From assembly GCF_007741535.1 (NCBI RefSeq), contig NZ_CP036525.1, positions 6,448,001-6,512,000 of the forward strand: 64,000 nucleotides of DNA. The letters run 5' to 3'. Below are positions 1 to 64,000 of the stretch, piece after piece (within the stretch, counting starts at the first letter, position 1; every line of letters begins with the position of its first letter). This stretch comes from Rubripirellula lacrimiformis. Its GTDB lineage: Bacteria > Planctomycetota > Planctomycetia > Pirellulales > Pirellulaceae. A program made the position numbers and the translations under genes. Under the pieces are notes generated by a model. The model searched no databases, had not been told where the DNA came from, and was given only the letters and a program-made list of their open reading frames with translations.

Positions 1-2
1 AC

Positions 3-3000
3 GTGGTCGACAACGGGGACGCCGTGATCAGCCTTCGTGAAGCTGTCGCTTTGGCGAATCAAACCGCAGGCGCCGACACGATCACTTTCGACGAATTCGA
101 ATTTTTTGAACCGACCACGATCGGGCTGACCCTGGGCGAGCTGGAGATCACCGACGGCGTGGAAATCCAGGGGCTGACCGACAACCGGATCACCATCGAC
201 GCGCAATCCGGATCGCGGATTCTACGCGTCAATACGGGACCATCGGCACAGCGATCGGTTTCGATCAGCGACATCACGTTGACCGGCGGTCAGACCACCG
301 GGTTCAACGAAGACGGTGCTGCGATCCTGCAATTGGCCGCCAGCGATCTGACGCTGACCCGAGTGGCGATCACCAACAACCGAACCACAGGCAACAATTC
401 CGACGGCGGAGCGATCTCGTCCGTTGGGCCGCTGACGATCGTGGATTCGGTCATCTCGGGCAACCGTACCGAAGGCACCACATCATTGGGCGGGGCGATC
501 ACCAGCGGAAACACGCTGACGATCACCGCCAGCCGATTGACCGGAAATTCAACCACCGGCACGGATTCTCGCGGCGGCGCGATTCAATCGGCCGCCAACT
601 TGGTGATGACCGACACGCTGTTGCAGGACAACCGAACCGACGGGGACGGGGCAATCGGCGGTGCCTTAAACGCCACCGGACTGATCACGATCAACGGCAG
701 TCGATTCATCGAAAACCGGACAACGGGGGAACGAGCCGACGGTGGTGCCATTGCGGTATTCCAATCCTTGGAGACCTTTGGCGGCGGATTCACAATCACC
801 CAGTCCGACATTCACGCCAATCAAACAGGCGGACTCGACTCACGCGGCGGAGGCCTCTACGCCGACTTTGCCAACGGCACGATTTCGTCCAGTTCCATCA
901 CCAACAACCAAACGACCCGCCAAGGCAGTCACGGTGGTGGCGTCCTGGTGACTCGCACCGATCTTGCGATGGACCAAAGCACGATTTCCGGAAACGTCGC
1001 GGGCGGAACAGACGCGTTCGCCGGCGGGATCGGATTGGTCGGCGGCTCGCTATCGATCCATGGCGTGACGATCACCGACAACCAAGCCAGCGGCGACGGC
1101 GGCGGAGTCTACTTTGATTCCGATTTCACCAGCAGCGATTTTATCGTTTCCAATTCGATCGTCGCTGGGAACTCGCTCTCCAATGGGCTCGCCCAATCGG
1201 CCCCCGACGTACGCTTCAACCAGTCGAATCCGAATTTGTCCGTGCAGTCCAGTCTGTTCGGAACCAATCGCGGGTCGTTGTTCACGCAGTCGCTGACCCC
1301 CGATTCCGACGGTAACTATATCGGCGGATCCGACGAAAACGTCATCGACCCCGGTTTGGATCCACTGATGCTGGCCGGCAACAGTCGCGTGCATCCATTG
1401 ATCCCCGGTTCATTGGCAATCGATGCTGGGCAATCTTCGTTATCGGTAGGCGCCCCCTACGATCAACGGGGACCGGGTTTTGACCGTCTTTCGGCCAACG
1501 AAGTGGACATGGGTTCGTTCGAACTCCAGTCCATCGACAATTCACGGTTTGTGGTGAATACCCTTTCCGACGAACTTGACTACACCAATTCGGACGTCAG
1601 CCTTCGTGAAGCGATCGAAACGGCCAACCGAAACGCGGGCAGCGATTCCATCACGTTCGACTCCGATGCATTGACGGGTTCGGACACGATCACACTTTCC
1701 CTAGGGCAACTATCAATCACCGACTCGGTATCCATCGTCGGCCCTGGGGCGGAATCGTTAACGATCGATGGTGACGCCACATTTCGCGTGTTTGCGATTT
1801 CGGGCGACACCGACGTGCTGATCGAAGGACTAACCATTACCGGCGGAAGAACATCCATATCGAATTCGACCGGAATCGTCGGGACCGACCCCAACGCCTC
1901 GATCGCCAATGGCGCGGGTGTTCGGTCCGAGTCCACTGGCCGAGTCACGCTACGCATGGTTGCGATCACCGACAACCAAGTCGTTAGCAATACCGCCACT
2001 GGTGCAGGCGTCTGGGCCGAATCAGGCGAATTGGTGATCGAAGACTCGGTCGTGTCGAACAATATCGGCGTTGGCGTCGCGGTCACGTCGACCGATGTGA
2101 CCATGGAACGAGTGACGGTTTCGTCGAATGCGGGAACCGGCGTCACGATCGATCGATCCGAAGCCGAATTGATCAACACCACCATTTCCGCCAACTCGGG
2201 CACAAACGGTGGAGGCGTGTCGATCGGCGACCTAAGCCAAGTGGCGTTGGTCCACGCAACGGTGTTCAACAATTTGTCAGAGTCCGGCGGCGGGATTTTC
2301 ATTGCCGACGACGTTTCATCGTCCGTCTTGATTAGCAATTCGATTGTCGCCGGGAACACGTCCACGACCAGCCATCCCGACATTCGAATTCCCGCGGTGG
2401 TGGACATCACCATCGCGTCTTCGCTAATCGGTGACCTTAGCGGCACCACACTGACCGAATCACAGACCGCCGATGCCAACGGTAATTTGATCGGTGGCCC
2501 TACCGACGGCGTGATCGATCCGATGCTGGGGTCGCTGGTGGTCCATGGCGGGGATCTGCCGATTCACGAGCCCGACGCCGCCAGTCCGGTGATCAATGCT
2601 GGTGACGATTTGCGTTCGGTAACATCCACCGGCGCCGCGATCCAAACCGACGCACGCGGATTGCCGTTTCTGCGTCAATCCGACACCGTCGACATGGGGG
2701 CGGTGGAACTGCAGCAAGCCGTTCCAACCATCCTGTGGAACAATCCGGATCCCATCCTAGTCGGCACGCCGCTAACCGATCTGCAGCTCAATGCGACCAC
2801 GGACATCCCCGGGACGTTTGTGTATTCACCGGCAGACCAAAGCGTTCTGGGGCAAGGGTCGAACCAAATCTTGACCGCGGTCTTCACGCCTGTCGACACG
2901 GACTTGTACGCTGAAACGACCGTCACCGTTTCCATCGATGTTGTCGCCGCCGAAGACCTTGGCGATGCGCCCAATTCGTATTCGACCCTCCGCGCAAGCA

Positions 3001-4544
3001 ACGGACCGCGGCATGCCGAATCGACGTTGTCGCTGGGGTCCACCATTGATTACGACACCGATGGGCAACCCACCGTCGCTGCCGACGGCGACGGATCCAC
3101 CGACGATGGCGTGCGATTCGCCACGTCGCTGGTTTCCGCAACAACGGCGACAAAGGGCAGCATCCTGATCAACGCCTCGACCGCCGCCAAGCTAGACGCT
3201 TGGATCGACTTCGATGGCAACGGAATTTTCGACACCGGCGAACACCTCGGTGGCGGCACATCGATCGACGTCGTCGCGGGAGAAAACCTGTTGGTCGTGG
3301 ATGTCCCAGCCGATTCGGCCAGCGGATTGACCTACGCCCGATTCCGAATCAGTTCTAGCGGCGGTTTGTCGCCAACAGGCGCGGCCACCGATGGCGAAGT
3401 CGAAGACTACGCTGTGACGATGCTGGCGCAGTCCACGCCCAGCCCCGCAGAACTGTTCGTCACGGGAACGCAAATCAACCTGGTTCGCGAAGCAGACGAA
3501 TGGGTCGTTCGCCGACGCACCGTCGAAGTCTTCCGTGTCCCTGTCGGTTCGGTCAGCGAAATGGCGATCACGGGAGACGAATTCAGCAACGTGCTGACAA
3601 TCGACCAAAGCGGTGGCGATGTCATGCCCGTCGATGGCCTGTCCTTTGATGGCGGTGACCGGGTCAACACACTGCGATGGGTCGGCGGATCAGCCGACTT
3701 GGACCTCACCGACGGTGGCAACCTAACGCTTCGTAACATTGACGCGATTGACTTGACCGACGCGGCAGCCCAGGCGCTCACCATCGATTCGGCCGCAGCC
3801 AGACAAATGGATCCCGGCGGCGAGGGCATCATCATCACAGGGATCGCTCCCAGTGAATCATCCCCGGGCAATACCACCCCCGGCGATCAATTGATGTTTA
3901 CCGATGGTGCATCTTGGCGCATGGCCGAGCCCGAAGTGATCTTCCAGACCGTTTACCAGGTCATCACTTTGAACGACACCTTCATTCAAATGGACTTCGG
4001 CAGCGGATGGCAAAACATCAGCAGCCCCAGCGACGTCAACAACAATGGAACGATCACAGCAAACGATGCACTGGTCGTGATCAATGAACTTGGGCGCCGC
4101 GCGTACTCCGACGCCAATGGCGGTACCTTGGTCAATCCAGCAACGGTAGATCCATGGCCAGGGTTTTACTATGACCAGAACGGCGACGGGATGGTGACGG
4201 CGCTCGATGCCCTGCGAGTGATCAATCAACTGGCGCGGCTCAGCAGCGACGGTAGCGGTTCGGGCGAATCCGAGATGCACGATCGATTGCCCACCCTGCG
4301 AACCATCGAACCGACACGCCGGGACGAATCCGGATCTGCAGCCGCCGCCATTGCCCCGACGACGACAACATTCGGCTGGCTGGATCGGGTTGCATCCCGC
4401 ACCGCGGATGATGCCACCTGGACGACCGTGGACGACGACACCACCGAAAGTGATAGTGAACGAAATGATAGTGAACGATCCGCCGCGGCCGATCAAGTCG
4501 ACCGCTTGCTATCGCAGGACGACTTTCTAACAAGCCTGCTGTGA
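3..4544 (+). CDS. Giant surface protein, C-terminal part: two beta-helix modules, Ig-like, GEVED, dockerin (5' end outside window)
   Basis: The frame is open from the window edge and the first codon is already inside a CSLREA-type segment (ISLREAVALANQ), so the true start lies upstream. About 510 residues of Asn/Gly/Thr-rich right-handed beta-helix repeats are followed by a second module that opens again with VSLREA (residues about 514-900). Next come an Ig-like stretch (about 905-980), a GEVED domain (about 985-1139, starting DLGDAPNSY and ending GEVEDYAV), an unassigned region, and a type I dockerin pair (about 1342-1413) with two calcium loops (DVNNNGTITANDALVVIN and DQNGDGMVTALDALRVIN). 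The tail is acidic. In planctomycetes such proteins are exported adhesins or matrix proteins; no enzymatic site is visible. It ends directly against the convergent CBS gene with no spacer. Confidence 0.9.
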   Translation: MVDNGDAVISLREAVALANQTAGADTITFDEFEFFEPTTIGLTLGELEITDGVEIQGLTDNRITIDAQSGSRILRVNTGPSAQRSVSISDITLTGGQTTGFNEDGAAILQLAASDLTLTRVAITNNRTTGNNSDGGAISSVGPLTIVDSVISGNRTEGTTSLGGAITSGNTLTITASRLTGNSTTGTDSRGGAIQSAANLVMTDTLLQDNRTDGDGAIGGALNATGLITINGSRFIENRTTGERADGGAIAVFQSLETFGGGFTITQSDIHANQTGGLDSRGGGLYADFANGTISSSSITNNQTTRQGSHGGGVLVTRTDLAMDQSTISGNVAGGTDAFAGGIGLVGGSLSIHGVTITDNQASGDGGGVYFDSDFTSSDFIVSNSIVAGNSLSNGLAQSAPDVRFNQSNPNLSVQSSLFGTNRGSLFTQSLTPDSDGNYIGGSDENVIDPGLDPLMLAGNSRVHPLIPGSLAIDAGQSSLSVGAPYDQRGPGFDRLSANEVDMGSFELQSIDNSRFVVNTLSDELDYTNSDVSLREAIETANRNAGSDSITFDSDALTGSDTITLSLGQLSITDSVSIVGPGAESLTIDGDATFRVFAISGDTDVLIEGLTITGGRTSISNSTGIVGTDPNASIANGAGVRSESTGRVTLRMVAITDNQVVSNTATGAGVWAESGELVIEDSVVSNNIGVGVAVTSTDVTMERVTVSSNAGTGVTIDRSEAELINTTISANSGTNGGGVSIGDLSQVALVHATVFNNLSESGGGIFIADDVSSSVLISNSIVAGNTSTTSHPDIRIPAVVDITIASSLIGDLSGTTLTESQTADANGNLIGGPTDGVIDPMLGSLVVHGGDLPIHEPDAASPVINAGDDLRSVTSTGAAIQTDARGLPFLRQSDTVDMGAVELQQAVPTILWNNPDPILVGTPLTDLQLNATTDIPGTFVYSPADQSVLGQGSNQILTAVFTPVDTDLYAETTVTVSIDVVAAEDLGDAPNSYSTLRASNGPRHAESTLSLGSTIDYDTDGQPTVAADGDGSTDDGVRFATSLVSATTATKGSILINASTAAKLDAWIDFDGNGIFDTGEHLGGGTSIDVVAGENLLVVDVPADSASGLTYARFRISSSGGLSPTGAATDGEVEDYAVTMLAQSTPSPAELFVTGTQINLVREADEWVVRRRTVEVFRVPVGSVSEMAITGDEFSNVLTIDQSGGDVMPVDGLSFDGGDRVNTLRWVGGSADLDLTDGGNLTLRNIDAIDLTDAAAQALTIDSAAARQMDPGGEGIIITGIAPSESSPGNTTPGDQLMFTDGASWRMAEPEVIFQTVYQVITLNDTFIQMDFGSGWQNISSPSDVNNNGTITANDALVVINELGRRAYSDANGGTLVNPATVDPWPGFYYDQNGDGMVTALDALRVINQLARLSSDGSGSGESEMHDRLPTLRTIEPTRRDESGSAAAAIAPTTTTFGWLDRVASRTADDATWTTVDDDTTESDSERNDSERSAAADQVDRLLSQDDFLTSLL

Positions 4545-5477
4545 TCAGCTAAGCGACGGCGGCGCGGCGGCCGATAGCTGAGACAGATACAGGGTTTCCG
4601 CTCGGCCGCGAGGCTTTTTGGGCTTCATGATTCCGGCCGCTGCGTTCAACAGGTCACGCCGACTGACTTGGCCCAGCAGTTTTCCGTTGTCGACGATCGG
4701 CAAGCGCCGATAGGGTGAATTCAAGAACATCTGCGTGATCCCCAGCAAATCGGTGGTCGGACTGGCGGTCAGCGCTGCACAGTCCATGTATTCGCTGACG
4801 AATCGGGGAGTCGCCGCCGCCCGCAGATGAGCCAGCGGAGATTGCATGGCGCGTGCGTGCACTTCGGACGCCAAACGATGCTCGGCCTTCAACACGTCCC
4901 GCCGACTGACCTGCCCAGCCAACTTGTCGCCGTACAGCACCGGCAACCGGCGGTACGGGGTCTCCTGGAATTTCTGAGCCACTTCCAACAGCATGTCGTT
5001 TTCGTCGATGATCCGATTTCGATCCAGATTCATGTACGCGCCCACGTTGGTGCCGGGCAACTGGTCATGCAACGCCGACGCCAAGACTCGCATCGCCGTC
5101 TTTTCGGAAAAGATGCCCGCATATCGGCCTTCGTCGTCGATCACTGGCGCCCCAGAAATCCGCCGGGATAAAAGGTGATCGATGGCATCAAAGACACACA
5201 TGCTTTGGGACAAAGTGACCAAGTCACACGTCATGAACTCGCGAACGCGAACCACATGCAGCCCCACTTCTCGTGCCGACTGAATCACTTCTGTCAAGGC
5301 ATTGATCGAACACTTCTCGCTGAAGACTCCCAAGTACCTGCCATCTTCGTCGACGACCGGCGCCCCCGAAATATTATCACGCAGCAATCTTGAAATGCTG
5401 GTGTGCACATCGTCGCTGGGACTCAACGTCACAAGACTACGACGCATGATCTCGGTAGCAGAAAGAACGGTCGACAT
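4545..5477 (-). CDS. Four-CBS-domain protein (two Bateman modules)
   Basis: The 310-residue product consists almost entirely of four CBS domains. The first two carry matching cores (ISGAPVVDEDGRYLGVFSEK and ISGAPVIDDEGRYAGIFSEK), and the last two share YRRLPV/YRRLPI and GQVSRRDLL-type strands. CBS pairs bind adenosine nucleotides and act as energy or ligand sensors; no catalytic or membrane domain is attached, so it is probably a stand-alone cytoplasmic sensor. I chose the ATG at 5477 (MSTVLSATEIM) because a strong GAGGTGA ribosome-binding site lies 5-6 nt upstream. The open frame continues to a GTG at 5570, but the extra 31 residues do not look like a CBS protein. The stop abuts that of the upstream surface protein, and the two genes are convergent. 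Confidence 0.9.
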   Translation of the reverse strand: MSTVLSATEIMRRSLVTLSPSDDVHTSISRLLRDNISGAPVVDEDGRYLGVFSEKCSINALTEVIQSAREVGLHVVRVREFMTCDLVTLSQSMCVFDAIDHLLSRRISGAPVIDDEGRYAGIFSEKTAMRVLASALHDQLPGTNVGAYMNLDRNRIIDENDMLLEVAQKFQETPYRRLPVLYGDKLAGQVSRRDVLKAEHRLASEVHARAMQSPLAHLRAAATPRFVSEYMDCAALTASPTTDLLGITQMFLNSPYRRLPIVDNGKLLGQVSRRDLLNAAAGIMKPKKPRGRAETLYLSQLSAAAPPSLS

Positions 5478-5709
5478 CAAATCACCTCGTGCGCAAGAAA
5501 AGAAACTCTGGCGCGACCACCCCATGCACCCGAGTCCGACAAGATTCGATCGGCATGCAGGCCGCGCCACTGACCCAAGCTATGGGTGAATGCACAGCGG
5601 GTCAATGAAATTGGCGGTTTCTGCTTGTGAAACATTACGCAAGCGATGGTGGACGCGCAAAAGGGTCCATGGAGACAGCATCACGAAACCAACCTGTTTC
5701 TCGTTTCAA

Positions 5710-7224
5710 TCAGCGTTTCTTTCGCTTCAACCAGCTCTGATATTCCCACCGTTCGCGGAATTGAGGCAGAAAAGTTTGGTACAGATCGGTTTCGTCCCAC
5801 CATCGAGGTTCGGGTTCGCTGGGGTCGACTTTTCGTTCTGGATAGTCTTTACCGGCAAAACTATCGTCCACCGATTGCATCCAGTCGCTCCATACCTTGG
5901 TCCGTTTGGCGAGTTCTTCCGCGTGTTGCCCCGATAGGTCGGTGGTTTCGTAGGGATCCGCCTTCAAGTCGTACATCTGCAAATGGGCCGGATCGCCATC
6001 TTCGGAAACCAGTTTGATACCGTCTCCAAAATTCATGGCCGAAGCACGACCAAAGCGGAACCCGATCGGTTGACGACGCGGACGATCGTCACCCTGGATC
6101 AGTGGCAACAGACTGATGCCATCGGCGGGCCGGTCAGGTGCCGGGTGAGCGACGCCGGTGATATCCAACAATGTCGCCGCGATGTCCATCACACAGGCGG
6201 GCGTTTCGGTGATTCGCGATTGCGTGATCACCGCAGGCCATTCGATGATCGCCGGGACCCGCAAACCACCTTCGAAGATCTTCCCTTTGTTGCCACGAAG
6301 TCCACCGGTCGTATCCGGTTTGATCTTGGGCAGTCCCCCATTGTCGCTGCAGTACCAAAGCAAAGTATCCTCGGCGATGCCCAATTCGCGCAGCCCCAAG
6401 CGAAGCGTCCCGATGCTGCGATCCATCGCCACCAATTCGCCGTAGTGGTTCATCGATGATTCGTCCAGATCCTGAAAGTCCACCATGTCTTCGGCGACTG
6501 CTTTGAAGGGACTGTGAGGGGTCCCGAACCAGATAACGGTAAACGATGCCAACCCGGCGCGAGACTGACGAGCAATGAAATCGATGGCTTCATCAACCAC
6601 GATCTCTGACGAATCCCCTTCAAAATCTTCGAACTTGCCACGCCGTGACAGCAGCGGATCACGATCGAAAAAGTTCGTCACCGACAACCAATGATCAAAT
6701 CCGAATTTGCCGGGATGATGACTATCGGAATCAAGGATCGGGACGCCGGGGCCACGCAGTCCATTCAGGTGCCACTTCCCAAAATGTCCCGTTACATAAC
6801 CGGCGTCACGCAGCAATTTCGAAACCGTGATCTCTTGACGCCGCAGTGCATACCCATGACTTTCCACTCCGGTGCGGTCGTTCGTTCGACCAGTCAACAC
6901 GGCCGCCCGAGTCGGTGAACAAACCGGCGCACCTGCATAAAACCGATCCAACCGCAAACCGTGGTTTGCCATCGCGTCCAGGTGGGGCGTCTTCAGCAGG
7001 GGATGCCCGTTGTAGCCCGTTTCGCCCCAACCCTGATCGTCGGCCATCACCAACACGATGTGTGGTCGATCGCTGGGCTGAGCCCACCCCAGCGGTGTGT
7101 TCAAAATCCCACCAACGATCCCAACGCCCACCAACAATGCAATCCGCCCACGCCAAAGACAAGAACACCGTTGGCGAACAAGCGGCATTCCATCCAAGAC
7201 GAATCGGGTCAGTGTACGAAGCAT
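5710..7224 (-). CDS. Secreted sulfatase (arylsulfatase family)
   Basis: This is a type I sulfatase of alkaline-phosphatase fold. After a signal peptide (hydrophobic run IALLVGVGIVGGIL ending near GWAQ) the mature part starts RPHIVLVMADDQGWG, supplying the metal-binding Asp pair. The formylglycine motif is intact as CSPTRAAVLTGR, with Cys about 100 residues from the chosen start. Other family landmarks are GKWHLNG, YCSDNGG and GGLRVP. The substrate cannot be told from sequence. The start is uncertain: ATG at 7224 (GGAA about 6 nt upstream) and ATG at 7188 both leave a signal peptide, and the frame stays open to 7317. It is divergent from the esterase-like gene, which suggests a shared carbohydrate-utilisation context. 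Confidence 0.9.
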   Translation of the reverse strand: MLRTLTRFVLDGMPLVRQRCSCLWRGRIALLVGVGIVGGILNTPLGWAQPSDRPHIVLVMADDQGWGETGYNGHPLLKTPHLDAMANHGLRLDRFYAGAPVCSPTRAAVLTGRTNDRTGVESHGYALRRQEITVSKLLRDAGYVTGHFGKWHLNGLRGPGVPILDSDSHHPGKFGFDHWLSVTNFFDRDPLLSRRGKFEDFEGDSSEIVVDEAIDFIARQSRAGLASFTVIWFGTPHSPFKAVAEDMVDFQDLDESSMNHYGELVAMDRSIGTLRLGLRELGIAEDTLLWYCSDNGGLPKIKPDTTGGLRGNKGKIFEGGLRVPAIIEWPAVITQSRITETPACVMDIAATLLDITGVAHPAPDRPADGISLLPLIQGDDRPRRQPIGFRFGRASAMNFGDGIKLVSEDGDPAHLQMYDLKADPYETTDLSGQHAEELAKRTKVWSDWMQSVDDSFAGKDYPERKVDPSEPEPRWWDETDLYQTFLPQFRERWEYQSWLKRKKR

Positions 7225-7433
7225 GCGGAGTTCCAATTTCTCGGGTCGGCGAACAAATGGATTCAATGATACGAACATCGGTCGATGGGTTCGTCCGCCC
7301 AGGCAGCGGCAAGTCAACTCATTTATACTTTGACTGCGTCCTGTCGTGGGGAAGTGTTATTCCCCCTTCCCGATCCTGCCCCCGCGCCCATCGATTCGGC
7401 GACACCTCCAACATTGAAATTCCGTTATTTCTC

Positions 7434-8777
7434 ATGAATTCGCTCGTACTGAACGCCGCTCGCTTGATCACCATCGCCACCTTGGTGCACGCCACGTCGA
7501 TGACGGGGGCCCTACACGCCGCCGACGAATACTCGGTGACCGTGACAGCCGACCACCAGGATGCGATCTACGAAGCCGGTCAGCAGGCAGCCTTTCTGAT
7601 CACCGTCAAACACGGTGACCAACCCGTGTCGGATGGGACCGTCAAGTACACAATCGACGACTTCACCCGCGGCAACCAATCAGCTGTTTTTGCGGAGGGT
7701 GAATTGACGCTGGGCAAGGATCCATCGCGTGCGGTGATCCGTGGCGACAAAGCGGGATTCCTGCGTTGCCAAGTCACCTATCAACCGGACCAAGGTAAAG
7801 CCGTCAACGCGATTGCGGGCGCCGCATTTTCACCAGCCCAGATTGCACCTAGCCTGCCCGTCCCCGATGACTTTGACGAGTTCTGGTCCGATCAAAAACG
7901 ACAGCTCGCCGAAATCCCTATCAATCCCAAGCTGACGCCGGTGGACTCTGGGGATGCCGCGATCGAAAGCTATGACGTCCAGGTGCCCTGTTGGGGCGGG
8001 GCTCCCGTTTCAGGATACTTTGCCAAACCCAAATCGGCCGCAGCCAAAAGCTTGCCAGCGATTCTGTGGGTCCACGGTGCTGGCGTGCGCAGCTCGATTC
8101 TTTCCAACGCGGTCCGCGGCGCCCAATCGGGGATGCTTTCGATGGACATCAACGCCCACGGACTGGCCAACGGCAAACCCGATGACTTTTATGCCCAGGC
8201 CAGTTCGGGTCCTCTGAAAAATTATCGATCCATCGGGCGACAGGATCGAAACACCATCTACTTTCGCGGGATGTTCTTGCGTCTGGTCCGTGCCATCGAC
8301 TTCCTAGCCGCTCAGCCCGAGTGGAACGGTCGCGAAATCGTCGTCATCGGGCACAGCCAGGGTGGTGGGCAAGCGATCGCCGCTGGCGGGCTGGACCCAC
8401 GCGTCACCATGATCGCCGCCGGCGTCCCCGCAATCTGTGATCACTCCGGCGTGATCGCCGGCAGAGTCAACGGTTGGCCCAAGTTGGTTCCGATGACGGA
8501 TGATGGTGTCCCGGATCCATCCGGGCTGGAAGCATCGCGGTATGTCGATGCCGTTAACTTTGCATCTCGCTGCCAAGCCCAGGCGATCATGAGCGTTGGG
8601 TTCATCGATTCGGTGTGTCCACCGTCAAGCTGTTACGCAGCCTACAACGCGTTGCAGGGCCCCAAACGCATCCTTCATGAACCGTTGATGGGTCACGCCG
8701 CCCCGCCGCATATCCAGGATGCGTTTTTCCAAAGCGTGCTGGATCACGTGAAGCTGTCATCCGTCGAAACCCCCTAA
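7434..8777 (+). CDS. Secreted acetyl-xylan-esterase-like alpha/beta hydrolase
   Basis: The 447-residue product has a signal peptide (MNSLVLNAARLITIA to about ALHA), an N-terminal beta-rich domain (about 30-130), and a C-terminal alpha/beta hydrolase of the AXE1/cephalosporin-C deacetylase type. The nucleophile elbow is GHSQGG with Ser near residue 308. The Asp lies in FIDSVCPPSS and the His in MGHAAPPH, so the triad looks complete. Such enzymes remove acetyl groups from xylan or oligosaccharides. I chose the ATG at 7434 because it begins a signal peptide; the frame is open further upstream, but that part overlaps the divergent sulfatase and looks non-coding. An oxidoreductase gene follows after about 50 bp and may be co-transcribed. 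Confidence 0.88.
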   Translation: MNSLVLNAARLITIATLVHATSMTGALHAADEYSVTVTADHQDAIYEAGQQAAFLITVKHGDQPVSDGTVKYTIDDFTRGNQSAVFAEGELTLGKDPSRAVIRGDKAGFLRCQVTYQPDQGKAVNAIAGAAFSPAQIAPSLPVPDDFDEFWSDQKRQLAEIPINPKLTPVDSGDAAIESYDVQVPCWGGAPVSGYFAKPKSAAAKSLPAILWVHGAGVRSSILSNAVRGAQSGMLSMDINAHGLANGKPDDFYAQASSGPLKNYRSIGRQDRNTIYFRGMFLRLVRAIDFLAAQPEWNGREIVVIGHSQGGGQAIAAGGLDPRVTMIAAGVPAICDHSGVIAGRVNGWPKLVPMTDDGVPDPSGLEASRYVDAVNFASRCQAQAIMSVGFIDSVCPPSSCYAAYNALQGPKRILHEPLMGHAAPPHIQDAFFQSVLDHVKLSSVETP

Positions 8778-8828
8778 TGATTCACCCCTCACTTTCTTCC
8801 CGCCTGCAATCCCACCACGAGTCTGACT

Positions 8829-10232
8829 ATGCAACCTTCCGATCGTCGAACGTTTCTAAAGTCCGCTGCCGTCGTTTCCGCGGCAACGATTGTCCCGCGT
8901 CATGTGTTGGGGGGACCGGGGCATATCGCGCCTAGTGATCGAGTCAACGTGGCATTGATCGGCGCCGGCGGTCGAGGACTGCAAAACGCACGCGAATTGA
9001 TGAAGCTGTCCGACGTGCGAATTTCCACCGTCATCGATCCAGCCGAACGCTGGGACCTGAAAGATTTCTACTATCGCGGCGTGTCCGGACGATTGCCTGT
9101 TTGCAGTGAAATTGAAAAACACTATCAAAGGACCGATGCAAACTTTCGCTGCCAGGGCCATGTTGATTTCCGGCGGGCGATCGAGGATTTGCCCAATGAA
9201 TTCGATGCCGTTCTGTGCGCGACCCCCGACCACCTGCATGCCAGCGTATCGCTGCGATCGCTTGCCGCCGGCAAACACGTGTACTGCGAAAAGCCACTGA
9301 CGCACAACATTGCCGAAGCGAGGTTGATTGCGAAAGTCGCCGAAGATTCGGGCTTGGCGACCCAGATGGGCAATCAAGGACATTCGACCGAAGGGATCCG
9401 CCAGACGTGTGAATGGCTGCGAAGCGGAGTGCTTGGCGAATTGAAATCGATCCATTCGTGGGTACCAGCCACGCGTTGGAACCCGGGTCTGACGGCGCCA
9501 CCCACGCAGAGCCAGCCTGTGCCGAAGGGTCTTGATTGGGACCTCTGGTGCGGCCCCCGCCAACCGATCGATTTCAACTCGGCCTACGCGCCGGTTTCGT
9601 GGCGGGACTTTTGGCAGTTCGGACTGGGCGCGATGGGCGACTTCGGATGCCACGACCTGGATTCGGCCGTCTGGGGACTGGAACTGGGAATGCCGACGCG
9701 AGTGGAAATGTTTCCCGCCGGGCAAACCCATTCGGCCATGATTCCGTTCGGCGAAGTCGGTTACTTTGACTTCGCAGCAACCAAGCACACCGGTCCGATC
9801 CGGTTGCAATGGTACAGCGGTGGCCCACGACCAGCCCATCCCGACGCGATGCCAGACAACGTCCAATTGCCACGACGCGGGGTGCTGTTCGTGGGCGAAA
9901 AAGGGGTGATGGTATGCGGAGGCGCCGGCGGCGCACCGACTCTGTATCCGCTGGAACTTCAAGAATCCTCGACACCGCCCCAGCCCACGATCAAGCGTTC
10001 GGCCGGACACCACCGCGATTGGATCGATGCGATCAAGGGCGGCGACCCGGCCAGCAGCGAGTTCGGTTACGGAGCCAAACTGACCGAGGTCACCCTGTTG
10101 GGCGTCCTGGCTCTGCGCACCGCTAGTGTGATTGACTGGAACCAAGCTGAGATGAAAGCGACCGGGGTCGCCAGTGCGGACCCGATCATTCATGGCGACT
10201 ATCGCGATGGTTGGAAACTGGACCGACCGTAG
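8829..10232 (+). CDS. Gfo/Idh/MocA family oxidoreductase with twin-arginine signal
   Basis: The 467-residue product begins with a twin-arginine leader (DRRTFLKSAAVV), so it is probably exported folded with its cofactor. A Rossmann nucleotide-binding motif follows (VNVALIGAGGRG), then the family's catalytic-lysine segment (GKHVYCEKPLTHN). The C-terminal half holds the alpha/beta substrate domain, with MGDFGCHDLDS supplying the usual Asp/His region. Members oxidise or reduce sugars using NAD(P). In planctomycetes this Tat-linked type is greatly expanded and usually lies near sulfatases and glycosidases, as here. It is separated by about 50 bp from the esterase-like gene and converges on the minus-strand membrane protein with 18 bp between stops. 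Confidence 0.92.
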   Translation: MQPSDRRTFLKSAAVVSAATIVPRHVLGGPGHIAPSDRVNVALIGAGGRGLQNARELMKLSDVRISTVIDPAERWDLKDFYYRGVSGRLPVCSEIEKHYQRTDANFRCQGHVDFRRAIEDLPNEFDAVLCATPDHLHASVSLRSLAAGKHVYCEKPLTHNIAEARLIAKVAEDSGLATQMGNQGHSTEGIRQTCEWLRSGVLGELKSIHSWVPATRWNPGLTAPPTQSQPVPKGLDWDLWCGPRQPIDFNSAYAPVSWRDFWQFGLGAMGDFGCHDLDSAVWGLELGMPTRVEMFPAGQTHSAMIPFGEVGYFDFAATKHTGPIRLQWYSGGPRPAHPDAMPDNVQLPRRGVLFVGEKGVMVCGGAGGAPTLYPLELQESSTPPQPTIKRSAGHHRDWIDAIKGGDPASSEFGYGAKLTEVTLLGVLALRTASVIDWNQAEMKATGVASADPIIHGDYRDGWKLDRP

Positions 10233-10250
10233 CGAGCCAATCGTTGTCCG

Positions 10251-11843
10251 TTACCGCGGCAATTCGTACACCGCAAACGTGGCGTTATCCTCGCTACGTT
10301 GCGGATAGATTCGAATCAACGGCAATTGGTCCCCCACGACTCGGCGGTCCACGATCATGAATCGTGCGTGATACTTCTCACGAAACTGTCGCAAAGATTG
10401 GTAGCCAATCGTGACCCGGATCGTCCCGAGCCGAGCCGGGAAGATCTCCGCAAACCGGCGGTTCCATTCCGTTAGGCTGGCCGCATCCTGGGGAACATCT
10501 TTCCAGTTCACCACCTCGGAACGCTGGGCGTACCATTTGAACGTCTGTTGATGGCGAGGCGTCAAAAAGACCTCGCCGGGGTCCGACGAATCGCGTGCCC
10601 ACTGGCAGACACGGATCCAGTCGTCCCAGGCCTGCTGCTGTGCCTGCGGTGGCAGGGATGCGTCCCAACCCAGTAACCGATTGCTGGCCGACGGGGGCAC
10701 CGCCAAGACGACACGGTCATACGTGCTGTACCCAACCAACCCGGTCGCCAACATCAATGCGATCCATGCGGCAATGCGGCGTCCGCCACGGACATCGACC
10801 ATCCACTGCATGATCACAATCGCCATCATCAAAGGCACAACCGCATCGGATAGACGGAACCAATAGTACCGCAGCAACTTAGCAGCCAAGTCCGGTGCAA
10901 CCGCTGGCAACGCCCCCACCACCAATCCGCACCCGGCGACAGCCACCGCGCCTAGGGTGAATGAGAACAGTCGAGTGTGGCCCGGTGAGCGACGCCAATC
11001 CATCCACGCCCCCACCGCGACGATCGTCAACACCACCAAGTGACGCAGGTACCAAGTCCAATGAAAATCGGCTGGCAATAGATGGTGTCGAATTCGAAAG
11101 TACGAATAGATACGAGCCGCCGCGGTGGCATCGCTTGGGTCCACGCCGATCGTCAACCAGATCGCCGGCACCAATCCGAATAGCGACAGGGCACCACCCA
11201 CAAACAGCCAACGCGTCCAGAACGGGCGACGATCATCACGACGAAACTCGGTCAGCAACCAAGCAAATGCGGCCGCCACAACCGCCCAGCCACCGGTCAA
11301 AACATGGAAAGCGGACGCCGCGCCAAGGTAGACCCAAACTCGGTTCCACTTTCGATCCACCAATTCGGCGATCCCCATCAACACCAACCCGTAGGCCGGC
11401 ACTTTGGCTTCGGTTCCACCAACGACCCATTCGCCAGCCAAATTGCCATACTCGATTCCAGCGATCCACAACGTCGCTACCGCCAGCGACGCCCACCACG
11501 CGGCAAACATGCGATCGCAAATTCGCCGCAGCCCCACCGCCAACATCCACCACCCGATAACGCGGCCGATCCAGGCGGTCGCCGTCAGCGACAAAAACTT
11601 TGTTGGCCAACCGAAGACCGCATAGTAGGTCGTGTGCGCTTTTCCAGAAGACGCAAAAAGATCGGCGGCACACCAATCGGGCTGCCAAAAGTTTTTGGCT
11701 TTCACAAGGTAGTGCGCTTCGTTCACCATCGGCGGCGCATCGCCCGCGTAAACAAAGAACAACAGAAACAACATCACGGTCACCCACCCGCGACCGCTGA
11801 CCGCCGCTGGGTTGCTGTTCAATTCGGACGCAGCGTTTGGCAT
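10251..11843 (-). CDS. Multi-span membrane protein (DUF6798-like), coupled to pdxA
   Basis: This is an integral membrane protein of about 530 residues with roughly ten hydrophobic segments, starting with WVTVMLFLLFFVYAGD. A loop after the first segment (PPMVNEAHYLVKAKNFW) resembles the periplasmic loop of polytopic glycosyltransferase-like proteins, and the last 170 residues are soluble. It resembles planctomycete DUF6798 proteins, but this is recognition only and the function is unknown. I chose the ATG at 11843, which follows the pdxA TGA after one base and has GGATGA upstream; ATG codons at 11852 and 11855 are alternatives that overlap pdxA. This arrangement implies translational coupling to pdxA, although no link to vitamin B6 synthesis is evident. 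Confidence 0.75.
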   Translation of the reverse strand: MPNAASELNSNPAAVSGRGWVTVMLFLLFFVYAGDAPPMVNEAHYLVKAKNFWQPDWCAADLFASSGKAHTTYYAVFGWPTKFLSLTATAWIGRVIGWWMLAVGLRRICDRMFAAWWASLAVATLWIAGIEYGNLAGEWVVGGTEAKVPAYGLVLMGIAELVDRKWNRVWVYLGAASAFHVLTGGWAVVAAAFAWLLTEFRRDDRRPFWTRWLFVGGALSLFGLVPAIWLTIGVDPSDATAAARIYSYFRIRHHLLPADFHWTWYLRHLVVLTIVAVGAWMDWRRSPGHTRLFSFTLGAVAVAGCGLVVGALPAVAPDLAAKLLRYYWFRLSDAVVPLMMAIVIMQWMVDVRGGRRIAAWIALMLATGLVGYSTYDRVVLAVPPSASNRLLGWDASLPPQAQQQAWDDWIRVCQWARDSSDPGEVFLTPRHQQTFKWYAQRSEVVNWKDVPQDAASLTEWNRRFAEIFPARLGTIRVTIGYQSLRQFREKYHARFMIVDRRVVGDQLPLIRIYPQRSEDNATFAVYELPR

Positions 11844-11844
11844 A

Positions 11845-12843
11845 TCAAGCATCATCCGACAGATCGATCGCCATTCGAATCGCAGCCAGCATGCTGTGGT
11901 GATTGGCTTTCCCCTGCCAAGCGATATCCATCGCGGTCCCATGATCCACACTGGTGCGAACCATCGGCAGCCCCAACGTCACATTCACCGCATCGTCGAA
12001 ACACAGAGCTTTCAAAGGGATCAATCCTTGATCGTGATACATGCAAACATAAACATCGGTTGCTGATCGCATGGCTGGTGTGAATGCCGTGTCGGGCGGC
12101 AAGGGACCGGTGACGAGGATGCCGTCCTGTTTTGCAATTTCGATCGCGGGGATGATCACGCGTTCTTCCTCGCCATGGCTAAACAACCCGTTCTCGCCTG
12201 CGTGCGGATTCAATCCACAAACCGTCACGCGAGCCGGTCGACCGTTGCGACGCGTGATGGCGTCATTGCCCAAACGGATCGCTCGGACGATCGATTCGGT
12301 CGTCAACTGCTGGGCAACATCGGCCAACGGGATATGGATCGTGGCCAAGACGCATGAAATCGCGTCGCCGGTCAACATCATGCAGGCATCGTCCGTTCCG
12401 GTTCGATCCGCCAACACTTCGGTGTGTCCGGGAAATCGGATCCCGGCCGCATACCAGGCTTCTTTTTGGATCGGTCCGGTGACCACGGCATCGATGCGTC
12501 CGGCGATCGCGTCAGCCACGCCGCGGTCAAACGCATCAAACGACGCCTGCCCGGTCACCGCATCAAATTTGCCAGGGCAAACTTTCGCCGCATCGACCTT
12601 CCCGATGTCCAGCACCCGCGTCGGACGCTGCAGCGACATCTGATCGGCGATTCGATCGATGACGGCCTGTGGACCGTACAGGATCGGTTCACATCGCTGC
12701 GTTACCTCGGCCAGTGCGGCACAACGAATCGCCAATTCCGGACCGACGCCAGCAACATCGCCCACGGTGATCGCGATCCGAGGAAGACGGCGCGCCGGCG
12801 GTCCGCTTGCGTTGGGATCGGGAAGCTTCGAAAATTCGGGCAC
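11845..12843 (-). CDS. pdxA: 4-hydroxythreonine-4-phosphate dehydrogenase PdxA
   Basis: PdxA oxidises 4-phosphohydroxy-L-threonine in the DXP-dependent pyridoxal phosphate pathway. The conserved blocks are present: [13 protein letters not shown] at the N-terminus, [10 protein letters not shown]-type metal-ligand region (here [13 protein letters not shown]), NPHAGENG, and [12 protein letters not shown]. From the GTG at 12843 the protein is 332 residues, the normal family length. The same frame stays open to 13242, but the extra 133 residues are Arg/Gly-rich, pass through a run of nine G/C bases and a degenerate 15-bp tandem repeat, and do not resemble PdxA. No strong ribosome-binding site marks the start; TTG at 12858 is an alternative. 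The gene is upstream of, and coupled to, a membrane-protein gene. Confidence 0.88.
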
Positions 12844-13275
12844 GGACGGTGAAGACAATGGAAAGACCGAGAGTTCATGTTGGGGGGGGGAGGGACGGGC
12901 GTGACAGACCGCCGGGACTTCGTTGCCGAGAACTTCGTTGCCAAGGGCCCCGTCGCCGAGGGCCCGTTGCCGTGGACACCGTTGCCGATTACACCGCTGC
13001 CAAAAACCCTGCGGCCCCAAACACCGACGTTCTCCCCCCGCTGAGCTCAAAAAAACGCTAGAGCGACTGGAGACGTCGATGGCATGGCCGACGGAATGGG
13101 ATTCGCCAGAATTCCCTTCTAGCACGAAATTCAGGCGAATCCCAAGACAAAAGCCTCCGCAGTGGAGTGGATGCTCTGGCTCGCCCCGGATTGGTCTGGC
13201 AGCGAACGTACAATTCGGTTGAGATAATGAGGATATCGACATTGTCAGCTTAACCCATCCGTGGACGATTCCCCA
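12844..13275. other. Intergenic region between divergent pdxA and C25 peptidase genes
   Basis: This 432-bp stretch lies between divergent genes and should hold both promoters. It contains a run of nine G (12882-12890) and a 15-bp degenerate tandem repeat (12917-13005). A GATAAT-like -10 hexamer lies near 13223 (GAGATAATGAGG), without a convincing -35 element. I see no gene here. Confidence 0.5.
12917..13005. repeat. Degenerate 15-bp tandem repeat (about 6 units)
   Basis: Six units of about 15 bp follow each other, of the form ACTTCGTTGCCGAGA, ACTTCGTTGCCAAGG, GCCCCGTCGCCGAGG and so on, each centred on CGTTGCC. One unit is 14 bp long. On the minus strand the units read as pentapeptides such as GNEVL in the open frame upstream of pdxA, but that extension is probably not translated. 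Confidence 0.75.
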
Positions 13276-14874
13276 ATGACCAGTGCGCGAATAGTTGCGA
13301 TCACGCTTGCCTTGGTTGTCATCGGCATCATCGCAACCGGCGACGCCCCGGCAGCGGATATTGTCGCGGTATGCCCAGCGGACTTTCGCACCGAACTAGA
13401 ACCATGGTTGCAGCACCGGCGTGGCCAGGGGATGTCGGTCGACGTGGTCGCATCGAAGTCGGATGCGGAAAGCCTGTCGCGTTCGATCCGCGCCGCCGCA
13501 GACCAACAGACTCGGTATGTCGTCTTGATCGGCGACGCCCCCACGATCGGTGTTCGCGGGAACGCCAATCGTCAAATCCCCATGCACTACCGATCCACCA
13601 CGGTGACCGCGATGTGGGGGTCCCCACCCACGCTGTCGACCGATCAGCCGTTCGGCAATTTGGACGGCGATGACGATGGCACCACCGAAGCGGCGGTTGG
13701 CCGATTGCCCGTCAGCACCGCCAACGAACTGCAGCAAGCGATCCAGCGAATCGTCGCCTACGAAACCAGCCAAGACTTTGGACCATGGCGGAATCAAGTG
13801 CAGTTGGTCGGGGGCATGGGCGGATTCGGAATGATGGCCGATGCCGCGATCGAATCGGTCACTCGCACCGTGGTGACCGGCGTGCTGCCCGCATCGACTC
13901 AAACAACGATCGCCTACGCCAGTCCCGGGCATCCATTTTTTCCGCAGGGTAAATCGTTCACCGGTGCGGTGTTGGCGAACTATCAACGAGGCTCGGCATT
14001 CTGGGTCTACGCCGGCCATGGGCAGGTCACCGAACTGGATCGCGTTCCCCAATCAGCCGCCGGGATCCCGGTGCTGGATCGCCAAAGTGCCCAGCGTTTG
14101 GATCGCCCGGCCGGTGAATCACCGATCGCGTTGATGTTGGCCTGCTATACCGGTGCGATGGATGCACCGGAGAATTCGATTGCCGAAACCATGTGGCTAT
14201 CGCCGGGCGGCCCCATCGCGGTGATTGCCGGCAGCCGCGTCACCATGCCCTACGGAAATGCCACCGCAGCGGTGGGATTGATCGATGGGGTCTTTGAACA
14301 AAAGCTGCCTCGTTTGGGCGACGCATGGCGGAACACCCTTGATCAAATGCAACAGGAAGATTCCGCCAACCCGGTCACTCCTGAAAACGCGAACTCGCGA
14401 ATGATGATCGACGCCTTGGCGACCATGATCAGCCCCGCCGGTTCGAAACTGGTGGATGAAAGACGCGAACACCTGATGCTGTACAACTTGATCGGTGACC
14501 CAACGCTCAACATGCACCATCCGGAAACGATTGACGTATCGGTGGACACCAGTGTCGTGGCAGGCGATCCCATCGCAGTCACGGTGACCAGCCCAATCGG
14601 CGGAAAGCTATCCGTCGCCATCGATCGTCCGTTGGGCGGTGCGAAGGCAGACGACTTTTCCCACACCGATAGCGTGACACCCGATCCAATAGCGTTTGAT
14701 CCCAACCGCACGCGGTTGGCAACCTTGGAAATGGAAATCAACGCCGGACGCAGCGCGACCGCGACGTTCGTTTTGCCGGCGAAAACGACCGGCCCCGTGA
14801 TCGCCCGTGCATTCGTCGAAGGTGAACAGGGCTTCGCCAATGGGGCCGCCAGAACCATTCTTCGGGCGCCCTGA
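13276..14874 (+). CDS. Secreted peptidase C25 (gingipain-like) domain protein
   Basis: The 532-residue product has a signal peptide ([19 protein letters not shown] to about APAA) and a gingipain-type caspase-like catalytic domain. The candidate catalytic dyad is His near residue 248 (VYAGHGQV) and Cys near residue 290 ([10 protein letters not shown]), followed by the family's [10 protein letters not shown] strand. A beta-sandwich of about 100 residues closes the protein after [11 protein letters not shown], as in other C25 proteins. The C25 family cleaves after Arg or Lys; specificity here is unknown, and no sorting or secretion-domain tail is seen. I chose the ATG at 13276 because it begins the signal peptide; a GTG 15 bp upstream is possible. 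The next gene starts 56 bp downstream. Confidence 0.85.
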
Positions 14875-14930
14875 TTTCGACACACCGATGGGCTCCATCC
14901 CCGTCGCGTCCAGTGTCTATAATCGGGGGC

Positions 14931-16004
14931 ATGAACACCAATCTTAGCGCCAAATCGGCTGCCCCCATTCATCGCCTGAACCGCCAACGGTGGCTTCCCA
15001 AGTCAGCGCTGGCAAACGGGATGGGTTCGATCCTGTTGCTGACACTCGGTGCAATCCAGACGTTGGCACAGCCACCCACGGTCGAATCGGCCAAGCCGCT
15101 GGGGATTGTCTCGCTTCCCAATGCGTTTCGTATCGACCAGAACCTGATTTCGGGTGGGCTTCCCGATGGCGAAGCAGGATTTGTGGCGTTGAAAGACATG
15201 GGCGTACGCACCATCATTTGCGTCGATGGAGCGATCCCAGATGTCGAGACGGCCAATCGGTTCGGCCTTCGCTACGTGCACCTGCCGCATGGTTACGATG
15301 GCATCGATCCGAGTCGGATCATGGAACTGGCCAAAGCGATCACCGAATTGCCGGGCCCCGTTTACGTGCATTGCCATCATGGCAAACATCGATCGCCAGC
15401 CGCTGCGGCAGCAGCCTGCATCACGGCGGGGCGGATGACGGGGACGCAGGGACAGGCGTTCTTGAAGACCGCGGGCACCAGCCCCGACTACCGCGGCCTG
15501 TACAGCAGCGTGGCAGCCAGCCGGCCGGTGTCGCCGATTCAGTTGGAACAGTTAAACGTCCAGTTCACCTCGATTGCTCCCGTCCCAGAGATGGCCGCTG
15601 CGATGGTTGAACTGGAACACACCTTCACCGCATTGACCTCGTTGGCGTCTAACCAATGGAAAGCCCCCGCATCACACCCCGATCTCGATGCACGGCACCA
15701 GGCATTGTTGCTTCGCGAGCACTTCACGGAAATGTTGCGAGTGGACACGTCGACGCCCCACACCGCCGACTTCGACCGCTGGCTGCAACGGTCGATCGAT
15801 CGGTCGGTCGATTTGGAAAAGTTGCTGAAACAGCGTGCTGAAGCGATCCCCCCCGCGGCCAATCCAGACACAGCTCAACCTGCGATAGCGGCGGACAAAG
15901 CACCGACCCAAGTGGGGGAATTGGATCTGCAGATCGACCGGCTGATGAATTCGATCCGATCCGACTGCAAAGCCTGCCACCGTCGCTTTCGCGACAAAAA
16001 TTAG
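14931..16004 (+). CDS. Tyrosine-phosphatase-like protein with C-terminal cytochrome-c'-type haem motif
   Basis: The 357-residue product has an N-terminal hydrophobic export signal (SILLLTLGAIQTLAQ). It then has a dual-specificity/tyrosine phosphatase domain (about 50-200) with an intact CX5R loop, VHCHHGKHRS, Cys near 148 and Arg near 154. The remaining 150 residues are predicted helical and end in SDCKACHRRFRDKN, a CXXCH haem site eight residues from the C-terminus. That placement is typical of class II cytochromes (c', c556), where the haem motif closes a four-helix bundle. If both domains fold, this is a periplasmic haem-linked phosphatase. A GGGGG ribosome-binding site precedes the ATG, and a TATAAT lies close upstream, leaving a very short leader if it is used. 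The function of the fusion is unknown. Confidence 0.85.
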   Translation: MNTNLSAKSAAPIHRLNRQRWLPKSALANGMGSILLLTLGAIQTLAQPPTVESAKPLGIVSLPNAFRIDQNLISGGLPDGEAGFVALKDMGVRTIICVDGAIPDVETANRFGLRYVHLPHGYDGIDPSRIMELAKAITELPGPVYVHCHHGKHRSPAAAAAACITAGRMTGTQGQAFLKTAGTSPDYRGLYSSVAASRPVSPIQLEQLNVQFTSIAPVPEMAAAMVELEHTFTALTSLASNQWKAPASHPDLDARHQALLLREHFTEMLRVDTSTPHTADFDRWLQRSIDRSVDLEKLLKQRAEAIPPAANPDTAQPAIAADKAPTQVGELDLQIDRLMNSIRSDCKACHRRFRDKN

Positions 16005-16173
16005 CCGTTCCCGCCAGGCTCGGGCGGATCGAAATTCCTAGAAAAACGTCTCGCTGAACCAGATTCGTGCGATCGTATGTCCGTTGGGCGGTGTTTGTAT
16101 CAGAGATGACCTTGGAATTTAGGACGGGATCCAAGGTTGCCAATCTCTCTGAATCATCGCTGTTAGGTGCCCC

Positions 16174-17325
16174 ATGAAAAGTCGCCATTGCTCTGCCGAC
16201 TGGTTTCCGCTTCCGATCGCACTGACGACAGTTTCGTTGCTCGGTTTGTTCTTCTTTGTTTCGGATGTTGCCGCCGACGATCCCCCGGCGCAGAAATCGT
16301 CGTCGTTCCACATCACGCGTGGATTCTTGTTCGTGGACGATGCATTCGTCAGTACGCCTGTTGACATCCAAGCGGACGCGGACCAAATCCGTCTGAACGA
16401 TGCCATGGTGTCAGCCAGCCAAGTGCCAAACGTTGACTATTCGAATGGGACGACGTTTGGTGATGAACGCCGATTTCGCGGGTCCCGAGGCGCGCCACGA
16501 CGGGGCTGGGGCGACTACTCCAACCGCGATCCACGTCGCAACCGACCACGTGCCCAGCTTTCACCGGCGCAGGGGCTCGCCGGCCGAATCGCATTTGAAT
16601 TGAACATGCAAAATATTGTCGTGGTCCGCCCCGACCGTTCGCTACTCGTCTTAGAGATGGCATGGGGTGGACGCGAATTCCTCGCTCGTCTGACATCACC
16701 GGCGGAAAGGGAAAAATCACCTTCGGCCGAATTGCTGGAGGCGATCGAGAGCCAAGACATCGATTCGGGCGAGGTATTGGAATGGGCCGACCATTACCAA
16801 CCGTCCGCCATCTTCTTGGAACAAGCCAAAATCCAATTGGACCCGGTGGACGCTTTGATCATCGCCAACGAAAAGGTGATTACCGGCGTCAAGTGGCAAT
16901 CTGCACTGACCTTCCCGTTGACTGTCATCGGCATGGTCTTGGTTGTGTTGGCGTTCGGTCACCTGTTGTCGGCCAATCCACGAACCACCACGATCACCGG
17001 CGGTGTGGACCTGTCATCGGATCAAGAACAGATGATTCGTCGATCGCTGATGTACGTGTCCGCGTTATCGGTGATGGACCTAATCTGGACAATCCTGGCC
17101 TCGCAAGCCGGCACGATGCGAGAACTCAATCCACTCGGTGGCCAACTGATCTCCGATCCGTTGATGTTGGCTGCATTCAAAATTGGCGTGACATCATTAT
17201 CGGTCGGACTTCTGTTCGCCCTGCGTCGTCAACCGCTGGCTCATCAAGCATCATGGTGGACCTGCCTGCTGTTGACCCTACTGACCGCCCGATGGCTAAC
17301 CTTCCAGTCCATGTTTGTGGTCTAG
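16174..17325 (+). CDS. Hypothetical membrane protein with signal peptide
   Basis: The 383-residue product starts with an export signal (LTTVSLLGLFFFVSDVAA). A soluble domain of about 200 residues follows, containing a basic Arg-rich stretch (RFRGSRGAPRRGWGDY). The C-terminal 140 residues have four hydrophobic helices. The last three, with MDLIWTILASQAG followed by ELNPLGG, resemble the small DUF5658-type membrane domain, which is a tentative recognition. The ATG has TTAGGTG upstream. Nothing points to an enzymatic role. The gene ends just before the large tandem array. Confidence 0.75.
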   Translation: MKSRHCSADWFPLPIALTTVSLLGLFFFVSDVAADDPPAQKSSSFHITRGFLFVDDAFVSTPVDIQADADQIRLNDAMVSASQVPNVDYSNGTTFGDERRFRGSRGAPRRGWGDYSNRDPRRNRPRAQLSPAQGLAGRIAFELNMQNIVVVRPDRSLLVLEMAWGGREFLARLTSPAEREKSPSAELLEAIESQDIDSGEVLEWADHYQPSAIFLEQAKIQLDPVDALIIANEKVITGVKWQSALTFPLTVIGMVLVVLAFGHLLSANPRTTTITGGVDLSSDQEQMIRRSLMYVSALSVMDLIWTILASQAGTMRELNPLGGQLISDPLMLAAFKIGVTSLSVGLLFALRRQPLAHQASWWTCLLLTLLTARWLTFQSMFVV

Positions 17326-17433
17326 GGAATCGCCGTCCGTCAACCAACGCCCCCCCGATCCCAACGGCAAGAACGAAGATCAGCGTTCCCTATCCCCGAG
17401 CAACAGTCGCAACACGCTTCGCCACCGTCGCCC

Positions 17434-18350
17434 AGCAAAGCAATCGAACACTCATCACAAGGCAGGCGGACATCTGACCAGGCTTATTAGTGTTCGATTA
17501 GTGGAGATTAGCGTTCTCACTCCTTTCCCTCGACAGCCTCGACGCGAATGAGCGGATGCAGTCGGCGATGACAGGGAACCAAAGCAAAAACGACAAGAAC
17601 ACTAATCAAAGCAATCGAACACTCATCAAAGCGCTGACATGCATCAGACCAGGCTGATCAGTGTGCGATTAGTGAAGATTAGCGTTCTCACTCCTTTCCC
17701 TCGACAGCCTCGACGCGAATGAGCGGATGCAGTCGGCGATGACAGGAAACCAAAGCAAAAACGACAAGAACACTAATCAAAGCAATCGAACACTCATCAA
17801 AGCGCTGACGTGCACCAGACCAGGCTGATCAGTGTGCGATTAGTGAAGATTAGCGTTCTCACTTCTTCTTCTCGACAGCCTCGACGCGAATGAGCGGATG
17901 CAGTCGGCGATGACAGGGAACCAAAGCAAAAACAACAAGAACGCTAATCGACGCAATCGAACACTCATCGAAGGGCTGACGTGCGTCAGACCAGGCTTAT
18001 TAGTGTTCGATTAGTGGAGATTAGCGTTCTCACTTCTTGCCCTCGACAGCCTCGACGCGAATGAGCGGAACGCTCAGCGATGAGCAGGCGGTGAAGCCAA
18101 AACGACAAGAACACTAATCAAAGCAATCGAACACTCATCAAAGCGCTGACGTGCGTCAGACCAGGCTGATCAGTGTCCGATTAGTGAAGATTAGCGTTCT
18201 CACTCCTTGTTCTCGACAGCCTCGACGCTAACGAGCAGATGCAGTCGGCGGAGGTCCCCCAGTGAGACAGCACCTTCGAGGAACGCGAATCGTGACAATC
18301 GATCACTCATCACAGGGCTGGCGGATACCGGATCACGTCGATGAGTGCGT
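17434..18350. repeat. 170/171-bp tandem array, left block
   Basis: Five near-identical units follow each other. The landmark CTCGACAGCCTCGACG recurs at 17529, 17700, 17871, 18042 and 18212, a spacing of 171, 171, 171 and 170 bp. Each unit contains two imperfectly complementary arms of about 33 nt around a loop of about 26 nt; in one copy the arms are 17596-17628 and 17655-17688. A sixth, degenerate copy of the hairpin (CACTCATC ... GATGAGTG) lies at about 18298-18350, just beyond the 3' end of the GxxExxY gene. I see no credible gene in this block. Confidence 0.92.
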
Positions 18351-18375
18351 CTTTGGGGAAGGTTGCCTTCTTCGA

Positions 18376-18768
18376 TCACTCGTTCCTGCGATCGTGAAGA
18401 TCATTGACAACGAATCGCTTCCACTCCAGGGCACCCTTCTTGCCAAAGTTGATCAAGTACCCAACCTGCTTGCACGCAATCCGCATGTAGTTAAACAGTT
18501 GGGCATCGTGTTCCGAACTCAGTTCTTTCAGCGCTTTCAGCTCAACAACGATCTCGTCGAACACCAGCAAATCCGGCCGATACTTCGGCCTCAACAGGTG
18601 CCCTTTGAAGAACACATCCAACTCGACCTGAGCGTTGAAAGGAATGCACCGCAAACCGAGTTCAACTTCCAGCGCCGACTGATAAACATCTTCCGCCATG
18701 CCATACCCGAGCTCGTTGTAGACCTCAAAAGCGGCACCCATCAAGTCGTATCCTTCTTGTTTGAACAT
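18376..18768 (-). CDS. GxxExxY family protein (PD-(D/E)XK-like fold)
   Basis: The 130-residue product matches the GxxExxY family (PDDEXK_3 type). The signature is GMAEDVY at residues 23-29. A nuclease-like core follows with Asp 66 (YRPDLLVF) and the E-x-K pair Glu 76/Lys 78 (VVELKAL), and then the conserved tail HDAQLFNYMRIACKQVGYLINFG with an N-terminal His. The putative metal-binding residues are thus all present, but no biochemical role is established for the family. An AGAGGAG ribosome-binding site precedes the start; ATG at 18768 and GTG at 18774 are both possible. It is the only gene inside a 2.4-kb tandem hairpin array and replaces a non-integer number of units (landmark gap of 821 bp). 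Confidence 0.9.
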   Translation of the reverse strand: MFKQEGYDLMGAAFEVYNELGYGMAEDVYQSALEVELGLRCIPFNAQVELDVFFKGHLLRPKYRPDLLVFDEIVVELKALKELSSEHDAQLFNYMRIACKQVGYLINFGKKGALEWKRFVVNDLHDRRNE

Positions 18769-18854
18769 AACCACTCGACTCCTCTAAAACTGACATCTCG
18801 AAACACAATACGAACATCAATTTTACCGAACAACTTCCTGATCTGTGATCGATC

Positions 18855-19854
18855 AGCAAAATTTTGCGTTCCCTTTCCGAGATCCACGAGTGAAACGCCG
18901 ATGCGAACAAACGCTCGGCAACGACGACGCATCGCAGCCCAAACAGAATGAACGCTAAGCAAAGGGAAGACGAACAACTGACCAGGTCAATGAGTGCGTC
19001 AATAGCGAAGATTAGCGTCCTCACTTCTTTCCCTCGACAGCCTCGACGTGAATGAGCGGAACGCTCAGCGATATGCAGGCAGTGAAGCTAAAACAACAAG
19101 AACGCTCATCAAAGCAATCGAACACTCATCACAAGGGCTGACCCGCATCAGGCCAGGCATATTAGTGTTCGATTATTGGAGACTAGCGTTCTCACCTCTT
19201 TTCCTCGACAGCCTCGACGTGAATGAGCGGAACGCTCAGCGATATGCAGGCAGTGAAGCAAATACAACAAGAACGCTCATCAAAGCAATCGAACACTCAT
19301 CAAAGGGCTGACGCGCATCAGGCCAGGCTTATTAGTGTTCGATTATTGGAGATTAGCGTTCTCACTCCTTTCCCTCGACAGCCTCGACGCGAATGAGCGG
19401 ATGCGGTCGGCGATGACAGGAAACCAAAGCAAAAACAACAAGAACACTAATCAAAGCAATCGAACACTCATCAAAGGGCTGACACGCATCAGGCCAGGTT
19501 TATTAGTGTTCGATTATTGGAGATTAGCGTTCTCACTTCTTTCCCTCGACAGCCTCGACGCGAATGAGCGGAACGCTCAGCGACATGCAGACAGTGAAGC
19601 AAAAACAACAAGAACGCTCATCAAAGCAATCGAACACTCATCAAAGGGCTGACGCGCATCAGGCCAGGCATATTAGTGTGCGATTAGTGAAGATTAGCGT
19701 TCTCACTTCTTTCCCTCGACAGCCTCGACGTGAATGAGCGGAACGCTCAGCGATATGCAGGCAGTGAAGCTAAAACAACAAGAACGCTCATCACAGAGCA
19801 GACGAACATCTGATCAGGTTGATGAGTATTCGATTAGTGGAGATTGGCGTTCTG
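18855..19854. repeat. 170/171-bp tandem array, right block
   Basis: Five further units carry the landmark CTCGACAGCCTCGACG at 19033, 19204, 19374, 19545 and 19715 (spacing 171, 170, 171 and 170 bp), in the same orientation as the left block. The part between about 18855 and 19020 is a strongly diverged copy lying directly upstream of the GxxExxY gene. The last unit decays after a final arm (TGATGAGTATTCGATTAGTG) near 19854. The short open frames crossing these units are by-products of the repeat and are not annotated. Confidence 0.9.
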
Positions 19855-20097
19855 TCTTTTTGGCCGCGCGGATGCTGCGTTGCTATCGACGCGGTTGCTC
19901 GACGACTGTCGCGGGAAGAGCCAACGAGACTTGCGAGTCGTGCACGACAGCGGGTGCAGCTACAATTGCAAGGCTACGATCACGTTGGATCGCGTGTGGG
20001 CTTGCGCTCACCTTATTGGCCATCAGCCAGAGGCCGCCGGAATTTGCCCGTCGACGGCAAGTCGCCTTATCATCTTCGCATTTCAAGAATTGACACG

Positions 20098-21150
20098 ATG
20101 AACATCCTTCTGAACGGTGCAGACGCCGCTCGAACATTTGCATGTTGGACCGTCTGGAACATGGCGGTGATGGGGGCCGTGTCGACATCGCTCAATGCAG
20201 GCACGCCAGCCGAGAACTTGTGCCGGAAACCAGCCGTCTGGTTCGATAGCCCCGCGGGACAGGAAACCATGCGGATCGTGCTATCGTGGCAATCCGATCA
20301 TGGCGACTGGCCCAAGAATACGGACACCACAAACAAGGTGTTTTCGGGCGACCGATCCACACTGCGTGGAACGTTCGACAACGGTGCGACCACCGGTGAA
20401 TTGCGTCTTTTGGCCCACGCATTCCAAGCCACTAACGACCCCAGGTACAAACAGGCATTTGTCAAAGGATTGGACCATATCCTGAATGCCCAGTACGCCA
20501 ATGGTGGATGGCCACAGTACTTCCCGCTGCGAAAAGGCTACTACACCCACATCACCTTCAATGACAATTGCATGATCCGGTTGCTGCAGTTCCTAGGTGA
20601 CATTGCCGCAGCCCCGGAATTTGGTTTCCTGGATCAAGAACACCAAAGGGCTGCCCAGAAGGCGATCGATCGCGGCATCGACTGTATCGTGAAATGCCAG
20701 ATTGTCGTGAATGGGACTGCAACGGTTTGGTGTGCCCAACACGACGAAGTCACCTTGGCTGCGGCCAAGGCTCGCGCCTATGAACTCCCCTCGCTCAGTG
20801 GAGCCGAAAGCGCTGGGATCTTGAAATACCTGATGAGCCTGGACAACCCGGATGCACATGTCATTCGCTGCGTCCATGATGGCGTGGGCTGGTTCGAAAC
20901 TGCAAAGATCGACGGTTTCCGATACCAGAAAAGTGGCACCGGCGCTGCGCTGACTCCCGATCCATCGGCACGCCCACTGTGGGCACGGTTCTATGAGATC
21001 GAATCGAACCGTCCGTTTTTCTGCGATCGAGACGGGATCCCCAAATACGATATTCAGCAGATCGGAAGCGAACGACGCAGCGGCTACACATGGTACGGCA
21101 ACTGGGGCGAAAGCTTGATCAACCAATTCGCCAAATGGGAATACCGGTGA
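20098..21150 (+). CDS. Pectate lyase, PL10-like, secreted
   Basis: The 350-residue product matches polysaccharide lyase family 10 (PelA-type), which cleaves polygalacturonate by beta-elimination using calcium. Landmarks are DWPKNTD near the start, the TFDNGATTGELRLLA helix, GGWPQYFPL, YYTHITFND, TVWCAQHD and a C-terminal RSGYTWYGNW. A short hydrophobic leader (about residues 8-35) suggests export. I chose the ATG at 20098 because it begins this leader; the frame is open upstream to 19819, but that part overlaps the end of the tandem array and is not protein-like. The gene converges on the VWA/BatA gene, with 25 bp between stops. Confidence 0.88.
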   Translation: MNILLNGADAARTFACWTVWNMAVMGAVSTSLNAGTPAENLCRKPAVWFDSPAGQETMRIVLSWQSDHGDWPKNTDTTNKVFSGDRSTLRGTFDNGATTGELRLLAHAFQATNDPRYKQAFVKGLDHILNAQYANGGWPQYFPLRKGYYTHITFNDNCMIRLLQFLGDIAAAPEFGFLDQEHQRAAQKAIDRGIDCIVKCQIVVNGTATVWCAQHDEVTLAAAKARAYELPSLSGAESAGILKYLMSLDNPDAHVIRCVHDGVGWFETAKIDGFRYQKSGTGAALTPDPSARPLWARFYEIESNRPFFCDRDGIPKYDIQQIGSERRSGYTWYGNWGESLINQFAKWEYR

Positions 21151-21175
21151 ACGCCTACCCGAAGCGGGTGGAATG

Positions 21176-23245
21176 CTACGCCACGCGTCGGCTGAACACC
21201 CACCACTCGGTTGCCAACAATCCCAAGACGCCCAGCAGCGCCCATCGCCAATACTCATGGCGTCGCTCGATGCCACCGGTCGCGGCTTTGACGGCTTCAT
21301 ACCCCAGTTCGATACTGGGCGCCACGGCAAGGCTGCTTTCACCTTGATCAAACAGATTGATCGCAAACAAATCGGCCAATCGATCGTTGTCCAAAACGCG
21401 GTAGTTCCCGGTCTGTTCGGTGTCCACCACTTCGATAATTCCGTTCGGCCCGGTTGGGATCGTCGTGATGGCGTCCGCTTCGGCCGAGTCGCTTGACGAA
21501 CGTTTCAACACCGCTTCGGCAACGGCACTCTCCAAACGCACTCGCACAGTTTCGCCAGGCTGGTATGACGGCGCCCCCGTCGCTTCGGCAGCACCCGCTA
21601 GATAGCGCAGCAGGTTCAGCAAGAACACCGGCCAGGATCGTTCGGTATACCAGTTGGTATTGGTCTGGGTCAGACCATCGGCATCAGTCGAAATGATCTC
21701 GAAACCAAGCACCAAATCTTGGAATCCATCGCGTGGCGACAGAACCAACATCGGCCCGGTATCGGCGGCAATCAGTTCAAAGGATCCGGCAGGCCCCGAG
21801 ATGCTGCGACCTTCAAAAATCAACAACGAGAAGACCTCTAGGAATCGCATGATCGGCTGAGTCCGGTCAATGTCGACCAACACGACAGACCCGGGCTCGG
21901 AAGCCCAAGACCATCCCTTGCTAGCCGGCGCGTCCGCAGCGGAACCGTCGGGTTCTGCGGTAACGGCATCACCGTCACCGGCATCGTCGGTGTCAGGATT
22001 GGGCGGAAGCGAACCGATGAAAAACGTGTTGGTTGCCGGCATCTGGCCCGGGCTGCAGCGATCAAAGATGACCAGGTCATCGGTTCCGGCCCCAGCCCGA
22101 TCGGCCCAAGCATCGGTATCCAAATAGGATGGCGTCACAAATTCCGAAACGCAAATCTTGGCAGCCTTCTCGGTTTCCAATCCTAGTTCCAGCGGTGTGT
22201 TGCCAGGCGTGATCACTAAAACACGGACCGTACGCAGCGGCGTCAAACCTGCAAAGGCGACATTATCGACGGCCAAGTCATCTTCGACATCCAGTGCCAA
22301 ACGCAGCGACACACCTTCTTCGTTTTCGATCGCGAAAGACAGTCCGGTCTGTTCCCCCGGTTCCAGCGAAACCGATGCCGCATCCAGAAACTCGCTTTCC
22401 ATCGACAACGTGGCGGTTGTCTCGATCGGCCGTTCCCCAAGATTCATGACGGTTGCAAACGCCTGCACCTGAGTCGGTTGTTCAACGTTTCGCTCTGCCG
22501 AAAACGCGGTGATCGCGACATTGTTCGGGCTGTTCCCACCGATCGCGACGTACTGCGGAATCAGGTTACCCAGATTGAACTCGGTGACCGGTTGGAACCC
22601 ACCATCGCTGAACACCAACAGGTCGGCCGGCATCGCATCGGCCACTTGCAAATCATTCAGGTTGCCGACTTCACTGCTGCGTCGCGGGTTCGCCAATCCG
22701 TCTGCGGCCTTCAGGGCACCCAAGATATCGGTTGGATGATTGGTCACCTGGACACGTGAAAGTGCATCACGCAGTCGCCTGCGATCGGTGGTAAACGACT
22801 GGACCGTGTCCGGGCGATCGCTAAACGTCACCAACATCGCGGTTTCAGAATCGCTCATGCCTTCGATCCGATCGCGGATCAAGTCGCGGGCGGTTTCAAA
22901 GCGAGATTTGCCGTCTACACCGTCGGTTGCCTGCATACTGGCCGACGTATCTAGCAGGTAAACCGTTCGACCTTGCGACGAGGCGTCTCCACGAATTCCG
23001 GGCCGCAGCAGCGCCATTGCAGCCAACGCCACCGCCAACAACTGCAGAAACAACAACAGGCTGCGACGCAAACGTTGCATCAGACTGTTGACGTGCAAAT
23101 CTTCGATGGTTCGCGACCAGAGGTACGTGCTGGGCACCTCGACTGGTTCGCGTCGCAACTTCAGAAAGTAAAGCAGCACGATCCCGACCGGAACGGCTGC
23201 GAAGATAGCCCATTGCCAAGGCGCCAAAGCCGATATCCAGCTCAT
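21176..23245 (-). CDS. BatA/VWA-domain membrane protein
   Basis: The 689-residue product begins with the aerotolerance-type BatA membrane segment (WAIFAAVPVGIVLLYFLKLRR) and a second helix (LLLFLQLLAVALAAMALLRP). A von Willebrand A domain follows (about 90-260) with a good MIDAS motif, DTSASM. The remainder is a beta-rich periplasmic region and a C-terminal helix (WRWALLGVLGLLATEWW). Such proteins work with DUF58 and MoxR ATPases in envelope or protein-complex maturation. Its ATG overlaps the stop of the DUF58 gene by four bases (ATGA), so the two are an operon. No MoxR gene is present in the neighbourhood. Confidence 0.88.
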   Translation of the reverse strand: MSWISALAPWQWAIFAAVPVGIVLLYFLKLRREPVEVPSTYLWSRTIEDLHVNSLMQRLRRSLLLFLQLLAVALAAMALLRPGIRGDASSQGRTVYLLDTSASMQATDGVDGKSRFETARDLIRDRIEGMSDSETAMLVTFSDRPDTVQSFTTDRRRLRDALSRVQVTNHPTDILGALKAADGLANPRRSSEVGNLNDLQVADAMPADLLVFSDGGFQPVTEFNLGNLIPQYVAIGGNSPNNVAITAFSAERNVEQPTQVQAFATVMNLGERPIETTATLSMESEFLDAASVSLEPGEQTGLSFAIENEEGVSLRLALDVEDDLAVDNVAFAGLTPLRTVRVLVITPGNTPLELGLETEKAAKICVSEFVTPSYLDTDAWADRAGAGTDDLVIFDRCSPGQMPATNTFFIGSLPPNPDTDDAGDGDAVTAEPDGSAADAPASKGWSWASEPGSVVLVDIDRTQPIMRFLEVFSLLIFEGRSISGPAGSFELIAADTGPMLVLSPRDGFQDLVLGFEIISTDADGLTQTNTNWYTERSWPVFLLNLLRYLAGAAEATGAPSYQPGETVRVRLESAVAEAVLKRSSSDSAEADAITTIPTGPNGIIEVVDTEQTGNYRVLDNDRLADLFAINLFDQGESSLAVAPSIELGYEAVKAATGGIERRHEYWRWALLGVLGLLATEWWVFSRRVA

Positions 23246-24135
23246 CGTACAACCCCTCGTTCACGCAGGTATCTGGTCACGATGGTTTCCACCGGGACAT
23301 CGGTGCGGACCGGGATGTACACGATCGATCGACGGCTACAGAACTGTTTGGCTCCTGCGATGAAGGATTGCACCGTGGATTTGTACTTTTCCAACACGTG
23401 AGCGTTGATCGTGATCTCCGCGGCGTCCCCGTCTTCGACATCGATCAATTTCCGATCGCCTCGCAGCGGCGGATCAATTTCCTCTGGCGACAGGATATGC
23501 ATCACAAACACGTCCATTCTTCGTCCGATCAGCATCCGCAGCGCTGACTCGTAACCGGATTTGTCCATCAGGTCGGTCAGCAACACACATACACCGCTGC
23601 CCGATGTTCGCAGCGAGAAGTCTTTGACGCCGTCATACAGCGAGACGTTCTGACCCGCTTCGACCGAGTCCAAATAGCCCAGCATCTTCCACAGACTGGC
23701 TCGACCGCGCAGCACTGGCGCTCGTCGACCTTCGGGGCCCAACACAGAAACGCTGACTCGGTCCGCCCGGCACATACCGACATATCCGAGCGCGGCGGCC
23801 AATTGCTTGGCAACATGCAGTTTCGTGGGATCCCCGAAGTTCATCGATTCGCTTGCATCGACCAGCGCAAAGAAGTGCAGATCCTCCTCTTCCAGAAACA
23901 TCTTCAGGAACAGTTGGTCAAGTCGCGCGTAAAGATTCCAGTCGATCAGCCGCAGGTCATCGCCGGCGACATAGTTTCGGAAATCGGCGAACTCGACACT
24001 TTGACCCTTCCGCTTACTGCGCCGTTCGCCCTTCATTCGGCCACGAAACACTTTTCGCGACACCAATTCCATGCGTTCCAAACGGCCCAACAATTCGGGG
24101 CTTAACAGTGTCGATGAGGTGGCGGTTTTGGGCAT
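23242..24135 (-). CDS. DUF58 domain protein
   Basis: The 297-residue soluble protein has the DUF58 core GDDLRLIDWNLYARLDQLFLK-type region, here with DDLRLIDWNLYARLDQL, followed by a VWA-like fold with DASESM. N-terminal membrane helices found in some family members are absent. DUF58 proteins are partners of MoxR AAA+ ATPases and BatA-type proteins. It is the first gene of a two-gene operon and overlaps the BatA gene by four bases. The ATG at 24135 starts MPKTATSSTLLSPELLGRLE, the usual family start. It lies about 40 bp from the end of the next sulfatase gene on the same strand. Confidence 0.9.
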   Translation of the reverse strand: MPKTATSSTLLSPELLGRLERMELVSRKVFRGRMKGERRSKRKGQSVEFADFRNYVAGDDLRLIDWNLYARLDQLFLKMFLEEEDLHFFALVDASESMNFGDPTKLHVAKQLAAALGYVGMCRADRVSVSVLGPEGRRAPVLRGRASLWKMLGYLDSVEAGQNVSLYDGVKDFSLRTSGSGVCVLLTDLMDKSGYESALRMLIGRRMDVFVMHILSPEEIDPPLRGDRKLIDVEDGDAAEITINAHVLEKYKSTVQSFIAGAKQFCSRRSIVYIPVRTDVPVETIVTRYLRERGVVR

Positions 24136-24175
24136 CGCAAGAGTTTACCAGATGGCGTGCGGCGAATGACATTGG

Positions 24176-25690
24176 TTACTTCCAAACCAGTGGCAAACGT
24201 TCGTCGTCAGGTCCCAAATTGGCGGCCGGCCGTACGCCAGCACCTTTTTGGTCGTTCAGCCGATCCCCCAGGTCTTCGCGAGCCAAGCTAGCCGCAGCCT
24301 GCAATTCTTTGACTTGGTCGGGGAATTTTTCCATGACGTTGGTGGTTTCGCCCAGGTCATTGTCCAGATCGTACAAGGCCAATTCGGCACGCGCACTGGC
24401 GTAGGGTACCGGGTTACCGCCCGATCCGCCGGGCTGTCCGTCCAACGTGCGGTACTGGTGCGGGAACACCAATTTGAAGCGTTCGTTTCGGATCGTTTGT
24501 AACTGGCCACCACCATAGTATCCATAGAATGCATCATGGGGCGAAGTGGCATCGGGTTCGCCGAACATCAACGGACGGATGTCGTGCCCATCGATTTTAT
24601 GATCGGGAAGCGTTGCACCGATCAGCTTGGCAACTGTGGGAAGAATATCGATCGAGCTGCACAATTTGTCACAGGTCGTGCCGGCCGGAATTTTGTCCTT
24701 CCACCACATGATCGTGGGTTCGCGGTAGCCACCTTCGAACATTGTGCCTTTGCCTTCCCGCAGCGGGCCAGCCGAACCAGAATCCGTGCCGTAAGAAAGC
24801 CACGGTCCGTTGTCGCTAGTGAACACCACCAACGTGTTCTGCTGGGCACCGATGTCTTCGATCGCCGCCAACACTTGACCGACCGACCAATCGACTTCCA
24901 TCACAACGTCGCCAAAGATTCCGGCGCCGCTCTTCCCGCGAAACTTGTCCGACACGTAAAGCGGTACGTGAACCATCGGATGTGGCAGGTACAAAAAGAA
25001 TGGCTGGTCCGCGTTATCTTTGATGAACCCCACCGCCCGTTCGGTGAATTCGGTCGTCATCTGTTCCTGGTCCGACGGTTGCATGTCATCGTTGACCACG
25101 CGTGCGCCGCCTTCACGCGTCGACTCGATCATCGGAAGCGCCGCCCAGGGGATCTTGGCTTTGGGATTCTTTTTACGAACCGCGACCGAATCCGGATGCA
25201 ACGGCCACATGTCGTTGCTGTAGGGGATCCCATAGAACTGGTCGAATCCGTGATTGGTTGGCAAAAACTTTGGATCGTGCCCCAGATGCCACTTTCCAAA
25301 CGCAGCCGTTGCGTAGCCTTTCGATTTACAAAGTTCGGCCAACGTGACTTCACGATCGGCTAGCCCCGTGGTCGCCTTGGGCCCCAGTGCTCCGCTGAAC
25401 CCAACGCGGCGGTGGTAGCAACCGGTCATCAATGCCGACCGTGATGCTGAACAAACCGCTGACGAAACGACAAAATCGGTAAACCGCCGACCTTCACTGG
25501 CCATGCGGTCCAGGTTAGGCGTCGGGTAGTCGGTCGCGCCAAACGGTCCGATATCAGCGTATCCCATATCATCGATGAAGATGACCACGACATTGGGCGG
25601 CGGCGTGTCGGCCGAAGCGCGATCGGCCGTCAACAGCACGAGCATCAGCGAGAAACCGAGCAAACAAATCAAACAGCGAGGCGAAGTCAT
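24176..25690 (-). CDS. Secreted sulfatase
   Basis: The 504-residue sulfatase has a clear signal peptide (MTSPRCLICLLGFSLMLVLL to about RASA). Metal-binding Asp residues are in VVVIFIDDMGYAD. The formylglycine site is CSASRSALMTG with Cys near residue 80; Ala replaces the usual Pro (C-x-A-x-R), a known variant. GKWHLGH, TSDNGPW and GGYREP are also present. The substrate is unknown. I preferred the ATG at 25690 because it begins the signal peptide; ATG at 25726 is possible. The frame runs on to 25828, but there it reads through an inverted repeat. The gene points towards the DUF58/BatA pair. Confidence 0.9.
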   Translation of the reverse strand: MTSPRCLICLLGFSLMLVLLTADRASADTPPPNVVVIFIDDMGYADIGPFGATDYPTPNLDRMASEGRRFTDFVVSSAVCSASRSALMTGCYHRRVGFSGALGPKATTGLADREVTLAELCKSKGYATAAFGKWHLGHDPKFLPTNHGFDQFYGIPYSNDMWPLHPDSVAVRKKNPKAKIPWAALPMIESTREGGARVVNDDMQPSDQEQMTTEFTERAVGFIKDNADQPFFLYLPHPMVHVPLYVSDKFRGKSGAGIFGDVVMEVDWSVGQVLAAIEDIGAQQNTLVVFTSDNGPWLSYGTDSGSAGPLREGKGTMFEGGYREPTIMWWKDKIPAGTTCDKLCSSIDILPTVAKLIGATLPDHKIDGHDIRPLMFGEPDATSPHDAFYGYYGGGQLQTIRNERFKLVFPHQYRTLDGQPGGSGGNPVPYASARAELALYDLDNDLGETTNVMEKFPDQVKELQAAASLAREDLGDRLNDQKGAGVRPAANLGPDDERLPLVWK

Positions 25691-26148
25691 CACAGCAGGC
25701 TCATCAAGAAAGTCAGGTGTCTCCATTACAGTTGGCCCATTGTAATGGCTGGCGTCCCACGCTGGCAGGCAAACCGGAAGATTGCAAATTGCAAAATGAA
25801 CATTGCAAATCGGATATCGGATCGGCAACGAAAATCGAGACGCTACGCGGAAACGGACAGACCGAACCGAGTCACACAGATCTCAGCGGAAACAACCGGC
25901 ACACCGGGACTCGCCCGCATCCCAGCGTTTCAATTTGCGATTTGAAATGTTCATTTTGCAATTTGCAATCTCCCCCTCCCCCCTCCGCAACCAACCATTG
26001 CCCAAAAATCGCATTGGGGCAAATACCGTTCTGCCCGCATCTGAATGCCCGCGGATTCGATTAGCGGATAGAATGGCTTCCAACCGCTGATTTGTTTTGT
26101 ACCGACCACGTGTTCCGCCTTTTTCCTCTCCCATTCCATCCGAGTGTC
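25691..26148. other. Intergenic region between divergent sulfatase and DUF6702-like genes
   Basis: This 458-bp region contains a 193-bp element bounded by 34-bp inverted repeats (described separately) and probably the promoters of both flanking genes. I see no gene or tRNA in it. Confidence 0.6.
25779..25971. repeat. 34-bp inverted repeat flanking a 125-bp core
   Basis: The arm at 25779-25812 (starting AGATTGCAAATTGC) is the reverse complement of 25938-25971 with one mismatch. The arms are AT-rich and built from repeated TTTGCAA words, unlike the GC-rich surroundings. The core has no open frame of note. It could be a miniature mobile element or a long-stem intergenic repeat. Confidence 0.85.
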
Positions 26149-26829
26149 ATGTCGATGACGTCTGCCCTGCTATGGATGATGCTGGTCATGCATCCGGTCC
26201 ACGAAACTGTGGCCGAAGTCGAATGGAATCCGCAAACGAAACGATTGGAAGTGGCGTTGCGATTGGATGTCGATGACGAGCGATGGATCGCTGACAAAAT
26301 GGCGGCGCGAGCCGAAGCCGACGGCATCCCATGGGACCGATCGAAGACGTCGACTTGGGCAATGGCCTACCTGCAGCCACGTTTCCGAGCGGCCCCACTG
26401 CCTGCGTCTGGCAAGTCCGATTCAACCCGATACCACTGGATCGGGCATGACCAAGACGGCGCCCACGTTTGGTGGTACTTCGAGATTGAACCGGCAGACG
26501 GCAAACCGGTCCAGTGGATCGACCAACGATTGCTGTTCGATCGCGAACCCGACTTTCTGCACCGCATCCTGGTTTTGAACCAAACGCAAACGCCTGGGTC
26601 ATCCAAAATCAAATCGCCACAGCGATCTGATTCGGCGTCAGTCCCCAAGTCAGACTCCCAACGATCGACGGCTTCGCGCGCCGCCGATTTGACGATCGGA
26701 CGTTCCAAGTTTTTCTTGGACGGTTCCGACGGCCCATCACGATCGGGTCCCTCCGATTCGAATCATTCCAATTCCCCCGAACCCAGCACGGACGATGACG
26801 ATGCCCCCCTGCCGCCCACTGACCTGTGA
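26149..26829 (+). CDS. DUF6702-like protein
   Basis: The 226-residue product starts with a short hydrophobic leader running into MHPVHETVAEVEWN, then RLEVALRLDVDDE, which matches the N-terminal pattern of DUF6702 proteins (HP-x-H-x-S/T with an acidic DD turn). A Trp-rich strand pair (HVWWYFEIEP) is followed by a low-complexity Ser/Pro/Asp-rich tail (about 150-226). Its function is unknown. I chose the ATG at 26149 because family similarity begins immediately after it. The tail overlaps the start of the CinA-like gene by 35 bp, so the two are probably co-transcribed and translationally linked. Confidence 0.75.
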   Translation: MSMTSALLWMMLVMHPVHETVAEVEWNPQTKRLEVALRLDVDDERWIADKMAARAEADGIPWDRSKTSTWAMAYLQPRFRAAPLPASGKSDSTRYHWIGHDQDGAHVWWYFEIEPADGKPVQWIDQRLLFDREPDFLHRILVLNQTQTPGSSKIKSPQRSDSASVPKSDSQRSTASRAADLTIGRSKFFLDGSDGPSRSGPSDSNHSNSPEPSTDDDDAPLPPTDL

Positions 26830-28036
26830 AATCGTTTCGATCGGCGACGAGATGACGTCGGGAGCGAGGCTGGATACGAACGCGCAGTGGCTTAGCCGCC
26901 GGATGGGCGAACTGGGTGTGACGGTGCAGTTCCACAGTACCGTTGGCGACACTCTGGATGACAACATCAACGTGTTCCGTATCGCTGCGTCGCGCGCCGA
27001 TTTGGTGGTGGCGACCGGCGGACTTGGTCCGACCCGTGACGACCTGACACGCGAATCCTTAGCCGCGGTTGTTGGCCAGCCTTTGGAAATGCGTGAATCG
27101 GCAATGAAACATATCGAATCGATGTACTCACGCCGCAATCGCGAGATGCCCGAGCGGAACCGTGTCCAAGCCATGTTCCCGGTCGGCAGCGATGAAATCT
27201 TCAACCCGCAGGGAACCGCACCTGGGATCGATCTGATGGTTCCCCAGAACGGTCGGTCGCCGAGTCGTATTTTTGCACTGCCAGGTGTCCCGGCCGAAAT
27301 GGTGCGGATGTTCGACGATACCGTGGCGCCGCGAGTCATGGCAATCGCCGGAGGCGGATCCAGAATTCGACACGCTGTGATGAAATTCTTTGGCACCGGC
27401 GAAAGCGATATGGAACAACGGTTAGGCGAAATGATTTCGCGTGATCGCCAACCCCGTGTCGGTATCACGGTCAGTGCAGCCACGATTTCGCTGCGGATCA
27501 CAGCAACAGCAGACACCGACGAAATCTGTGATGGCATGATTGCCGAGACGCGTCGAGAGATTTTGCAGCGAGTACCAGAGTTCTACTTCGGCGATGGCGA
27601 AACGTTCGAACAGCATCACGCGATCGCCGCGACGCTGCGTTGCCGCGACCAGTCGATGGCGATCGTTGAACTTGGACGCGCCGCCGTCCTGGGCGACTGG
27701 TTTGCCACGCTGGGCGATTCACCAGCCTATCGTGGTGGCGTTTCGCTGGCTGACACCGACGACCTGTGCCGCATTTTTGACGCGGCGAATCCGGACGAAG
27801 CCCTCCAAAACGCTCGCCAACGATTTGCCGCCGATTGGATGTTGCTGGTCGACCAATACCCGGCCTTGGACAATGCAGCCGATGCTCGACTGCCCAACGT
27901 GGATGTCGCGCTGACGATCATCGATCCAAGTGGGCAGACGCTTCGGCACACCATCACATTGGGCGGACATCCGGACATCATGCAGGCTAGGATTGCAAAG
28001 TCGGCGATGGCCTGGATGCGAAAAGTGCTCCAATGA
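26795..28036 (+). CDS. cinA: CinA-like protein with degenerate amidase domain
   Basis: The N-terminal half is a clear CinA/MoaB-type domain: EIVSIGDEMTSGARLDTNAQWL, here recognisable from SIGDEMTSGARLDTNA, then ATGGLGPTRDDLTRE and the later FNPQGTAPGI and LPGVPAEMVRMF. This domain acts on ADP-ribose or NMN-type substrates in CinA proteins. The C-terminal region (about 275-413) aligns in position with the NMN amidase domain, but the catalytic ESCTGG segment reads VELGRAA, so the nucleophilic Ser is missing and amidase activity is unlikely. Length is 413 residues, as in normal CinA. The start (ATG 26795 or 26801) lies inside the preceding gene. Confidence 0.85.
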   Translation: MTMPPCRPLTCEIVSIGDEMTSGARLDTNAQWLSRRMGELGVTVQFHSTVGDTLDDNINVFRIAASRADLVVATGGLGPTRDDLTRESLAAVVGQPLEMRESAMKHIESMYSRRNREMPERNRVQAMFPVGSDEIFNPQGTAPGIDLMVPQNGRSPSRIFALPGVPAEMVRMFDDTVAPRVMAIAGGGSRIRHAVMKFFGTGESDMEQRLGEMISRDRQPRVGITVSAATISLRITATADTDEICDGMIAETRREILQRVPEFYFGDGETFEQHHAIAATLRCRDQSMAIVELGRAAVLGDWFATLGDSPAYRGGVSLADTDDLCRIFDAANPDEALQNARQRFAADWMLLVDQYPALDNAADARLPNVDVALTIIDPSGQTLRHTITLGGHPDIMQARIAKSAMAWMRKVLQ

Positions 28037-28130
28037 TGTTCACCGATCTCGGTTGCAGCCCAGCGTTTTCGCTAAGCCGGCGATCGGCGCCGGCGATTCG
28101 TCCTCACCATCCTTTTATGGAAACCATCTG

Positions 28131-28691
28131 ATGTCACGCACGCTATCTCTGCTGGCCTTTTCGTTGATCCCGACCATGGTGATCGCAGCGGAACCGCCCG
28201 CGTCAGGATCGGACACGGCCGTCATCCAGAGTGACGCGAACCAGGAATCGGATCAGCCAACCGCCGGCACAGCGGCCCCGACACCAAGAGAATCTCGGCT
28301 TGCTGCTTACCTTAGCGGCGCCCAATTCGTCGGCAAGTTCACCGTCGACGGCAAAGAAGACAAACTTCCCAAGACCGAACGGTACACGATCAGCAAATGC
28401 GAAAAGCTACCGGCCACAGACATGTACCGGCTGACCGCTCGGATCACCTACGGAAAGGTCGACAGCGAAGTACCGATGGACATCAAGATCCTTTGGTCTG
28501 GGAACACCCCCGTTATCACTTTGGATCAGTTGTGGATCCCCGGCATGGGAACCTTCGACGCGCGCGTGATGATTCACAGCGACCGTTATGCCGGCACATG
28601 GCAACACGACGAGGTCGGCGGCCACATGTTCGGCCAAATCCAACAGGCCGCTAAAACCGACGCCGCTGGTGAACCGGCAGCGAACCAATAG
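28131..28691 (+). CDS. Hypothetical secreted protein
   Basis: I do not recognise this 186-residue protein. It has a signal peptide (MSRTLSLLAFSLIPTMVIA), a Ser/Asp/Gln-rich linker to about residue 55, and a compact beta-rich domain (about 60-175) beginning LAAYLSGAQFVGKFTVDG and including LDQLWIPGMGTFDARV and YAGTWQHDEVGGHMFG. The latter looks like a conserved single-domain periplasmic protein of planctomycetes. The gene starts 94 bp after the CinA-like gene and is followed by a strong terminator, so it is probably the last gene of the transcript. Confidence 0.8.
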   Translation: MSRTLSLLAFSLIPTMVIAAEPPASGSDTAVIQSDANQESDQPTAGTAAPTPRESRLAAYLSGAQFVGKFTVDGKEDKLPKTERYTISKCEKLPATDMYRLTARITYGKVDSEVPMDIKILWSGNTPVITLDQLWIPGMGTFDARVMIHSDRYAGTWQHDEVGGHMFGQIQQAAKTDAAGEPAANQ

Positions 28692-28696
28692 CGCAT

Positions 28697-28735
28697 AAAA
28701 AACGCCCGGCTTCCCCCCGAAAGCCGAGCGTTTTT
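28697..28735 (+). terminator. Rho-independent terminator
   Basis: A 12-bp stem (AACGCCCGGCTT / AAGCCGAGCGTT, one mismatch) closes an 8-nt loop and is followed by five T. It is preceded by A-rich sequence and lies 5 bp after the small secreted-protein stop. Confidence 0.85.
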
Positions 28736-28831
28736 CGCTTCTTGAACTCCTGATCGTTGCCCTAATCGCAACCGGGCTATTCCACCGGCTCCCGCCGCCC
28801 AGGTTGCGAAGTCAATCGATCATTCGTCGCA

Positions 28832-31800
28832 TCAACGGTTCGATGCCAAGAAGCGTCGTTTGGAAACTGGTTCGACTGATTCCAGTTCGCCAAAGTTAAA
28901 TGCCTGAGCCGTGGCTCCCGGCCCGATCACCAGATTATTGAACTCGTCATTGGCGGTGTTGGACGAGACTGCCCCTGTCCCGGCAGTGTCGGTCCCGTCA
29001 TCAAACCCGGCCGGATCGGTTTCGACGACGCGGTAGGTACCGGCTGCCAACTGAGCGAACAGATAGTCACCCGCCGCAGTGGTTTGAACCGTGGTGTCGA
29101 TCGTGTTGCCCAGCACATCGGTGCCGGTCAAACGAATGTCGACTCCTGCGATGCCGGTGTCGCCCGTGTCGAAGATTCCGTTGCTGTTGACATCCAAGAA
29201 CACCTTCCCCGCGATCGACGACGTCAATGGATCGACGGTCGTTGCCGCCGTTGCCGTGTTGTTGGCCGTGTTGGTTTCGTTGGTATCGGTCGCAGCGACC
29301 GCGGTGTTGGTTTGCGTCACCGAAACGCCCGAGTTGATCGTGGCGACAATGGTAAAGCTAAGCGATGCACCGCTGGCTAGGTCGCCACCGTTGACCGTGA
29401 CCACGCCGCTGGATGCCGACAATGCCGATCCGGTCGGGCCGGTTCCGCTGGTGAATGTCACACCGCTAGGCAGGGTGTCGGTGACCACAACATTCGTTGC
29501 AACCGACGGTCCGTTGTTGACAACCGTGACGGTATAGGTCAGCGAATCGCCAGCCGCCGCGTTGGCGTCGGAGACGGTTTTGGTGACGGCCAAGTCGACT
29601 ACCGGAGTGACGGTAACCGTGGCGGTGTCACTGTTGTTGGTCAGATCGGTTTCACCCGCAGCCGAAAGATCGGGGATACTAGCGGTGTTGGTGATCGTTC
29701 CCGACGCGGTGGACGCAACCGTAAAGTTCAACGTCGCCGTGGCCGATTGATTCGGTGCCAAAGTGATCGCAGGGAAGACAACGTTGCTACCCGAAACCGT
29801 GCCGGCTTGCCCGTTCAACGTTCCGCTGACGAACGTCATCCCAGCGGGAATGACATCGGTCAGAACGATGTTCCCAGCTTGGCTAGGACCGCTGTTGGTC
29901 AACGCCACGCTGTAGACGACGGTGCTGCCGACCGCTGGGGTCGCCGTGTTGACGGTCTTGTCGACGTCGATGTCGAACTGCGGGGTCAACGTCGTGGTGA
30001 CGGTGTCCGAGTTGTTCGTCGTATCCAGCTCGGTCCCTGACGAAGTGACGGTTGCCGGGTTGACCACATCGGCGGTTGCGTCGGCATTGACCGTCGCGGT
30101 GACCGTAAAGGTTCTGGTTTCACCAACCGGAATCGCACTGTAGTTGACGGTCACAACGCCGTTGGCAAAGTTGCTGCTGGTCGCGTCGGCGGCGGTGATC
30201 GTGACGCCCGCCAAACCGGCTGGCAAGGTGTCCGTGACGACCACGTTGGCCGCGTCGCTGACACTATCGGTGTCGTGGCTGACGGTGAAGGTGTAGACCA
30301 AAGTGTCTTGACCAGGGACGGCGGTTGCCTTGTCGACAGCCTTGTCCAAGATCAAATCGATCTCGCGACCCGCATTGATGTCCACGCTGTCGGTGTCGTT
30401 CGCCGGGACAGTATCGTCGTCCGTGGTCGAAACCGTGGCGGTGTTAGGGATCACTCCGAACGCATCGGAATCAAGCGTAACATCGAACGAGAACGTTTCG
30501 ACTTGCGATGGGTCCAGAACGCCGACATCAAAGGTCAAGGTTTGGCCGTTTTGAGTGACCGTGACTCCCGAAGTCCCAGCGTTCAGGCTGCCGGTGACGA
30601 ATGCAAGGTCGGCATCCAAAGTATCCACGACGGAGACGCCACGAGCTTGGCCAGGTCCGTTGTTGGAAACTTCGACCGTGTAGGTCACGGTGCGACCAGC
30701 CACTGCGGTGCCGGTTACTGTTTTGTCGATGGCAACGTCGACTTGACGATTGACGGTGGTGTCTTCGTCTGTCGTGTTGTTATCAGGGTTCGGGTCCGTG
30801 TTGGGGCTGGCGGTCACGCTTGCGGTGTTGGTCAGCGGGGTGTCGGCATCCGCATTGACCTGAACCACCAATGTGATCACCGATGCACCCTGGTTGGCGA
30901 GCGTTCCGACGGTCGCGGTGACTTCGCCAGTTTGGCTGTCAAAGGTGACCAGGTTGGAAGCCCCATCAACGTTGCCACTGACGAACGTCACACCAGCCGG
31001 CAAAGGATCCACGACCACGACACCCGCAGCATCGTCAGGTCCGTCGTTATTGACGGTAATCTGATAGGTGAATTGATTCCCCGCGTTGACCGGGTCCGTC
31101 AAGTCGATCTTATCGATTCGCAAGTCGGTGCTGATGACGTCGATCGCTTCGTCGTCACTGTTGTTGGTCGTGTCGGTTTCAACTTCGTCACCGGCCACGG
31201 TTGCGGTATTGGTCAAGTCGGCGGTCTGGTTGGCATCGATGTCCGAATTGAATCGGAACGTCGCAGTCGTGCCGGCGGGAATCGTGCCCATCACAACCGT
31301 GACGGTCGTGCCGTTGACGTTGGTCGTGAAGCTGCCCGATGCATTGGTTGTTCCGGTGAACGTCAATCCGGCCGGGAACGCGTCGGTGACGACCACGTTG
31401 GTGGCATCCAAGGGACCGAGGTTTTCCACCACGATGTCGAACACGGCATTGCCACCGGCGACAACCGTCGAATTGGCGGCGTTGAGTGTCTTGGTGATCT
31501 GCAAATCGACCTGTGGGAAGAACCCAAAATCGATGGTGGTGTTTGTATTGGGGTCGGTATCGTCATCGTTGATCGGCTCGGAATTCGATTCCAAGGTAAT
31601 CGTTCCGCTGGCCACGTCTCCGCTGGCCAACACGGTACCATCGTCAACGGCATCGGCGTTATCGTCGGGATCCGCGATCGGATCGTTGCCCGTGCTGTTG
31701 GCAAATCCAAACAGCGGGGCTCCGGTACCGAACTGCGACGCAGGAATCACAACCGCGTAGTTTCCGGGGTCCAGGTCCGGGAAACTGTACAGACCACCGG

Positions 31801-33079
31801 TTCCGGTCGTTGTGGTTGCGATCGGTGTATCGTTGGCTGGGTCGACCACATCGTTGGCACCGGCCAATTGATACAGTTGAACGGTGACACCGACTTGGCC
31901 TGATTCGCTGACCTGCAGAATGCCGTCGTTCTGGCCACCGGATGAGTTATCCTGGATCACCGATCCGCCCAAAGTCAACGTTTGGACGTTGGCCAGGTTG
32001 ACGGAGACGATTTCGGGAGTGATCGCTTCGACGATTCCGATGTTCACATCGTTGTTGGCAACGGTGATTGGAACGTTGGTTTCGATGGCACCCACGTTGT
32101 TGAAGTTCGCACCGGTACCGGTGTTGACGGTAAAGGACGCGAACGGGATGTACAGTTCTTGGTTGGTGGTCACGTTTTGAGGAATGGCGATCGTCGCGAT
32201 CGACGAATTGCCGCCATCGGTGTGCACGATGACCTCGATCGAATCGCCCACCTGTTCGGATCGCAGCAGTGCGATGAAGCCAGCGTCAGGGTCCACCGGG
32301 TCACTGGCAGCTCCCCCACCCAACGAAACGCCTACGCCACCGGTTTGCAATCCGATGGGATCCAGGGCCGCGGTGCTTTCGGGACCGTCATACTGAATCT
32401 GAACGTTTCCTGTACCGCCCGCACCTGGCGAAACCGTCAGTTCTTCGGTGGTCGTATTGATTTGGAACGTGATGTTGCCGGTATCCGCGCTGATCAGAAT
32501 ATCGCGGTTGTCACCGATCGCTTCGGAAGCCGCTTGCGTCAGGAAGGAATCGGGGTCACCCGCGGTAACGACTTGGGCGGCGACTGCGGTGGTCGCAAAG
32601 TCATCGATCAATGCAGTCTGCACACCGCTTTCGTTGACGACTTGTGCGGCAACCGGATCAGGCGTGTTCAGCTGTGGAACGTCCGCTTGTTGGACAAAGT
32701 ACGATCCGACGGACAAACCATCGAAACGATACAGGCCATTGGCGTCGGTCGTCGTCGTTCCCGCCAACGTATCGGATCCGTCCAGCGTGCCGGGGGTCGT
32801 CCCATCATCGTTGAACAGTTGCACTTGGATCCCTGTGGCACCCACGGTGCCGACGGAAACGAGGTTCCCGCCACCATCGACCAACACAGGCGGCTCGGTG
32901 CCGTTCTGGACTCCGTTGTTGTCCTGGTCGACGAACGCAGTACCGGCAATCACCCCCAGGTCGGACGCCATCAATTCGCGGCGTTCCATCTGTTCCAAAC
33001 GCAAACGGCGTTGATTCAGTTTGCGGTTGGTGCGTTTGGTATTGCGGCCCAAACGGTTCAAAATGTCTTGCCAGACCAT
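28832..33079 (-). CDS. Large cell-surface protein with SdrD-type and DUF11 repeats
   Basis: The product is 1,415 residues. The N-terminus carries the planctomycete export/processing-type motif RRLRLEQMERRELMASD. An SdrD/Cna-B-like domain (VFVDQDNNG-type, here GTAFVDQDNNGVQNG) follows, then a unique region, a second SdrD-like domain, six DUF11 repeats (each with NxGP..A..VVVTDTLPAG) and a final SdrD-like domain (GKVFLDVNSNGIFDTGD). It ends PVSKRRFLASNR. It is probably an adhesin or S-layer-like wall component. I chose the ATG at 33079 because of a GGGAAGA ribosome-binding site 6 nt upstream; the frame extends to 33145. A perfect palindrome lies in the leader. Confidence 0.9.
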   Translation of the reverse strand: MVWQDILNRLGRNTKRTNRKLNQRRLRLEQMERRELMASDLGVIAGTAFVDQDNNGVQNGTEPPVLVDGGGNLVSVGTVGATGIQVQLFNDDGTTPGTLDGSDTLAGTTTTDANGLYRFDGLSVGSYFVQQADVPQLNTPDPVAAQVVNESGVQTALIDDFATTAVAAQVVTAGDPDSFLTQAASEAIGDNRDILISADTGNITFQINTTTEELTVSPGAGGTGNVQIQYDGPESTAALDPIGLQTGGVGVSLGGGAASDPVDPDAGFIALLRSEQVGDSIEVIVHTDGGNSSIATIAIPQNVTTNQELYIPFASFTVNTGTGANFNNVGAIETNVPITVANNDVNIGIVEAITPEIVSVNLANVQTLTLGGSVIQDNSSGGQNDGILQVSESGQVGVTVQLYQLAGANDVVDPANDTPIATTTTGTGGLYSFPDLDPGNYAVVIPASQFGTGAPLFGFANSTGNDPIADPDDNADAVDDGTVLASGDVASGTITLESNSEPINDDDTDPNTNTTIDFGFFPQVDLQITKTLNAANSTVVAGGNAVFDIVVENLGPLDATNVVVTDAFPAGLTFTGTTNASGSFTTNVNGTTVTVVMGTIPAGTTATFRFNSDIDANQTADLTNTATVAGDEVETDTTNNSDDEAIDVISTDLRIDKIDLTDPVNAGNQFTYQITVNNDGPDDAAGVVVVDPLPAGVTFVSGNVDGASNLVTFDSQTGEVTATVGTLANQGASVITLVVQVNADADTPLTNTASVTASPNTDPNPDNNTTDEDTTVNRQVDVAIDKTVTGTAVAGRTVTYTVEVSNNGPGQARGVSVVDTLDADLAFVTGSLNAGTSGVTVTQNGQTLTFDVGVLDPSQVETFSFDVTLDSDAFGVIPNTATVSTTDDDTVPANDTDSVDINAGREIDLILDKAVDKATAVPGQDTLVYTFTVSHDTDSVSDAANVVVTDTLPAGLAGVTITAADATSSNFANGVVTVNYSAIPVGETRTFTVTATVNADATADVVNPATVTSSGTELDTTNNSDTVTTTLTPQFDIDVDKTVNTATPAVGSTVVYSVALTNSGPSQAGNIVLTDVIPAGMTFVSGTLNGQAGTVSGSNVVFPAITLAPNQSATATLNFTVASTASGTITNTASIPDLSAAGETDLTNNSDTATVTVTPVVDLAVTKTVSDANAAAGDSLTYTVTVVNNGPSVATNVVVTDTLPSGVTFTSGTGPTGSALSASSGVVTVNGGDLASGASLSFTIVATINSGVSVTQTNTAVAATDTNETNTANNTATAATTVDPLTSSIAGKVFLDVNSNGIFDTGDTGIAGVDIRLTGTDVLGNTIDTTVQTTAAGDYLFAQLAAGTYRVVETDPAGFDDGTDTAGTGAVSSNTANDEFNNLVIGPGATAQAFNFGELESVEPVSKRRFLASNR

Positions 33080-33123
33080 CGAGATCTTCCCGTATTGCTT
33101 GATCGTTCGCGATGCCGTCATTG

Positions 33124-33143
33124 GCCAAACAGCAGTGTTTGGC
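33124..33143. promoter_or_regulatory. Palindrome GCCAAA-N8-TTTGGC upstream of the DUF11 gene
   Basis: An 8-bp perfect stem (GCCAAACA / TGTTTGGC) encloses a 4-nt loop, 45 bp upstream of the chosen start. The same half-sites with the same 8-nt spacing occur upstream of the metal ABC operon at 55488-55507. It could be a regulator-binding site or a leader hairpin. Confidence 0.45.
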
Positions 33144-33363
33144 ATGGGTCGCGACTATGTTGGGGTGAATCAGGGCGTAGTTTCGTGACACGTATCGGTG
33201 GCAAAGTGAACTTCGCCACCAGTCCGTGTTCTGGGTCTATCGGACAACCGGCCCAATACTCTTAAGCGTTGCTGTCGCTTTTTCTGCTAAACGTGGTGAA
33301 ACACCACCTTCGGGGCACCGCGGCGGGACAAGTCATGCTCGCCGCCGCCGGGCCGCAGAATGA

Positions 33364-35031
33364 TTACCAGCGGTATTCGCCACCGATGCTAAGCCCTTGA
33401 GCCCAGTAGTCGGTCGTGTCGAAGTCAAATCCAGGTCGGTTCGCACCGGTGAAAGGATCCGATTCAGGTGGCAACAAAGCGGGGTTCACGTCGCGGTCGA
33501 TGTGATCGCCGGGGCGAACCACGTTGGACCAGTACAGGAACGTGTATCCCAAAGTGGCTCGGAAGTGGTCGGTCAGTTGATAACCGAGCTTCAGGTCCAA
33601 TTGAGGGATGACGCTGAATTCGTCTTGTTCGTGATTTCCGATGTTGGTGCGTTGAGCCAGCAGTCCGCCAACCAGAGGTGCACCGCCATCGATGGTGGTC
33701 GCCCCGTTGATGCGAACCGATTGCTTGGTATTGCCGACGGCCAAGCGAAGCAACGATTCGAAGCTCCAGTAGCCGCGTGTTCGACGATACTTCCAGCCCA
33801 GATCAATCCCGTTGAACTGGTTCCGGGTTTCAAAGCGATCGGCGATGTTGAACGTTGCCGCAGGGTCGATGCCTCGAAGCGATTCGGTGACCGATACGCT
33901 TTCGTCTAGTTGCACGTAGCGATAGCCGATCAGTGCTTCTTGGCGGCTGCAGTAGTGCCCGGGGCATCCACAGAACAGTCCGCTGGTGCAACCTTCGCTG
34001 CAGCAGCGTAGGAAGTTCAAGTGCATGCCGGCTCCCATCAATTCGCTGGTCGCACGGGCTGATACGTTGCCCGAGACAATTCCGTCGTACGAAACCAATT
34101 CCGAATCTTCGCGGGCCGGACCAGTCGTTGGGTTCACGTTGAAGAACGGTCGAGCCAGGATGGTGCTGCCCGAGCTGGTGCGGCTGAACGATTCGCTTTC
34201 TTCGCCAATTTGGAAGTACTCGCCGCTGATCGACAGGGTGTGACCGCGATCGAGCCAGACGCCAAAGTCAAGTCGATAACCGTCAAAGGCATCGTCCAGA
34301 ACGCGGTCGCCACCGAACAAGGTTTGGGCTCCGCGGCCCAGGACACCGGCGTCCGTTGCACTGGTGCCGGGGATGCTGGTGGTGACCAAAGGTGGCAATT
34401 CCATGCCGTCTTGGAACCACATCAGATATTCGGCACTGAACCAACCGTCTTGGGGAAGGCACAAGGTGACACAAGGTCGCCATGCTGCGGGGCTGACCAA
34501 TTCGCCACAGGTGCTGCAGCCGGCTGATCCACAGCCTCCGCAACTGCCCATCGAATCGCATCCGCCGCTGCAGGATGTTTCACCGCAACCGCAGGACGAA
34601 CCCATGGAATCGCAAGAGGAACCGTCTTCGTAGATCACTTCGCCCTGCATAGGCGACAGGATCACTTGACCGTCGAGTGTTTCGTGGTGGATGGGCGGAT
34701 CGATGATCGACATCGAATCCGAGGGTGGCACAGGGATGCCTCGGCTAGAAGCGTGACCGACCTGTTGGACGGGAGTCTTCACTTTGCGACGCGGCGTGGC
34801 GGGCTCGACAGGAGCGTCCACCAAAGGCCGCGATGTCGACGCGGAACTCGTTGACGAGTTGCTGCGGGTGGGCTGCCAGTTAGCCCGAGCGACGCTCTCG
34901 CTCGAACGAACACTGGTTTGGGATAGACCCCTCGAAGATCCAGTCTGAGCCTGAACTTCGGTGGTCATAACGACCAATAGGGCGAGAGAGAAACTGATGT
35001 AGTTACGGTAGGTAAGCACGGGCTTCACCAT
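33364..35031 (-). CDS. BBP7-like outer-membrane beta-barrel protein with Cys-rich linker
   Basis: The product is 555 residues. A signal peptide (ISFSLALLVVMTTEVQA) precedes a Ser/Thr-rich stretch and a Cys/Gly-rich linker (about 118-155, with units such as CDSMGSS and CGGCGSAGC). The rest (about 165-555) is aromatic-rich beta-strand sequence starting WFSAEYLMWF and ending in EYRW, a C-terminal aromatic as expected of a barrel. It resembles the planctomycete BBP7 family of predicted barrels, some with a Cys-rich region. I chose the ATG at 35031 because it begins the signal peptide; the frame is open upstream to 35283 but without protein-like content. Confidence 0.85.
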   Translation of the reverse strand: MVKPVLTYRNYISFSLALLVVMTTEVQAQTGSSRGLSQTSVRSSESVARANWQPTRSNSSTSSASTSRPLVDAPVEPATPRRKVKTPVQQVGHASSRGIPVPPSDSMSIIDPPIHHETLDGQVILSPMQGEVIYEDGSSCDSMGSSCGCGETSCSGGCDSMGSCGGCGSAGCSTCGELVSPAAWRPCVTLCLPQDGWFSAEYLMWFQDGMELPPLVTTSIPGTSATDAGVLGRGAQTLFGGDRVLDDAFDGYRLDFGVWLDRGHTLSISGEYFQIGEESESFSRTSSGSTILARPFFNVNPTTGPAREDSELVSYDGIVSGNVSARATSELMGAGMHLNFLRCCSEGCTSGLFCGCPGHYCSRQEALIGYRYVQLDESVSVTESLRGIDPAATFNIADRFETRNQFNGIDLGWKYRRTRGYWSFESLLRLAVGNTKQSVRINGATTIDGGAPLVGGLLAQRTNIGNHEQDEFSVIPQLDLKLGYQLTDHFRATLGYTFLYWSNVVRPGDHIDRDVNPALLPPESDPFTGANRPGFDFDTTDYWAQGLSIGGEYRW

Positions 35032-35368
35032 GGAATGCTTGGATGGCGTGTTCGTGAAACAGCACCGAAATCGTCTTCCCCCCCGGGAAGAACCGATCGT
35101 CAAAGCCGCACTGCGTCGGCGATCATCGACCGGTTCCTTAGCGATATCGGCGACTTCACCATCGAACATCAACTCAAAATCGGAATAATCCGAAAATTCC
35201 ATAAACTCCATGCAATCGACAAAGTCCCCCAAGCCGGAACAATGTGAACGGGCGACCGAAGTGGCAGCCGAACTGCTCGCCACCCCGCTCGACCTTTCTT
35301 CACTCGCTGCGCCAAACCCCCCGAGCCACCCGCTGCGTGCAGAGCCCCGCGGTGGCTGACACCGGTGG
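35032..35368. other. Intergenic region upstream of the barrel gene
   Basis: This 337-bp region separates the barrel gene from the upstream sulfatase, both on the minus strand. It holds a short hairpin (TCTTCCC-CCCC-GGGAAGA near 35074-35091). I see no gene and no convincing promoter hexamers. Confidence 0.45.
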
Positions 35369-37048
35369 TTAGATGTCGTCCTTGGCGGGATTCTTTTTCT
35401 GCTTCAGGTGCTCGTACATATTGAAACGCTCGGGAAACGCGACCCCGGTCTTCGTCGCCCAGATTTCCCACATCTCGACCATTTCATCACGTTTTTCGGC
35501 CCGAACCTCGGCCAGATTGTTCAGCTCGGTACGGTCCGCGTCCAAATCGTAAAGTTCCCAGGGTTGTTGGTACTGACGCACCAACTTCCATGGCCCCATC
35601 CGCATCGCCGCGTTGCCTTCGTGTTCCCAGTACATCGGTGACTGGTGAACGACCAATTCAGTTTCCGGGTCAGTTTCCGGGTCAGTTTCATGCAGCACAG
35701 GCACCAACGACTGGCCTCGAACGGCCGGCTTGTCGGACGGATACTCAGCACCGGAAAGATCGATGCACGTGGCCATGAAATCGGGCAGGTAGGCCGCCCC
35801 GCGATAGAACCCGCCGCGACGCGTGGCCGGAATTCCCTGCGGCCAATGCGCGATCATCGGCGTGCAGGCACCGCCCTCGTGGACGAAGTGCTTGTACAAC
35901 CGAAACGGCGTGTTGCATGCGTTCGCCCAAGCCTGCCCCAAACGCACCCCATCGACCGTCTTCAGCGGTGGGTCCTTGACCATCGCGGCAGATCCCTTGC
36001 CAAGCATGCCACCTTCCTGGCACGCACCGTTGTCGGACAAAAAGAAGATCAGCGTATTGTCGTACTGTTTGACGCGGCGCAAGTGACGCGTCAGTTTGCC
36101 AATGTTCTGGTCAATCGAATCGATACACCCAGCGTAGGCTGCCATGATCGAATCCATATCGTTTCGTTTGCGTTTCCCCAGCGAATCCCACTGTGGCCCT
36201 TCGTGCGATGCGTAAAACGTATCCGCCTCGAACAGCCCCAACTGTTGTTGTTTGGCCAACCGATCTTTCATCAATTGATCCCAACCGCCGGTGTACTTGC
36301 CTTTGTACTTTTGGAAGTCTTCCAGCTTGGCGTTCAGCGGCCAGTGCGGCGCGTTGTAGGCCAGGTACAGGAAGAACGGTTGGTCCCCGTCCGCTTCAAC
36401 GGCTTCGCTGATGTACTGACAGGCTTTGTCGGTGAACGTGTCGGTCGCATAGAAGTCTTTGTCGGTCGTGACCGCTTCGTTGCCTTCCATGATTCCCCGA
36501 TCTCCGCCGGGCTGGAAATAATTGAACGCGCCGCTCAACCCGCCGTAAAACCGGTCAAAGCCGCGCTGCAATGGCCACTCGGACTTGTTCTCGATGCCGA
36601 GGTGCCATTTGCCAGTCATCATGGTGTGGTACCCCGACGACTTCAAAACTTGGGCGATCGTGACGCAGTCGTTGTTCAGATATCCCTGGTAGGGGCCCGT
36701 GATCCCCAGCGGTTGACCGGGGGGTGCCGTCATGTGACCGATGCCGACCTGATGCGGATGCAGCCCCGTCATCAAACTCGCTCGCGTTGGGCAGCAACGA
36801 CCCGAGTTGTAAAACTGTGTGAACCGCAATCCGTTTTCGGCTAGCCCGTCAATGTTCGGCGTTTCGATCTCGCCACCGTAGCAACCGACGTCCGAATACC
36901 CCATGTCGTCCACTAGCACGATCACGATGTTGGGCCGTTCGGCCGCCATGGCAGTCGTGCCAAGGATCGCCGCGCCCAATATCGCCGCGCCCAATATCGG
37001 GGCTCCCAACGCCAATCCCATCCACAGGGTCCATGCAAATCGGTTCAT
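35369..37048 (-). CDS. Secreted sulfatase with repeat-bearing signal peptide
   Basis: The 559-residue arylsulfatase-type protein has metal-binding Asp residues in IVIVLVDDMGYSDVGC, formylglycine motif CCPTRASLMTG (Cys near residue 85), GKWHLG and LSDNGAC. The signal peptide contains three tandem pentapeptides (LGAPI, LGAAI, LGAAI) encoded by a 15-bp repeat at 36961-37011. A second in-frame repeat, a 12-bp unit encoding TDPE, lies at 35661-35690 near the C-terminus. The C-terminal tail is Lys-rich (EHLKQKKNPAKDDI). The start ATG at 37048 is the only one that gives a signal peptide. The substrate is unknown. Confidence 0.92.
   Translation of the reverse strand: MNRFAWTLWMGLALGAPILGAAILGAAILGTTAMAAERPNIVIVLVDDMGYSDVGCYGGEIETPNIDGLAENGLRFTQFYNSGRCCPTRASLMTGLHPHQVGIGHMTAPPGQPLGITGPYQGYLNNDCVTIAQVLKSSGYHTMMTGKWHLGIENKSEWPLQRGFDRFYGGLSGAFNYFQPGGDRGIMEGNEAVTTDKDFYATDTFTDKACQYISEAVEADGDQPFFLYLAYNAPHWPLNAKLEDFQKYKGKYTGGWDQLMKDRLAKQQQLGLFEADTFYASHEGPQWDSLGKRKRNDMDSIMAAYAGCIDSIDQNIGKLTRHLRRVKQYDNTLIFFLSDNGACQEGGMLGKGSAAMVKDPPLKTVDGVRLGQAWANACNTPFRLYKHFVHEGGACTPMIAHWPQGIPATRRGGFYRGAAYLPDFMATCIDLSGAEYPSDKPAVRGQSLVPVLHETDPETDPETELVVHQSPMYWEHEGNAAMRMGPWKLVRQYQQPWELYDLDADRTELNNLAEVRAEKRDEMVEMWEIWATKTGVAFPERFNMYEHLKQKKNPAKDDI
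36961..37011. repeat. 15-bp tandem repeat in a signal peptide
   Basis: Three units related to CAATATCGCCGCGCC follow each other in frame and encode the hydrophobic repeat of the sulfatase signal peptide. Confidence 0.8.
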
Positions 37049-37157
37049 CTTTTCAATCCGCTAACGGGAAAAACGGGGGGGAACGCATCGAACGACCGCG
37101 ATACCTGCGCAGGCGGTGGCCGAAACGGGACATGATGTGACGACCACGGTCGTCCTG

Positions 37158-37931
37158 CTACACGCGACGCAGCACAAAGACCGCGTCGGTCAGGTCGTTG
37201 TCGAATTCACGCGGTTCGTCGATATCATAATCAAAGTCGTAGATTCCGCTGATCTGCCAAACGTCGGAAACTTTTTCAAGCAATCGCTGTGCCTGTTTGG
37301 GGGTGTAGATCCGAAGCGGAAAATCGCTGCGAATCCGCTCGATCTGGCCGGTGCGTTTGACTGCTTTGATCGACACTCGCAGCATCTCCTGACGCCGCTT
37401 GCGATCAAAGTCGGTGACTCGCAGCGTCACACTGATCTTCGTCCCGCCGGCACTAGCCTTCCAACGCTCGGTACACTCCGGGTCAGCATCCATCGGGATC
37501 AGGTGCAGCCCCAGGATGTAGATCCCGCCGACTCGCATATTGTCGGCAACACTGCGCAAATGGGCAATCGCCGACGCTTCGTCCAGCATGTGACGAAAGG
37601 TATTGAAGGTGCAGAACGCAGCGTCGAAGGGCTGGTCGAACTGCATCGCCGTCATGTCACCAAGGACATAAGTGCCGTCTAATTTGCGACGTCGCATGCG
37701 GGTTCGCAGATACGACAACATCGGCTGGCTTAGATCCAAGCCGGTCAAGTCGTATCCTTTTTCGGCCATCGCGACGACCAAACGGCCGCTGCCGCAACCG
37801 GGTTCCAGCAACCGTTTGACATCGATATCGGTGAAACGTTCGAAGGCCTGCTCGAAGAATTCAACTTCGGCCTCGGTTTCGTCACGAAACACCATGTCAA
37901 AGTATTGAGGGTGGTCGTACCAGTTTGCCAT
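37158..37931 (-). CDS. Class I SAM-dependent methyltransferase
   Basis: The 257-residue soluble protein has the SAM-binding motif I, LEPGCGSGRLVVAMA, an acidic motif II end (GLDLSQPMLSYL), and a motif with TFNTFRHML typical of class I enzymes. The C-terminal part contains a beta-rich stretch (SVTLRVTDFDRKRRQEMLRV) characteristic of a small-molecule methyltransferase subfamily. The substrate is unknown. The ATG at 37931 starts MANWYDHPQYFDMVF, a common family opening. The gene follows the sulfatase gene's promoter region with about 110 bp between them and has no obvious operon partner. Confidence 0.85.
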   Translation of the reverse strand: MANWYDHPQYFDMVFRDETEAEVEFFEQAFERFTDIDVKRLLEPGCGSGRLVVAMAEKGYDLTGLDLSQPMLSYLRTRMRRRKLDGTYVLGDMTAMQFDQPFDAAFCTFNTFRHMLDEASAIAHLRSVADNMRVGGIYILGLHLIPMDADPECTERWKASAGGTKISVTLRVTDFDRKRRQEMLRVSIKAVKRTGQIERIRSDFPLRIYTPKQAQRLLEKVSDVWQISGIYDFDYDIDEPREFDNDLTDAVFVLRRV

Positions 37932-38056
37932 CAGAATCCTAAACTACGTCGCGCCGCATCGTCATGCCGCTTGGGTCACGGAAAGGGGGAAACCCACCAA
38001 GGTATCCGACCCGATGTCACTTCGACCAGCGGCCATCACTATCCTTTTCCCCAAGT

Positions 38057-38125
38057 AGGACGGCCTTTCCAGGCCGCCGGGAACTTCCCAAGCACAAATC
38101 CGGAACGGTCTGGAAAGGCCGTCCT
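38057..38125. repeat. 16-bp inverted repeat, REP-like
   Basis: AGGACGGCCTTTCCAG at 38057-38072 is perfectly complementary to 38110-38125, with a 37-nt loop. It lies between two minus-strand genes, just downstream of the cytochrome gene's neighbour region, and could be a dispersed repeat or a weak terminator. Confidence 0.8.
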
Positions 38126-38172
38126 GCGAAAGCGTCGCATCTACCGCTGACCACTTCGTTGGCGAGATGGCT

Positions 38173-40056
38173 TCACAGCGACTTGAGGTATTCCACCAGA
38201 TCCGCGGCCTCGGATTCGCTTAGCGGACCGGTGCCGTTGACCTTTTCGGGGCTATGCCAGTCCGTCACCACGTCTTCCAAACTCTTGGCCCGACCGTGGT
38301 GCAACCAGCGTACCTTGGCGTAGGTGCCCAGCAACGATGGTGTGTTGTATCCCTGGTAGTGGTCCGATTTAGATCCCGTATCGACGTCATGGATCTGGCC
38401 ATCGGTTAGCAACGGGCCAGAGTGACAATCGGTACAAGCCGCTTTCGGACTTCGAAACACGTCCTGGCCACGCATTGCCGATTCGCTTAGCGAACCATCG
38501 GCCAAGCGGTACGGGTTGGGTGGATGATCCAGCGTCTCCAAAAACGCGACCAAGGCTTCTTTATCGCGACTCTCCGGTGCAGTCCCCTGCATCGACGACA
38601 CGATGGATCGGTGCATCGCGTCGCTGAGGTCATCTTGCCAACCGTGCCACGTCCATGGCGACGTCTTGGTGACGTTTTGGAGCGGCAAGACCGTCTTGAA
38701 CGTCATCTCGGTCCCATCATTGAAGGTATCCATCACCCGCGAATTGCTGCCCCCGCCGGGGTGACAGGAGTGACAACTGTACCACTGGTCCAGGCTTCGC
38801 TTGGCGTCATAGAAGATCTCCATTCCCGTTCGGGCCAAGGTTTTCTTGGCTGGCCCACCCAACGGAATTTCGGCGACCACGCTGCTGATCGCGACATCGT
38901 CAGCAACCACCTCGACCACCTGCACACTGTTGGCCAGATAGTTCGCCACGTACACCATCTGGTTGCCCGACGCCGGGTCACGTTGGATCGCCATCCCCAT
39001 CGGCCGTCCACCGACTTCGATCCGATGGAACCGCTCGGGATCGTATTGCAATTGAGGGTCGATCAAATCGCCGGGGCCGCCTTCGGCAATGAACGGTAGG
39101 TCGGGCAAACGGTACACCAACAATTCGTGAGTCCCCGACGACGACGCAACGATCCGTTTCCCATCGTCGCTTATCACCAAGTCGTGCGAATCCGCGACCG
39201 CGATTCCGGGCACGTCCAACGAAACCGCTTCGCGATAGGCGGGGCCATCCAGCCGGACACGTCCGATTCGGCTAGCCAAAACCCAACCCAAACGAATGTT
39301 GCGGACGTTGATCGGATTGGTTCGGTAAACCATCCAAGGGAAATAGGCATAGGTTCCATCGGCCGAGGTCAACATCTGTCCCAGATTGATCCCACCCGAC
39401 AAGGGTTCGCCGTACAAGTTTTCGCCGGATGCAACATCGATCACAGCAATCTCGCTCTGGCCCGCCAGCCCGACTGCCAAGCGGCTCGCATCGTTGGACA
39501 GTGTCAGATAGCGAGGCCAATCGCCAACGTGAAACCGTCGCTCGACGACTCCCCGTTGCCAGTCGATTTCGGCAACTTCGCCGGACGCCACCAAACCGAC
39601 GTAAGCCTTGGACGAATTCGCCGAGACAGCGATCCCGCAGGGCCGCATGCCGACGGGGATCGTGCGGACCAAGTGCAGACGATCACGGCTGATCTGCAGC
39701 ACCTGGACAGTTCCTGCCCACGCGCAGGTGACCAGTACAAATTCGCCATCGGGCGTGAACGCTAGGTTTGCCGGATGCTGACCGATGGAAATCTCGTTCA
39801 CGACCGTTCGATCGGCAACGCGGATCAGGGATGCCGAATCCGACGTTTCGTTGATCGTGACGATCCACTGGCCATCGGGCGAAATTGCCAGATCGACGGG
39901 GGACCGGTCCATTTCCTGGGGTGGGGAACCAATCGGTGCGGCGGACGTTCCGCCAACGGTCGTCTCTGCAGATACCGCCGAAAACCCGCCCGCGACGATC
40001 AGGGTGCTGACCCACAGGCCGATCGCGACTGGCAAAACCAAGTGTCTGGACGTCAT
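38173..40056 (-). CDS. Beta-propeller protein fused to dihaem cytochrome c peroxidase-like domain
   Basis: The 627-residue product has a signal peptide (IGLWVSTLIVAGGFSAVSA). An N-terminal YVTN-type beta-propeller (about 45-390) has repeated blades such as SPDGQWIVTINE and TPDGEFVLVTC. The C-terminal 220 residues carry two CXXCH haem motifs, CHSCH and CTDCH, and resemble the MauG/cytochrome c peroxidase fold. It is probably periplasmic. The substrate is unknown, as redox propeller fusions are diverse. It is the last gene before a divergent region with the P-II cluster. Confidence 0.85.
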   Translation of the reverse strand: MTSRHLVLPVAIGLWVSTLIVAGGFSAVSAETTVGGTSAAPIGSPPQEMDRSPVDLAISPDGQWIVTINETSDSASLIRVADRTVVNEISIGQHPANLAFTPDGEFVLVTCAWAGTVQVLQISRDRLHLVRTIPVGMRPCGIAVSANSSKAYVGLVASGEVAEIDWQRGVVERRFHVGDWPRYLTLSNDASRLAVGLAGQSEIAVIDVASGENLYGEPLSGGINLGQMLTSADGTYAYFPWMVYRTNPINVRNIRLGWVLASRIGRVRLDGPAYREAVSLDVPGIAVADSHDLVISDDGKRIVASSSGTHELLVYRLPDLPFIAEGGPGDLIDPQLQYDPERFHRIEVGGRPMGMAIQRDPASGNQMVYVANYLANSVQVVEVVADDVAISSVVAEIPLGGPAKKTLARTGMEIFYDAKRSLDQWYSCHSCHPGGGSNSRVMDTFNDGTEMTFKTVLPLQNVTKTSPWTWHGWQDDLSDAMHRSIVSSMQGTAPESRDKEALVAFLETLDHPPNPYRLADGSLSESAMRGQDVFRSPKAACTDCHSGPLLTDGQIHDVDTGSKSDHYQGYNTPSLLGTYAKVRWLHHGRAKSLEDVVTDWHSPEKVNGTGPLSESEAADLVEYLKSL

Positions 40057-40381
40057 TTTCGGTCAGGCTTTTGCAACGAGGGGACAAATATCGGCAAAAA
40101 AACTCAAGTCCGGCGGCGGATGAACTTCCACTTTAGACATTCCTTCCTAACATACCCGCGTCCGGCAAATCGGTCGAACAGATCCTGCGACGCTGGTCAA
40201 GGCAAAACGCGATGCGGATTGATCAAATGTCAAATTGACAAGTCTTGAACACTTTCGACTAGCCAGCTGGCATACAATCTAACTCGCGCACCGAACTCCC
40301 CGTACGAATTCTGTAGAACGGCGTCCTCTTTCGGGCGTTGTACTTACGTTGTGTTTCTCCCTCCTTTTGAAGGAAGTATCC
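40057..40381. other. Divergent intergenic region
   Basis: This 325-bp region separates the cytochrome gene from the plus-strand CxxC gene. A TACAAT at 40273-40278 is a candidate -10 element. A 10-bp palindrome, GCCAGCTGGC, lies just upstream at 40262-40271 and could be an operator. No good -35 at 16-18 bp is seen. I see no gene. Confidence 0.45.
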
Positions 40382-40984
40382 GTGAAGAAGTTTTTTGTGT
40401 TCAGCCTCGGAATGGTTGTCGCCTTGGCCGCCACAAGCCTGACCGGATTGGCCACCGCCGAAGAAGCCGCCACCGCAACTCATGACATGGTCAAGAGTGG
40501 TCCAAAGGGTGGCGATCACCTGGGTCCGTTCACCGTGACCAAGATTGCCGGCGCAAGCGAAGACGGTGTCGAAGAAGGCAAGAAGTTGTGCTACCGCTGC
40601 AAGAACAGCAGCCGCCCACAAGTTGTGATCTTCACCCGTTCGACCGGTCCTGAAGTTGCTGCCTTGGTTTCGAAACTGGACGCTGCTTTGGTCGAGCATG
40701 AAAGCGAGCAACTTCGCTGCTTCGTCAACGTCTTGGGTGATAACCCCGAGTCGGCTGCTGAATCGGCCAAGAAATTCGCCATGACCAGCAAGGCCAAGAA
40801 CATCCCGTTCGTGGTCCCTAACGAATTCGAAAACGGTCCTGACGACTACGGAATCAACCCCAAGGCCGAAGTCACCGTGACTTTCGCAACCGACGGCAAG
40901 GTCACCTCCAGCCGTGGCTTCAAAACCGCTTCGGACGTCTGTGTTGACACCGTCATGGGCGACCTGGCTGCACTGGTCAAGTAA
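40382..40984 (+). CDS. Secreted protein with CxxC motif, thioredoxin-like fold suspected
   Basis: I do not recognise a named family for this 200-residue protein. It has a signal peptide (MKKFFVFSLGMVVALA to about LATA) and a domain with a C-Y-R-C pair (KKLCYRCKNSSRPQVVIFTR). The strand VVIFTR after CxxC, and later IPFVVPNEFENGPDDYGI, suggest a thioredoxin-like fold with an atypical active site. The GTG at 40382 has a strong AAGGAAG ribosome-binding site 5 nt upstream. Codon use is more biased and less GC-ending than in the neighbours (many AAG, GTC, AAC), hinting at high expression. It is followed by a strong terminator. Confidence 0.8.
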   Translation: MKKFFVFSLGMVVALAATSLTGLATAEEAATATHDMVKSGPKGGDHLGPFTVTKIAGASEDGVEEGKKLCYRCKNSSRPQVVIFTRSTGPEVAALVSKLDAALVEHESEQLRCFVNVLGDNPESAAESAKKFAMTSKAKNIPFVVPNEFENGPDDYGINPKAEVTVTFATDGKVTSSRGFKTASDVCVDTVMGDLAALVK

Positions 40985-41056
40985 TTCAATCGAAACAGGT
41001 GGTTGAAAAGCGGGGGTGACCCATCCCCGCAAAAAGCCGCCTGCCGCGAAAATCTG

Positions 41057-41094
41057 AAAGCTTGCCTCGAACTGTTTCGAGGCAAGCTTTTTTT
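41057..41094 (+). terminator. Strong Rho-independent terminator
   Basis: A perfect stem of about 14 bp (AAGCTTGCCTCGAA / TTTCGAGGCAAGCTT) closes a 3-nt loop and is followed by seven T. It lies 73 bp after the CxxC gene and separates it from the P-II gene. Confidence 0.93.
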
Positions 41095-41139
41095 GTGTCG
41101 ATCGATCGCCGGACGTTGGTTTCTGATAATATACGACGC

Positions 41140-41442
41140 ATGAAACAGATCGTCACCATCGTCCGCCCGCACCTGGCTGAACAGGTTCTCAAGAGCCTTC
41201 GGCTGGCACCGATCGAAGCGCTTAGCGTTACGGAAGTCAAAGGATACGGACGTCAAAAAAGTTACCTGGACGAATACCAGGAAACCGAATATTCCCAAGC
41301 GTTTGTTCCCAAAGTGGAAATCACGATGTGGGTCGACGATACGCGATGTGACGAGATCCTAGAAAAAATCGTGTCTGTCGCCCGCAGCGGCCGAATCGGC
41401 GATGGCAAGATCTTTGTGCTTCCCGTTGGCGAATTCCTGTAG
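41140..41442 (+). CDS. P-II family signal protein
   Basis: This 100-residue protein matches P-II (GlnB/GlnK family) trimeric regulators. It has the opening KQIVTIVRPHLAEQVLKSL, the T-loop core KGYGRQKSY, and Tyr at residue 51 in the position of the uridylylated tyrosine (QETEYSQAF). The C-loop GRIGDGKIFVLPV is present. The C-terminus stops 10-12 residues earlier than canonical P-II, lacking the usual IRTGE-type end. The ATG at 41140 gives the expected family start. No ammonium transporter gene is adjacent; the next gene begins 2 bp after the stop. A GATAAT lies just upstream of the ATG, so any leader would be very short. Confidence 0.9.
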   Translation: MKQIVTIVRPHLAEQVLKSLRLAPIEALSVTEVKGYGRQKSYLDEYQETEYSQAFVPKVEITMWVDDTRCDEILEKIVSVARSGRIGDGKIFVLPVGEFL

Positions 41443-41444
41443 CG

Positions 41445-41939
41445 ATGCAGTGGCCGATTCTTCCTGATTACGGTTGCATTCCACGTTGGCCCGAAGACGG
41501 CCAAGGATTCATCCACCCCGACGATGTCGCGATCGCCACGCGACTGTTCCCCAGTGAACGCGTCATCCGGCGAGACCGGTTTGATGGCGTCTATTACCAC
41601 TGCTGCTATGGGGCCAACCATTTTCGCCTGCGTCCCTGCCTGTGGCTGACCGTCCAACCGGACGGCATCGACATCGGTGACGAAGTCGAAACCATCGGCC
41701 TTGGAATGGAACGTGAACTGTTCATCGCGACCGTTTACGGCATGTATTACGTGCGCCGCAAAGGTCGAATTTTGTACCGGCTTCGCCGCGGCGATCAATT
41801 GGTCCCACGGTTGTATTCGGCTGGCCAAATGCGACTGCTGACCGTCAAAGACACAGTTCGACCTGGCGAAATCCCGCATCCCACCCCCAAGTGGTCCGGG
41901 CAAGGCGAGAAAATAGAAGGAATCGACCTAGGCGAGTGA
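41445..41939 (+). CDS. Conserved hypothetical protein linked to P-II
   Basis: I do not recognise this 164-residue soluble protein. It is rich in aromatic and charged residues with motifs VYYHCCYGANHFRLRPC and TVYGMYYVRRKGRILYRLRRGD, and has no signal peptide or membrane helix. Its ATG lies 2 bp after the P-II stop, so the two are an operon and probably act together. Function might be inferred only from this link; a P-II target is one hypothesis. Confidence 0.75.
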   Translation: MQWPILPDYGCIPRWPEDGQGFIHPDDVAIATRLFPSERVIRRDRFDGVYYHCCYGANHFRLRPCLWLTVQPDGIDIGDEVETIGLGMERELFIATVYGMYYVRRKGRILYRLRRGDQLVPRLYSAGQMRLLTVKDTVRPGEIPHPTPKWSGQGEKIEGIDLGE

Positions 41940-42062
41940 ACGACTTGGGCGGCCAGCGATCTACAATGCAAACTTTTCGACGCAGTCCGTTTTGTCGCCG
42001 TCGGTGGCGAAGCGGCGCAAAGTTTGGATGTGTTGATGAGTTGGCGGCCAAAAGGGAATCTC

Positions 42063-45000
42063 GTGAATCGAACCATCCCCGAAGTTCAGCATCCAAAGAC
42101 TGAATTCAAACCGGCGCTGGCCCGAACCCTGCTGCTATTGGCCGGCGTTTGCTGCGCGATGCGTGGCGTGCCCCCCTGCATGGCAGCGTCCCCCACCGAT
42201 GATCCGGCCCTCGAATCCGCCGCGACCGGCGAACCCGCCGTGGATCCGCAATCACCGCAGGCCAAGGCTCAGATCGACGAGACGATCCGGGCGCTCGGTG
42301 CACCTAAGATCTCGATCCGAATGGAAGCCGTCCGACAACTTCGCCGAATCGGGCGTCCGGCCACCCAAGCGGTGGCCGATGCAGCCGACCGGCACCCCGA
42401 CGCCGAGGTGCGCCGACTAGCACAAGAAATTCATCTCGATTTTCGCTTTGGTCTCTTCCGCGACACTCCTGCGATCGTTCGCCAAGCGATTGCCGATGTT
42501 CGCAGCCGATCGGAAGTTCGTTGGGCACGCGGCGTTGATACGCTGTTGAATTTCCAGCATTTCGAAACACTGTTGATCGCGATCGAGTTTCAACCCGATA
42601 CGTCTTCGCGAATCAAGATGGCCGGAATGGTGATCCAGCATCCCGCCGGCCAAACGTACTTCATGACCGAGTCGAGTTTGACGTCGCTGTTCAAAGCGGT
42701 TCGTGGCGATACGCCCAATCCGATCGTGCAGATCAGCAGCTTGTTCTCGCCCTCGATCATCGATGCGATCGCCCGCAATGGCAAACTGGACTTGCTGATC
42801 GAACTTTTCGCTGACCTACCGGTTCTAGATCGGCAAAACGGCTGGCTCCTGATTTCACGCAGCCACAGTGCGCTTGCGAATCTGTTCGAAACCGGCGGGG
42901 TCGAAAAGGTGTTTTCGTTGATCCAACGTGGCACATCCAAGCAGGCACGCGAAGAGATCGCCGCCAGCGTGTCCGGCAATGCGATCATCTTTGTCACTTT
43001 GATTCGGTCGGGATCGCTGCCACGTTTCCTGGACTTTTTTTCCGATTCCCAAACCAGAATCATTGCGTTGTTGTCGGCCGATGCGACGCTGCGAGCCATC
43101 TTGTCGAATCTTTCCAACGATCAAATCATCGAGTTGTACGAACGCATCGATTCGGATGCACCGAAGGTTGCGACAATATCGGCGCTGCACCAACTGCGAC
43201 AACGCATGGGGGGCAATGAAAAAGAAGCCTTGCGCGCCGATGATGCGATTGCCGCGGTCGAGGAACACTTTCTGCGGGTCGAAACCGATGCGTTTCGCGT
43301 CGCTTACTTGGTGAACCAGGTCCGTCTGACTTCGTCCAGCCGATCCGACGACGTCGTGAAGTTTCAGTCGGTGCTAGACCAACTGATCCGCTTGGACAAT
43401 CCATTGGACGCGGAACAATGTGCCGTCCTGACGCGATCGCGAGTGGTCGCGAGGCTGCTGGCGAACCAACCGGCCTATGCCTGGTTCAACAAGCAAATCG
43501 AACGCCTAGACCTTACCAACCATGCATTGGTAGTCCGTCAATGGATCAACCAGCGTGATGTGCTGGTCGCATTGTTCGAATCCGAAGGAGCGTTAGGACT
43601 GCAAGTCCTGGATCAGATTCTGAGCAAGGATTCGGATGCCCATCGGCAATTGGCGGCGGGAATCATCCGTTCCATTTCATCGCGTGATTCACGCCAGATG
43701 GAACGTATCAGCAATGCACTGATGCAGCGACTGGAAACCGTCACCCACGTTGACACTCGACAAGCAATGATCGCATCGCTTGCGGGCAACAGCATGATCA
43801 TACGGCACTTGATCGCTAATGAAAATCTGGAACCGTTGCTGGTCCAGATTGAATCGATCGAAGACATCCGTCAACGTAGCGAGTGTTTGACGCCGCTGTA
43901 TTCGCACACCGGCATCGCTCAGGCGTTGATCGACCTGGAACGCACCGATTTGCTTCTGGCCTATCGCGACGACGCGTGGCCAGCCGACAAACGCATCCAA
44001 TTGCTGATGCGAATCGTGCAGTCGACGGATTGTTTGTCGGCATTGATCCAACAGGGCGAATTCGAAGCGTTGGACAAGGCCACCCGGGATCTGGCGAACG
44101 ATACCCAGCGTCGTCTGAGCCGAAGTCACTTCTTGGCGTCCCCGTCGGTGATGGCGATCTATCTGAAAAACGGTTCGATCGATCAGGTCAAAGCATTCCT
44201 GGAATCGGTACCGCCTGCTGAATTGGACATCACCCTGATCATGTTCGCGGGACGAAACTACGACCGCGATGCCTACAGCGTGATTGGTGAAACGCTTTGG
44301 GATCGTGTCGCAGAAATCCCCACCGACCGCACGCATCAACGATCCTACGTCCTGAACCGACTGCTTCGCAGCGATTCGTTCGTTGCGTGGCTGGTCACCC
44401 AGAAAAAGTCCGGCCAACTGATCAACCGCCTGGAATCGTTGCTGGAACCGCATGACGTTGGCAGCGTGATGTCGGAATTCATGTCCAACCAACGCTCGAT
44501 TGCTTGGTTAAGAAGTGTCCCGATCGATCAGTGGATCCAGATGCTTCGCGCCAAAATCCCCACTTCGGAACCAGGCAATTACGCAGCGATTCTAAGATCG
44601 AAAACACTGATCGACCATCTACTTGGCGAAGACCGTTTTGATGACTTCGCCAAGGAACTGTTCGCCGTGCTTGACCAACCATCGGGCAATCGGGACGAAT
44701 GGATTCGCCGGATGTTCAACGATTCACTGATGCGGGAACTGATCCAACAGGGTCACCAAGAATCGCTATTGGGCATGTTGACGGTGAAGTCGGACCAGAT
44801 CCCCTACCAGACGTTCAGCCAATTGCTAAGGATGAAAGAGTTTTCGAACTCCTACCTGCATGATCACAGTGCCACCGAAATGATGGATCTAGCGGAACGT
44901 CAGCAGGATCCCAACGCCGCAACATACCTGCAAAGATCCTTGCTGACCTCCGCGTCTTGGATGGCGGCATTGACCAAGGAAGCGGCGATCGATCCGCTGC

Positions 45001-48000
45001 GTCATCGTTTGTTGGCAGCCCCGGCGACTGTGGACCGAGATTCACTGCTGGCGGTCCTGATCACACAAGCTGGTATTCTTTCCGACATGAAAGACGCGGA
45101 CGTGGACCAGATCTTCGAACTTCTAGTCCAACGAAGCGACGTTTCGACGACCGCCCTCTCATCCACTCTGCGGTCGCCCAGCACAGTGTCACGTTTGATA
45201 TCGCTGGGCCACTTCGACCTGATGCGGCAGCTAGCGAAGGACCAGAACATCGAATCGTTCTACGAGCACCCACGGGTGTTCCGCCGACTGGACGCCCCCG
45301 AACGTCAAGAAGCATTCGATCAACTCGAACAGCGATTGCAAGATCCCAATCGCGGCGGCTTCCTCCCGTTCCGCAGTCACTTGGTGGCCGCCTATATCGA
45401 AAACAAAGGAATCGCCTCGTTAATTCAGGCCATCCATTCCCGTTACCGCGACGAACGGGTTTACCGGATTTGGATGGATGATGTGGCGTTGATTCCGGTC
45501 TTGAAACGAGGTGAACTGCTGACGTTGTGGGAGGCGACCAACCCCGCGAAACGAGGCATCGTGCGAGCCAACCTACCGATTCGCCGCCGTGCGCTGCTGT
45601 CGGCTCTGGACTCTGCTGCCGCAGCCACCGCTTTGATCGATTGGTTAGAGGAACTGTCGCCACGCGAGACGCAGTCGATGCTGATGACTTTGCGGTCCCC
45701 CATCCCGTTCAAGCTGCATCAACATGGGCTCGGCGAACGTTTTGCCAAGTTGACCGATCGTATCACGGACACGCGACAAGCTTCGGCGATCCAACGTTCC
45801 AGCAGTTTGTCGACAAACGATTCAGTGTCTCTGCTGATCCAACAATCCAAGATCGACCTTGCGATCGCCAAACTGCGCAGCGAAGCAAACACACCCCCCA
45901 GCAACGTTCAGTTCGTGTCGCTGCTGATGACCTGTGGTCTTGCCGAATCGGAACTGGCCGCGATCCAAGCGGCCGATTCGAACGCATCACCGGCAGGGAA
46001 TGCAGACGATCCACCGTGGACGATCAGGCAACAACGAAAGGCCCTCTTGCTTCGTGCCATGGACCAACCCACCGCGGCCATCGAATCGGCGGTGTCAAAC
46101 GAGATGCCAGACTTGGCATCATCGATCGCCATCGAACAACACGACTGGGCCACCGCGGCCAAGCACGGGCCACCGATGACCAAGAAATTGCTGGATCCAC
46201 CGTCAAACTTGGATGCCAACATGGACGCCATCGAAAGTGCCGCGTTGTCCGGAAAGATCGGTTTGTATGCGGACGACATGGCAGCGTACAACCAATCCAT
46301 CGAAGACCTGAAACAGATTGTGGAAGATCGTCCAGACGATTTGAAGAGCCGCAGCTATGCCGCCGAAATGTTGATCGCTTCACAGCGCGTCCAGGACGGG
46401 ATTGCGAGACTGGGACGTTTCCCATGGCAGGCGTTTTATCTCCGCCGCGCGACCGGGTTCTATGATCCCGCATTTGCTGCGTGCAATTGGAATGGGCGTC
46501 CGGCAGCCGAGTATTTTGATGCCGCGGCAAGCCAGGCGGCCATTGGTGAAGCCAGCCGACAACGGACGGTCCCGTTCCTGCTAGATATCGCGGAAACCGA
46601 ACGGATGCTGGGCCGAAGCCAAACCTATGCCGAGATTCAAAATGCGCTGCGACAATTCCCCGATCGCTACAACGATGCCGTCATCGAAGAAGAAAAGGAA
46701 GCAGCCAACCCCAGCGATCCAACTGGGCGCCGCATCAAACACTACGACAAGCTAAGCACCAAAGTCCAAATGTACCGAGCCCGCTTGTTCGGCGAATGGA
46801 TCCGCCGCGGCGAACTGGAAGAATGTCGTCGATTCGAAGAACAGCATCCCCAGTTTGATCAGATTGTTCTGGCCAACGAAACCTTCCGCAAACTCGGTCC
46901 CGATAGCGGCAGTGCCCATCACCTGAATTCACTGATCCAAACCTCGACACCGCTGTTGCCGGTCACCGACCGTTTAGATCTGGTGATGCGGTTGATCGTC
47001 GACGCGAAGTCGCGGGATCCAGCGGCGACTTCTTGGTCCAAAGAACTTTGGCCGCTTCAGCCGAATCTGCATCCCGATGCACCGGAGCCACTTTCAGCAG
47101 ACCATCCGTTGTGGGCGGATGTCGTGGCGATGGCGAATGCCCAAATGCAGCAAGCGGCCGACCGCCAAGATGGGCGGTCATCGTCGATCTTCGAAACCAT
47201 GATCAAGCTGTGGGCACCGACCGGCGTTTCCTATCCAATGGATCCCGAAACGGCAAAGACATTGATCGACAACACGGATGACGCCGACGTCCTGTGTTGG
47301 TATGGGATCGGAAAGCTTCGCGAAGGCGACGCCGCAGAAGCGGTTCGGATCTTCGCCGCCGCCCGACGCATGTCGCCCGCACGCGCTGACATTGTTCATT
47401 GGCATGCCGATGCACTTCAAACAGCGGCCCAGCAGACACCCGCCCAGCAGACACCCGCCCAGCAGACACCGGCCCAGCAGAACGTGGCGGCCGAGACCGC
47501 ATTGATTGCCCAACGGTTGCTGCACATTCCCGACGATCGGTTTCGTGTTGCCCACGGCATGATGTCTCTCGGACAGCGTGCCGCGGCGATCGAGCAACTG
47601 AAGATTATCCGCAAAACTACCGCTCCGGGAAGCCGCTGGCACGTCCGAGCGACTGAAAAATTGGCCGACTGGACGCTGAATCATCATGACCGGTTTCAAT
47701 ATTCACGTGAATTGCTGATCGCAGCCTGTCGTCAACGATCCGATCGCACCGACCGGGTACGACTGCTTGAAAAGACCGCCGCGGTGCACCATGCCTGCAT
47801 GGATCTAGCGTTGGCGCAAAAGGACTGGGAAACGCTGCGTCGACAATGGACCTGGAGTCGCCAAGTCAACGCCAACGATGCGGCCCCGATGACCAAGTTC
47901 ATCCCGCGAGTCCGCGAAGCGGGCAACCCGGAATTGGCGGACGAAATGTTCGCCGCATCCGATCGATTCCTAGGATCGCGAATCGACAAGTTCACCGAAT

Positions 48001-48107
48001 CGGATGCGGTGAAGATCGCCCGACGAAAACTACGCGACGCATGCGCAGCGAATGAAAGTGACGCCGAACCAGTCACAGAGAAGGCGGAACCAGCACTAGC
48101 CCACTAG
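42063..48107 (+). CDS. Giant exported helical-repeat protein with C-terminal TPR region
   Basis: The product is about 2,014 residues. An N-terminal hydrophobic stretch (TLLLLAGVCCAMRGV) looks like a signal peptide. A short HEAT-like segment (about 65-130, RMEAVRQLRRIGRPATQAV) opens a very long region of degenerate helical repeats (about 130-1400) with recurring patterns such as SALANLFETGGVEKVFSLI, and the last 600 residues look TPR-like (ALSGKIGLYADDMAAYNQ and later units). No enzyme motif is seen. A 15-bp repeat encodes AQQTP units near residue 1795. I chose the GTG at 42063 because of a good AAAGGGAA ribosome-binding site; ATG at 42024 or 42036 in the same frame is possible. It is probably an envelope scaffold. 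Confidence 0.85.
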   Translation: MNRTIPEVQHPKTEFKPALARTLLLLAGVCCAMRGVPPCMAASPTDDPALESAATGEPAVDPQSPQAKAQIDETIRALGAPKISIRMEAVRQLRRIGRPATQAVADAADRHPDAEVRRLAQEIHLDFRFGLFRDTPAIVRQAIADVRSRSEVRWARGVDTLLNFQHFETLLIAIEFQPDTSSRIKMAGMVIQHPAGQTYFMTESSLTSLFKAVRGDTPNPIVQISSLFSPSIIDAIARNGKLDLLIELFADLPVLDRQNGWLLISRSHSALANLFETGGVEKVFSLIQRGTSKQAREEIAASVSGNAIIFVTLIRSGSLPRFLDFFSDSQTRIIALLSADATLRAILSNLSNDQIIELYERIDSDAPKVATISALHQLRQRMGGNEKEALRADDAIAAVEEHFLRVETDAFRVAYLVNQVRLTSSSRSDDVVKFQSVLDQLIRLDNPLDAEQCAVLTRSRVVARLLANQPAYAWFNKQIERLDLTNHALVVRQWINQRDVLVALFESEGALGLQVLDQILSKDSDAHRQLAAGIIRSISSRDSRQMERISNALMQRLETVTHVDTRQAMIASLAGNSMIIRHLIANENLEPLLVQIESIEDIRQRSECLTPLYSHTGIAQALIDLERTDLLLAYRDDAWPADKRIQLLMRIVQSTDCLSALIQQGEFEALDKATRDLANDTQRRLSRSHFLASPSVMAIYLKNGSIDQVKAFLESVPPAELDITLIMFAGRNYDRDAYSVIGETLWDRVAEIPTDRTHQRSYVLNRLLRSDSFVAWLVTQKKSGQLINRLESLLEPHDVGSVMSEFMSNQRSIAWLRSVPIDQWIQMLRAKIPTSEPGNYAAILRSKTLIDHLLGEDRFDDFAKELFAVLDQPSGNRDEWIRRMFNDSLMRELIQQGHQESLLGMLTVKSDQIPYQTFSQLLRMKEFSNSYLHDHSATEMMDLAERQQDPNAATYLQRSLLTSASWMAALTKEAAIDPLRHRLLAAPATVDRDSLLAVLITQAGILSDMKDADVDQIFELLVQRSDVSTTALSSTLRSPSTVSRLISLGHFDLMRQLAKDQNIESFYEHPRVFRRLDAPERQEAFDQLEQRLQDPNRGGFLPFRSHLVAAYIENKGIASLIQAIHSRYRDERVYRIWMDDVALIPVLKRGELLTLWEATNPAKRGIVRANLPIRRRALLSALDSAAAATALIDWLEELSPRETQSMLMTLRSPIPFKLHQHGLGERFAKLTDRITDTRQASAIQRSSSLSTNDSVSLLIQQSKIDLAIAKLRSEANTPPSNVQFVSLLMTCGLAESELAAIQAADSNASPAGNADDPPWTIRQQRKALLLRAMDQPTAAIESAVSNEMPDLASSIAIEQHDWATAAKHGPPMTKKLLDPPSNLDANMDAIESAALSGKIGLYADDMAAYNQSIEDLKQIVEDRPDDLKSRSYAAEMLIASQRVQDGIARLGRFPWQAFYLRRATGFYDPAFAACNWNGRPAAEYFDAAASQAAIGEASRQRTVPFLLDIAETERMLGRSQTYAEIQNALRQFPDRYNDAVIEEEKEAANPSDPTGRRIKHYDKLSTKVQMYRARLFGEWIRRGELEECRRFEEQHPQFDQIVLANETFRKLGPDSGSAHHLNSLIQTSTPLLPVTDRLDLVMRLIVDAKSRDPAATSWSKELWPLQPNLHPDAPEPLSADHPLWADVVAMANAQMQQAADRQDGRSSSIFETMIKLWAPTGVSYPMDPETAKTLIDNTDDADVLCWYGIGKLREGDAAEAVRIFAAARRMSPARADIVHWHADALQTAAQQTPAQQTPAQQTPAQQNVAAETALIAQRLLHIPDDRFRVAHGMMSLGQRAAAIEQLKIIRKTTAPGSRWHVRATEKLADWTLNHHDRFQYSRELLIAACRQRSDRTDRVRLLEKTAAVHHACMDLALAQKDWETLRRQWTWSRQVNANDAAPMTKFIPRVREAGNPELADEMFAASDRFLGSRIDKFTESDAVKIARRKLRDACAANESDAEPVTEKAEPALAH
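47427..47480. repeat. 15-bp tandem repeat in the helical-repeat gene
   Basis: About 3.6 copies of GCCCAGCAGACACCC occur in frame and encode AQQTP pentapeptides between two TPR-like units. Confidence 0.9.
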
Positions 48108-48147
48108 GATCTCGCGGCACCAAGGTTTCCAGGTCGCCAAACTCGCC

Positions 48148-48272
48148 AAGACTTCCGCGATCGAGTGAGCCGCGACGCGTAAGCGGCCGGGAATCCCCCC
48201 CCCAATGCCCGTGGCCTCACGGCCAGCGGCTCACCATTGCCGTTGAACACAAACCGTTGAAGACTTCCGCGA
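48148..48272. repeat. REP-like palindrome flanked by 13-bp direct repeats
   Basis: AAGACTTCCGCGA occurs at 48148-48160 and again at 48260-48272. Between them a GTGAGCCGC / GCGGCTCAC palindrome (48165-48173 and 48226-48234) encloses a nested TGGCC-TCAC-GGCCA hairpin and a run of nine C. It lies between convergent genes. The direct repeats could be a target-site duplication. Confidence 0.75.
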
Positions 48273-48288
48273 CGCCTGTTGTCCGCGA

Positions 48289-49626
48289 TCAGGCGAACTG
48301 CGACGCCATTTCTTCTTTCGCGATTTCGTCAGCGTCCGCTTCGCTGATGCCAAGCTGTTGCAACAATTTCGATAGCTGTACCTGATCGAAACGGCGACTG
48401 AAAGTCATGCAGACTTCTCGGCCCGATTCGTCTTTGACGACGACCGAATGCATCACCCAGCCACGTCGAACCGTCGGCAACGATTCTGGTGATAGACGGT
48501 GTTCTTTGGACGGCATCCACCAATTCGCTTCGGTCAATTGCCAGCCCTTGTCGCTGTGGCCGACCAATCGCAATCGGCTCTTGGCCTTGAAGGGGCCAAA
48601 GTCGTCTTTCGGAAAAACGATCAACTCCGGTCGCCGTGGCGTTCCGAATCCAGTCCAGAATTTGGCCAACACCGGATCCAGCACCATGGTCCGATAGAAC
48701 CGCACACGGCGGCTGATCCAACGCAGCATCAGGGCGGCGACCAACAGCAGCACCAAATTGATCCCCGTCGCGATCGTTGGGCTAAACGCATAGACCATCA
48801 TCAATGCCGCACACAGCGATTTGTTACAGACTTCGAAAACGGCGTCCAAAAACGGGACCGGTGTCAACCAAACCAGAAACTCGAAAAAGAACTTCACGCT
48901 GTTGATCACCAAAATATTGATCACCATCGCCACGGCCAGCAGCGTGTCCAGCGTCATGCTGACGATCCCCAAGTGGACCATCGCTACCGGGGTTCCGCCC
49001 AGTTCGCCATCGCCCGGATTTTGCGCCGACATCACCAACTTGATCACCAGCAGGATCACGATCACGGCATAGGTTTCCAATCGATCGACAGCCTGTGCAA
49101 AAGGCTTGCTGACCTTGGTCAGTCGCGGCAAGCTGGTCAGCAGCGTCAAGCCCATGAAGATGACAAACAACCATTCGTTGCGAAGCGGTCCCGCCACGCC
49201 CAGAACCGCGTTGTCGGTTGCCCAATCCGGCCCCCACAGTGCCAAGCCGGACAGACAAGTGACGCCGAAAAAGGGCGACAACGCGACCGGCGCCAGCGGG
49301 CCAAGCCAATCCACCACACCACTGTTGGTCGCCCATCCGCTAGCCGCTGCGATGTCGCCCGCATCGATCGGGCCTTCGAGGTTTCGCTGAATACTTTCGG
49401 CACTGAGAACCTCCGTATCGGTTTCGACATCTGCGCGATCAAGACTTGGATCCTGAATGTCCACGTCACCCAAGCCCACGTCACTCAAGCCCACGTCACT
49501 GCCGCCTAAATCACCGCGGCCTGAATCGACCGAGGATGGTTTCGCCCGGTCCTGTGCACCGGCCAAATGGAACACGGGCGGCGATACCAGAGCGACAAAA
49601 AGGATCAGAGCGATCAGGTGGCGCAT
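48289..49626 (-). CDS. Hypothetical multi-span membrane protein
   Basis: I do not recognise this 445-residue protein. It has a signal peptide (LIALILFVALVSPPVFHL) and an Asp/Gly/Leu-rich repeat segment (GGSDVGLSDVGLGDVD) encoded by a 15-bp repeat. About six hydrophobic helices follow (about 105-295), and a soluble C-terminal domain (about 305-445) ends in acidic EADADEIAKEEMASQFA. Motifs PKDDFGPFKAKSRLRLVG and GWVMHSVVVKDESGREV suggest a conserved planctomycete protein. I chose ATG at 49626, with GGAG upstream, over the TTG at 49629. It is convergent with the giant helical-repeat gene. Confidence 0.75.
   Translation of the reverse strand: MRHLIALILFVALVSPPVFHLAGAQDRAKPSSVDSGRGDLGGSDVGLSDVGLGDVDIQDPSLDRADVETDTEVLSAESIQRNLEGPIDAGDIAAASGWATNSGVVDWLGPLAPVALSPFFGVTCLSGLALWGPDWATDNAVLGVAGPLRNEWLFVIFMGLTLLTSLPRLTKVSKPFAQAVDRLETYAVIVILLVIKLVMSAQNPGDGELGGTPVAMVHLGIVSMTLDTLLAVAMVINILVINSVKFFFEFLVWLTPVPFLDAVFEVCNKSLCAALMMVYAFSPTIATGINLVLLLVAALMLRWISRRVRFYRTMVLDPVLAKFWTGFGTPRRPELIVFPKDDFGPFKAKSRLRLVGHSDKGWQLTEANWWMPSKEHRLSPESLPTVRRGWVMHSVVVKDESGREVCMTFSRRFDQVQLSKLLQQLGISEADADEIAKEEMASQFA
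49462..49500. repeat. 15-bp tandem repeat in the membrane-protein gene
   Basis: Two full units and one partial unit of CACGTCACTCAAGCC occur in frame and encode DVGL-containing repeats after the signal peptide. Confidence 0.8.
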
Positions 49627-49674
49627 CAACAGGAACTCCGACAGAAAAGAAACTCGAGCAAGTGCTCAGCCCGG

Positions 49675-51114
49675 TCATTCTAACGCCTTTTCGTCCTCTG
49701 CAATCGGTGTGGCCGCCCGTCCGGCCGCCCAACGACGCAGCCCCTGCAAACGTTGGCGGCCGCGTGCGAAATAGGTTTCGTCCAAGGATTGCATGACGGA
49801 GGCGACTTGAAGCTGGAACTCCGCTTCGCTGGCGTCATCGAATTGGCACCACCCGAGTTCTTCGAAGCGGTCGGCAACCGCGGCGGCGATGCGTTGATGC
49901 CCGGCGACCGTGGGATGCACATGGTCTGCGAAAAATTCAGGATCGGCGATCCCGTCCGGAACACGTGCCCCCGAACCACTGCGTTGATCCAGGCACTGGG
50001 GAACATCCACCATCGGAATCTCTGCAATCGCACAGGCGTCACGCACCGTGTCGATGATCGTCGAGGTGGCGCGCAGCGGGCAAAGGTCGTCGTCCCGAGC
50101 TTGGGTCAGCCACTGTTTCGCTTCGGCCGCAGATCCGCCGGCGTCCCACAGTTCCTTGCCACGACGATAAGCATCGCCGGTTGCCAAGTCGTCCACTTTG
50201 AAGGGCGGCGTGTTGACCAGATCGCAAGCCGGAACGCAAACAATCAAAGGAACGTTTGCCGCCGACGTCGCCCGGATCATTCGCTGCAGTGTGGCCGCAA
50301 ACTGTTGCTCGACCGATCGTCGCCACTCGGGGTCGCGTTGATACAGATCCATCCCACCGATGTGATCCAGACGCGTGTCGACCTCGGATGCCAGCGGCCT
50401 GCCCGCCAACGGAAGCTGCGATGCAGGCTGCGACGGAGGCGACTGTGACGGGGCGGATGCCAACGATTGCAACCAACCGACCGTCTTCCAATACGATGCC
50501 GCCCGAGTGACCACGCGGCGAGCGGTTCCCAGTTTCCGAACATGTTGATAGCTGCGGTCTTCCAAGAACTCGTTGTGTCCGGTGTACAGCACAATCGCAT
50601 CAGGCTTGTGCCGGAGAACTTCGTCCAGAATCTTTGCCACCCGATAGCTGGCGTACGAAACGCCTCCGCAATTGACGACTTCGTAGTGATGCTTGGGATC
50701 CGCCGTTTCCAGTTTTAGCCTTAACCAGTTCGGGAAAGCCGTCTGTGTCGAAAACGGTCGCCCCTGGACGGTTGAACCGCCCAGCACAAAGACGCGTCGA
50801 GTGTGCGGCGATTTCGTGGCTGCAAACGATGCCGGTCGAAAAAAGTTCATCCGCGACTCGGCAATCTGCCACCGCCCGCCGGATGCGTTCGTTACGTCGT
50901 CAGCGGGACCGTCAGCATCATCAACGAACTGGAACAATGGTGGCAGTTCCTGGTACCCCGCGACCGGATCGGCGTCCACCATCGGCAAAAGTGGTGCCCA
51001 TCGGCGGACACCGCATTCAAGCGCTGCAAACGGCAACAGTGCCAGCGCCACCGCTGCGGCCGCCATCAACGGCCGGCTTCGGCGGTTCGAATCAGATGGC
51101 ACGGCGTCGGGCAT
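49675..51114 (-). CDS. SGNH/GDSL-type hydrolase, membrane-anchored
   Basis: The 479-residue product has an N-terminal anchor or signal (LMAAAAVALALLPFAALECGV). The SGNH blocks are GGSTVQG (nucleophilic Ser), Gly in NCGGVSYASY, Asn in YTGHNEFLED, and the Asp/His pair in FFADHVHPTVAGHQ. Such enzymes hydrolyse esters of lipids or carbohydrates. The chosen ATG at 51114 follows a TTG at 51117. The middle region (about 330-390) is Ala-rich and helical. It is divergent from aroK. Confidence 0.85.
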   Translation of the reverse strand: MPDAVPSDSNRRSRPLMAAAAVALALLPFAALECGVRRWAPLLPMVDADPVAGYQELPPLFQFVDDADGPADDVTNASGGRWQIAESRMNFFRPASFAATKSPHTRRVFVLGGSTVQGRPFSTQTAFPNWLRLKLETADPKHHYEVVNCGGVSYASYRVAKILDEVLRHKPDAIVLYTGHNEFLEDRSYQHVRKLGTARRVVTRAASYWKTVGWLQSLASAPSQSPPSQPASQLPLAGRPLASEVDTRLDHIGGMDLYQRDPEWRRSVEQQFAATLQRMIRATSAANVPLIVCVPACDLVNTPPFKVDDLATGDAYRRGKELWDAGGSAAEAKQWLTQARDDDLCPLRATSTIIDTVRDACAIAEIPMVDVPQCLDQRSGSGARVPDGIADPEFFADHVHPTVAGHQRIAAAVADRFEELGWCQFDDASEAEFQLQVASVMQSLDETYFARGRQRLQGLRRWAAGRAATPIAEDEKALE

Positions 51115-51428
51115 CAAAAATAGGCGTGGGTGGTCGGCAGGGATGCAAGCACGCGGTTTGCAGCGCGACGAGCAATGACGCTACGCGACAATCCATTTCG
51201 TCCCATCACGTCACGCCTGATTTCCTCACGCGTCCATGCCGCACCGGTCTGCGACAAGCGTTCAGCGACAACCGATCTGCGACGCGTCCCGGATGTCCGC
51301 ATTCGCGGGATACGAGCGACCATGATCTGTGGGCGTGTGTTGGGGGGGAACGCGTGTTTGGGGGACGCGGGTAGGGATCAGCTGCGTTATCATTCTAGAC
51401 ACCCGACCTGTCCAAGGTAGAAGCGAAA
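51115..51428. other. Divergent intergenic region between SGNH hydrolase gene and aroK
   Basis: This 314-bp stretch should hold both promoters. It contains degenerate G-rich direct repeats (GCGTGTGTTGGGGGG then GCGTGTTTGGGGG) at about 51333-51365. An AT-rich TTATCAT lies upstream of aroK at about 51388. I see no gene. Confidence 0.5.
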
Positions 51429-51956
51429 ATGAAGACCTCTGCACATATCTATCTGACCGGCTTTCGCGGCACGGGCAAGACTTCGGTTGCTGCACGGCTT
51501 GCCGCTGCCTGGGCAATGGAAAAAATCGACCTCGACGATGTCATCGAAGCCGCGGCGGGCAAGTCGATCCGTCAGATCTTTGCGGTAGGCGGCGAGTCTC
51601 ATTTTCGCGATCTAGAAACCGAAGCACTGCGTTTGGTCGCGGCCGGACCCAAGTCGATCATTTCGCTCGGCGGCGGAGCGATCCTACGCCCCGAGAATCG
51701 AACTTTGATCGCGTCGACCGGCCAGTGCATTTGGCTGGATGCGACCGCCGACGAAATCTGCAATCGCGTGTTGGCGGACGCGTCGACCGCCGAACGTCGC
51801 CCGGCCCTGACAGCGCTTTCGCAACGAGAAGAAATCACCCGTCTGCTGGCCGAACGAGAAGATCTGTATCGGGCATCGTCCGATTACCATGTCGACACAT
51901 CGGGCAAGTCGATCGACGAAGTCGCCAGCGAAATCGTCAAAATCTGGCAATCCTAA
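51429..51956 (+). CDS. aroK: Shikimate kinase
   Basis: Shikimate kinase phosphorylates the 3-hydroxyl of shikimate in the chorismate pathway. The 175-residue protein has the Walker A loop GFRGTGKTS (residues 11-19), the shikimate-binding DLDDVIE region, FRDLE with the substrate Arg, LGGGA, and the ERRPAL lid Arg. It has normal family length, and no residue of the active site is missing. The ATG at 51429 has AAGG upstream. The neighbouring TIM-barrel gene follows after about 245 bp and is not an aromatic pathway gene. Confidence 0.93.
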   Translation: MKTSAHIYLTGFRGTGKTSVAARLAAAWAMEKIDLDDVIEAAAGKSIRQIFAVGGESHFRDLETEALRLVAAGPKSIISLGGGAILRPENRTLIASTGQCIWLDATADEICNRVLADASTAERRPALTALSQREEITRLLAEREDLYRASSDYHVDTSGKSIDEVASEIVKIWQS

Positions 51957-52200
51957 TACCCGCTGGGATCCGCGACGGGGTTCCCGCTGCGCGTGTTTCA
52001 CGAGCGGCTGGATACGTCGGGCGAAGGAAGGCAGCAACGCGGTGTGCCGCAACCGGCGGCGGTATGCGACGGGGTGCCAAAAAAACGGTCTATTGCCAGA
52101 GGGTGTGGTCGGGGTAAGCTGTGCGGTTTTCGCAAGTTGTGGCGTTTTGGGCGCTTTTGCGAGACGAAAACATTTGCCGTTTGTTAGGGAAGGACGAAAC

Positions 52201-52947
52201 GTGTTTGTTTCAGCATCGACCGAGTGCTGGCCCGAGATGGAGTTGCGGGAAGCGATTGAGGTTCTATCAGACCTTGATTTTGCGGCCGTTGAAATCGCGC
52301 TGCATGAATCGGGCAAGGTCAAACCAAGTGAATTGCTTGAAGACATGGATCGCGCGATCCAATTGCTCCGACACACGCACCGCCTAGACATCTCTGGGTA
52401 CAGTGTCGAATTGGGGTCCACCGGCGACCAACATTACGAAGACTTCGCACAGATTTGCCATCTGGCCAAGACCACCAAAGTGGTCAACATCACCGTCCCA
52501 TCGGGCGAACATGGCACCCCGTTCAACGAAGAAGTCGAGCGGCTGCAAAAACTAGTCAAGATTGGTGAGGGCGAAGGAGTCCGGATCAGCGTCCGCAGCC
52601 AACTAGGTTGCCTCAGCGACGATCCCGACACGTTGATGGTGCTTTGCAACAACGTCGACGGACTGGGCATCACGTTGGACCCCAGCGTTTACATCGCCGG
52701 TCCAGCCAAGGGCAAAAACCTTGACAAGATTCTGAAGTTTGTCTGCAACGTTCACCTGCGGGACACCCGCCCGGATGCGTTCCAGGTCAGTGTCGGGCAA
52801 GGCGAAATCGACTACGGCAAATTGTCCACCCAATTGGCTCGTGATCGGTACGACCGCGCGTTGACCGTTCACATGGTGCCCATGGAAGGCCACGACCATC
52901 GGGTGGAACTCAGGAAGCTTCGTCGTTTGCTTGAAACGTTGATGTAG
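52201..52947 (+). CDS. Sugar phosphate isomerase/epimerase-like TIM-barrel protein
   Basis: The 248-residue protein matches the xylose isomerase-like TIM-barrel family (AP endonuclease 2 superfamily), with an N-terminal ASTECWPEM strand, GYSVELGS, GITLDPSVYI and CNVHLRDTRPDAFQVSVGQGE-type C-terminal region, recognisable from NVHLRDTR and QVSVGQGEIDY. Metal-ligand positions are plausible but not certain. I chose the GTG at 52201 because of an AAGGA ribosome-binding site 6 nt upstream. The upstream open frame reaching aroK does not look coding. The Nudix gene begins 8 bp after the stop, so the two are co-transcribed. Confidence 0.85.
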   Translation: MFVSASTECWPEMELREAIEVLSDLDFAAVEIALHESGKVKPSELLEDMDRAIQLLRHTHRLDISGYSVELGSTGDQHYEDFAQICHLAKTTKVVNITVPSGEHGTPFNEEVERLQKLVKIGEGEGVRISVRSQLGCLSDDPDTLMVLCNNVDGLGITLDPSVYIAGPAKGKNLDKILKFVCNVHLRDTRPDAFQVSVGQGEIDYGKLSTQLARDRYDRALTVHMVPMEGHDHRVELRKLRRLLETLM

Positions 52948-52955
52948 GTCCCACG

Positions 52956-53672
52956 TTGGTGAATTTTCAACGCCCCGAAGGTCGCCCCGACTGGGCTCAC
53001 GAACCGCGTCTGGGCGAAAAACTTTCCCGCGGTCTGATCCAGGCCGCGGAATCGCAGGATTTGCAACGTCGCGTTGATCGACTCTCTAGCATGTCCCCGG
53101 TGCTGGCCTATGGTCGGCATCGCGGACCGGCACCGCGGCAATCGCGAATCGCGGCCGTGGTGATCGCGATCTATCGCGACCCCGACCACGGATGGACGAT
53201 TCCGTTGACGCTGCGTCCGACCACGCTGCTGCATCACGGCGGACAGATTTCGCTGCCCGGCGGCCAGATCGACGCGGGCGAAACGATCCAACAAGCCGCC
53301 GTTCGCGAATTCGAGGAAGAACTCGGTATCCGCCCGACCGTGCAATCGTTCTGTGGCGAATTGACGACACAGTATGTCTACGCCAGCGAAAACCTGGTCC
53401 ATACGGTCGTTGCCATCATCGACCGGCCTACCCAAACGTGGATCCCCGATCCGGCCGAAGTGGCGGAAGTCGTGACACTGCCGTTGTCCAAACTGACCGA
53501 TCCGGCGTGCCGGTGCGAATCAGTGCATTCAAAATCGGTGATCAAGGACGGTCGCCAAGTCGGATCCCTGGCCTTTCGGGCCGGTTCGATCGAGCACGAT
53601 GGCCACCAAATTTGGGGGGCGACAGCGATGATATTGGACCAATTGGCCCAATTGTTGCTGAAGCTGGGGTGA
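52956..53672 (+). CDS. CoA-pyrophosphatase-type Nudix hydrolase
   Basis: The 238-residue protein contains an intact Nudix box (GX5EX7REUXEEXGU, beginning GGQIDAGE) and, just before it, the LLHHGGQISLPGG segment matching the CoA-hydrolase subgroup motif. It probably splits CoA or a related nucleotide to 3',5'-ADP and 4'-phosphopantetheine. The C-terminal part holds the usual WGATAMIL strand. The start is TTG at 52956 or GTG at 52959; AGG lies 7-10 nt upstream. It is downstream of the TIM-barrel gene with an 8-bp gap. Confidence 0.88.
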   Translation: MVNFQRPEGRPDWAHEPRLGEKLSRGLIQAAESQDLQRRVDRLSSMSPVLAYGRHRGPAPRQSRIAAVVIAIYRDPDHGWTIPLTLRPTTLLHHGGQISLPGGQIDAGETIQQAAVREFEEELGIRPTVQSFCGELTTQYVYASENLVHTVVAIIDRPTQTWIPDPAEVAEVVTLPLSKLTDPACRCESVHSKSVIKDGRQVGSLAFRAGSIEHDGHQIWGATAMILDQLAQLLLKLG

Positions 53673-54021
53673 TCCGGCAGGTTCCCTGCCATCGGCGACG
53701 CGGCCTTTTGATTTCCACAAGAACGCATCGCCCGAGCGGACATTCGCCGTTTTTGGCGGACTTTTCTCGTTGATGGCAATCTTAAAGGAACCATCTGCCG
53801 ACTGAACAAGATGCGATTGGACGACGGCGACCCAGCGGGATTCCGCAGGTCACTAAATTGACAGGTGCCCCCGCGGCCCTACAATTTCCGTCACGACGAT
53901 TCGCTCAACCGTTCATTCGGTGGGCCGGGCCGGGGGGAAACGCACATCTGGATGTGTCGATCGCACCGATTCACTGTGAAATACAAATCGCGACCACTTC
54001 TATACCACGAAGGAATTTCCT
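53673..54021. other. Intergenic region with the trxA promoter
   Basis: This 349-bp region contains the candidate trxA promoter listed separately and no gene that I can support. Confidence 0.6.
53858..53885 (+). promoter_or_regulatory. Candidate sigma-70-type promoter of trxA
   Basis: TTGACA at 53858-53863 and TACAAT at 53880-53885 are separated by 16 bp, close to the sigma-70 consensus. Transcription would start about 130 nt before the trxA ATG. Confidence 0.65.
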
Positions 54022-54351
54022 ATGGCTTCTGACGCCGTCAAAGAATTCACCGATGACAACTTCGACGCCGAAGTACTGAAATCGGATACTCCTGTCCTCG
54101 TCGACTTCTGGGCCCCCTGGTGCGGTCCTTGCCGCCAAATCGCGCCGATGATCGACGAACTGGCCAACGAGAACCCATCGGTCAAGATCGGTAAGATCAA
54201 CATCGATGACAATCCCGGCATCGCACAAAAGTTTGGCATCAGCAGCATTCCTACGCTGTTGGTCTTCAAAGGTGGCGAAGTTTCGGAAAGCTTCGTAGGC
54301 GTTCGTCCTAAGAGCGCCCTGCAAGAAGCCTTGGATGGTTCGGCAGCCTAA
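54022..54351 (+). CDS. trxA: Thioredoxin
   Basis: The 109-residue protein is a classical thioredoxin with the WCGPC active site (Cys 34 and Cys 37), the DFWAPWCGPC approach strand and the conserved cis-Pro in SSIPTLLVFK. It acts as a general disulfide reductase in the cytoplasm. An AAGGAA ribosome-binding site precedes the ATG. A consensus-like promoter lies about 140 bp upstream and a terminator lies 90 bp downstream, so it is probably transcribed alone. Confidence 0.95.
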   Translation: MASDAVKEFTDDNFDAEVLKSDTPVLVDFWAPWCGPCRQIAPMIDELANENPSVKIGKINIDDNPGIAQKFGISSIPTLLVFKGGEVSESFVGVRPKSALQEALDGSAA

Positions 54352-54441
54352 ACAGGGTTGCCGGTTGCCTTTGGCAATCCACCCTGACGCTTTTCAGCCG
54401 TGCCTGCGAATTGGCAGGCACCGCTACCGAAAACAACGCAG

Positions 54442-54469
54442 AGGCCAGGATTTGATCCTGGCCTTTTTT
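54442..54469 (+). terminator. Rho-independent terminator after trxA
   Basis: A 10-bp perfect stem (AGGCCAGGAT / ATCCTGGCCT) closes a 3-nt loop and is followed by six T. Confidence 0.92.
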
Positions 54470-54534
54470 CGTGCACATACGCAGCCGTGCTGGGACCGGA
54501 ATCCGTTGCCATCGCAGGTCGCAACGACGAATCC

Positions 54535-55209
54535 CTAAACGCCAGCGACATCGGCTGCTTTGTAGACGACCTGGGCCCGTTTGAATCCCATCCGTTCGTA
54601 CAGCCGAATAGCCGCAGTGTTCTCGGTCGTGACCTCCAGGTGCATTCGAGTCAGCCCCGCTTCGCGGAACCCCTGGGCGGCACGTGCCAACAGGATGGTC
54701 CCCAAACCGCGGCCACGGTGCAGGGTGTCGATCCCAAGATTCTGGATCGCCCCCCAGCCATCGATTTCGAGTCCTTGGACCGTCCCCACAGGCAACAAAT
54801 GCCCGGTTGGGGGATCCCGGAACCGGCACAACCATGTTGCACCAGCGACAAAGCCTTCTCGCGACGCGATCTCGCGCATCAAACGCATGCACCCATCGCG
54901 GCGTCCCAGGCAGGGAAAAACATTGACGTCCAATTCCTGACGGAAACTCTGATATTTGGCCGTCGCATGTTCACGGACCAATCCGCTGCTGAAGGGGACC
55001 ATCGAATATCCCGCCGGCACGGTGGTCGATCGAGCGTGTTCCAGCGGCCCCATGACGCTGCCGCCGGATGCCGAAGAAACACCAATCGGCCAAAGCCCAC
55101 TCGATCCGTGGCCCCGCCCTGCGTCGTCGCCCACTTCTTCGCGATTGTCACCAAACCCATCGGGAAAGTGATATTCCATGCGAAAACGTTTGAAGTAGGT
55201 CATTCCCAT
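54535..55209 (-). CDS. GNAT family N-acetyltransferase
   Basis: The 224-residue protein has a GNAT fold C-terminus with acetyl-CoA loop HRGRGLGTILLARAAQGF and the motif NTAAIRLYERMGF. The N-terminal half (about 1-120) is less conserved. The substrate is unknown. I chose ATG at 55209 with GGAG upstream; the frame extends to 55284. It converges on trxA and is divergent from the metal ABC operon. Confidence 0.85.
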   Translation of the reverse strand: MGMTYFKRFRMEYHFPDGFGDNREEVGDDAGRGHGSSGLWPIGVSSASGGSVMGPLEHARSTTVPAGYSMVPFSSGLVREHATAKYQSFRQELDVNVFPCLGRRDGCMRLMREIASREGFVAGATWLCRFRDPPTGHLLPVGTVQGLEIDGWGAIQNLGIDTLHRGRGLGTILLARAAQGFREAGLTRMHLEVTTENTAAIRLYERMGFKRAQVVYKAADVAGV

Positions 55210-55546
55210 TTGGATCTCCGCGCACTGGCGCCGGGCTATCGCGGCCCATTCCCCCCCGGTCGTCCCCGTTGCCAGGGGAATCACACGACCCGATCCGCAG
55301 GCGGTGATCTCCGCCTAGGTTCGCCCGTTCGTGCCGATCCGCCGGACAGCGGGTGGATCGTTTCCGGTCAAAATCAAGTTTACCACACGAATCGGGACCG
55401 ACTGCGAACGCAGGAAACACAAACCAAAATGGCAGTTTCCACGTTCTCGGCACGCCACTTGCATCCATTTCGTCTAGTTTTTGATTAGCCAAACAATTAT
55501 ATTTGGCTACCCGCAAACCCTGTTTCATTGAGTTTTCCCTGTGTAT
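55210..55546. other. Divergent intergenic region with candidate metalloregulator site
   Basis: This 337-bp region holds the promoters of the GNAT gene and the metal ABC operon. An AT-rich block at about 55470-55510 contains the palindrome listed separately. I see no gene. Confidence 0.6.
55486..55509. promoter_or_regulatory. Candidate metalloregulator operator (8-bp inverted repeat)
   Basis: TAGCCAAA and TTTGGCTA form a perfect inverted repeat around an 8-nt AT-rich spacer, 37 bp upstream of the metal ABC operon. The spacer region contains TTATAT, a possible -10 element, so binding would block the promoter. MntR/DtxR-type repressors use palindromes of similar size; the identity of the regulator is an inference. 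Confidence 0.6.
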
Positions 55547-56731
55547 ATGCCACGTAAGCCCGTTTCATCGCCATCTTCTCGCTTGGTCGCAGCGATCTTG
55601 CTGACGCTGATGATGTTCTGGGCTGCCCTACTTTTGGGCGGTTGTGGCAACAGTGCTGCCAATTCGACAAGCAACAGTGAAGACGCCCGCCCCCGGATCG
55701 TGGCGACAACCGGCATGATCGGCGACATGGTTTCGGAACTTGTTGGCCAGGATGCGCGGGTTGAGACGATCATGGGCCCCGGCGTGGACCCGCACCTGTT
55801 TCAACCTTCGCGGTCGGTGTCCGTCAAATTGCGAAACGCCGACGTGGTCGTTTACAACGGTTTGCACCTCGAAGGTCGTTTGTCGGATGTATTGGCTGCC
55901 CGATCGGGCGGTACCACTCGAACCATCTCGCTCGGTGAAATGCTGCCGGAGGACCGATTGCTGCATGCGGACGCTGGTGTGCACGACCCGCACATTTGGA
56001 TGGATGTTTCGCTGTGGAGCGAAGCGGTCGGTCACCTGGCCGACGAACTGTCGACGATTATGCCAGAGCAATCCGATGCGATTCGCCAACGGGCCGATGC
56101 CTACCAAGCCAAACTGGCAGCCCTGGACCGATGGGGTGCCGCGGCGATCGAAACCATCCCCACATCGCAACGCATTTTGATCACCGCACACGATGCATTC
56201 CGCTATTTCGGCAAACGCTATGGCGTCGAAGTGCATGGTGTTCAGGGCGTATCGACGATCAGCGACGCCGCCATCCAGGATGTCAATCGATTGGTTGACC
56301 TGATCACCGTCCGACAGGTCCCAGCGGTATTCTTTGAATCCAGCGTTTCGCCGCGGCAAGTCAAAGCGATCGTCGAAGGTGCCCGCAGTCGTGGCCAATC
56401 GGTCAGTAGCGATTGGGAACTGCTAAGCGATTCGATGGGAGCCGAAAACAGCCCCACGGGCACCTACGTAGGCATGATGCGGCACAACTTTACTACAATC
56501 GCGACAGCGCTTGGCGGATCGCCCGACATGGTGGTTCAAGAGATAAAGCTGCCCAGAACCTTTCAGCAAAGCGCCGTCCGGCAAAGTGCCTTTCAGCAAA
56601 GCGCCTTCCAGCAACATGCCGTTCAGCAGTCGGAAACACCCATCGCCCCCGACGTTACTCTGGGTCGTCCGATTCGCGTCCAACCCATTCGCTTTGAACA
56701 AAACGATGCACCGGAGTCCCAGCAATCGTGA
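55547..56731 (+). CDS. Metal ABC transporter substrate-binding lipoprotein (Mn/Zn type)
   Basis: The protein of about 394 residues begins with a lipoprotein signal (lipobox LLGGC) and belongs to the ZnuA/MntA cluster A-I family that delivers Mn, Zn or Fe to an inner-membrane permease. Metal-ligand His residues are in GPGVDPHLFQPS and DPHIWMDVSLW; YNGLHLEG is typical of the Mn-type subgroup. The C-terminal extension beyond the fold carries a 15-bp repeat encoding QQSAF-like units. The start is ATG at 55547 or GTG at 55541. Its stop overlaps the ATP-binding gene's GTG. Confidence 0.88.
   Translation: MPRKPVSSPSSRLVAAILLTLMMFWAALLLGGCGNSAANSTSNSEDARPRIVATTGMIGDMVSELVGQDARVETIMGPGVDPHLFQPSRSVSVKLRNADVVVYNGLHLEGRLSDVLAARSGGTTRTISLGEMLPEDRLLHADAGVHDPHIWMDVSLWSEAVGHLADELSTIMPEQSDAIRQRADAYQAKLAALDRWGAAAIETIPTSQRILITAHDAFRYFGKRYGVEVHGVQGVSTISDAAIQDVNRLVDLITVRQVPAVFFESSVSPRQVKAIVEGARSRGQSVSSDWELLSDSMGAENSPTGTYVGMMRHNFTTIATALGGSPDMVVQEIKLPRTFQQSAVRQSAFQQSAFQQHAVQQSETPIAPDVTLGRPIRVQPIRFEQNDAPESQQS
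56561..56632. repeat. 15-bp tandem repeat in the C-terminal tail of the binding-protein gene
   Basis: Five related units occur in frame (TTTCAGCAAAGCGCC, GTCCGGCAAAGTGCC, and so on). They encode Gln/Ser/Ala-rich pentapeptides in a tail outside the conserved fold. Confidence 0.85.
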
Positions 56732-57525
56732 ACGAGAACCAGGCGCCCGTTCCGCCCCTGCGAGCCGTCGACGTCACCATCGCTTATCGCAGCGTGCCGG
56801 TGCTGCAGAACGTCAACTTTGCAGCCCCCGCTGGGTCTTTGACGGCGATCGTCGGCCCGAACGGAGCCGGCAAAAGCACATTGATCAAAGCATCGCTCGG
56901 ATTGATCGAACCCGCATCCGGGCACTTTGAATTCTTCGGCAAGTCATTCCGCGAAGCGGTTGGCCGGGTCAGCTATGTGCCTCAGCGGACCAGCGTCGAT
57001 TGGGACTTTCCCGTGACGGCCTTGGATGTGGTCTGCATGGGGCTGTACCGAAAGATCGGGTGGCTGCGACCGGTTCGCGCCAAGCATCGGGCGCTGGCGA
57101 TCGAGGCGCTGCAAAGCGTGGGGATGCAGGACTACCATCGACGCCAAATCAGCCAACTGTCCGGTGGCCAACAACAACGCGTCTTCCTGGCACGTGCGTT
57201 GGTCCAGGGCGCGGATTTATTCTTGATGGATGAACCGCTGGCCGGTGTGGATGCATCGACCGAGCGGACGATCATCGACGTGCTGCGGAAACTTCGCGAC
57301 GCTGGAAAAACCGCGATGGTTGTCCACCATGATCTAGACACCGTCGCCGATTACTTCGACCGGGTCCTGTTGCTGAACCAGCGGGTGATCGCCGACGGAT
57401 CGGTCGCGGATGTGATGCAGCCATCGTTGCTGAAAGAAGCCTATGGCGGCAAACTGCTGATCTTTGATCACACCGATCGCCCGCCGAAATCCTCGGCGCC
57501 GCAATCGGCCAATCCAGCTCGATAA
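56728..57525 (+). CDS. Metal ABC transporter ATP-binding protein (MntB-like)
   Basis: The 265-residue ATPase has Walker A GPNGAGKST, Q-loop near VPQRTSVDWDFPVT, signature LSGGQQQRV and Walker B LFLMDEPLAGVD. The SVDWDFPV-type segment is characteristic of Mn/Zn transporters of the MntB/ZnuC group. Its GTG start overlaps the previous stop (GTGA), and the permease gene follows. It energises uptake of the metal delivered by the binding protein. Confidence 0.92.
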   Translation: MNENQAPVPPLRAVDVTIAYRSVPVLQNVNFAAPAGSLTAIVGPNGAGKSTLIKASLGLIEPASGHFEFFGKSFREAVGRVSYVPQRTSVDWDFPVTALDVVCMGLYRKIGWLRPVRAKHRALAIEALQSVGMQDYHRRQISQLSGGQQQRVFLARALVQGADLFLMDEPLAGVDASTERTIIDVLRKLRDAGKTAMVVHHDLDTVADYFDRVLLLNQRVIADGSVADVMQPSLLKEAYGGKLLIFDHTDRPPKSSAPQSANPAR

Positions 57526-57541
57526 GCCTCGCCCTAGAAAG

Positions 57542-58465
57542 TTGACCTTTTCCGTGTCGTTGTTCGATACCCTGTTCGCTTACAACACCATGGTCGTGCT
57601 AGCAGGCACGATGCTATTGGGGGTCGCTGCTGGCGTCACAGGCACATTCCTGTTGCTACGCGGACGGGCTCTTGCCGGCGACGTGATCGGGCACGCGGCA
57701 CTTCCGGGCGTCGCGATCGCATTTCTGGTGCACAGCATGATCGCACCGGAATCCGGAAAAAGCTTGGCCGTGATGCTGATCGGCGGTGCCATCAGCAGCG
57801 GGCTTGGGATGGTCGCCGTTTTGTGGCTGCGACGGGTCGGACGTCTGCCCGAGGACGCGGTTCTGGCGATCGTACTGAGCACGTTTTTTGGCGCCGGCGT
57901 CGTGATCATGCCGATCGTCCAGGCATCACCGACGGGCAGCCAAGCCGGGCTGCCTGGGTTCATTTTTGGCCAAGCGGCATCGATTCGCCAAGCCGACGTG
58001 TGGCTGCTGGGATCGATCGCCGTGGCCACGATCCTGGCCAGCATGACGTTGATCAAAGAATGGACGTTGATGTGTTTCGACGAAGGGCTGGCAACCGTAT
58101 TGGGTTATCCGATTCGGCGGCTGGACCTGCTATTGATGGCCCTGGTCGTTGCGGTCAGTGTGGCCGGCATGCAAGCGGTCGGGCTGCTGTTGATCGTCGC
58201 ACTTCTGATCATTCCGGCCAGCGCCGCGCGGTACTGGAGCGATTCGATTCGGCCCAACATTTGGATATCCGGCGGCATCGGTGCGTTATCAGCCGGCCTC
58301 GGATCGATGGCAAGCGCCGTCGTGCCCAAATTAAGCACCGGCGCGATCATCGTGGTTTTCGCCGCCCTGCTGTTGGCGATTAGCGTGCTGGTCGGTCGTC
58401 AACACGGACTGATCTTTCGTTGGCGGGCGATCAGCCGATTGAAACAACAGAATTTGGCGGAATGA
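57542..58465 (+). CDS. Metal ABC transporter permease
   Basis: The integral membrane protein of about 307 residues has seven to nine hydrophobic segments, with family blocks TFLLLRGRALAGDVIGHAAL (a coupling-region motif), IVLSTFFGAGVVI and QAVGLLLIVALLIIPA. Such permeases form the channel of MntABC/ZnuABC-type importers. A TTG at 57542 with AGAAAG upstream is my preferred start; GTG at 57554 and an ATG at 57464, inside the ATPase gene, are alternatives. Only one permease gene is seen, so the channel should be a homodimer. Confidence 0.85.
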   Translation: MTFSVSLFDTLFAYNTMVVLAGTMLLGVAAGVTGTFLLLRGRALAGDVIGHAALPGVAIAFLVHSMIAPESGKSLAVMLIGGAISSGLGMVAVLWLRRVGRLPEDAVLAIVLSTFFGAGVVIMPIVQASPTGSQAGLPGFIFGQAASIRQADVWLLGSIAVATILASMTLIKEWTLMCFDEGLATVLGYPIRRLDLLLMALVVAVSVAGMQAVGLLLIVALLIIPASAARYWSDSIRPNIWISGGIGALSAGLGSMASAVVPKLSTGAIIVVFAALLLAISVLVGRQHGLIFRWRAISRLKQQNLAE

Positions 58466-58693
58466 TTCCCGCCACATCGACGGCCTGATGCGACACGCCA
58501 CGATCGCCCCGATTCCCCCCACCGGGCGGGATCCTTATCGACGGGGCTGGTTGATGCCCTATCATGACCTGCCTTTGAAACGTTCGTCACGACATCGCTG
58601 GGCGAACGTCACCGGCGCTTCCAACGCGATACGCGTCCTTGTCGAGGGCGGTGCCTGATCCAAGCAACTCTGATTTACCCAACCATTTGCGCT

Positions 58694-59743
58694 GTGAATT
58701 CCGCTCCGAATCCCGATTCCCCACTGCCACTGGCCGCCCCCTCCGACGACGGCGATCGCCAGCCAGCCGTTGACGTTGGCGGGCAGTGTTTTGAATCACT
58801 GGCCAACCGATCCATCGTGCTAACGGGGCCGACCGCGTCTGGAAAGAGCCGCATCGGGATCGAACTGGCCAAGCGAATCAACGGCGAAATTTTGTCGCTC
58901 GACTCGATCGCCGTCTATCGTCACCTTGATATCGGGTCCGCCAAGGCCACGGCCGCGGAACAGTCCGCTGTCCCGCACCACTTGATCGACTTGGTCGACC
59001 CATCCGAAGAATTCAGCGTCGCCCGGTATCTGCACTGCGCACACGCGGCCGTCGCGGATGTGATCCGACGCGGACGTGTCCCGATCTTTGTCGGGGGTAC
59101 GCCGATGTTCTTGAAGGGTGTGCTGCGTGGCTTCGATCCTGGACCACCAGCCGACTGGGAATTTCGCAGTGCGGTCGAACAGGATCTGGCCGAACACGGC
59201 ATCGAGGCGTTGCGATCGAGATTGCGGCAGGTCGATCCATTGGCCGAACATCGGATCGGCAAGAACGATGCGCGGCGGATGATCCGAGCTCTGGAAGTGG
59301 CGTGGCAGACCGGCCAACCGATCACCCACCGTCAAATTCAGTTCGACCGGCCGGTTGCTACCGCCGATTGCCGCGTCGTTGCGATCCGTTGGCCACGGCC
59401 GCAACTGCACGACCGAATCAATCAACGCGTCGATGAAATGTTCGCGGCCGGATTGGTCGAAGAAGTTCGAAGCTTGCTGGACCGTGAACATCCATTGTCA
59501 CGAACCGCCCGGCAAGCCGTCGGCTATCGTGAAGTCCTTGACTACCTGGACCAACAAGACGCTTCATTGGATGACACGATCGCGCTGGTCGCCACCCATA
59601 CGCGCCAACTAGCAAAACGCCAAGAGTCGTGGTTCCGATCGTTCAGCGAGATCCGCGGAATCGACGTCGACGATCCGATCGACGCCGAGGCGATTGCCGA
59701 CCGGATCGTGCACCAGTTCCAGTCCGACGCCTCGGACGATTAG
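58694..59743 (+). CDS. miaA: tRNA dimethylallyltransferase MiaA
   Basis: MiaA adds dimethylallyl to A37 of tRNAs reading UNN codons. The protein has the P-loop GPTASGKS, a variant DSIAVYRHLDIGSAKAT in place of the usual DS-x-Q-VY segment, the PHHLIDLVDP strand, ARQAVGYREVLDYL, and the C-terminal TRQLAKRQ-type tRNA-binding end. The GGTPMF segment also differs from the usual GGTGLY. The GTG at 58694 begins an N-terminal extension of about 40 residues before the core. It is followed by a large inverted repeat and a convergent gene. Confidence 0.88.
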   Translation: MNSAPNPDSPLPLAAPSDDGDRQPAVDVGGQCFESLANRSIVLTGPTASGKSRIGIELAKRINGEILSLDSIAVYRHLDIGSAKATAAEQSAVPHHLIDLVDPSEEFSVARYLHCAHAAVADVIRRGRVPIFVGGTPMFLKGVLRGFDPGPPADWEFRSAVEQDLAEHGIEALRSRLRQVDPLAEHRIGKNDARRMIRALEVAWQTGQPITHRQIQFDRPVATADCRVVAIRWPRPQLHDRINQRVDEMFAAGLVEEVRSLLDREHPLSRTARQAVGYREVLDYLDQQDASLDDTIALVATHTRQLAKRQESWFRSFSEIRGIDVDDPIDAEAIADRIVHQFQSDASDD

Positions 59744-59746
59744 CGA

Positions 59747-59883
59747 AGCAACGAGCGATCAATCAGTGTCGTTTTTTTCTTCCCCCCTCTCTCGAACTCT
59801 CTCGAACTCTCTCCCCCCCGCAAACCGCTGCGTGGCGGGGGCGAGATGACTTGAATCGCGACACTGATTGATCGCTCGTTGCT
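59747..59883. repeat. 25-bp perfect inverted repeat around a 87-bp core
   Basis: The arms at 59747-59771 and 59859-59883 are exactly complementary over 25 bp. The core begins with seven T and then holds an 11-bp repeat (TCTCTCGAACT) and a nested C-run/G-run hairpin. It sits between the convergent miaA and DUF1501 stops and could act as a bidirectional terminator or be a small mobile element. Confidence 0.88.
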
Positions 59884-61312
59884 ATGCCAGGATTTCGTCG
59901 ACCACTCGCCCGGCGACGTCCGTCAAACGAAAATCGCGACCCGCGTAGCGATAGGTCAGCCGTTTGTGGTCATAGCCCATCAACCGCAGCACGGTGGCGT
60001 GCAGATCGTGCACATGGACTCGGTTTTCGACCGCTTTGAAACCCAGTTCGTCGGTGGCCCCGACCGCTTGCCCGCCTTGGACACCGCCGCCAGCCAACCA
60101 ACAGGTGAATCCGTGATGGTTGTGATCGCGGCCATTCATCTTGCCTTGGTTGCTCCCTTCCTTGGGCATCTCGACGACAGGGGTGCGTCCGAATTCACCG
60201 CCCCACATCACCAGGGTTTCGTCCAAGATCCCGATCCGCTTCAGGTCGGTCAGCAATGCACCGATCGCTTGATCGACCTTCTTGGCGTTGTTGCGATGCC
60301 CCACGGCCAGGTCATCGTGATTGTCCCAGGGCTGCCCCGCGCCGGTATACAGTTGCACGAAACGAACGCCTCGTTCAACCAACCGCCGCGCGATCAACGT
60401 TTGTCGGGCGAACGCACCGTCGCCATACATTTGACGTGTCTGGGCCGTTTCGCGGGATACGTCGAATGCATCCGACGCTTCGCTTTGCATTCGGTACGCC
60501 AATTCGAATGATTCGATGCGAGATTCCAGCTTGGCATCGGTATCGCGATCAACCGCGTGCTTCCGATTTAGCTGTGCCAATAAATCCAACTGTTGGCGTT
60601 GGTCTTGGGAAGCAACTCCGCGGCTTTGGATATGGTCGATCAGTTGTTCAATCCGCTCGCCAGCCGAATCCACATAGGTCGCCTGATACTTTCCTGGCAG
60701 GAAACCATTTTGCCAATTCTGAGATTCTTTGATCGGATAACCGCCGGGGCACATCGCGACGAACGCGGGCAAGTTTTCGTTCTCGCTGCCCAACCCATAG
60801 GTCAACCATGAACCCAAACTGGGCCGCACCAACCGCGATTCGCCCGTGTTCATCAACATCAACGACGGTTCATGATTGGGCACGTTGGCATGCATACTGC
60901 GGATCACGCAGATGTCATCCATGTGCTTTGCGGTATTCGTGAACAGTTCACTGACGGGCAGCCCACACTCGCCGTAGTTGCGAAACTTGTAGGGCGACTG
61001 CATCACCGCGCCGGTGGGCCGTTCGGTTTTCAAGTTCTGTGTCGGCGCCGACTTCCCATCCAGTTTTGCCAACATCGGCTTCGGATCGAAGGTGTCGACG
61101 TGGCTGGGGCCACCATTCATGAACAGGTGGATGACATGCTTGACCCGCGATGGGTAATGCAGCGGCACCTCGCCGACGGCAAGCGTTTCGTTGCCGCGCG
61201 CGTCGCGGCCCATCAGATCCGACAAGGCCAACGCACCGAAACCTACTCCGCAGGTACGCAGCACCTCACGACGAGAAGGACGGTAGATCGGTGAAGGTTG
61301 TTCCTGATTCAT
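59882..61312 (-). CDS. DUF1501 domain protein
   Basis: The 476-residue protein matches DUF1501, an alkaline-phosphatase-like fold widespread in planctomycetes and nearly always paired with a PSD1/cytochrome gene, as here. It has a Tat-like N-terminus (SRREVLRTCGVGFGALAL), FMNGGPSHVDTFDPKP near the start, and late WGGEFGRTP. An exported function in polysaccharide or surface metabolism is usually assumed; no substrate is established. The ATG at 61312 lies 6 bp from the PSD1 stop, so the pair is an operon. Confidence 0.92.
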   Translation of the reverse strand: MNQEQPSPIYRPSRREVLRTCGVGFGALALSDLMGRDARGNETLAVGEVPLHYPSRVKHVIHLFMNGGPSHVDTFDPKPMLAKLDGKSAPTQNLKTERPTGAVMQSPYKFRNYGECGLPVSELFTNTAKHMDDICVIRSMHANVPNHEPSLMLMNTGESRLVRPSLGSWLTYGLGSENENLPAFVAMCPGGYPIKESQNWQNGFLPGKYQATYVDSAGERIEQLIDHIQSRGVASQDQRQQLDLLAQLNRKHAVDRDTDAKLESRIESFELAYRMQSEASDAFDVSRETAQTRQMYGDGAFARQTLIARRLVERGVRFVQLYTGAGQPWDNHDDLAVGHRNNAKKVDQAIGALLTDLKRIGILDETLVMWGGEFGRTPVVEMPKEGSNQGKMNGRDHNHHGFTCWLAGGGVQGGQAVGATDELGFKAVENRVHVHDLHATVLRLMGYDHKRLTYRYAGRDFRLTDVAGRVVDEILA

Positions 61313-61318
61313 GATCGC

Positions 61319-63988
61319 TTAGTCCACAAACGCAAATTCGTTACTCATCATCAACACCTGTGCCAACTGGGCCAATCGGTCCAGCGGATCCGTGCCTTCT
61401 TCGACCAACGGGCCGCTGAAATCACGGTCCGTTTGAGTTTCCAAATGTTGGCCGTCATCGCCATGCAGCTGTATCGTCATCTTCAACGTGAACGTGTCTG
61501 AATTATCGGATTCGCCCGGGCTGACGACGAAATCCACCGTCTGGCCCGCTTGGACACGCCGCACGATTGGTCCTACTTCGCGTTGGCCATCCTTCTGGTT
61601 GGCATAGAAGGCTCGGTCGTCGCCAATCCAGAGCCCCAAATAGACGCCATCCCCGGGATTCTTATGCCGAATCTGACCACGCACGGTCACTTCGGCATCA
61701 AACGGAACCGTCAATCGCCGCACGACGGCCATGTCGGTTTTGCGAGGCGTGTGTCCGGATTCGCGGCTGAAATACGCGTGCCCGTTCTCGTCCGTTGCAG
61801 GAAAGGCTTCCGATGATTGCCAACGGTTGTCTTTGAAGTACCCGAACGGCGTCAACGAGTTCACGCTTTGGCGGTCCCCCAATTTTGCCACTCCATAAGT
61901 CCACAGGGATCGCGGGTCGTATCGTGGCGGCAAATCGGCCACCGGCAACATCAGGAACGCGGCGGCGGCTTCGGATTCGTCCGCCGTGGGCGGCCGGCTC
62001 AGCACGCGTCGGAACATCGCCTCGGCCAACCGGGCTGTGTCGTCGGATCCCACCTCTATCCGGTCCAGATCACGTCGCACCGAATCGGCGGCTTCGTGCG
62101 CCAAGGCGAACATCTGCGGGCTATTCAACAAGAACAACGCTTGTTGTGGAACGGTCGTAAAGTAGCGGCCAGGCGAATGCGTGTCCGGGCTGGCGAAGTC
62201 GAATGTGCGGAAGATCGACGGCAGGTTCTGACGATCAATCATCGCGTACACCGTTCGACGCGGCGTCAGGGTGGGCAGGGTGATCTCGACCGGCGGACCA
62301 CCGATCGTTCGATCCATCGCTCCGGCGACCGACAACAACGAATCTCGCAGTGATTCAAAATCTCGACGCTTTCGGTTCGCGCGAGCCAGGTAACGGTTGT
62401 CCGAGTCGGCGGCGATCGCACCCACATCCGCTTTGGTCGATTGACGATACACGCGGGTCAAAACGATCCGGCGGACCGCCTTCTTGATGCTCCAGTCATC
62501 TGCGAACTCAATCGCCATGTCATCCAAAATTTCGGGCACCGCCGGTGGATCGGTACGGAAACCAAAGTCGCTGGGCGAATCCACCAAGGACTTCCCAATC
62601 AAATGAGTCCACAAGCGATTGACCATCACGCGTGCGGTCAACGGGTTGTCGGTCGCCGTGATCCGCTGGGACAGTTCCCATCGCCCGCTACCGTCGCTGA
62701 ACCGTGGTTCGTCCGCTTTCCGCAGGGCGGTCAGAAACTGCCGTGGCGCGTTCGGGCCTCGGTTGCCAGGTTGCCCACGCAACAGCACCGGTCGATCCCC
62801 CACCTTTTCACGATCGACCATCATCAACGGGCTGGCGCCATCTTCGGGCTGCTGGCTGCTTTCTAGGATTCCAAACAGCGAGTAATAATCGGTGGTCGGT
62901 ATCGGGTCGAACTTGTGGTCATGACAGCGGGCACACGCAACGGTCAAACCCAACAACCCGCGGGTGATCGCATCGATGCGATCGTCGGTTGTATCCAACC
63001 CGCTTAAAAAACGTCGGCCAAGCGTTAGAAAGCCCATCGCATCCAGGTTGCCATCGATGTTCTTGGGGTCGGTGCGATCGCCCGCCAACTGATGTTCGAT
63101 CATGCGGTTGTAGGGCATGTCATTGCTAAACGCACGGATCACCCAATCGCGATAACGTTCGCTTCCCTGGATTCGACGTTCCTTCCCGCCAAGCGCGTAC
63201 CCGACCGTGTCGGCATACCGCGCCACGTCCAACCAGTGCCGACCAAAACGTTCGGCGAACATCGGATTGGCCAACAGGGAATCGACCAAACGTGCGTATC
63301 GGTCCGGCCGCTGCGAATCGACGTAAGCTTGGATTTGTGACGGTGTCGGTGGCAGACCGGTCAGGTCGAAATACAACCGCCGCAGCAACGCGGTGTCTTC
63401 GGCAACCGGATTGATCGGGATCGCTTGGGATACTGCAGCTCGTCGCGCCCAAACGTCGATCACATCGCGATCCGAATCGCTCCCTCGGTCCGCAGCAGAC
63501 GGCTGGACGAGTGACTGGACGGATGGTTTGACAGGTGGCACAAAGGTCCAGTGCGACAGGGGGTCACGATCCATCGGCGATACGGACGCCGGCTTCGCTG
63601 GTCCGCTGCGAGGATCGGGGGCACCGATTTCGATCCAATGCTTCAGTAGGTCGATCGACTGCTGATCCAATTTGCCGGACGGCGGCATCTGCAAATCACC
63701 GTCGAACAGCACAGCTTGATAAATCAAACTCTTACCGGCGTCACCGGCGACCAAAGCTGTTCCGTGGCTGCCACCCGCGGCGATCCCGACCGCCGTATCG
63801 ATCACAAAATCCCCTGCCGATTCGCCCGACTCGGCACTGTGGCATTCGTAGCAATGTTCGATCAGCAACGGCCGCACTTTGGCTTCGAAGAAATCCATCC
63901 CGTCATCGGCGGTCGCGACGGCAGACGAAAGCAACATACCGATAAGCGAAAACGCAACGACACACGCGAATCCGCCCATCGGCGGCAC
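61319..63988 (-). CDS. PSD1/PSCyt-domain cytochrome protein (5' end near window edge)
   Basis: The product is about 889 residues within the window. It has a signal peptide (VVAFSLIGMLLSSAVATA), an N-terminal PSCyt1-type haem domain with CYECH (Cys 46 to His 50), a DUF1549/PSCyt2-like central domain with CARCHDHKFDPI, and a C-terminal DUF1553/PSD1 domain (ARVMVNRLWTHLIGKSLV). The family is planctomycete-specific and co-occurs with DUF1501 proteins. The start at 63988 (GTG) or 63979 (ATG) lies at the very edge; the frame may extend beyond the window, so it is listed as possibly partial. Confidence 0.88.
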   Translation of the reverse strand: MPPMGGFACVVAFSLIGMLLSSAVATADDGMDFFEAKVRPLLIEHCYECHSAESGESAGDFVIDTAVGIAAGGSHGTALVAGDAGKSLIYQAVLFDGDLQMPPSGKLDQQSIDLLKHWIEIGAPDPRSGPAKPASVSPMDRDPLSHWTFVPPVKPSVQSLVQPSAADRGSDSDRDVIDVWARRAAVSQAIPINPVAEDTALLRRLYFDLTGLPPTPSQIQAYVDSQRPDRYARLVDSLLANPMFAERFGRHWLDVARYADTVGYALGGKERRIQGSERYRDWVIRAFSNDMPYNRMIEHQLAGDRTDPKNIDGNLDAMGFLTLGRRFLSGLDTTDDRIDAITRGLLGLTVACARCHDHKFDPIPTTDYYSLFGILESSQQPEDGASPLMMVDREKVGDRPVLLRGQPGNRGPNAPRQFLTALRKADEPRFSDGSGRWELSQRITATDNPLTARVMVNRLWTHLIGKSLVDSPSDFGFRTDPPAVPEILDDMAIEFADDWSIKKAVRRIVLTRVYRQSTKADVGAIAADSDNRYLARANRKRRDFESLRDSLLSVAGAMDRTIGGPPVEITLPTLTPRRTVYAMIDRQNLPSIFRTFDFASPDTHSPGRYFTTVPQQALFLLNSPQMFALAHEAADSVRRDLDRIEVGSDDTARLAEAMFRRVLSRPPTADESEAAAAFLMLPVADLPPRYDPRSLWTYGVAKLGDRQSVNSLTPFGYFKDNRWQSSEAFPATDENGHAYFSRESGHTPRKTDMAVVRRLTVPFDAEVTVRGQIRHKNPGDGVYLGLWIGDDRAFYANQKDGQREVGPIVRRVQAGQTVDFVVSPGESDNSDTFTLKMTIQLHGDDGQHLETQTDRDFSGPLVEEGTDPLDRLAQLAQVLMMSNEFAFVD

Positions 63989-64000
63989 GCGAAGTTCGAA

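Follow-up and report, generated by a model that had tools for sequence, protein, structure and literature searches.

The window, that is, the whole stretch of 64,000 nucleotides analysed here (positions 6448001–6512000 of the source genome, a single contig of 8.54 Mb), contains a GxxExxY gene (18376..18774, minus strand; TIGR04256/PF13366, PD-(D/E)XK-type) between two blocks of tandem hairpins. Tandem Repeats Finder places the left repeat at 17436–18250 (period 171, 4.8 copies, 89% matches) and the right one at 19009–19793 (period 170, 4.6 copies, 90%), and a landmark shared by the units falls at 17492, 17663, 17834, 18005 and 18175 on the left and at 18996, 19167, 19337, 19508 and 19678 on the right, all ten in a single orientation. 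A sequence-only reading had described ten 170/171-bp units, five per side and in one orientation, which repeat finding and landmark positions both bear out, and a gap of 821 bp around a single GxxExxY gene, which is exactly the distance from landmark 18175 to landmark 18996.

The left block (17434..18250) comprises five 171-bp units and the right block (18949..19854) five units of 170/171 bp, the first of them decayed, with a decayed sixth near 19828 (an extra landmark, as is that near 18345); a unit consists of a hairpin, whose two inverted arms enclose a loop of some 26 nt, and then a spacer. Decayed hairpins adjoin the gene at its 3′ end (18277..18351, landmark near 18345) and its 5′ end (18949..19020, landmark 18996). 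An arm consists of a 7-mer in three imperfect copies, and the best arms read CGCTAATCTCCACTAATCGAACACTAAT, that is, three CRCTAAT words (intact at 17486..17513, minus strand). Under the strict word pattern all three words are kept in five left arms and one right arm (the other such arms start at 17657, 17828, 17999, 18169 and 19672), and the middle word is altered in the remaining right arms. One hairpin taken from the right block folds far better than shuffled versions of itself (z −5.6, none of 200 equalling it); one from the left block has no clear advantage (z −1.7, 13 of 200 equalling it). The 171-bp unit has 11 matches in the genome, all within 6465436–6467816, and being unique to this locus it was rejected as a functional partner of the gene. 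A known RNA family was likewise rejected, the sole match being a human lncRNA at 20.3 bits against a cut-off of 50.

The protein is 132 aa long from a GTG start and 130 aa from the ATG at 18768, the latter agreeing with the 130 residues first read. It matches TIGR04256 (E 1.3e-37; 128.7 bits against a curated cut-off of 35) and PF13366 (E 3.2e-39; 136.6 bits against 22); GxxExxY is, to our knowledge, a curated NCBI family without a settled function. The motif RPD66...E76-L-K78 holds the Asp66, Glu76 and Lys78 singled out earlier, and across 43 homologues Asp66 and Lys78 never vary, while the frequency of Glu76 is 90% or more. For the AF2 model (mean pLDDT 93.4), the nearest solved folds found by Foldseek are 4ic1 (SSO0001, TM 0.60 by query), which we take to be Cas4-like, and lambda exonuclease (0.51–0.53). 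Conserved motif residues, model and these exonuclease-type folds agree on a PD-(D/E)XK core, as the sequence-only reading had stated for the family; a sequence search for solved relatives returned none at E 1. The TIGR04256 match and this fold rule out a RAYT/HUH identity. The dN/dS ratio is 0.02–0.06 in four of nine pairs, synonymous sites being saturated in the other five, and where it can be measured the gene is under strong purifying selection.

The source genome has two further GxxExxY genes: the second adjoins six units spaced at 202 or 211 bp with CACGAAT arms, and the third has a single inverted arm of CGCGGAG words on each side. As the three genes have three differing repeats of one design, the words rather than the unit appear to matter. 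About ten sites in this genome have CACGAAT triples (28 matches, against 0 for the reversed control), and one of these sites adjoins a GxxExxY gene.

Inverted word arms at GxxExxY genes

We compiled 163 loci: 83 (43 + 40) from the source genome and 59 relatives, which are part of the matches listed (most unfetched matches are partial), and 80 from a genome collection, for which the sole criterion was similarity of the protein (the best 80 among 587 candidates listed). A fragment locus, L043, was excluded from the set. The arm score was the best inverted match between the upstream and downstream flanks, with flanks about 1 kb out as controls and a threshold of 14.5. This threshold was set on the distal control of the first set after its first 31 loci had been viewed, which leaves the 76 loci of the second set as the fair test. 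In the source genome and its relatives, 25 of 31 scorable loci have inverted arms around the gene and none of the 27 distal controls does (the 32nd locus being too short for scoring); in the independent set 57 of 76 scorable loci have them, against 1 of 56 controls (from the best 80 of 587; four loci with short flanks were dropped). Pooled, 82 of 107 scored loci have them, against 1 of 83 distal controls, and 25 of 107 fall below 14.5. The earlier link between gene and repeats is supported for arm-built hairpins and unsupported for the 170-bp unit, which is confined to one locus. Among 931 mispaired flanks of different loci, the 95% point is 15, the 99% point 20 and the maximum 25.5; about one pair in twenty scores high, as would be expected if the loci share a grammar, and a score of 14.5 is therefore by itself no proof of arms. 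Two or more words are contained in 51 of the 57 matched stretches of the independent set, and fewer than two in six (L092, L100, L117, L124, L150 and L156).

This arm grammar is an ACC-led CRCNRAK word repeated three times, mostly with 1–4 nt between words; AC usually precedes the word. Triple words lie within 600 bp of 131 of 154 short-form genes (and are absent near the other 23), 2 of 9 long-form paralogues and 2 of 30 PF05635 loci. Counted by 600-bp region, 189 of 306 proximal regions hold them and 15 of 281 distal regions do. The 7-mer word, not the 171-bp unit, is the feature that recurs elsewhere. Some genes lie within rows of hairpins, as in the window (also L019, L027 and L042). Among long-form PF13366 proteins encoded in these same genomes (L193–L201, 243–263 aa), arms are absent save at L196 and, weakly, L197, and this branch is possibly host-serving. 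At L030 and L017 the arms reach into the reading frame at its ends, so that their words are translated, and at L069 (3435–3552) one arm of the hairpin CACGAATGA has grown into a nine-base tandem repeat.

Among the best 80 of 587 candidates, 72 loci have triple-word arms, drawn from 14 of 15 NCBI phylum names; none were found at the sole Chlorobiota locus, and two loci are archaeal (Methanobacteriota) metagenome contigs, for which contamination is possible. A search of plasmids for GxxExxY gave eight records, and arms were read in one, a plasmid-labelled Bacteroides finegoldii record in which the gene lies between radA and a gene for an FAD protein; none was found in the phage records searched.

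Words, protein types and genomes

GxxExxY proteins fall into two types, with or without a two-residue insert (as KDG) before the last conserved Arg; the insert residues make a short helix (L022 model), and the window protein lacks them. We typed the 143 intact proteins of the 163 loci, excluding 20 (nine long forms, L192, L202–L205, L186 and the stop-bearing frames L101, L109, L160, L163 and L175). The last base of the word, where a word was found, is G for 99 of 100 insert proteins and T or A for all 24 others, in a typing that was not blind, protein tails having been read with the words in view. By type, insert proteins have 99 words ending in G, one in A (L089) and 14 loci without a word, and non-insert proteins 20 in T, four in A, none in G and five without, so that a word was not found in 19 of the 143 typed loci. 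On the protein tree the word changes 40 times, against 73.1 (sd 2.3) when shuffled. The two types are a single split on this tree, and the within-type test is therefore the stronger: 29 changes against 49.8 within the insert type (minimum of 1000 shuffles, 42) and 10 against 14.7 within the other. Such agreement between word and protein could arise through linkage alone, arms and gene travelling together.

Word triples were counted in 60 genomes with three spacing patterns. The median per genome is 33 in the 33 genomes with the gene against 1 in the 27 without (p 3.5e-10); these counts take in gene-adjoining arms and matches that overlap within runs, and the patterns do not cover the spacing found in the window. 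Kinship is addressed by one comparison alone, that within genus (7 genomes with the gene against 15 without; p 2.6e-4). When a poorly controlled pattern is removed, the medians are 22 against 1 (p 4.3e-10; within genus, 4.7e-4). Five genomes (G034, G044, G050, G053 and G058) give high values for the period-8 reversed control, which we think is caused by true NGAG words; the period-9 control is clean (777 true against 20 reversed with the gene, 24 against 8 without). As in REP–RAYT systems, the repeats are abundant only where the gene is present, with exceptions in both directions (G024 has 16 words and no gene detected; G057 has the gene and no words). Word counts are 300, 316, 91, 50 and 0 in genomes that have GxxExxY only and 3, 2 and 0 in those that have PF05635 only; CRCNRAK words go with GxxExxY, not with PF05635.

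A strict rule by which genomes hold only the words of their own gene type is unsupported: word class and gene type do not match per genome (p 0.26; 11 informative genomes, mostly drafts). Genomes in which only non-insert genes were found contain AG words (G048, 32; G050, 136; G054, 41; G058, 35), some of these counts resting on the period-8 pattern, for which the reversed control is high in G050 and outnumbers the true matches in G058. G042, assembled as one contig and with one insert gene, holds 20 AT words.

Element ends, an empty site and the window array

Among the pairs listed, seven (L016 or L022 with each other and with L084, L085 and L086) show homology that runs from arm to arm and stops at the arms; as in insertion sequences, inverted ends here bound a homologous segment. 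Both arms are one and the same 27-base sequence in L022 and L084, though 68% of their synonymous sites differ. L036 and L175, in one genome, are 79% alike over 651 bp, adjoining hairpins included, and L175 has an in-frame stop.

Same-genus orthologues of the window gene, L081 and L082 (79 and 73% DNA identity), match the window in gene and arms and not in flanks, and are located at other sites. Each has a single CACTAAT arm per side and no array, so that the special tie to the 170-bp unit proposed earlier is unsupported; by the condition that the earlier reading named first as refuting it, no repeats near the gene in close relatives, the array can be dispensed with and the arms cannot. Gene-less CACTAAT hairpins occur in G018 and G021; their loops measure about 10–20 nt and their arms have the polarity seen around L081. 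At the L082 site, 646 bases in G011 (orthologue plus arms) are set against 30 in G001, between flanks that are 82 and 77% identical, that is, an occupied and an empty site as for insertion sequences. In this pair, too diverged for a target-site duplication to be made out, the alignment gives way a few tens of bases beyond the arms. No word triple lies at this site in G001 and eight other same-genus genomes, the source genome included; G001 is empty at the DNA level, and the other eight were scored by word triples only. A self-amplifying repeat system, as originally proposed, is still the most economical account, with the protein perhaps nicking or cutting the arms.

A candidate selfish element and its alternatives

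Computed from sequence, the architecture, its phylum spread, a word that tracks protein type, word abundance, purifying selection and one site occupied in one genome and empty in relatives suggest that the GxxExxY element is a tiny, previously undescribed kind of selfish DNA. That an arm-bounded element exists we hold with high confidence: it would take the form arm–gene–arm′ over about 450–600 bp, with GxxExxY as the coding part and each arm made of three CRCNRAK 7-mers, the two arms mutually inverted. The protein, a lone PD-(D/E)XK core, probably reads the arm words; that it also catalyses mobility, by pairing both arms and nicking or cutting there so that the arm-bounded DNA is copied or moved, we put slightly below an even chance. 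Gene-less hairpins with the same arms may be non-autonomous passengers, as REPINs are to RAYTs, and the window may be an old resident autonomous copy amid tandemly amplified gene-less hairpins. Taken as a whole, the account that we prefer, and to which we give about even prospects, is a minimal, REPtron-like selfish element: its PD-(D/E)XK protein would recognise the words of its own arms and mobilise the DNA that arms enclose.

The most serious rival comes from PF05635 genes, which were taken as a control. These have inverted word arms at 22 of 28 loci, against 0 of 28 distal controls (of 30 loci, the two that lie at contig edges are not in this count), and many of the same genomes hold both PF05635 and GxxExxY genes. 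The arm words of this 23S_rRNA_IVP-family (L235–L263; for example, AGGGGTC, TTAGCGA, GGCTATC and ATTTGTC) are mostly of period 7, judged by eye, in a grammar that differs from that of GxxExxY. Within the window, TTCAATTTGCAATTTGAAATG is present twice at 25929–25969 and looks, by eye, like the arms of the source genome's own PF05635 gene (L261); this site is perhaps a dispersed arm of the PF05635 system. We know of no nuclease site in PF05635. In both systems a small gene sits between inverted arms that consist of short words in tandem, the proteins being unrelated and the word grammars private, and in one species the rRNA form of the PF05635 gene has been termed a selfish element in the available text of PMC4990558.

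Because an unrelated protein has analogous arms, arms can spread without the GxxExxY nuclease, and a third machinery might spread arm-bounded DNA with GxxExxY as cargo or as an arm-binding, non-cutting helper. Such machinery could be a transposase, RAYT-like or of another kind, that acts in trans, or else slippage during replication together with template switching at the hairpins, and both the words found without a matching gene type and a tandem array whose mixed spacers resemble recombination are in keeping with it. Against this stand a family-specific grammar (CRCNRAK triples at 2 of 30 PF05635 loci), a word that follows the protein even within one type, and words that are abundant in four of the five genomes with GxxExxY and without PF05635; we consider this explanation unlikely, if the strongest of the rivals. 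Homing-type copying, in which the nuclease would cut an arm-like target, repair would copy the element in and single hairpins would be landing sites, fits the PD-(D/E)XK fold with its conserved D, E and K and the four genes within hairpin rows, and is rendered improbable by one-type elements that are found in unrelated surroundings and share homology no further than the arms, which differs from site-specific homing, and by the lack of a word triple at the empty G001 site. A host-serving repair or defence nuclease, with arms at which its own gene is regulated or the transcript processed, would agree with the strong purifying selection and with arms that sometimes overlap frame ends (L017, L030), and is the least credible reading given that both arm polarities surround the gene (74 '+gene-' and 17 '-gene+' among 143 loci) and that the source genome has many arm copies that are not next to any GxxExxY gene.

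Returning to the selfish element driven by its own nuclease, we infer that the protein binds and cuts the arms, that arm-bounded DNA is mobilised and that gene-less hairpins are passengers. More tentatively, there may be a wider class of 'word-armed' selfish genes with at least two unrelated proteins and private grammars, in which a few bases of the short word repeated in every arm would determine the protein subtype that recognises it and GxxExxY would be a mobile element with a lone PD-(D/E)XK driver of about 130 aa and a readable protein-to-word code. Once GxxExxY is tied to a defined DNA word, its function can be put to a direct test, the link between word and subtype offers ready specificity experiments, and the words may account for short intergenic repeat families found across many phyla. 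In the literature searched, most subscription journals and preprints lying outside it, neither a link between GxxExxY and repeats nor any of six arm strings sought in paper text was found, and the passages available that name the family mention it in passing only.

Among known systems, REP/REPIN–RAYT is described in the available text of PMC3733652 as an element of one gene with palindromic or inverted repeats on its flanks, accompanied by many dispersed gene-less palindromes, RAYTs being HUH tyrosine transposases and many REPs GTAG-tagged. The GxxExxY element resembles such REPtrons or TIRtrons in having one gene between inverted repeats along with dispersed gene-less palindromes, and differs in that its protein has a PD-(D/E)XK core rather than that of an HUH tyrosine transposase, its arms are a 7-mer repeated three times, and word class does not match gene class per genome; the GTAG tag is absent from base counts outside 74 GxxExxY arms, where AC is seen instead. 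Like insertion sequences and MITEs it has inverted ends, its own gene and gene-less derivatives, but it has no known transposase fold and spans only about 450–600 bp. TnsA of Tn7 is a PD-(D/E)XK enzyme that acts with a DDE partner at element ends, each of which has several short binding sites, whereas no partner gene is evident between GxxExxY arms. Nucleases of the Cas4 and lambda-exonuclease type provide the nearest solved folds, without a solved relative detectable by sequence. If the preferred account is true, the GxxExxY element would be a nuclease-driven counterpart to the HUH-driven REP systems.
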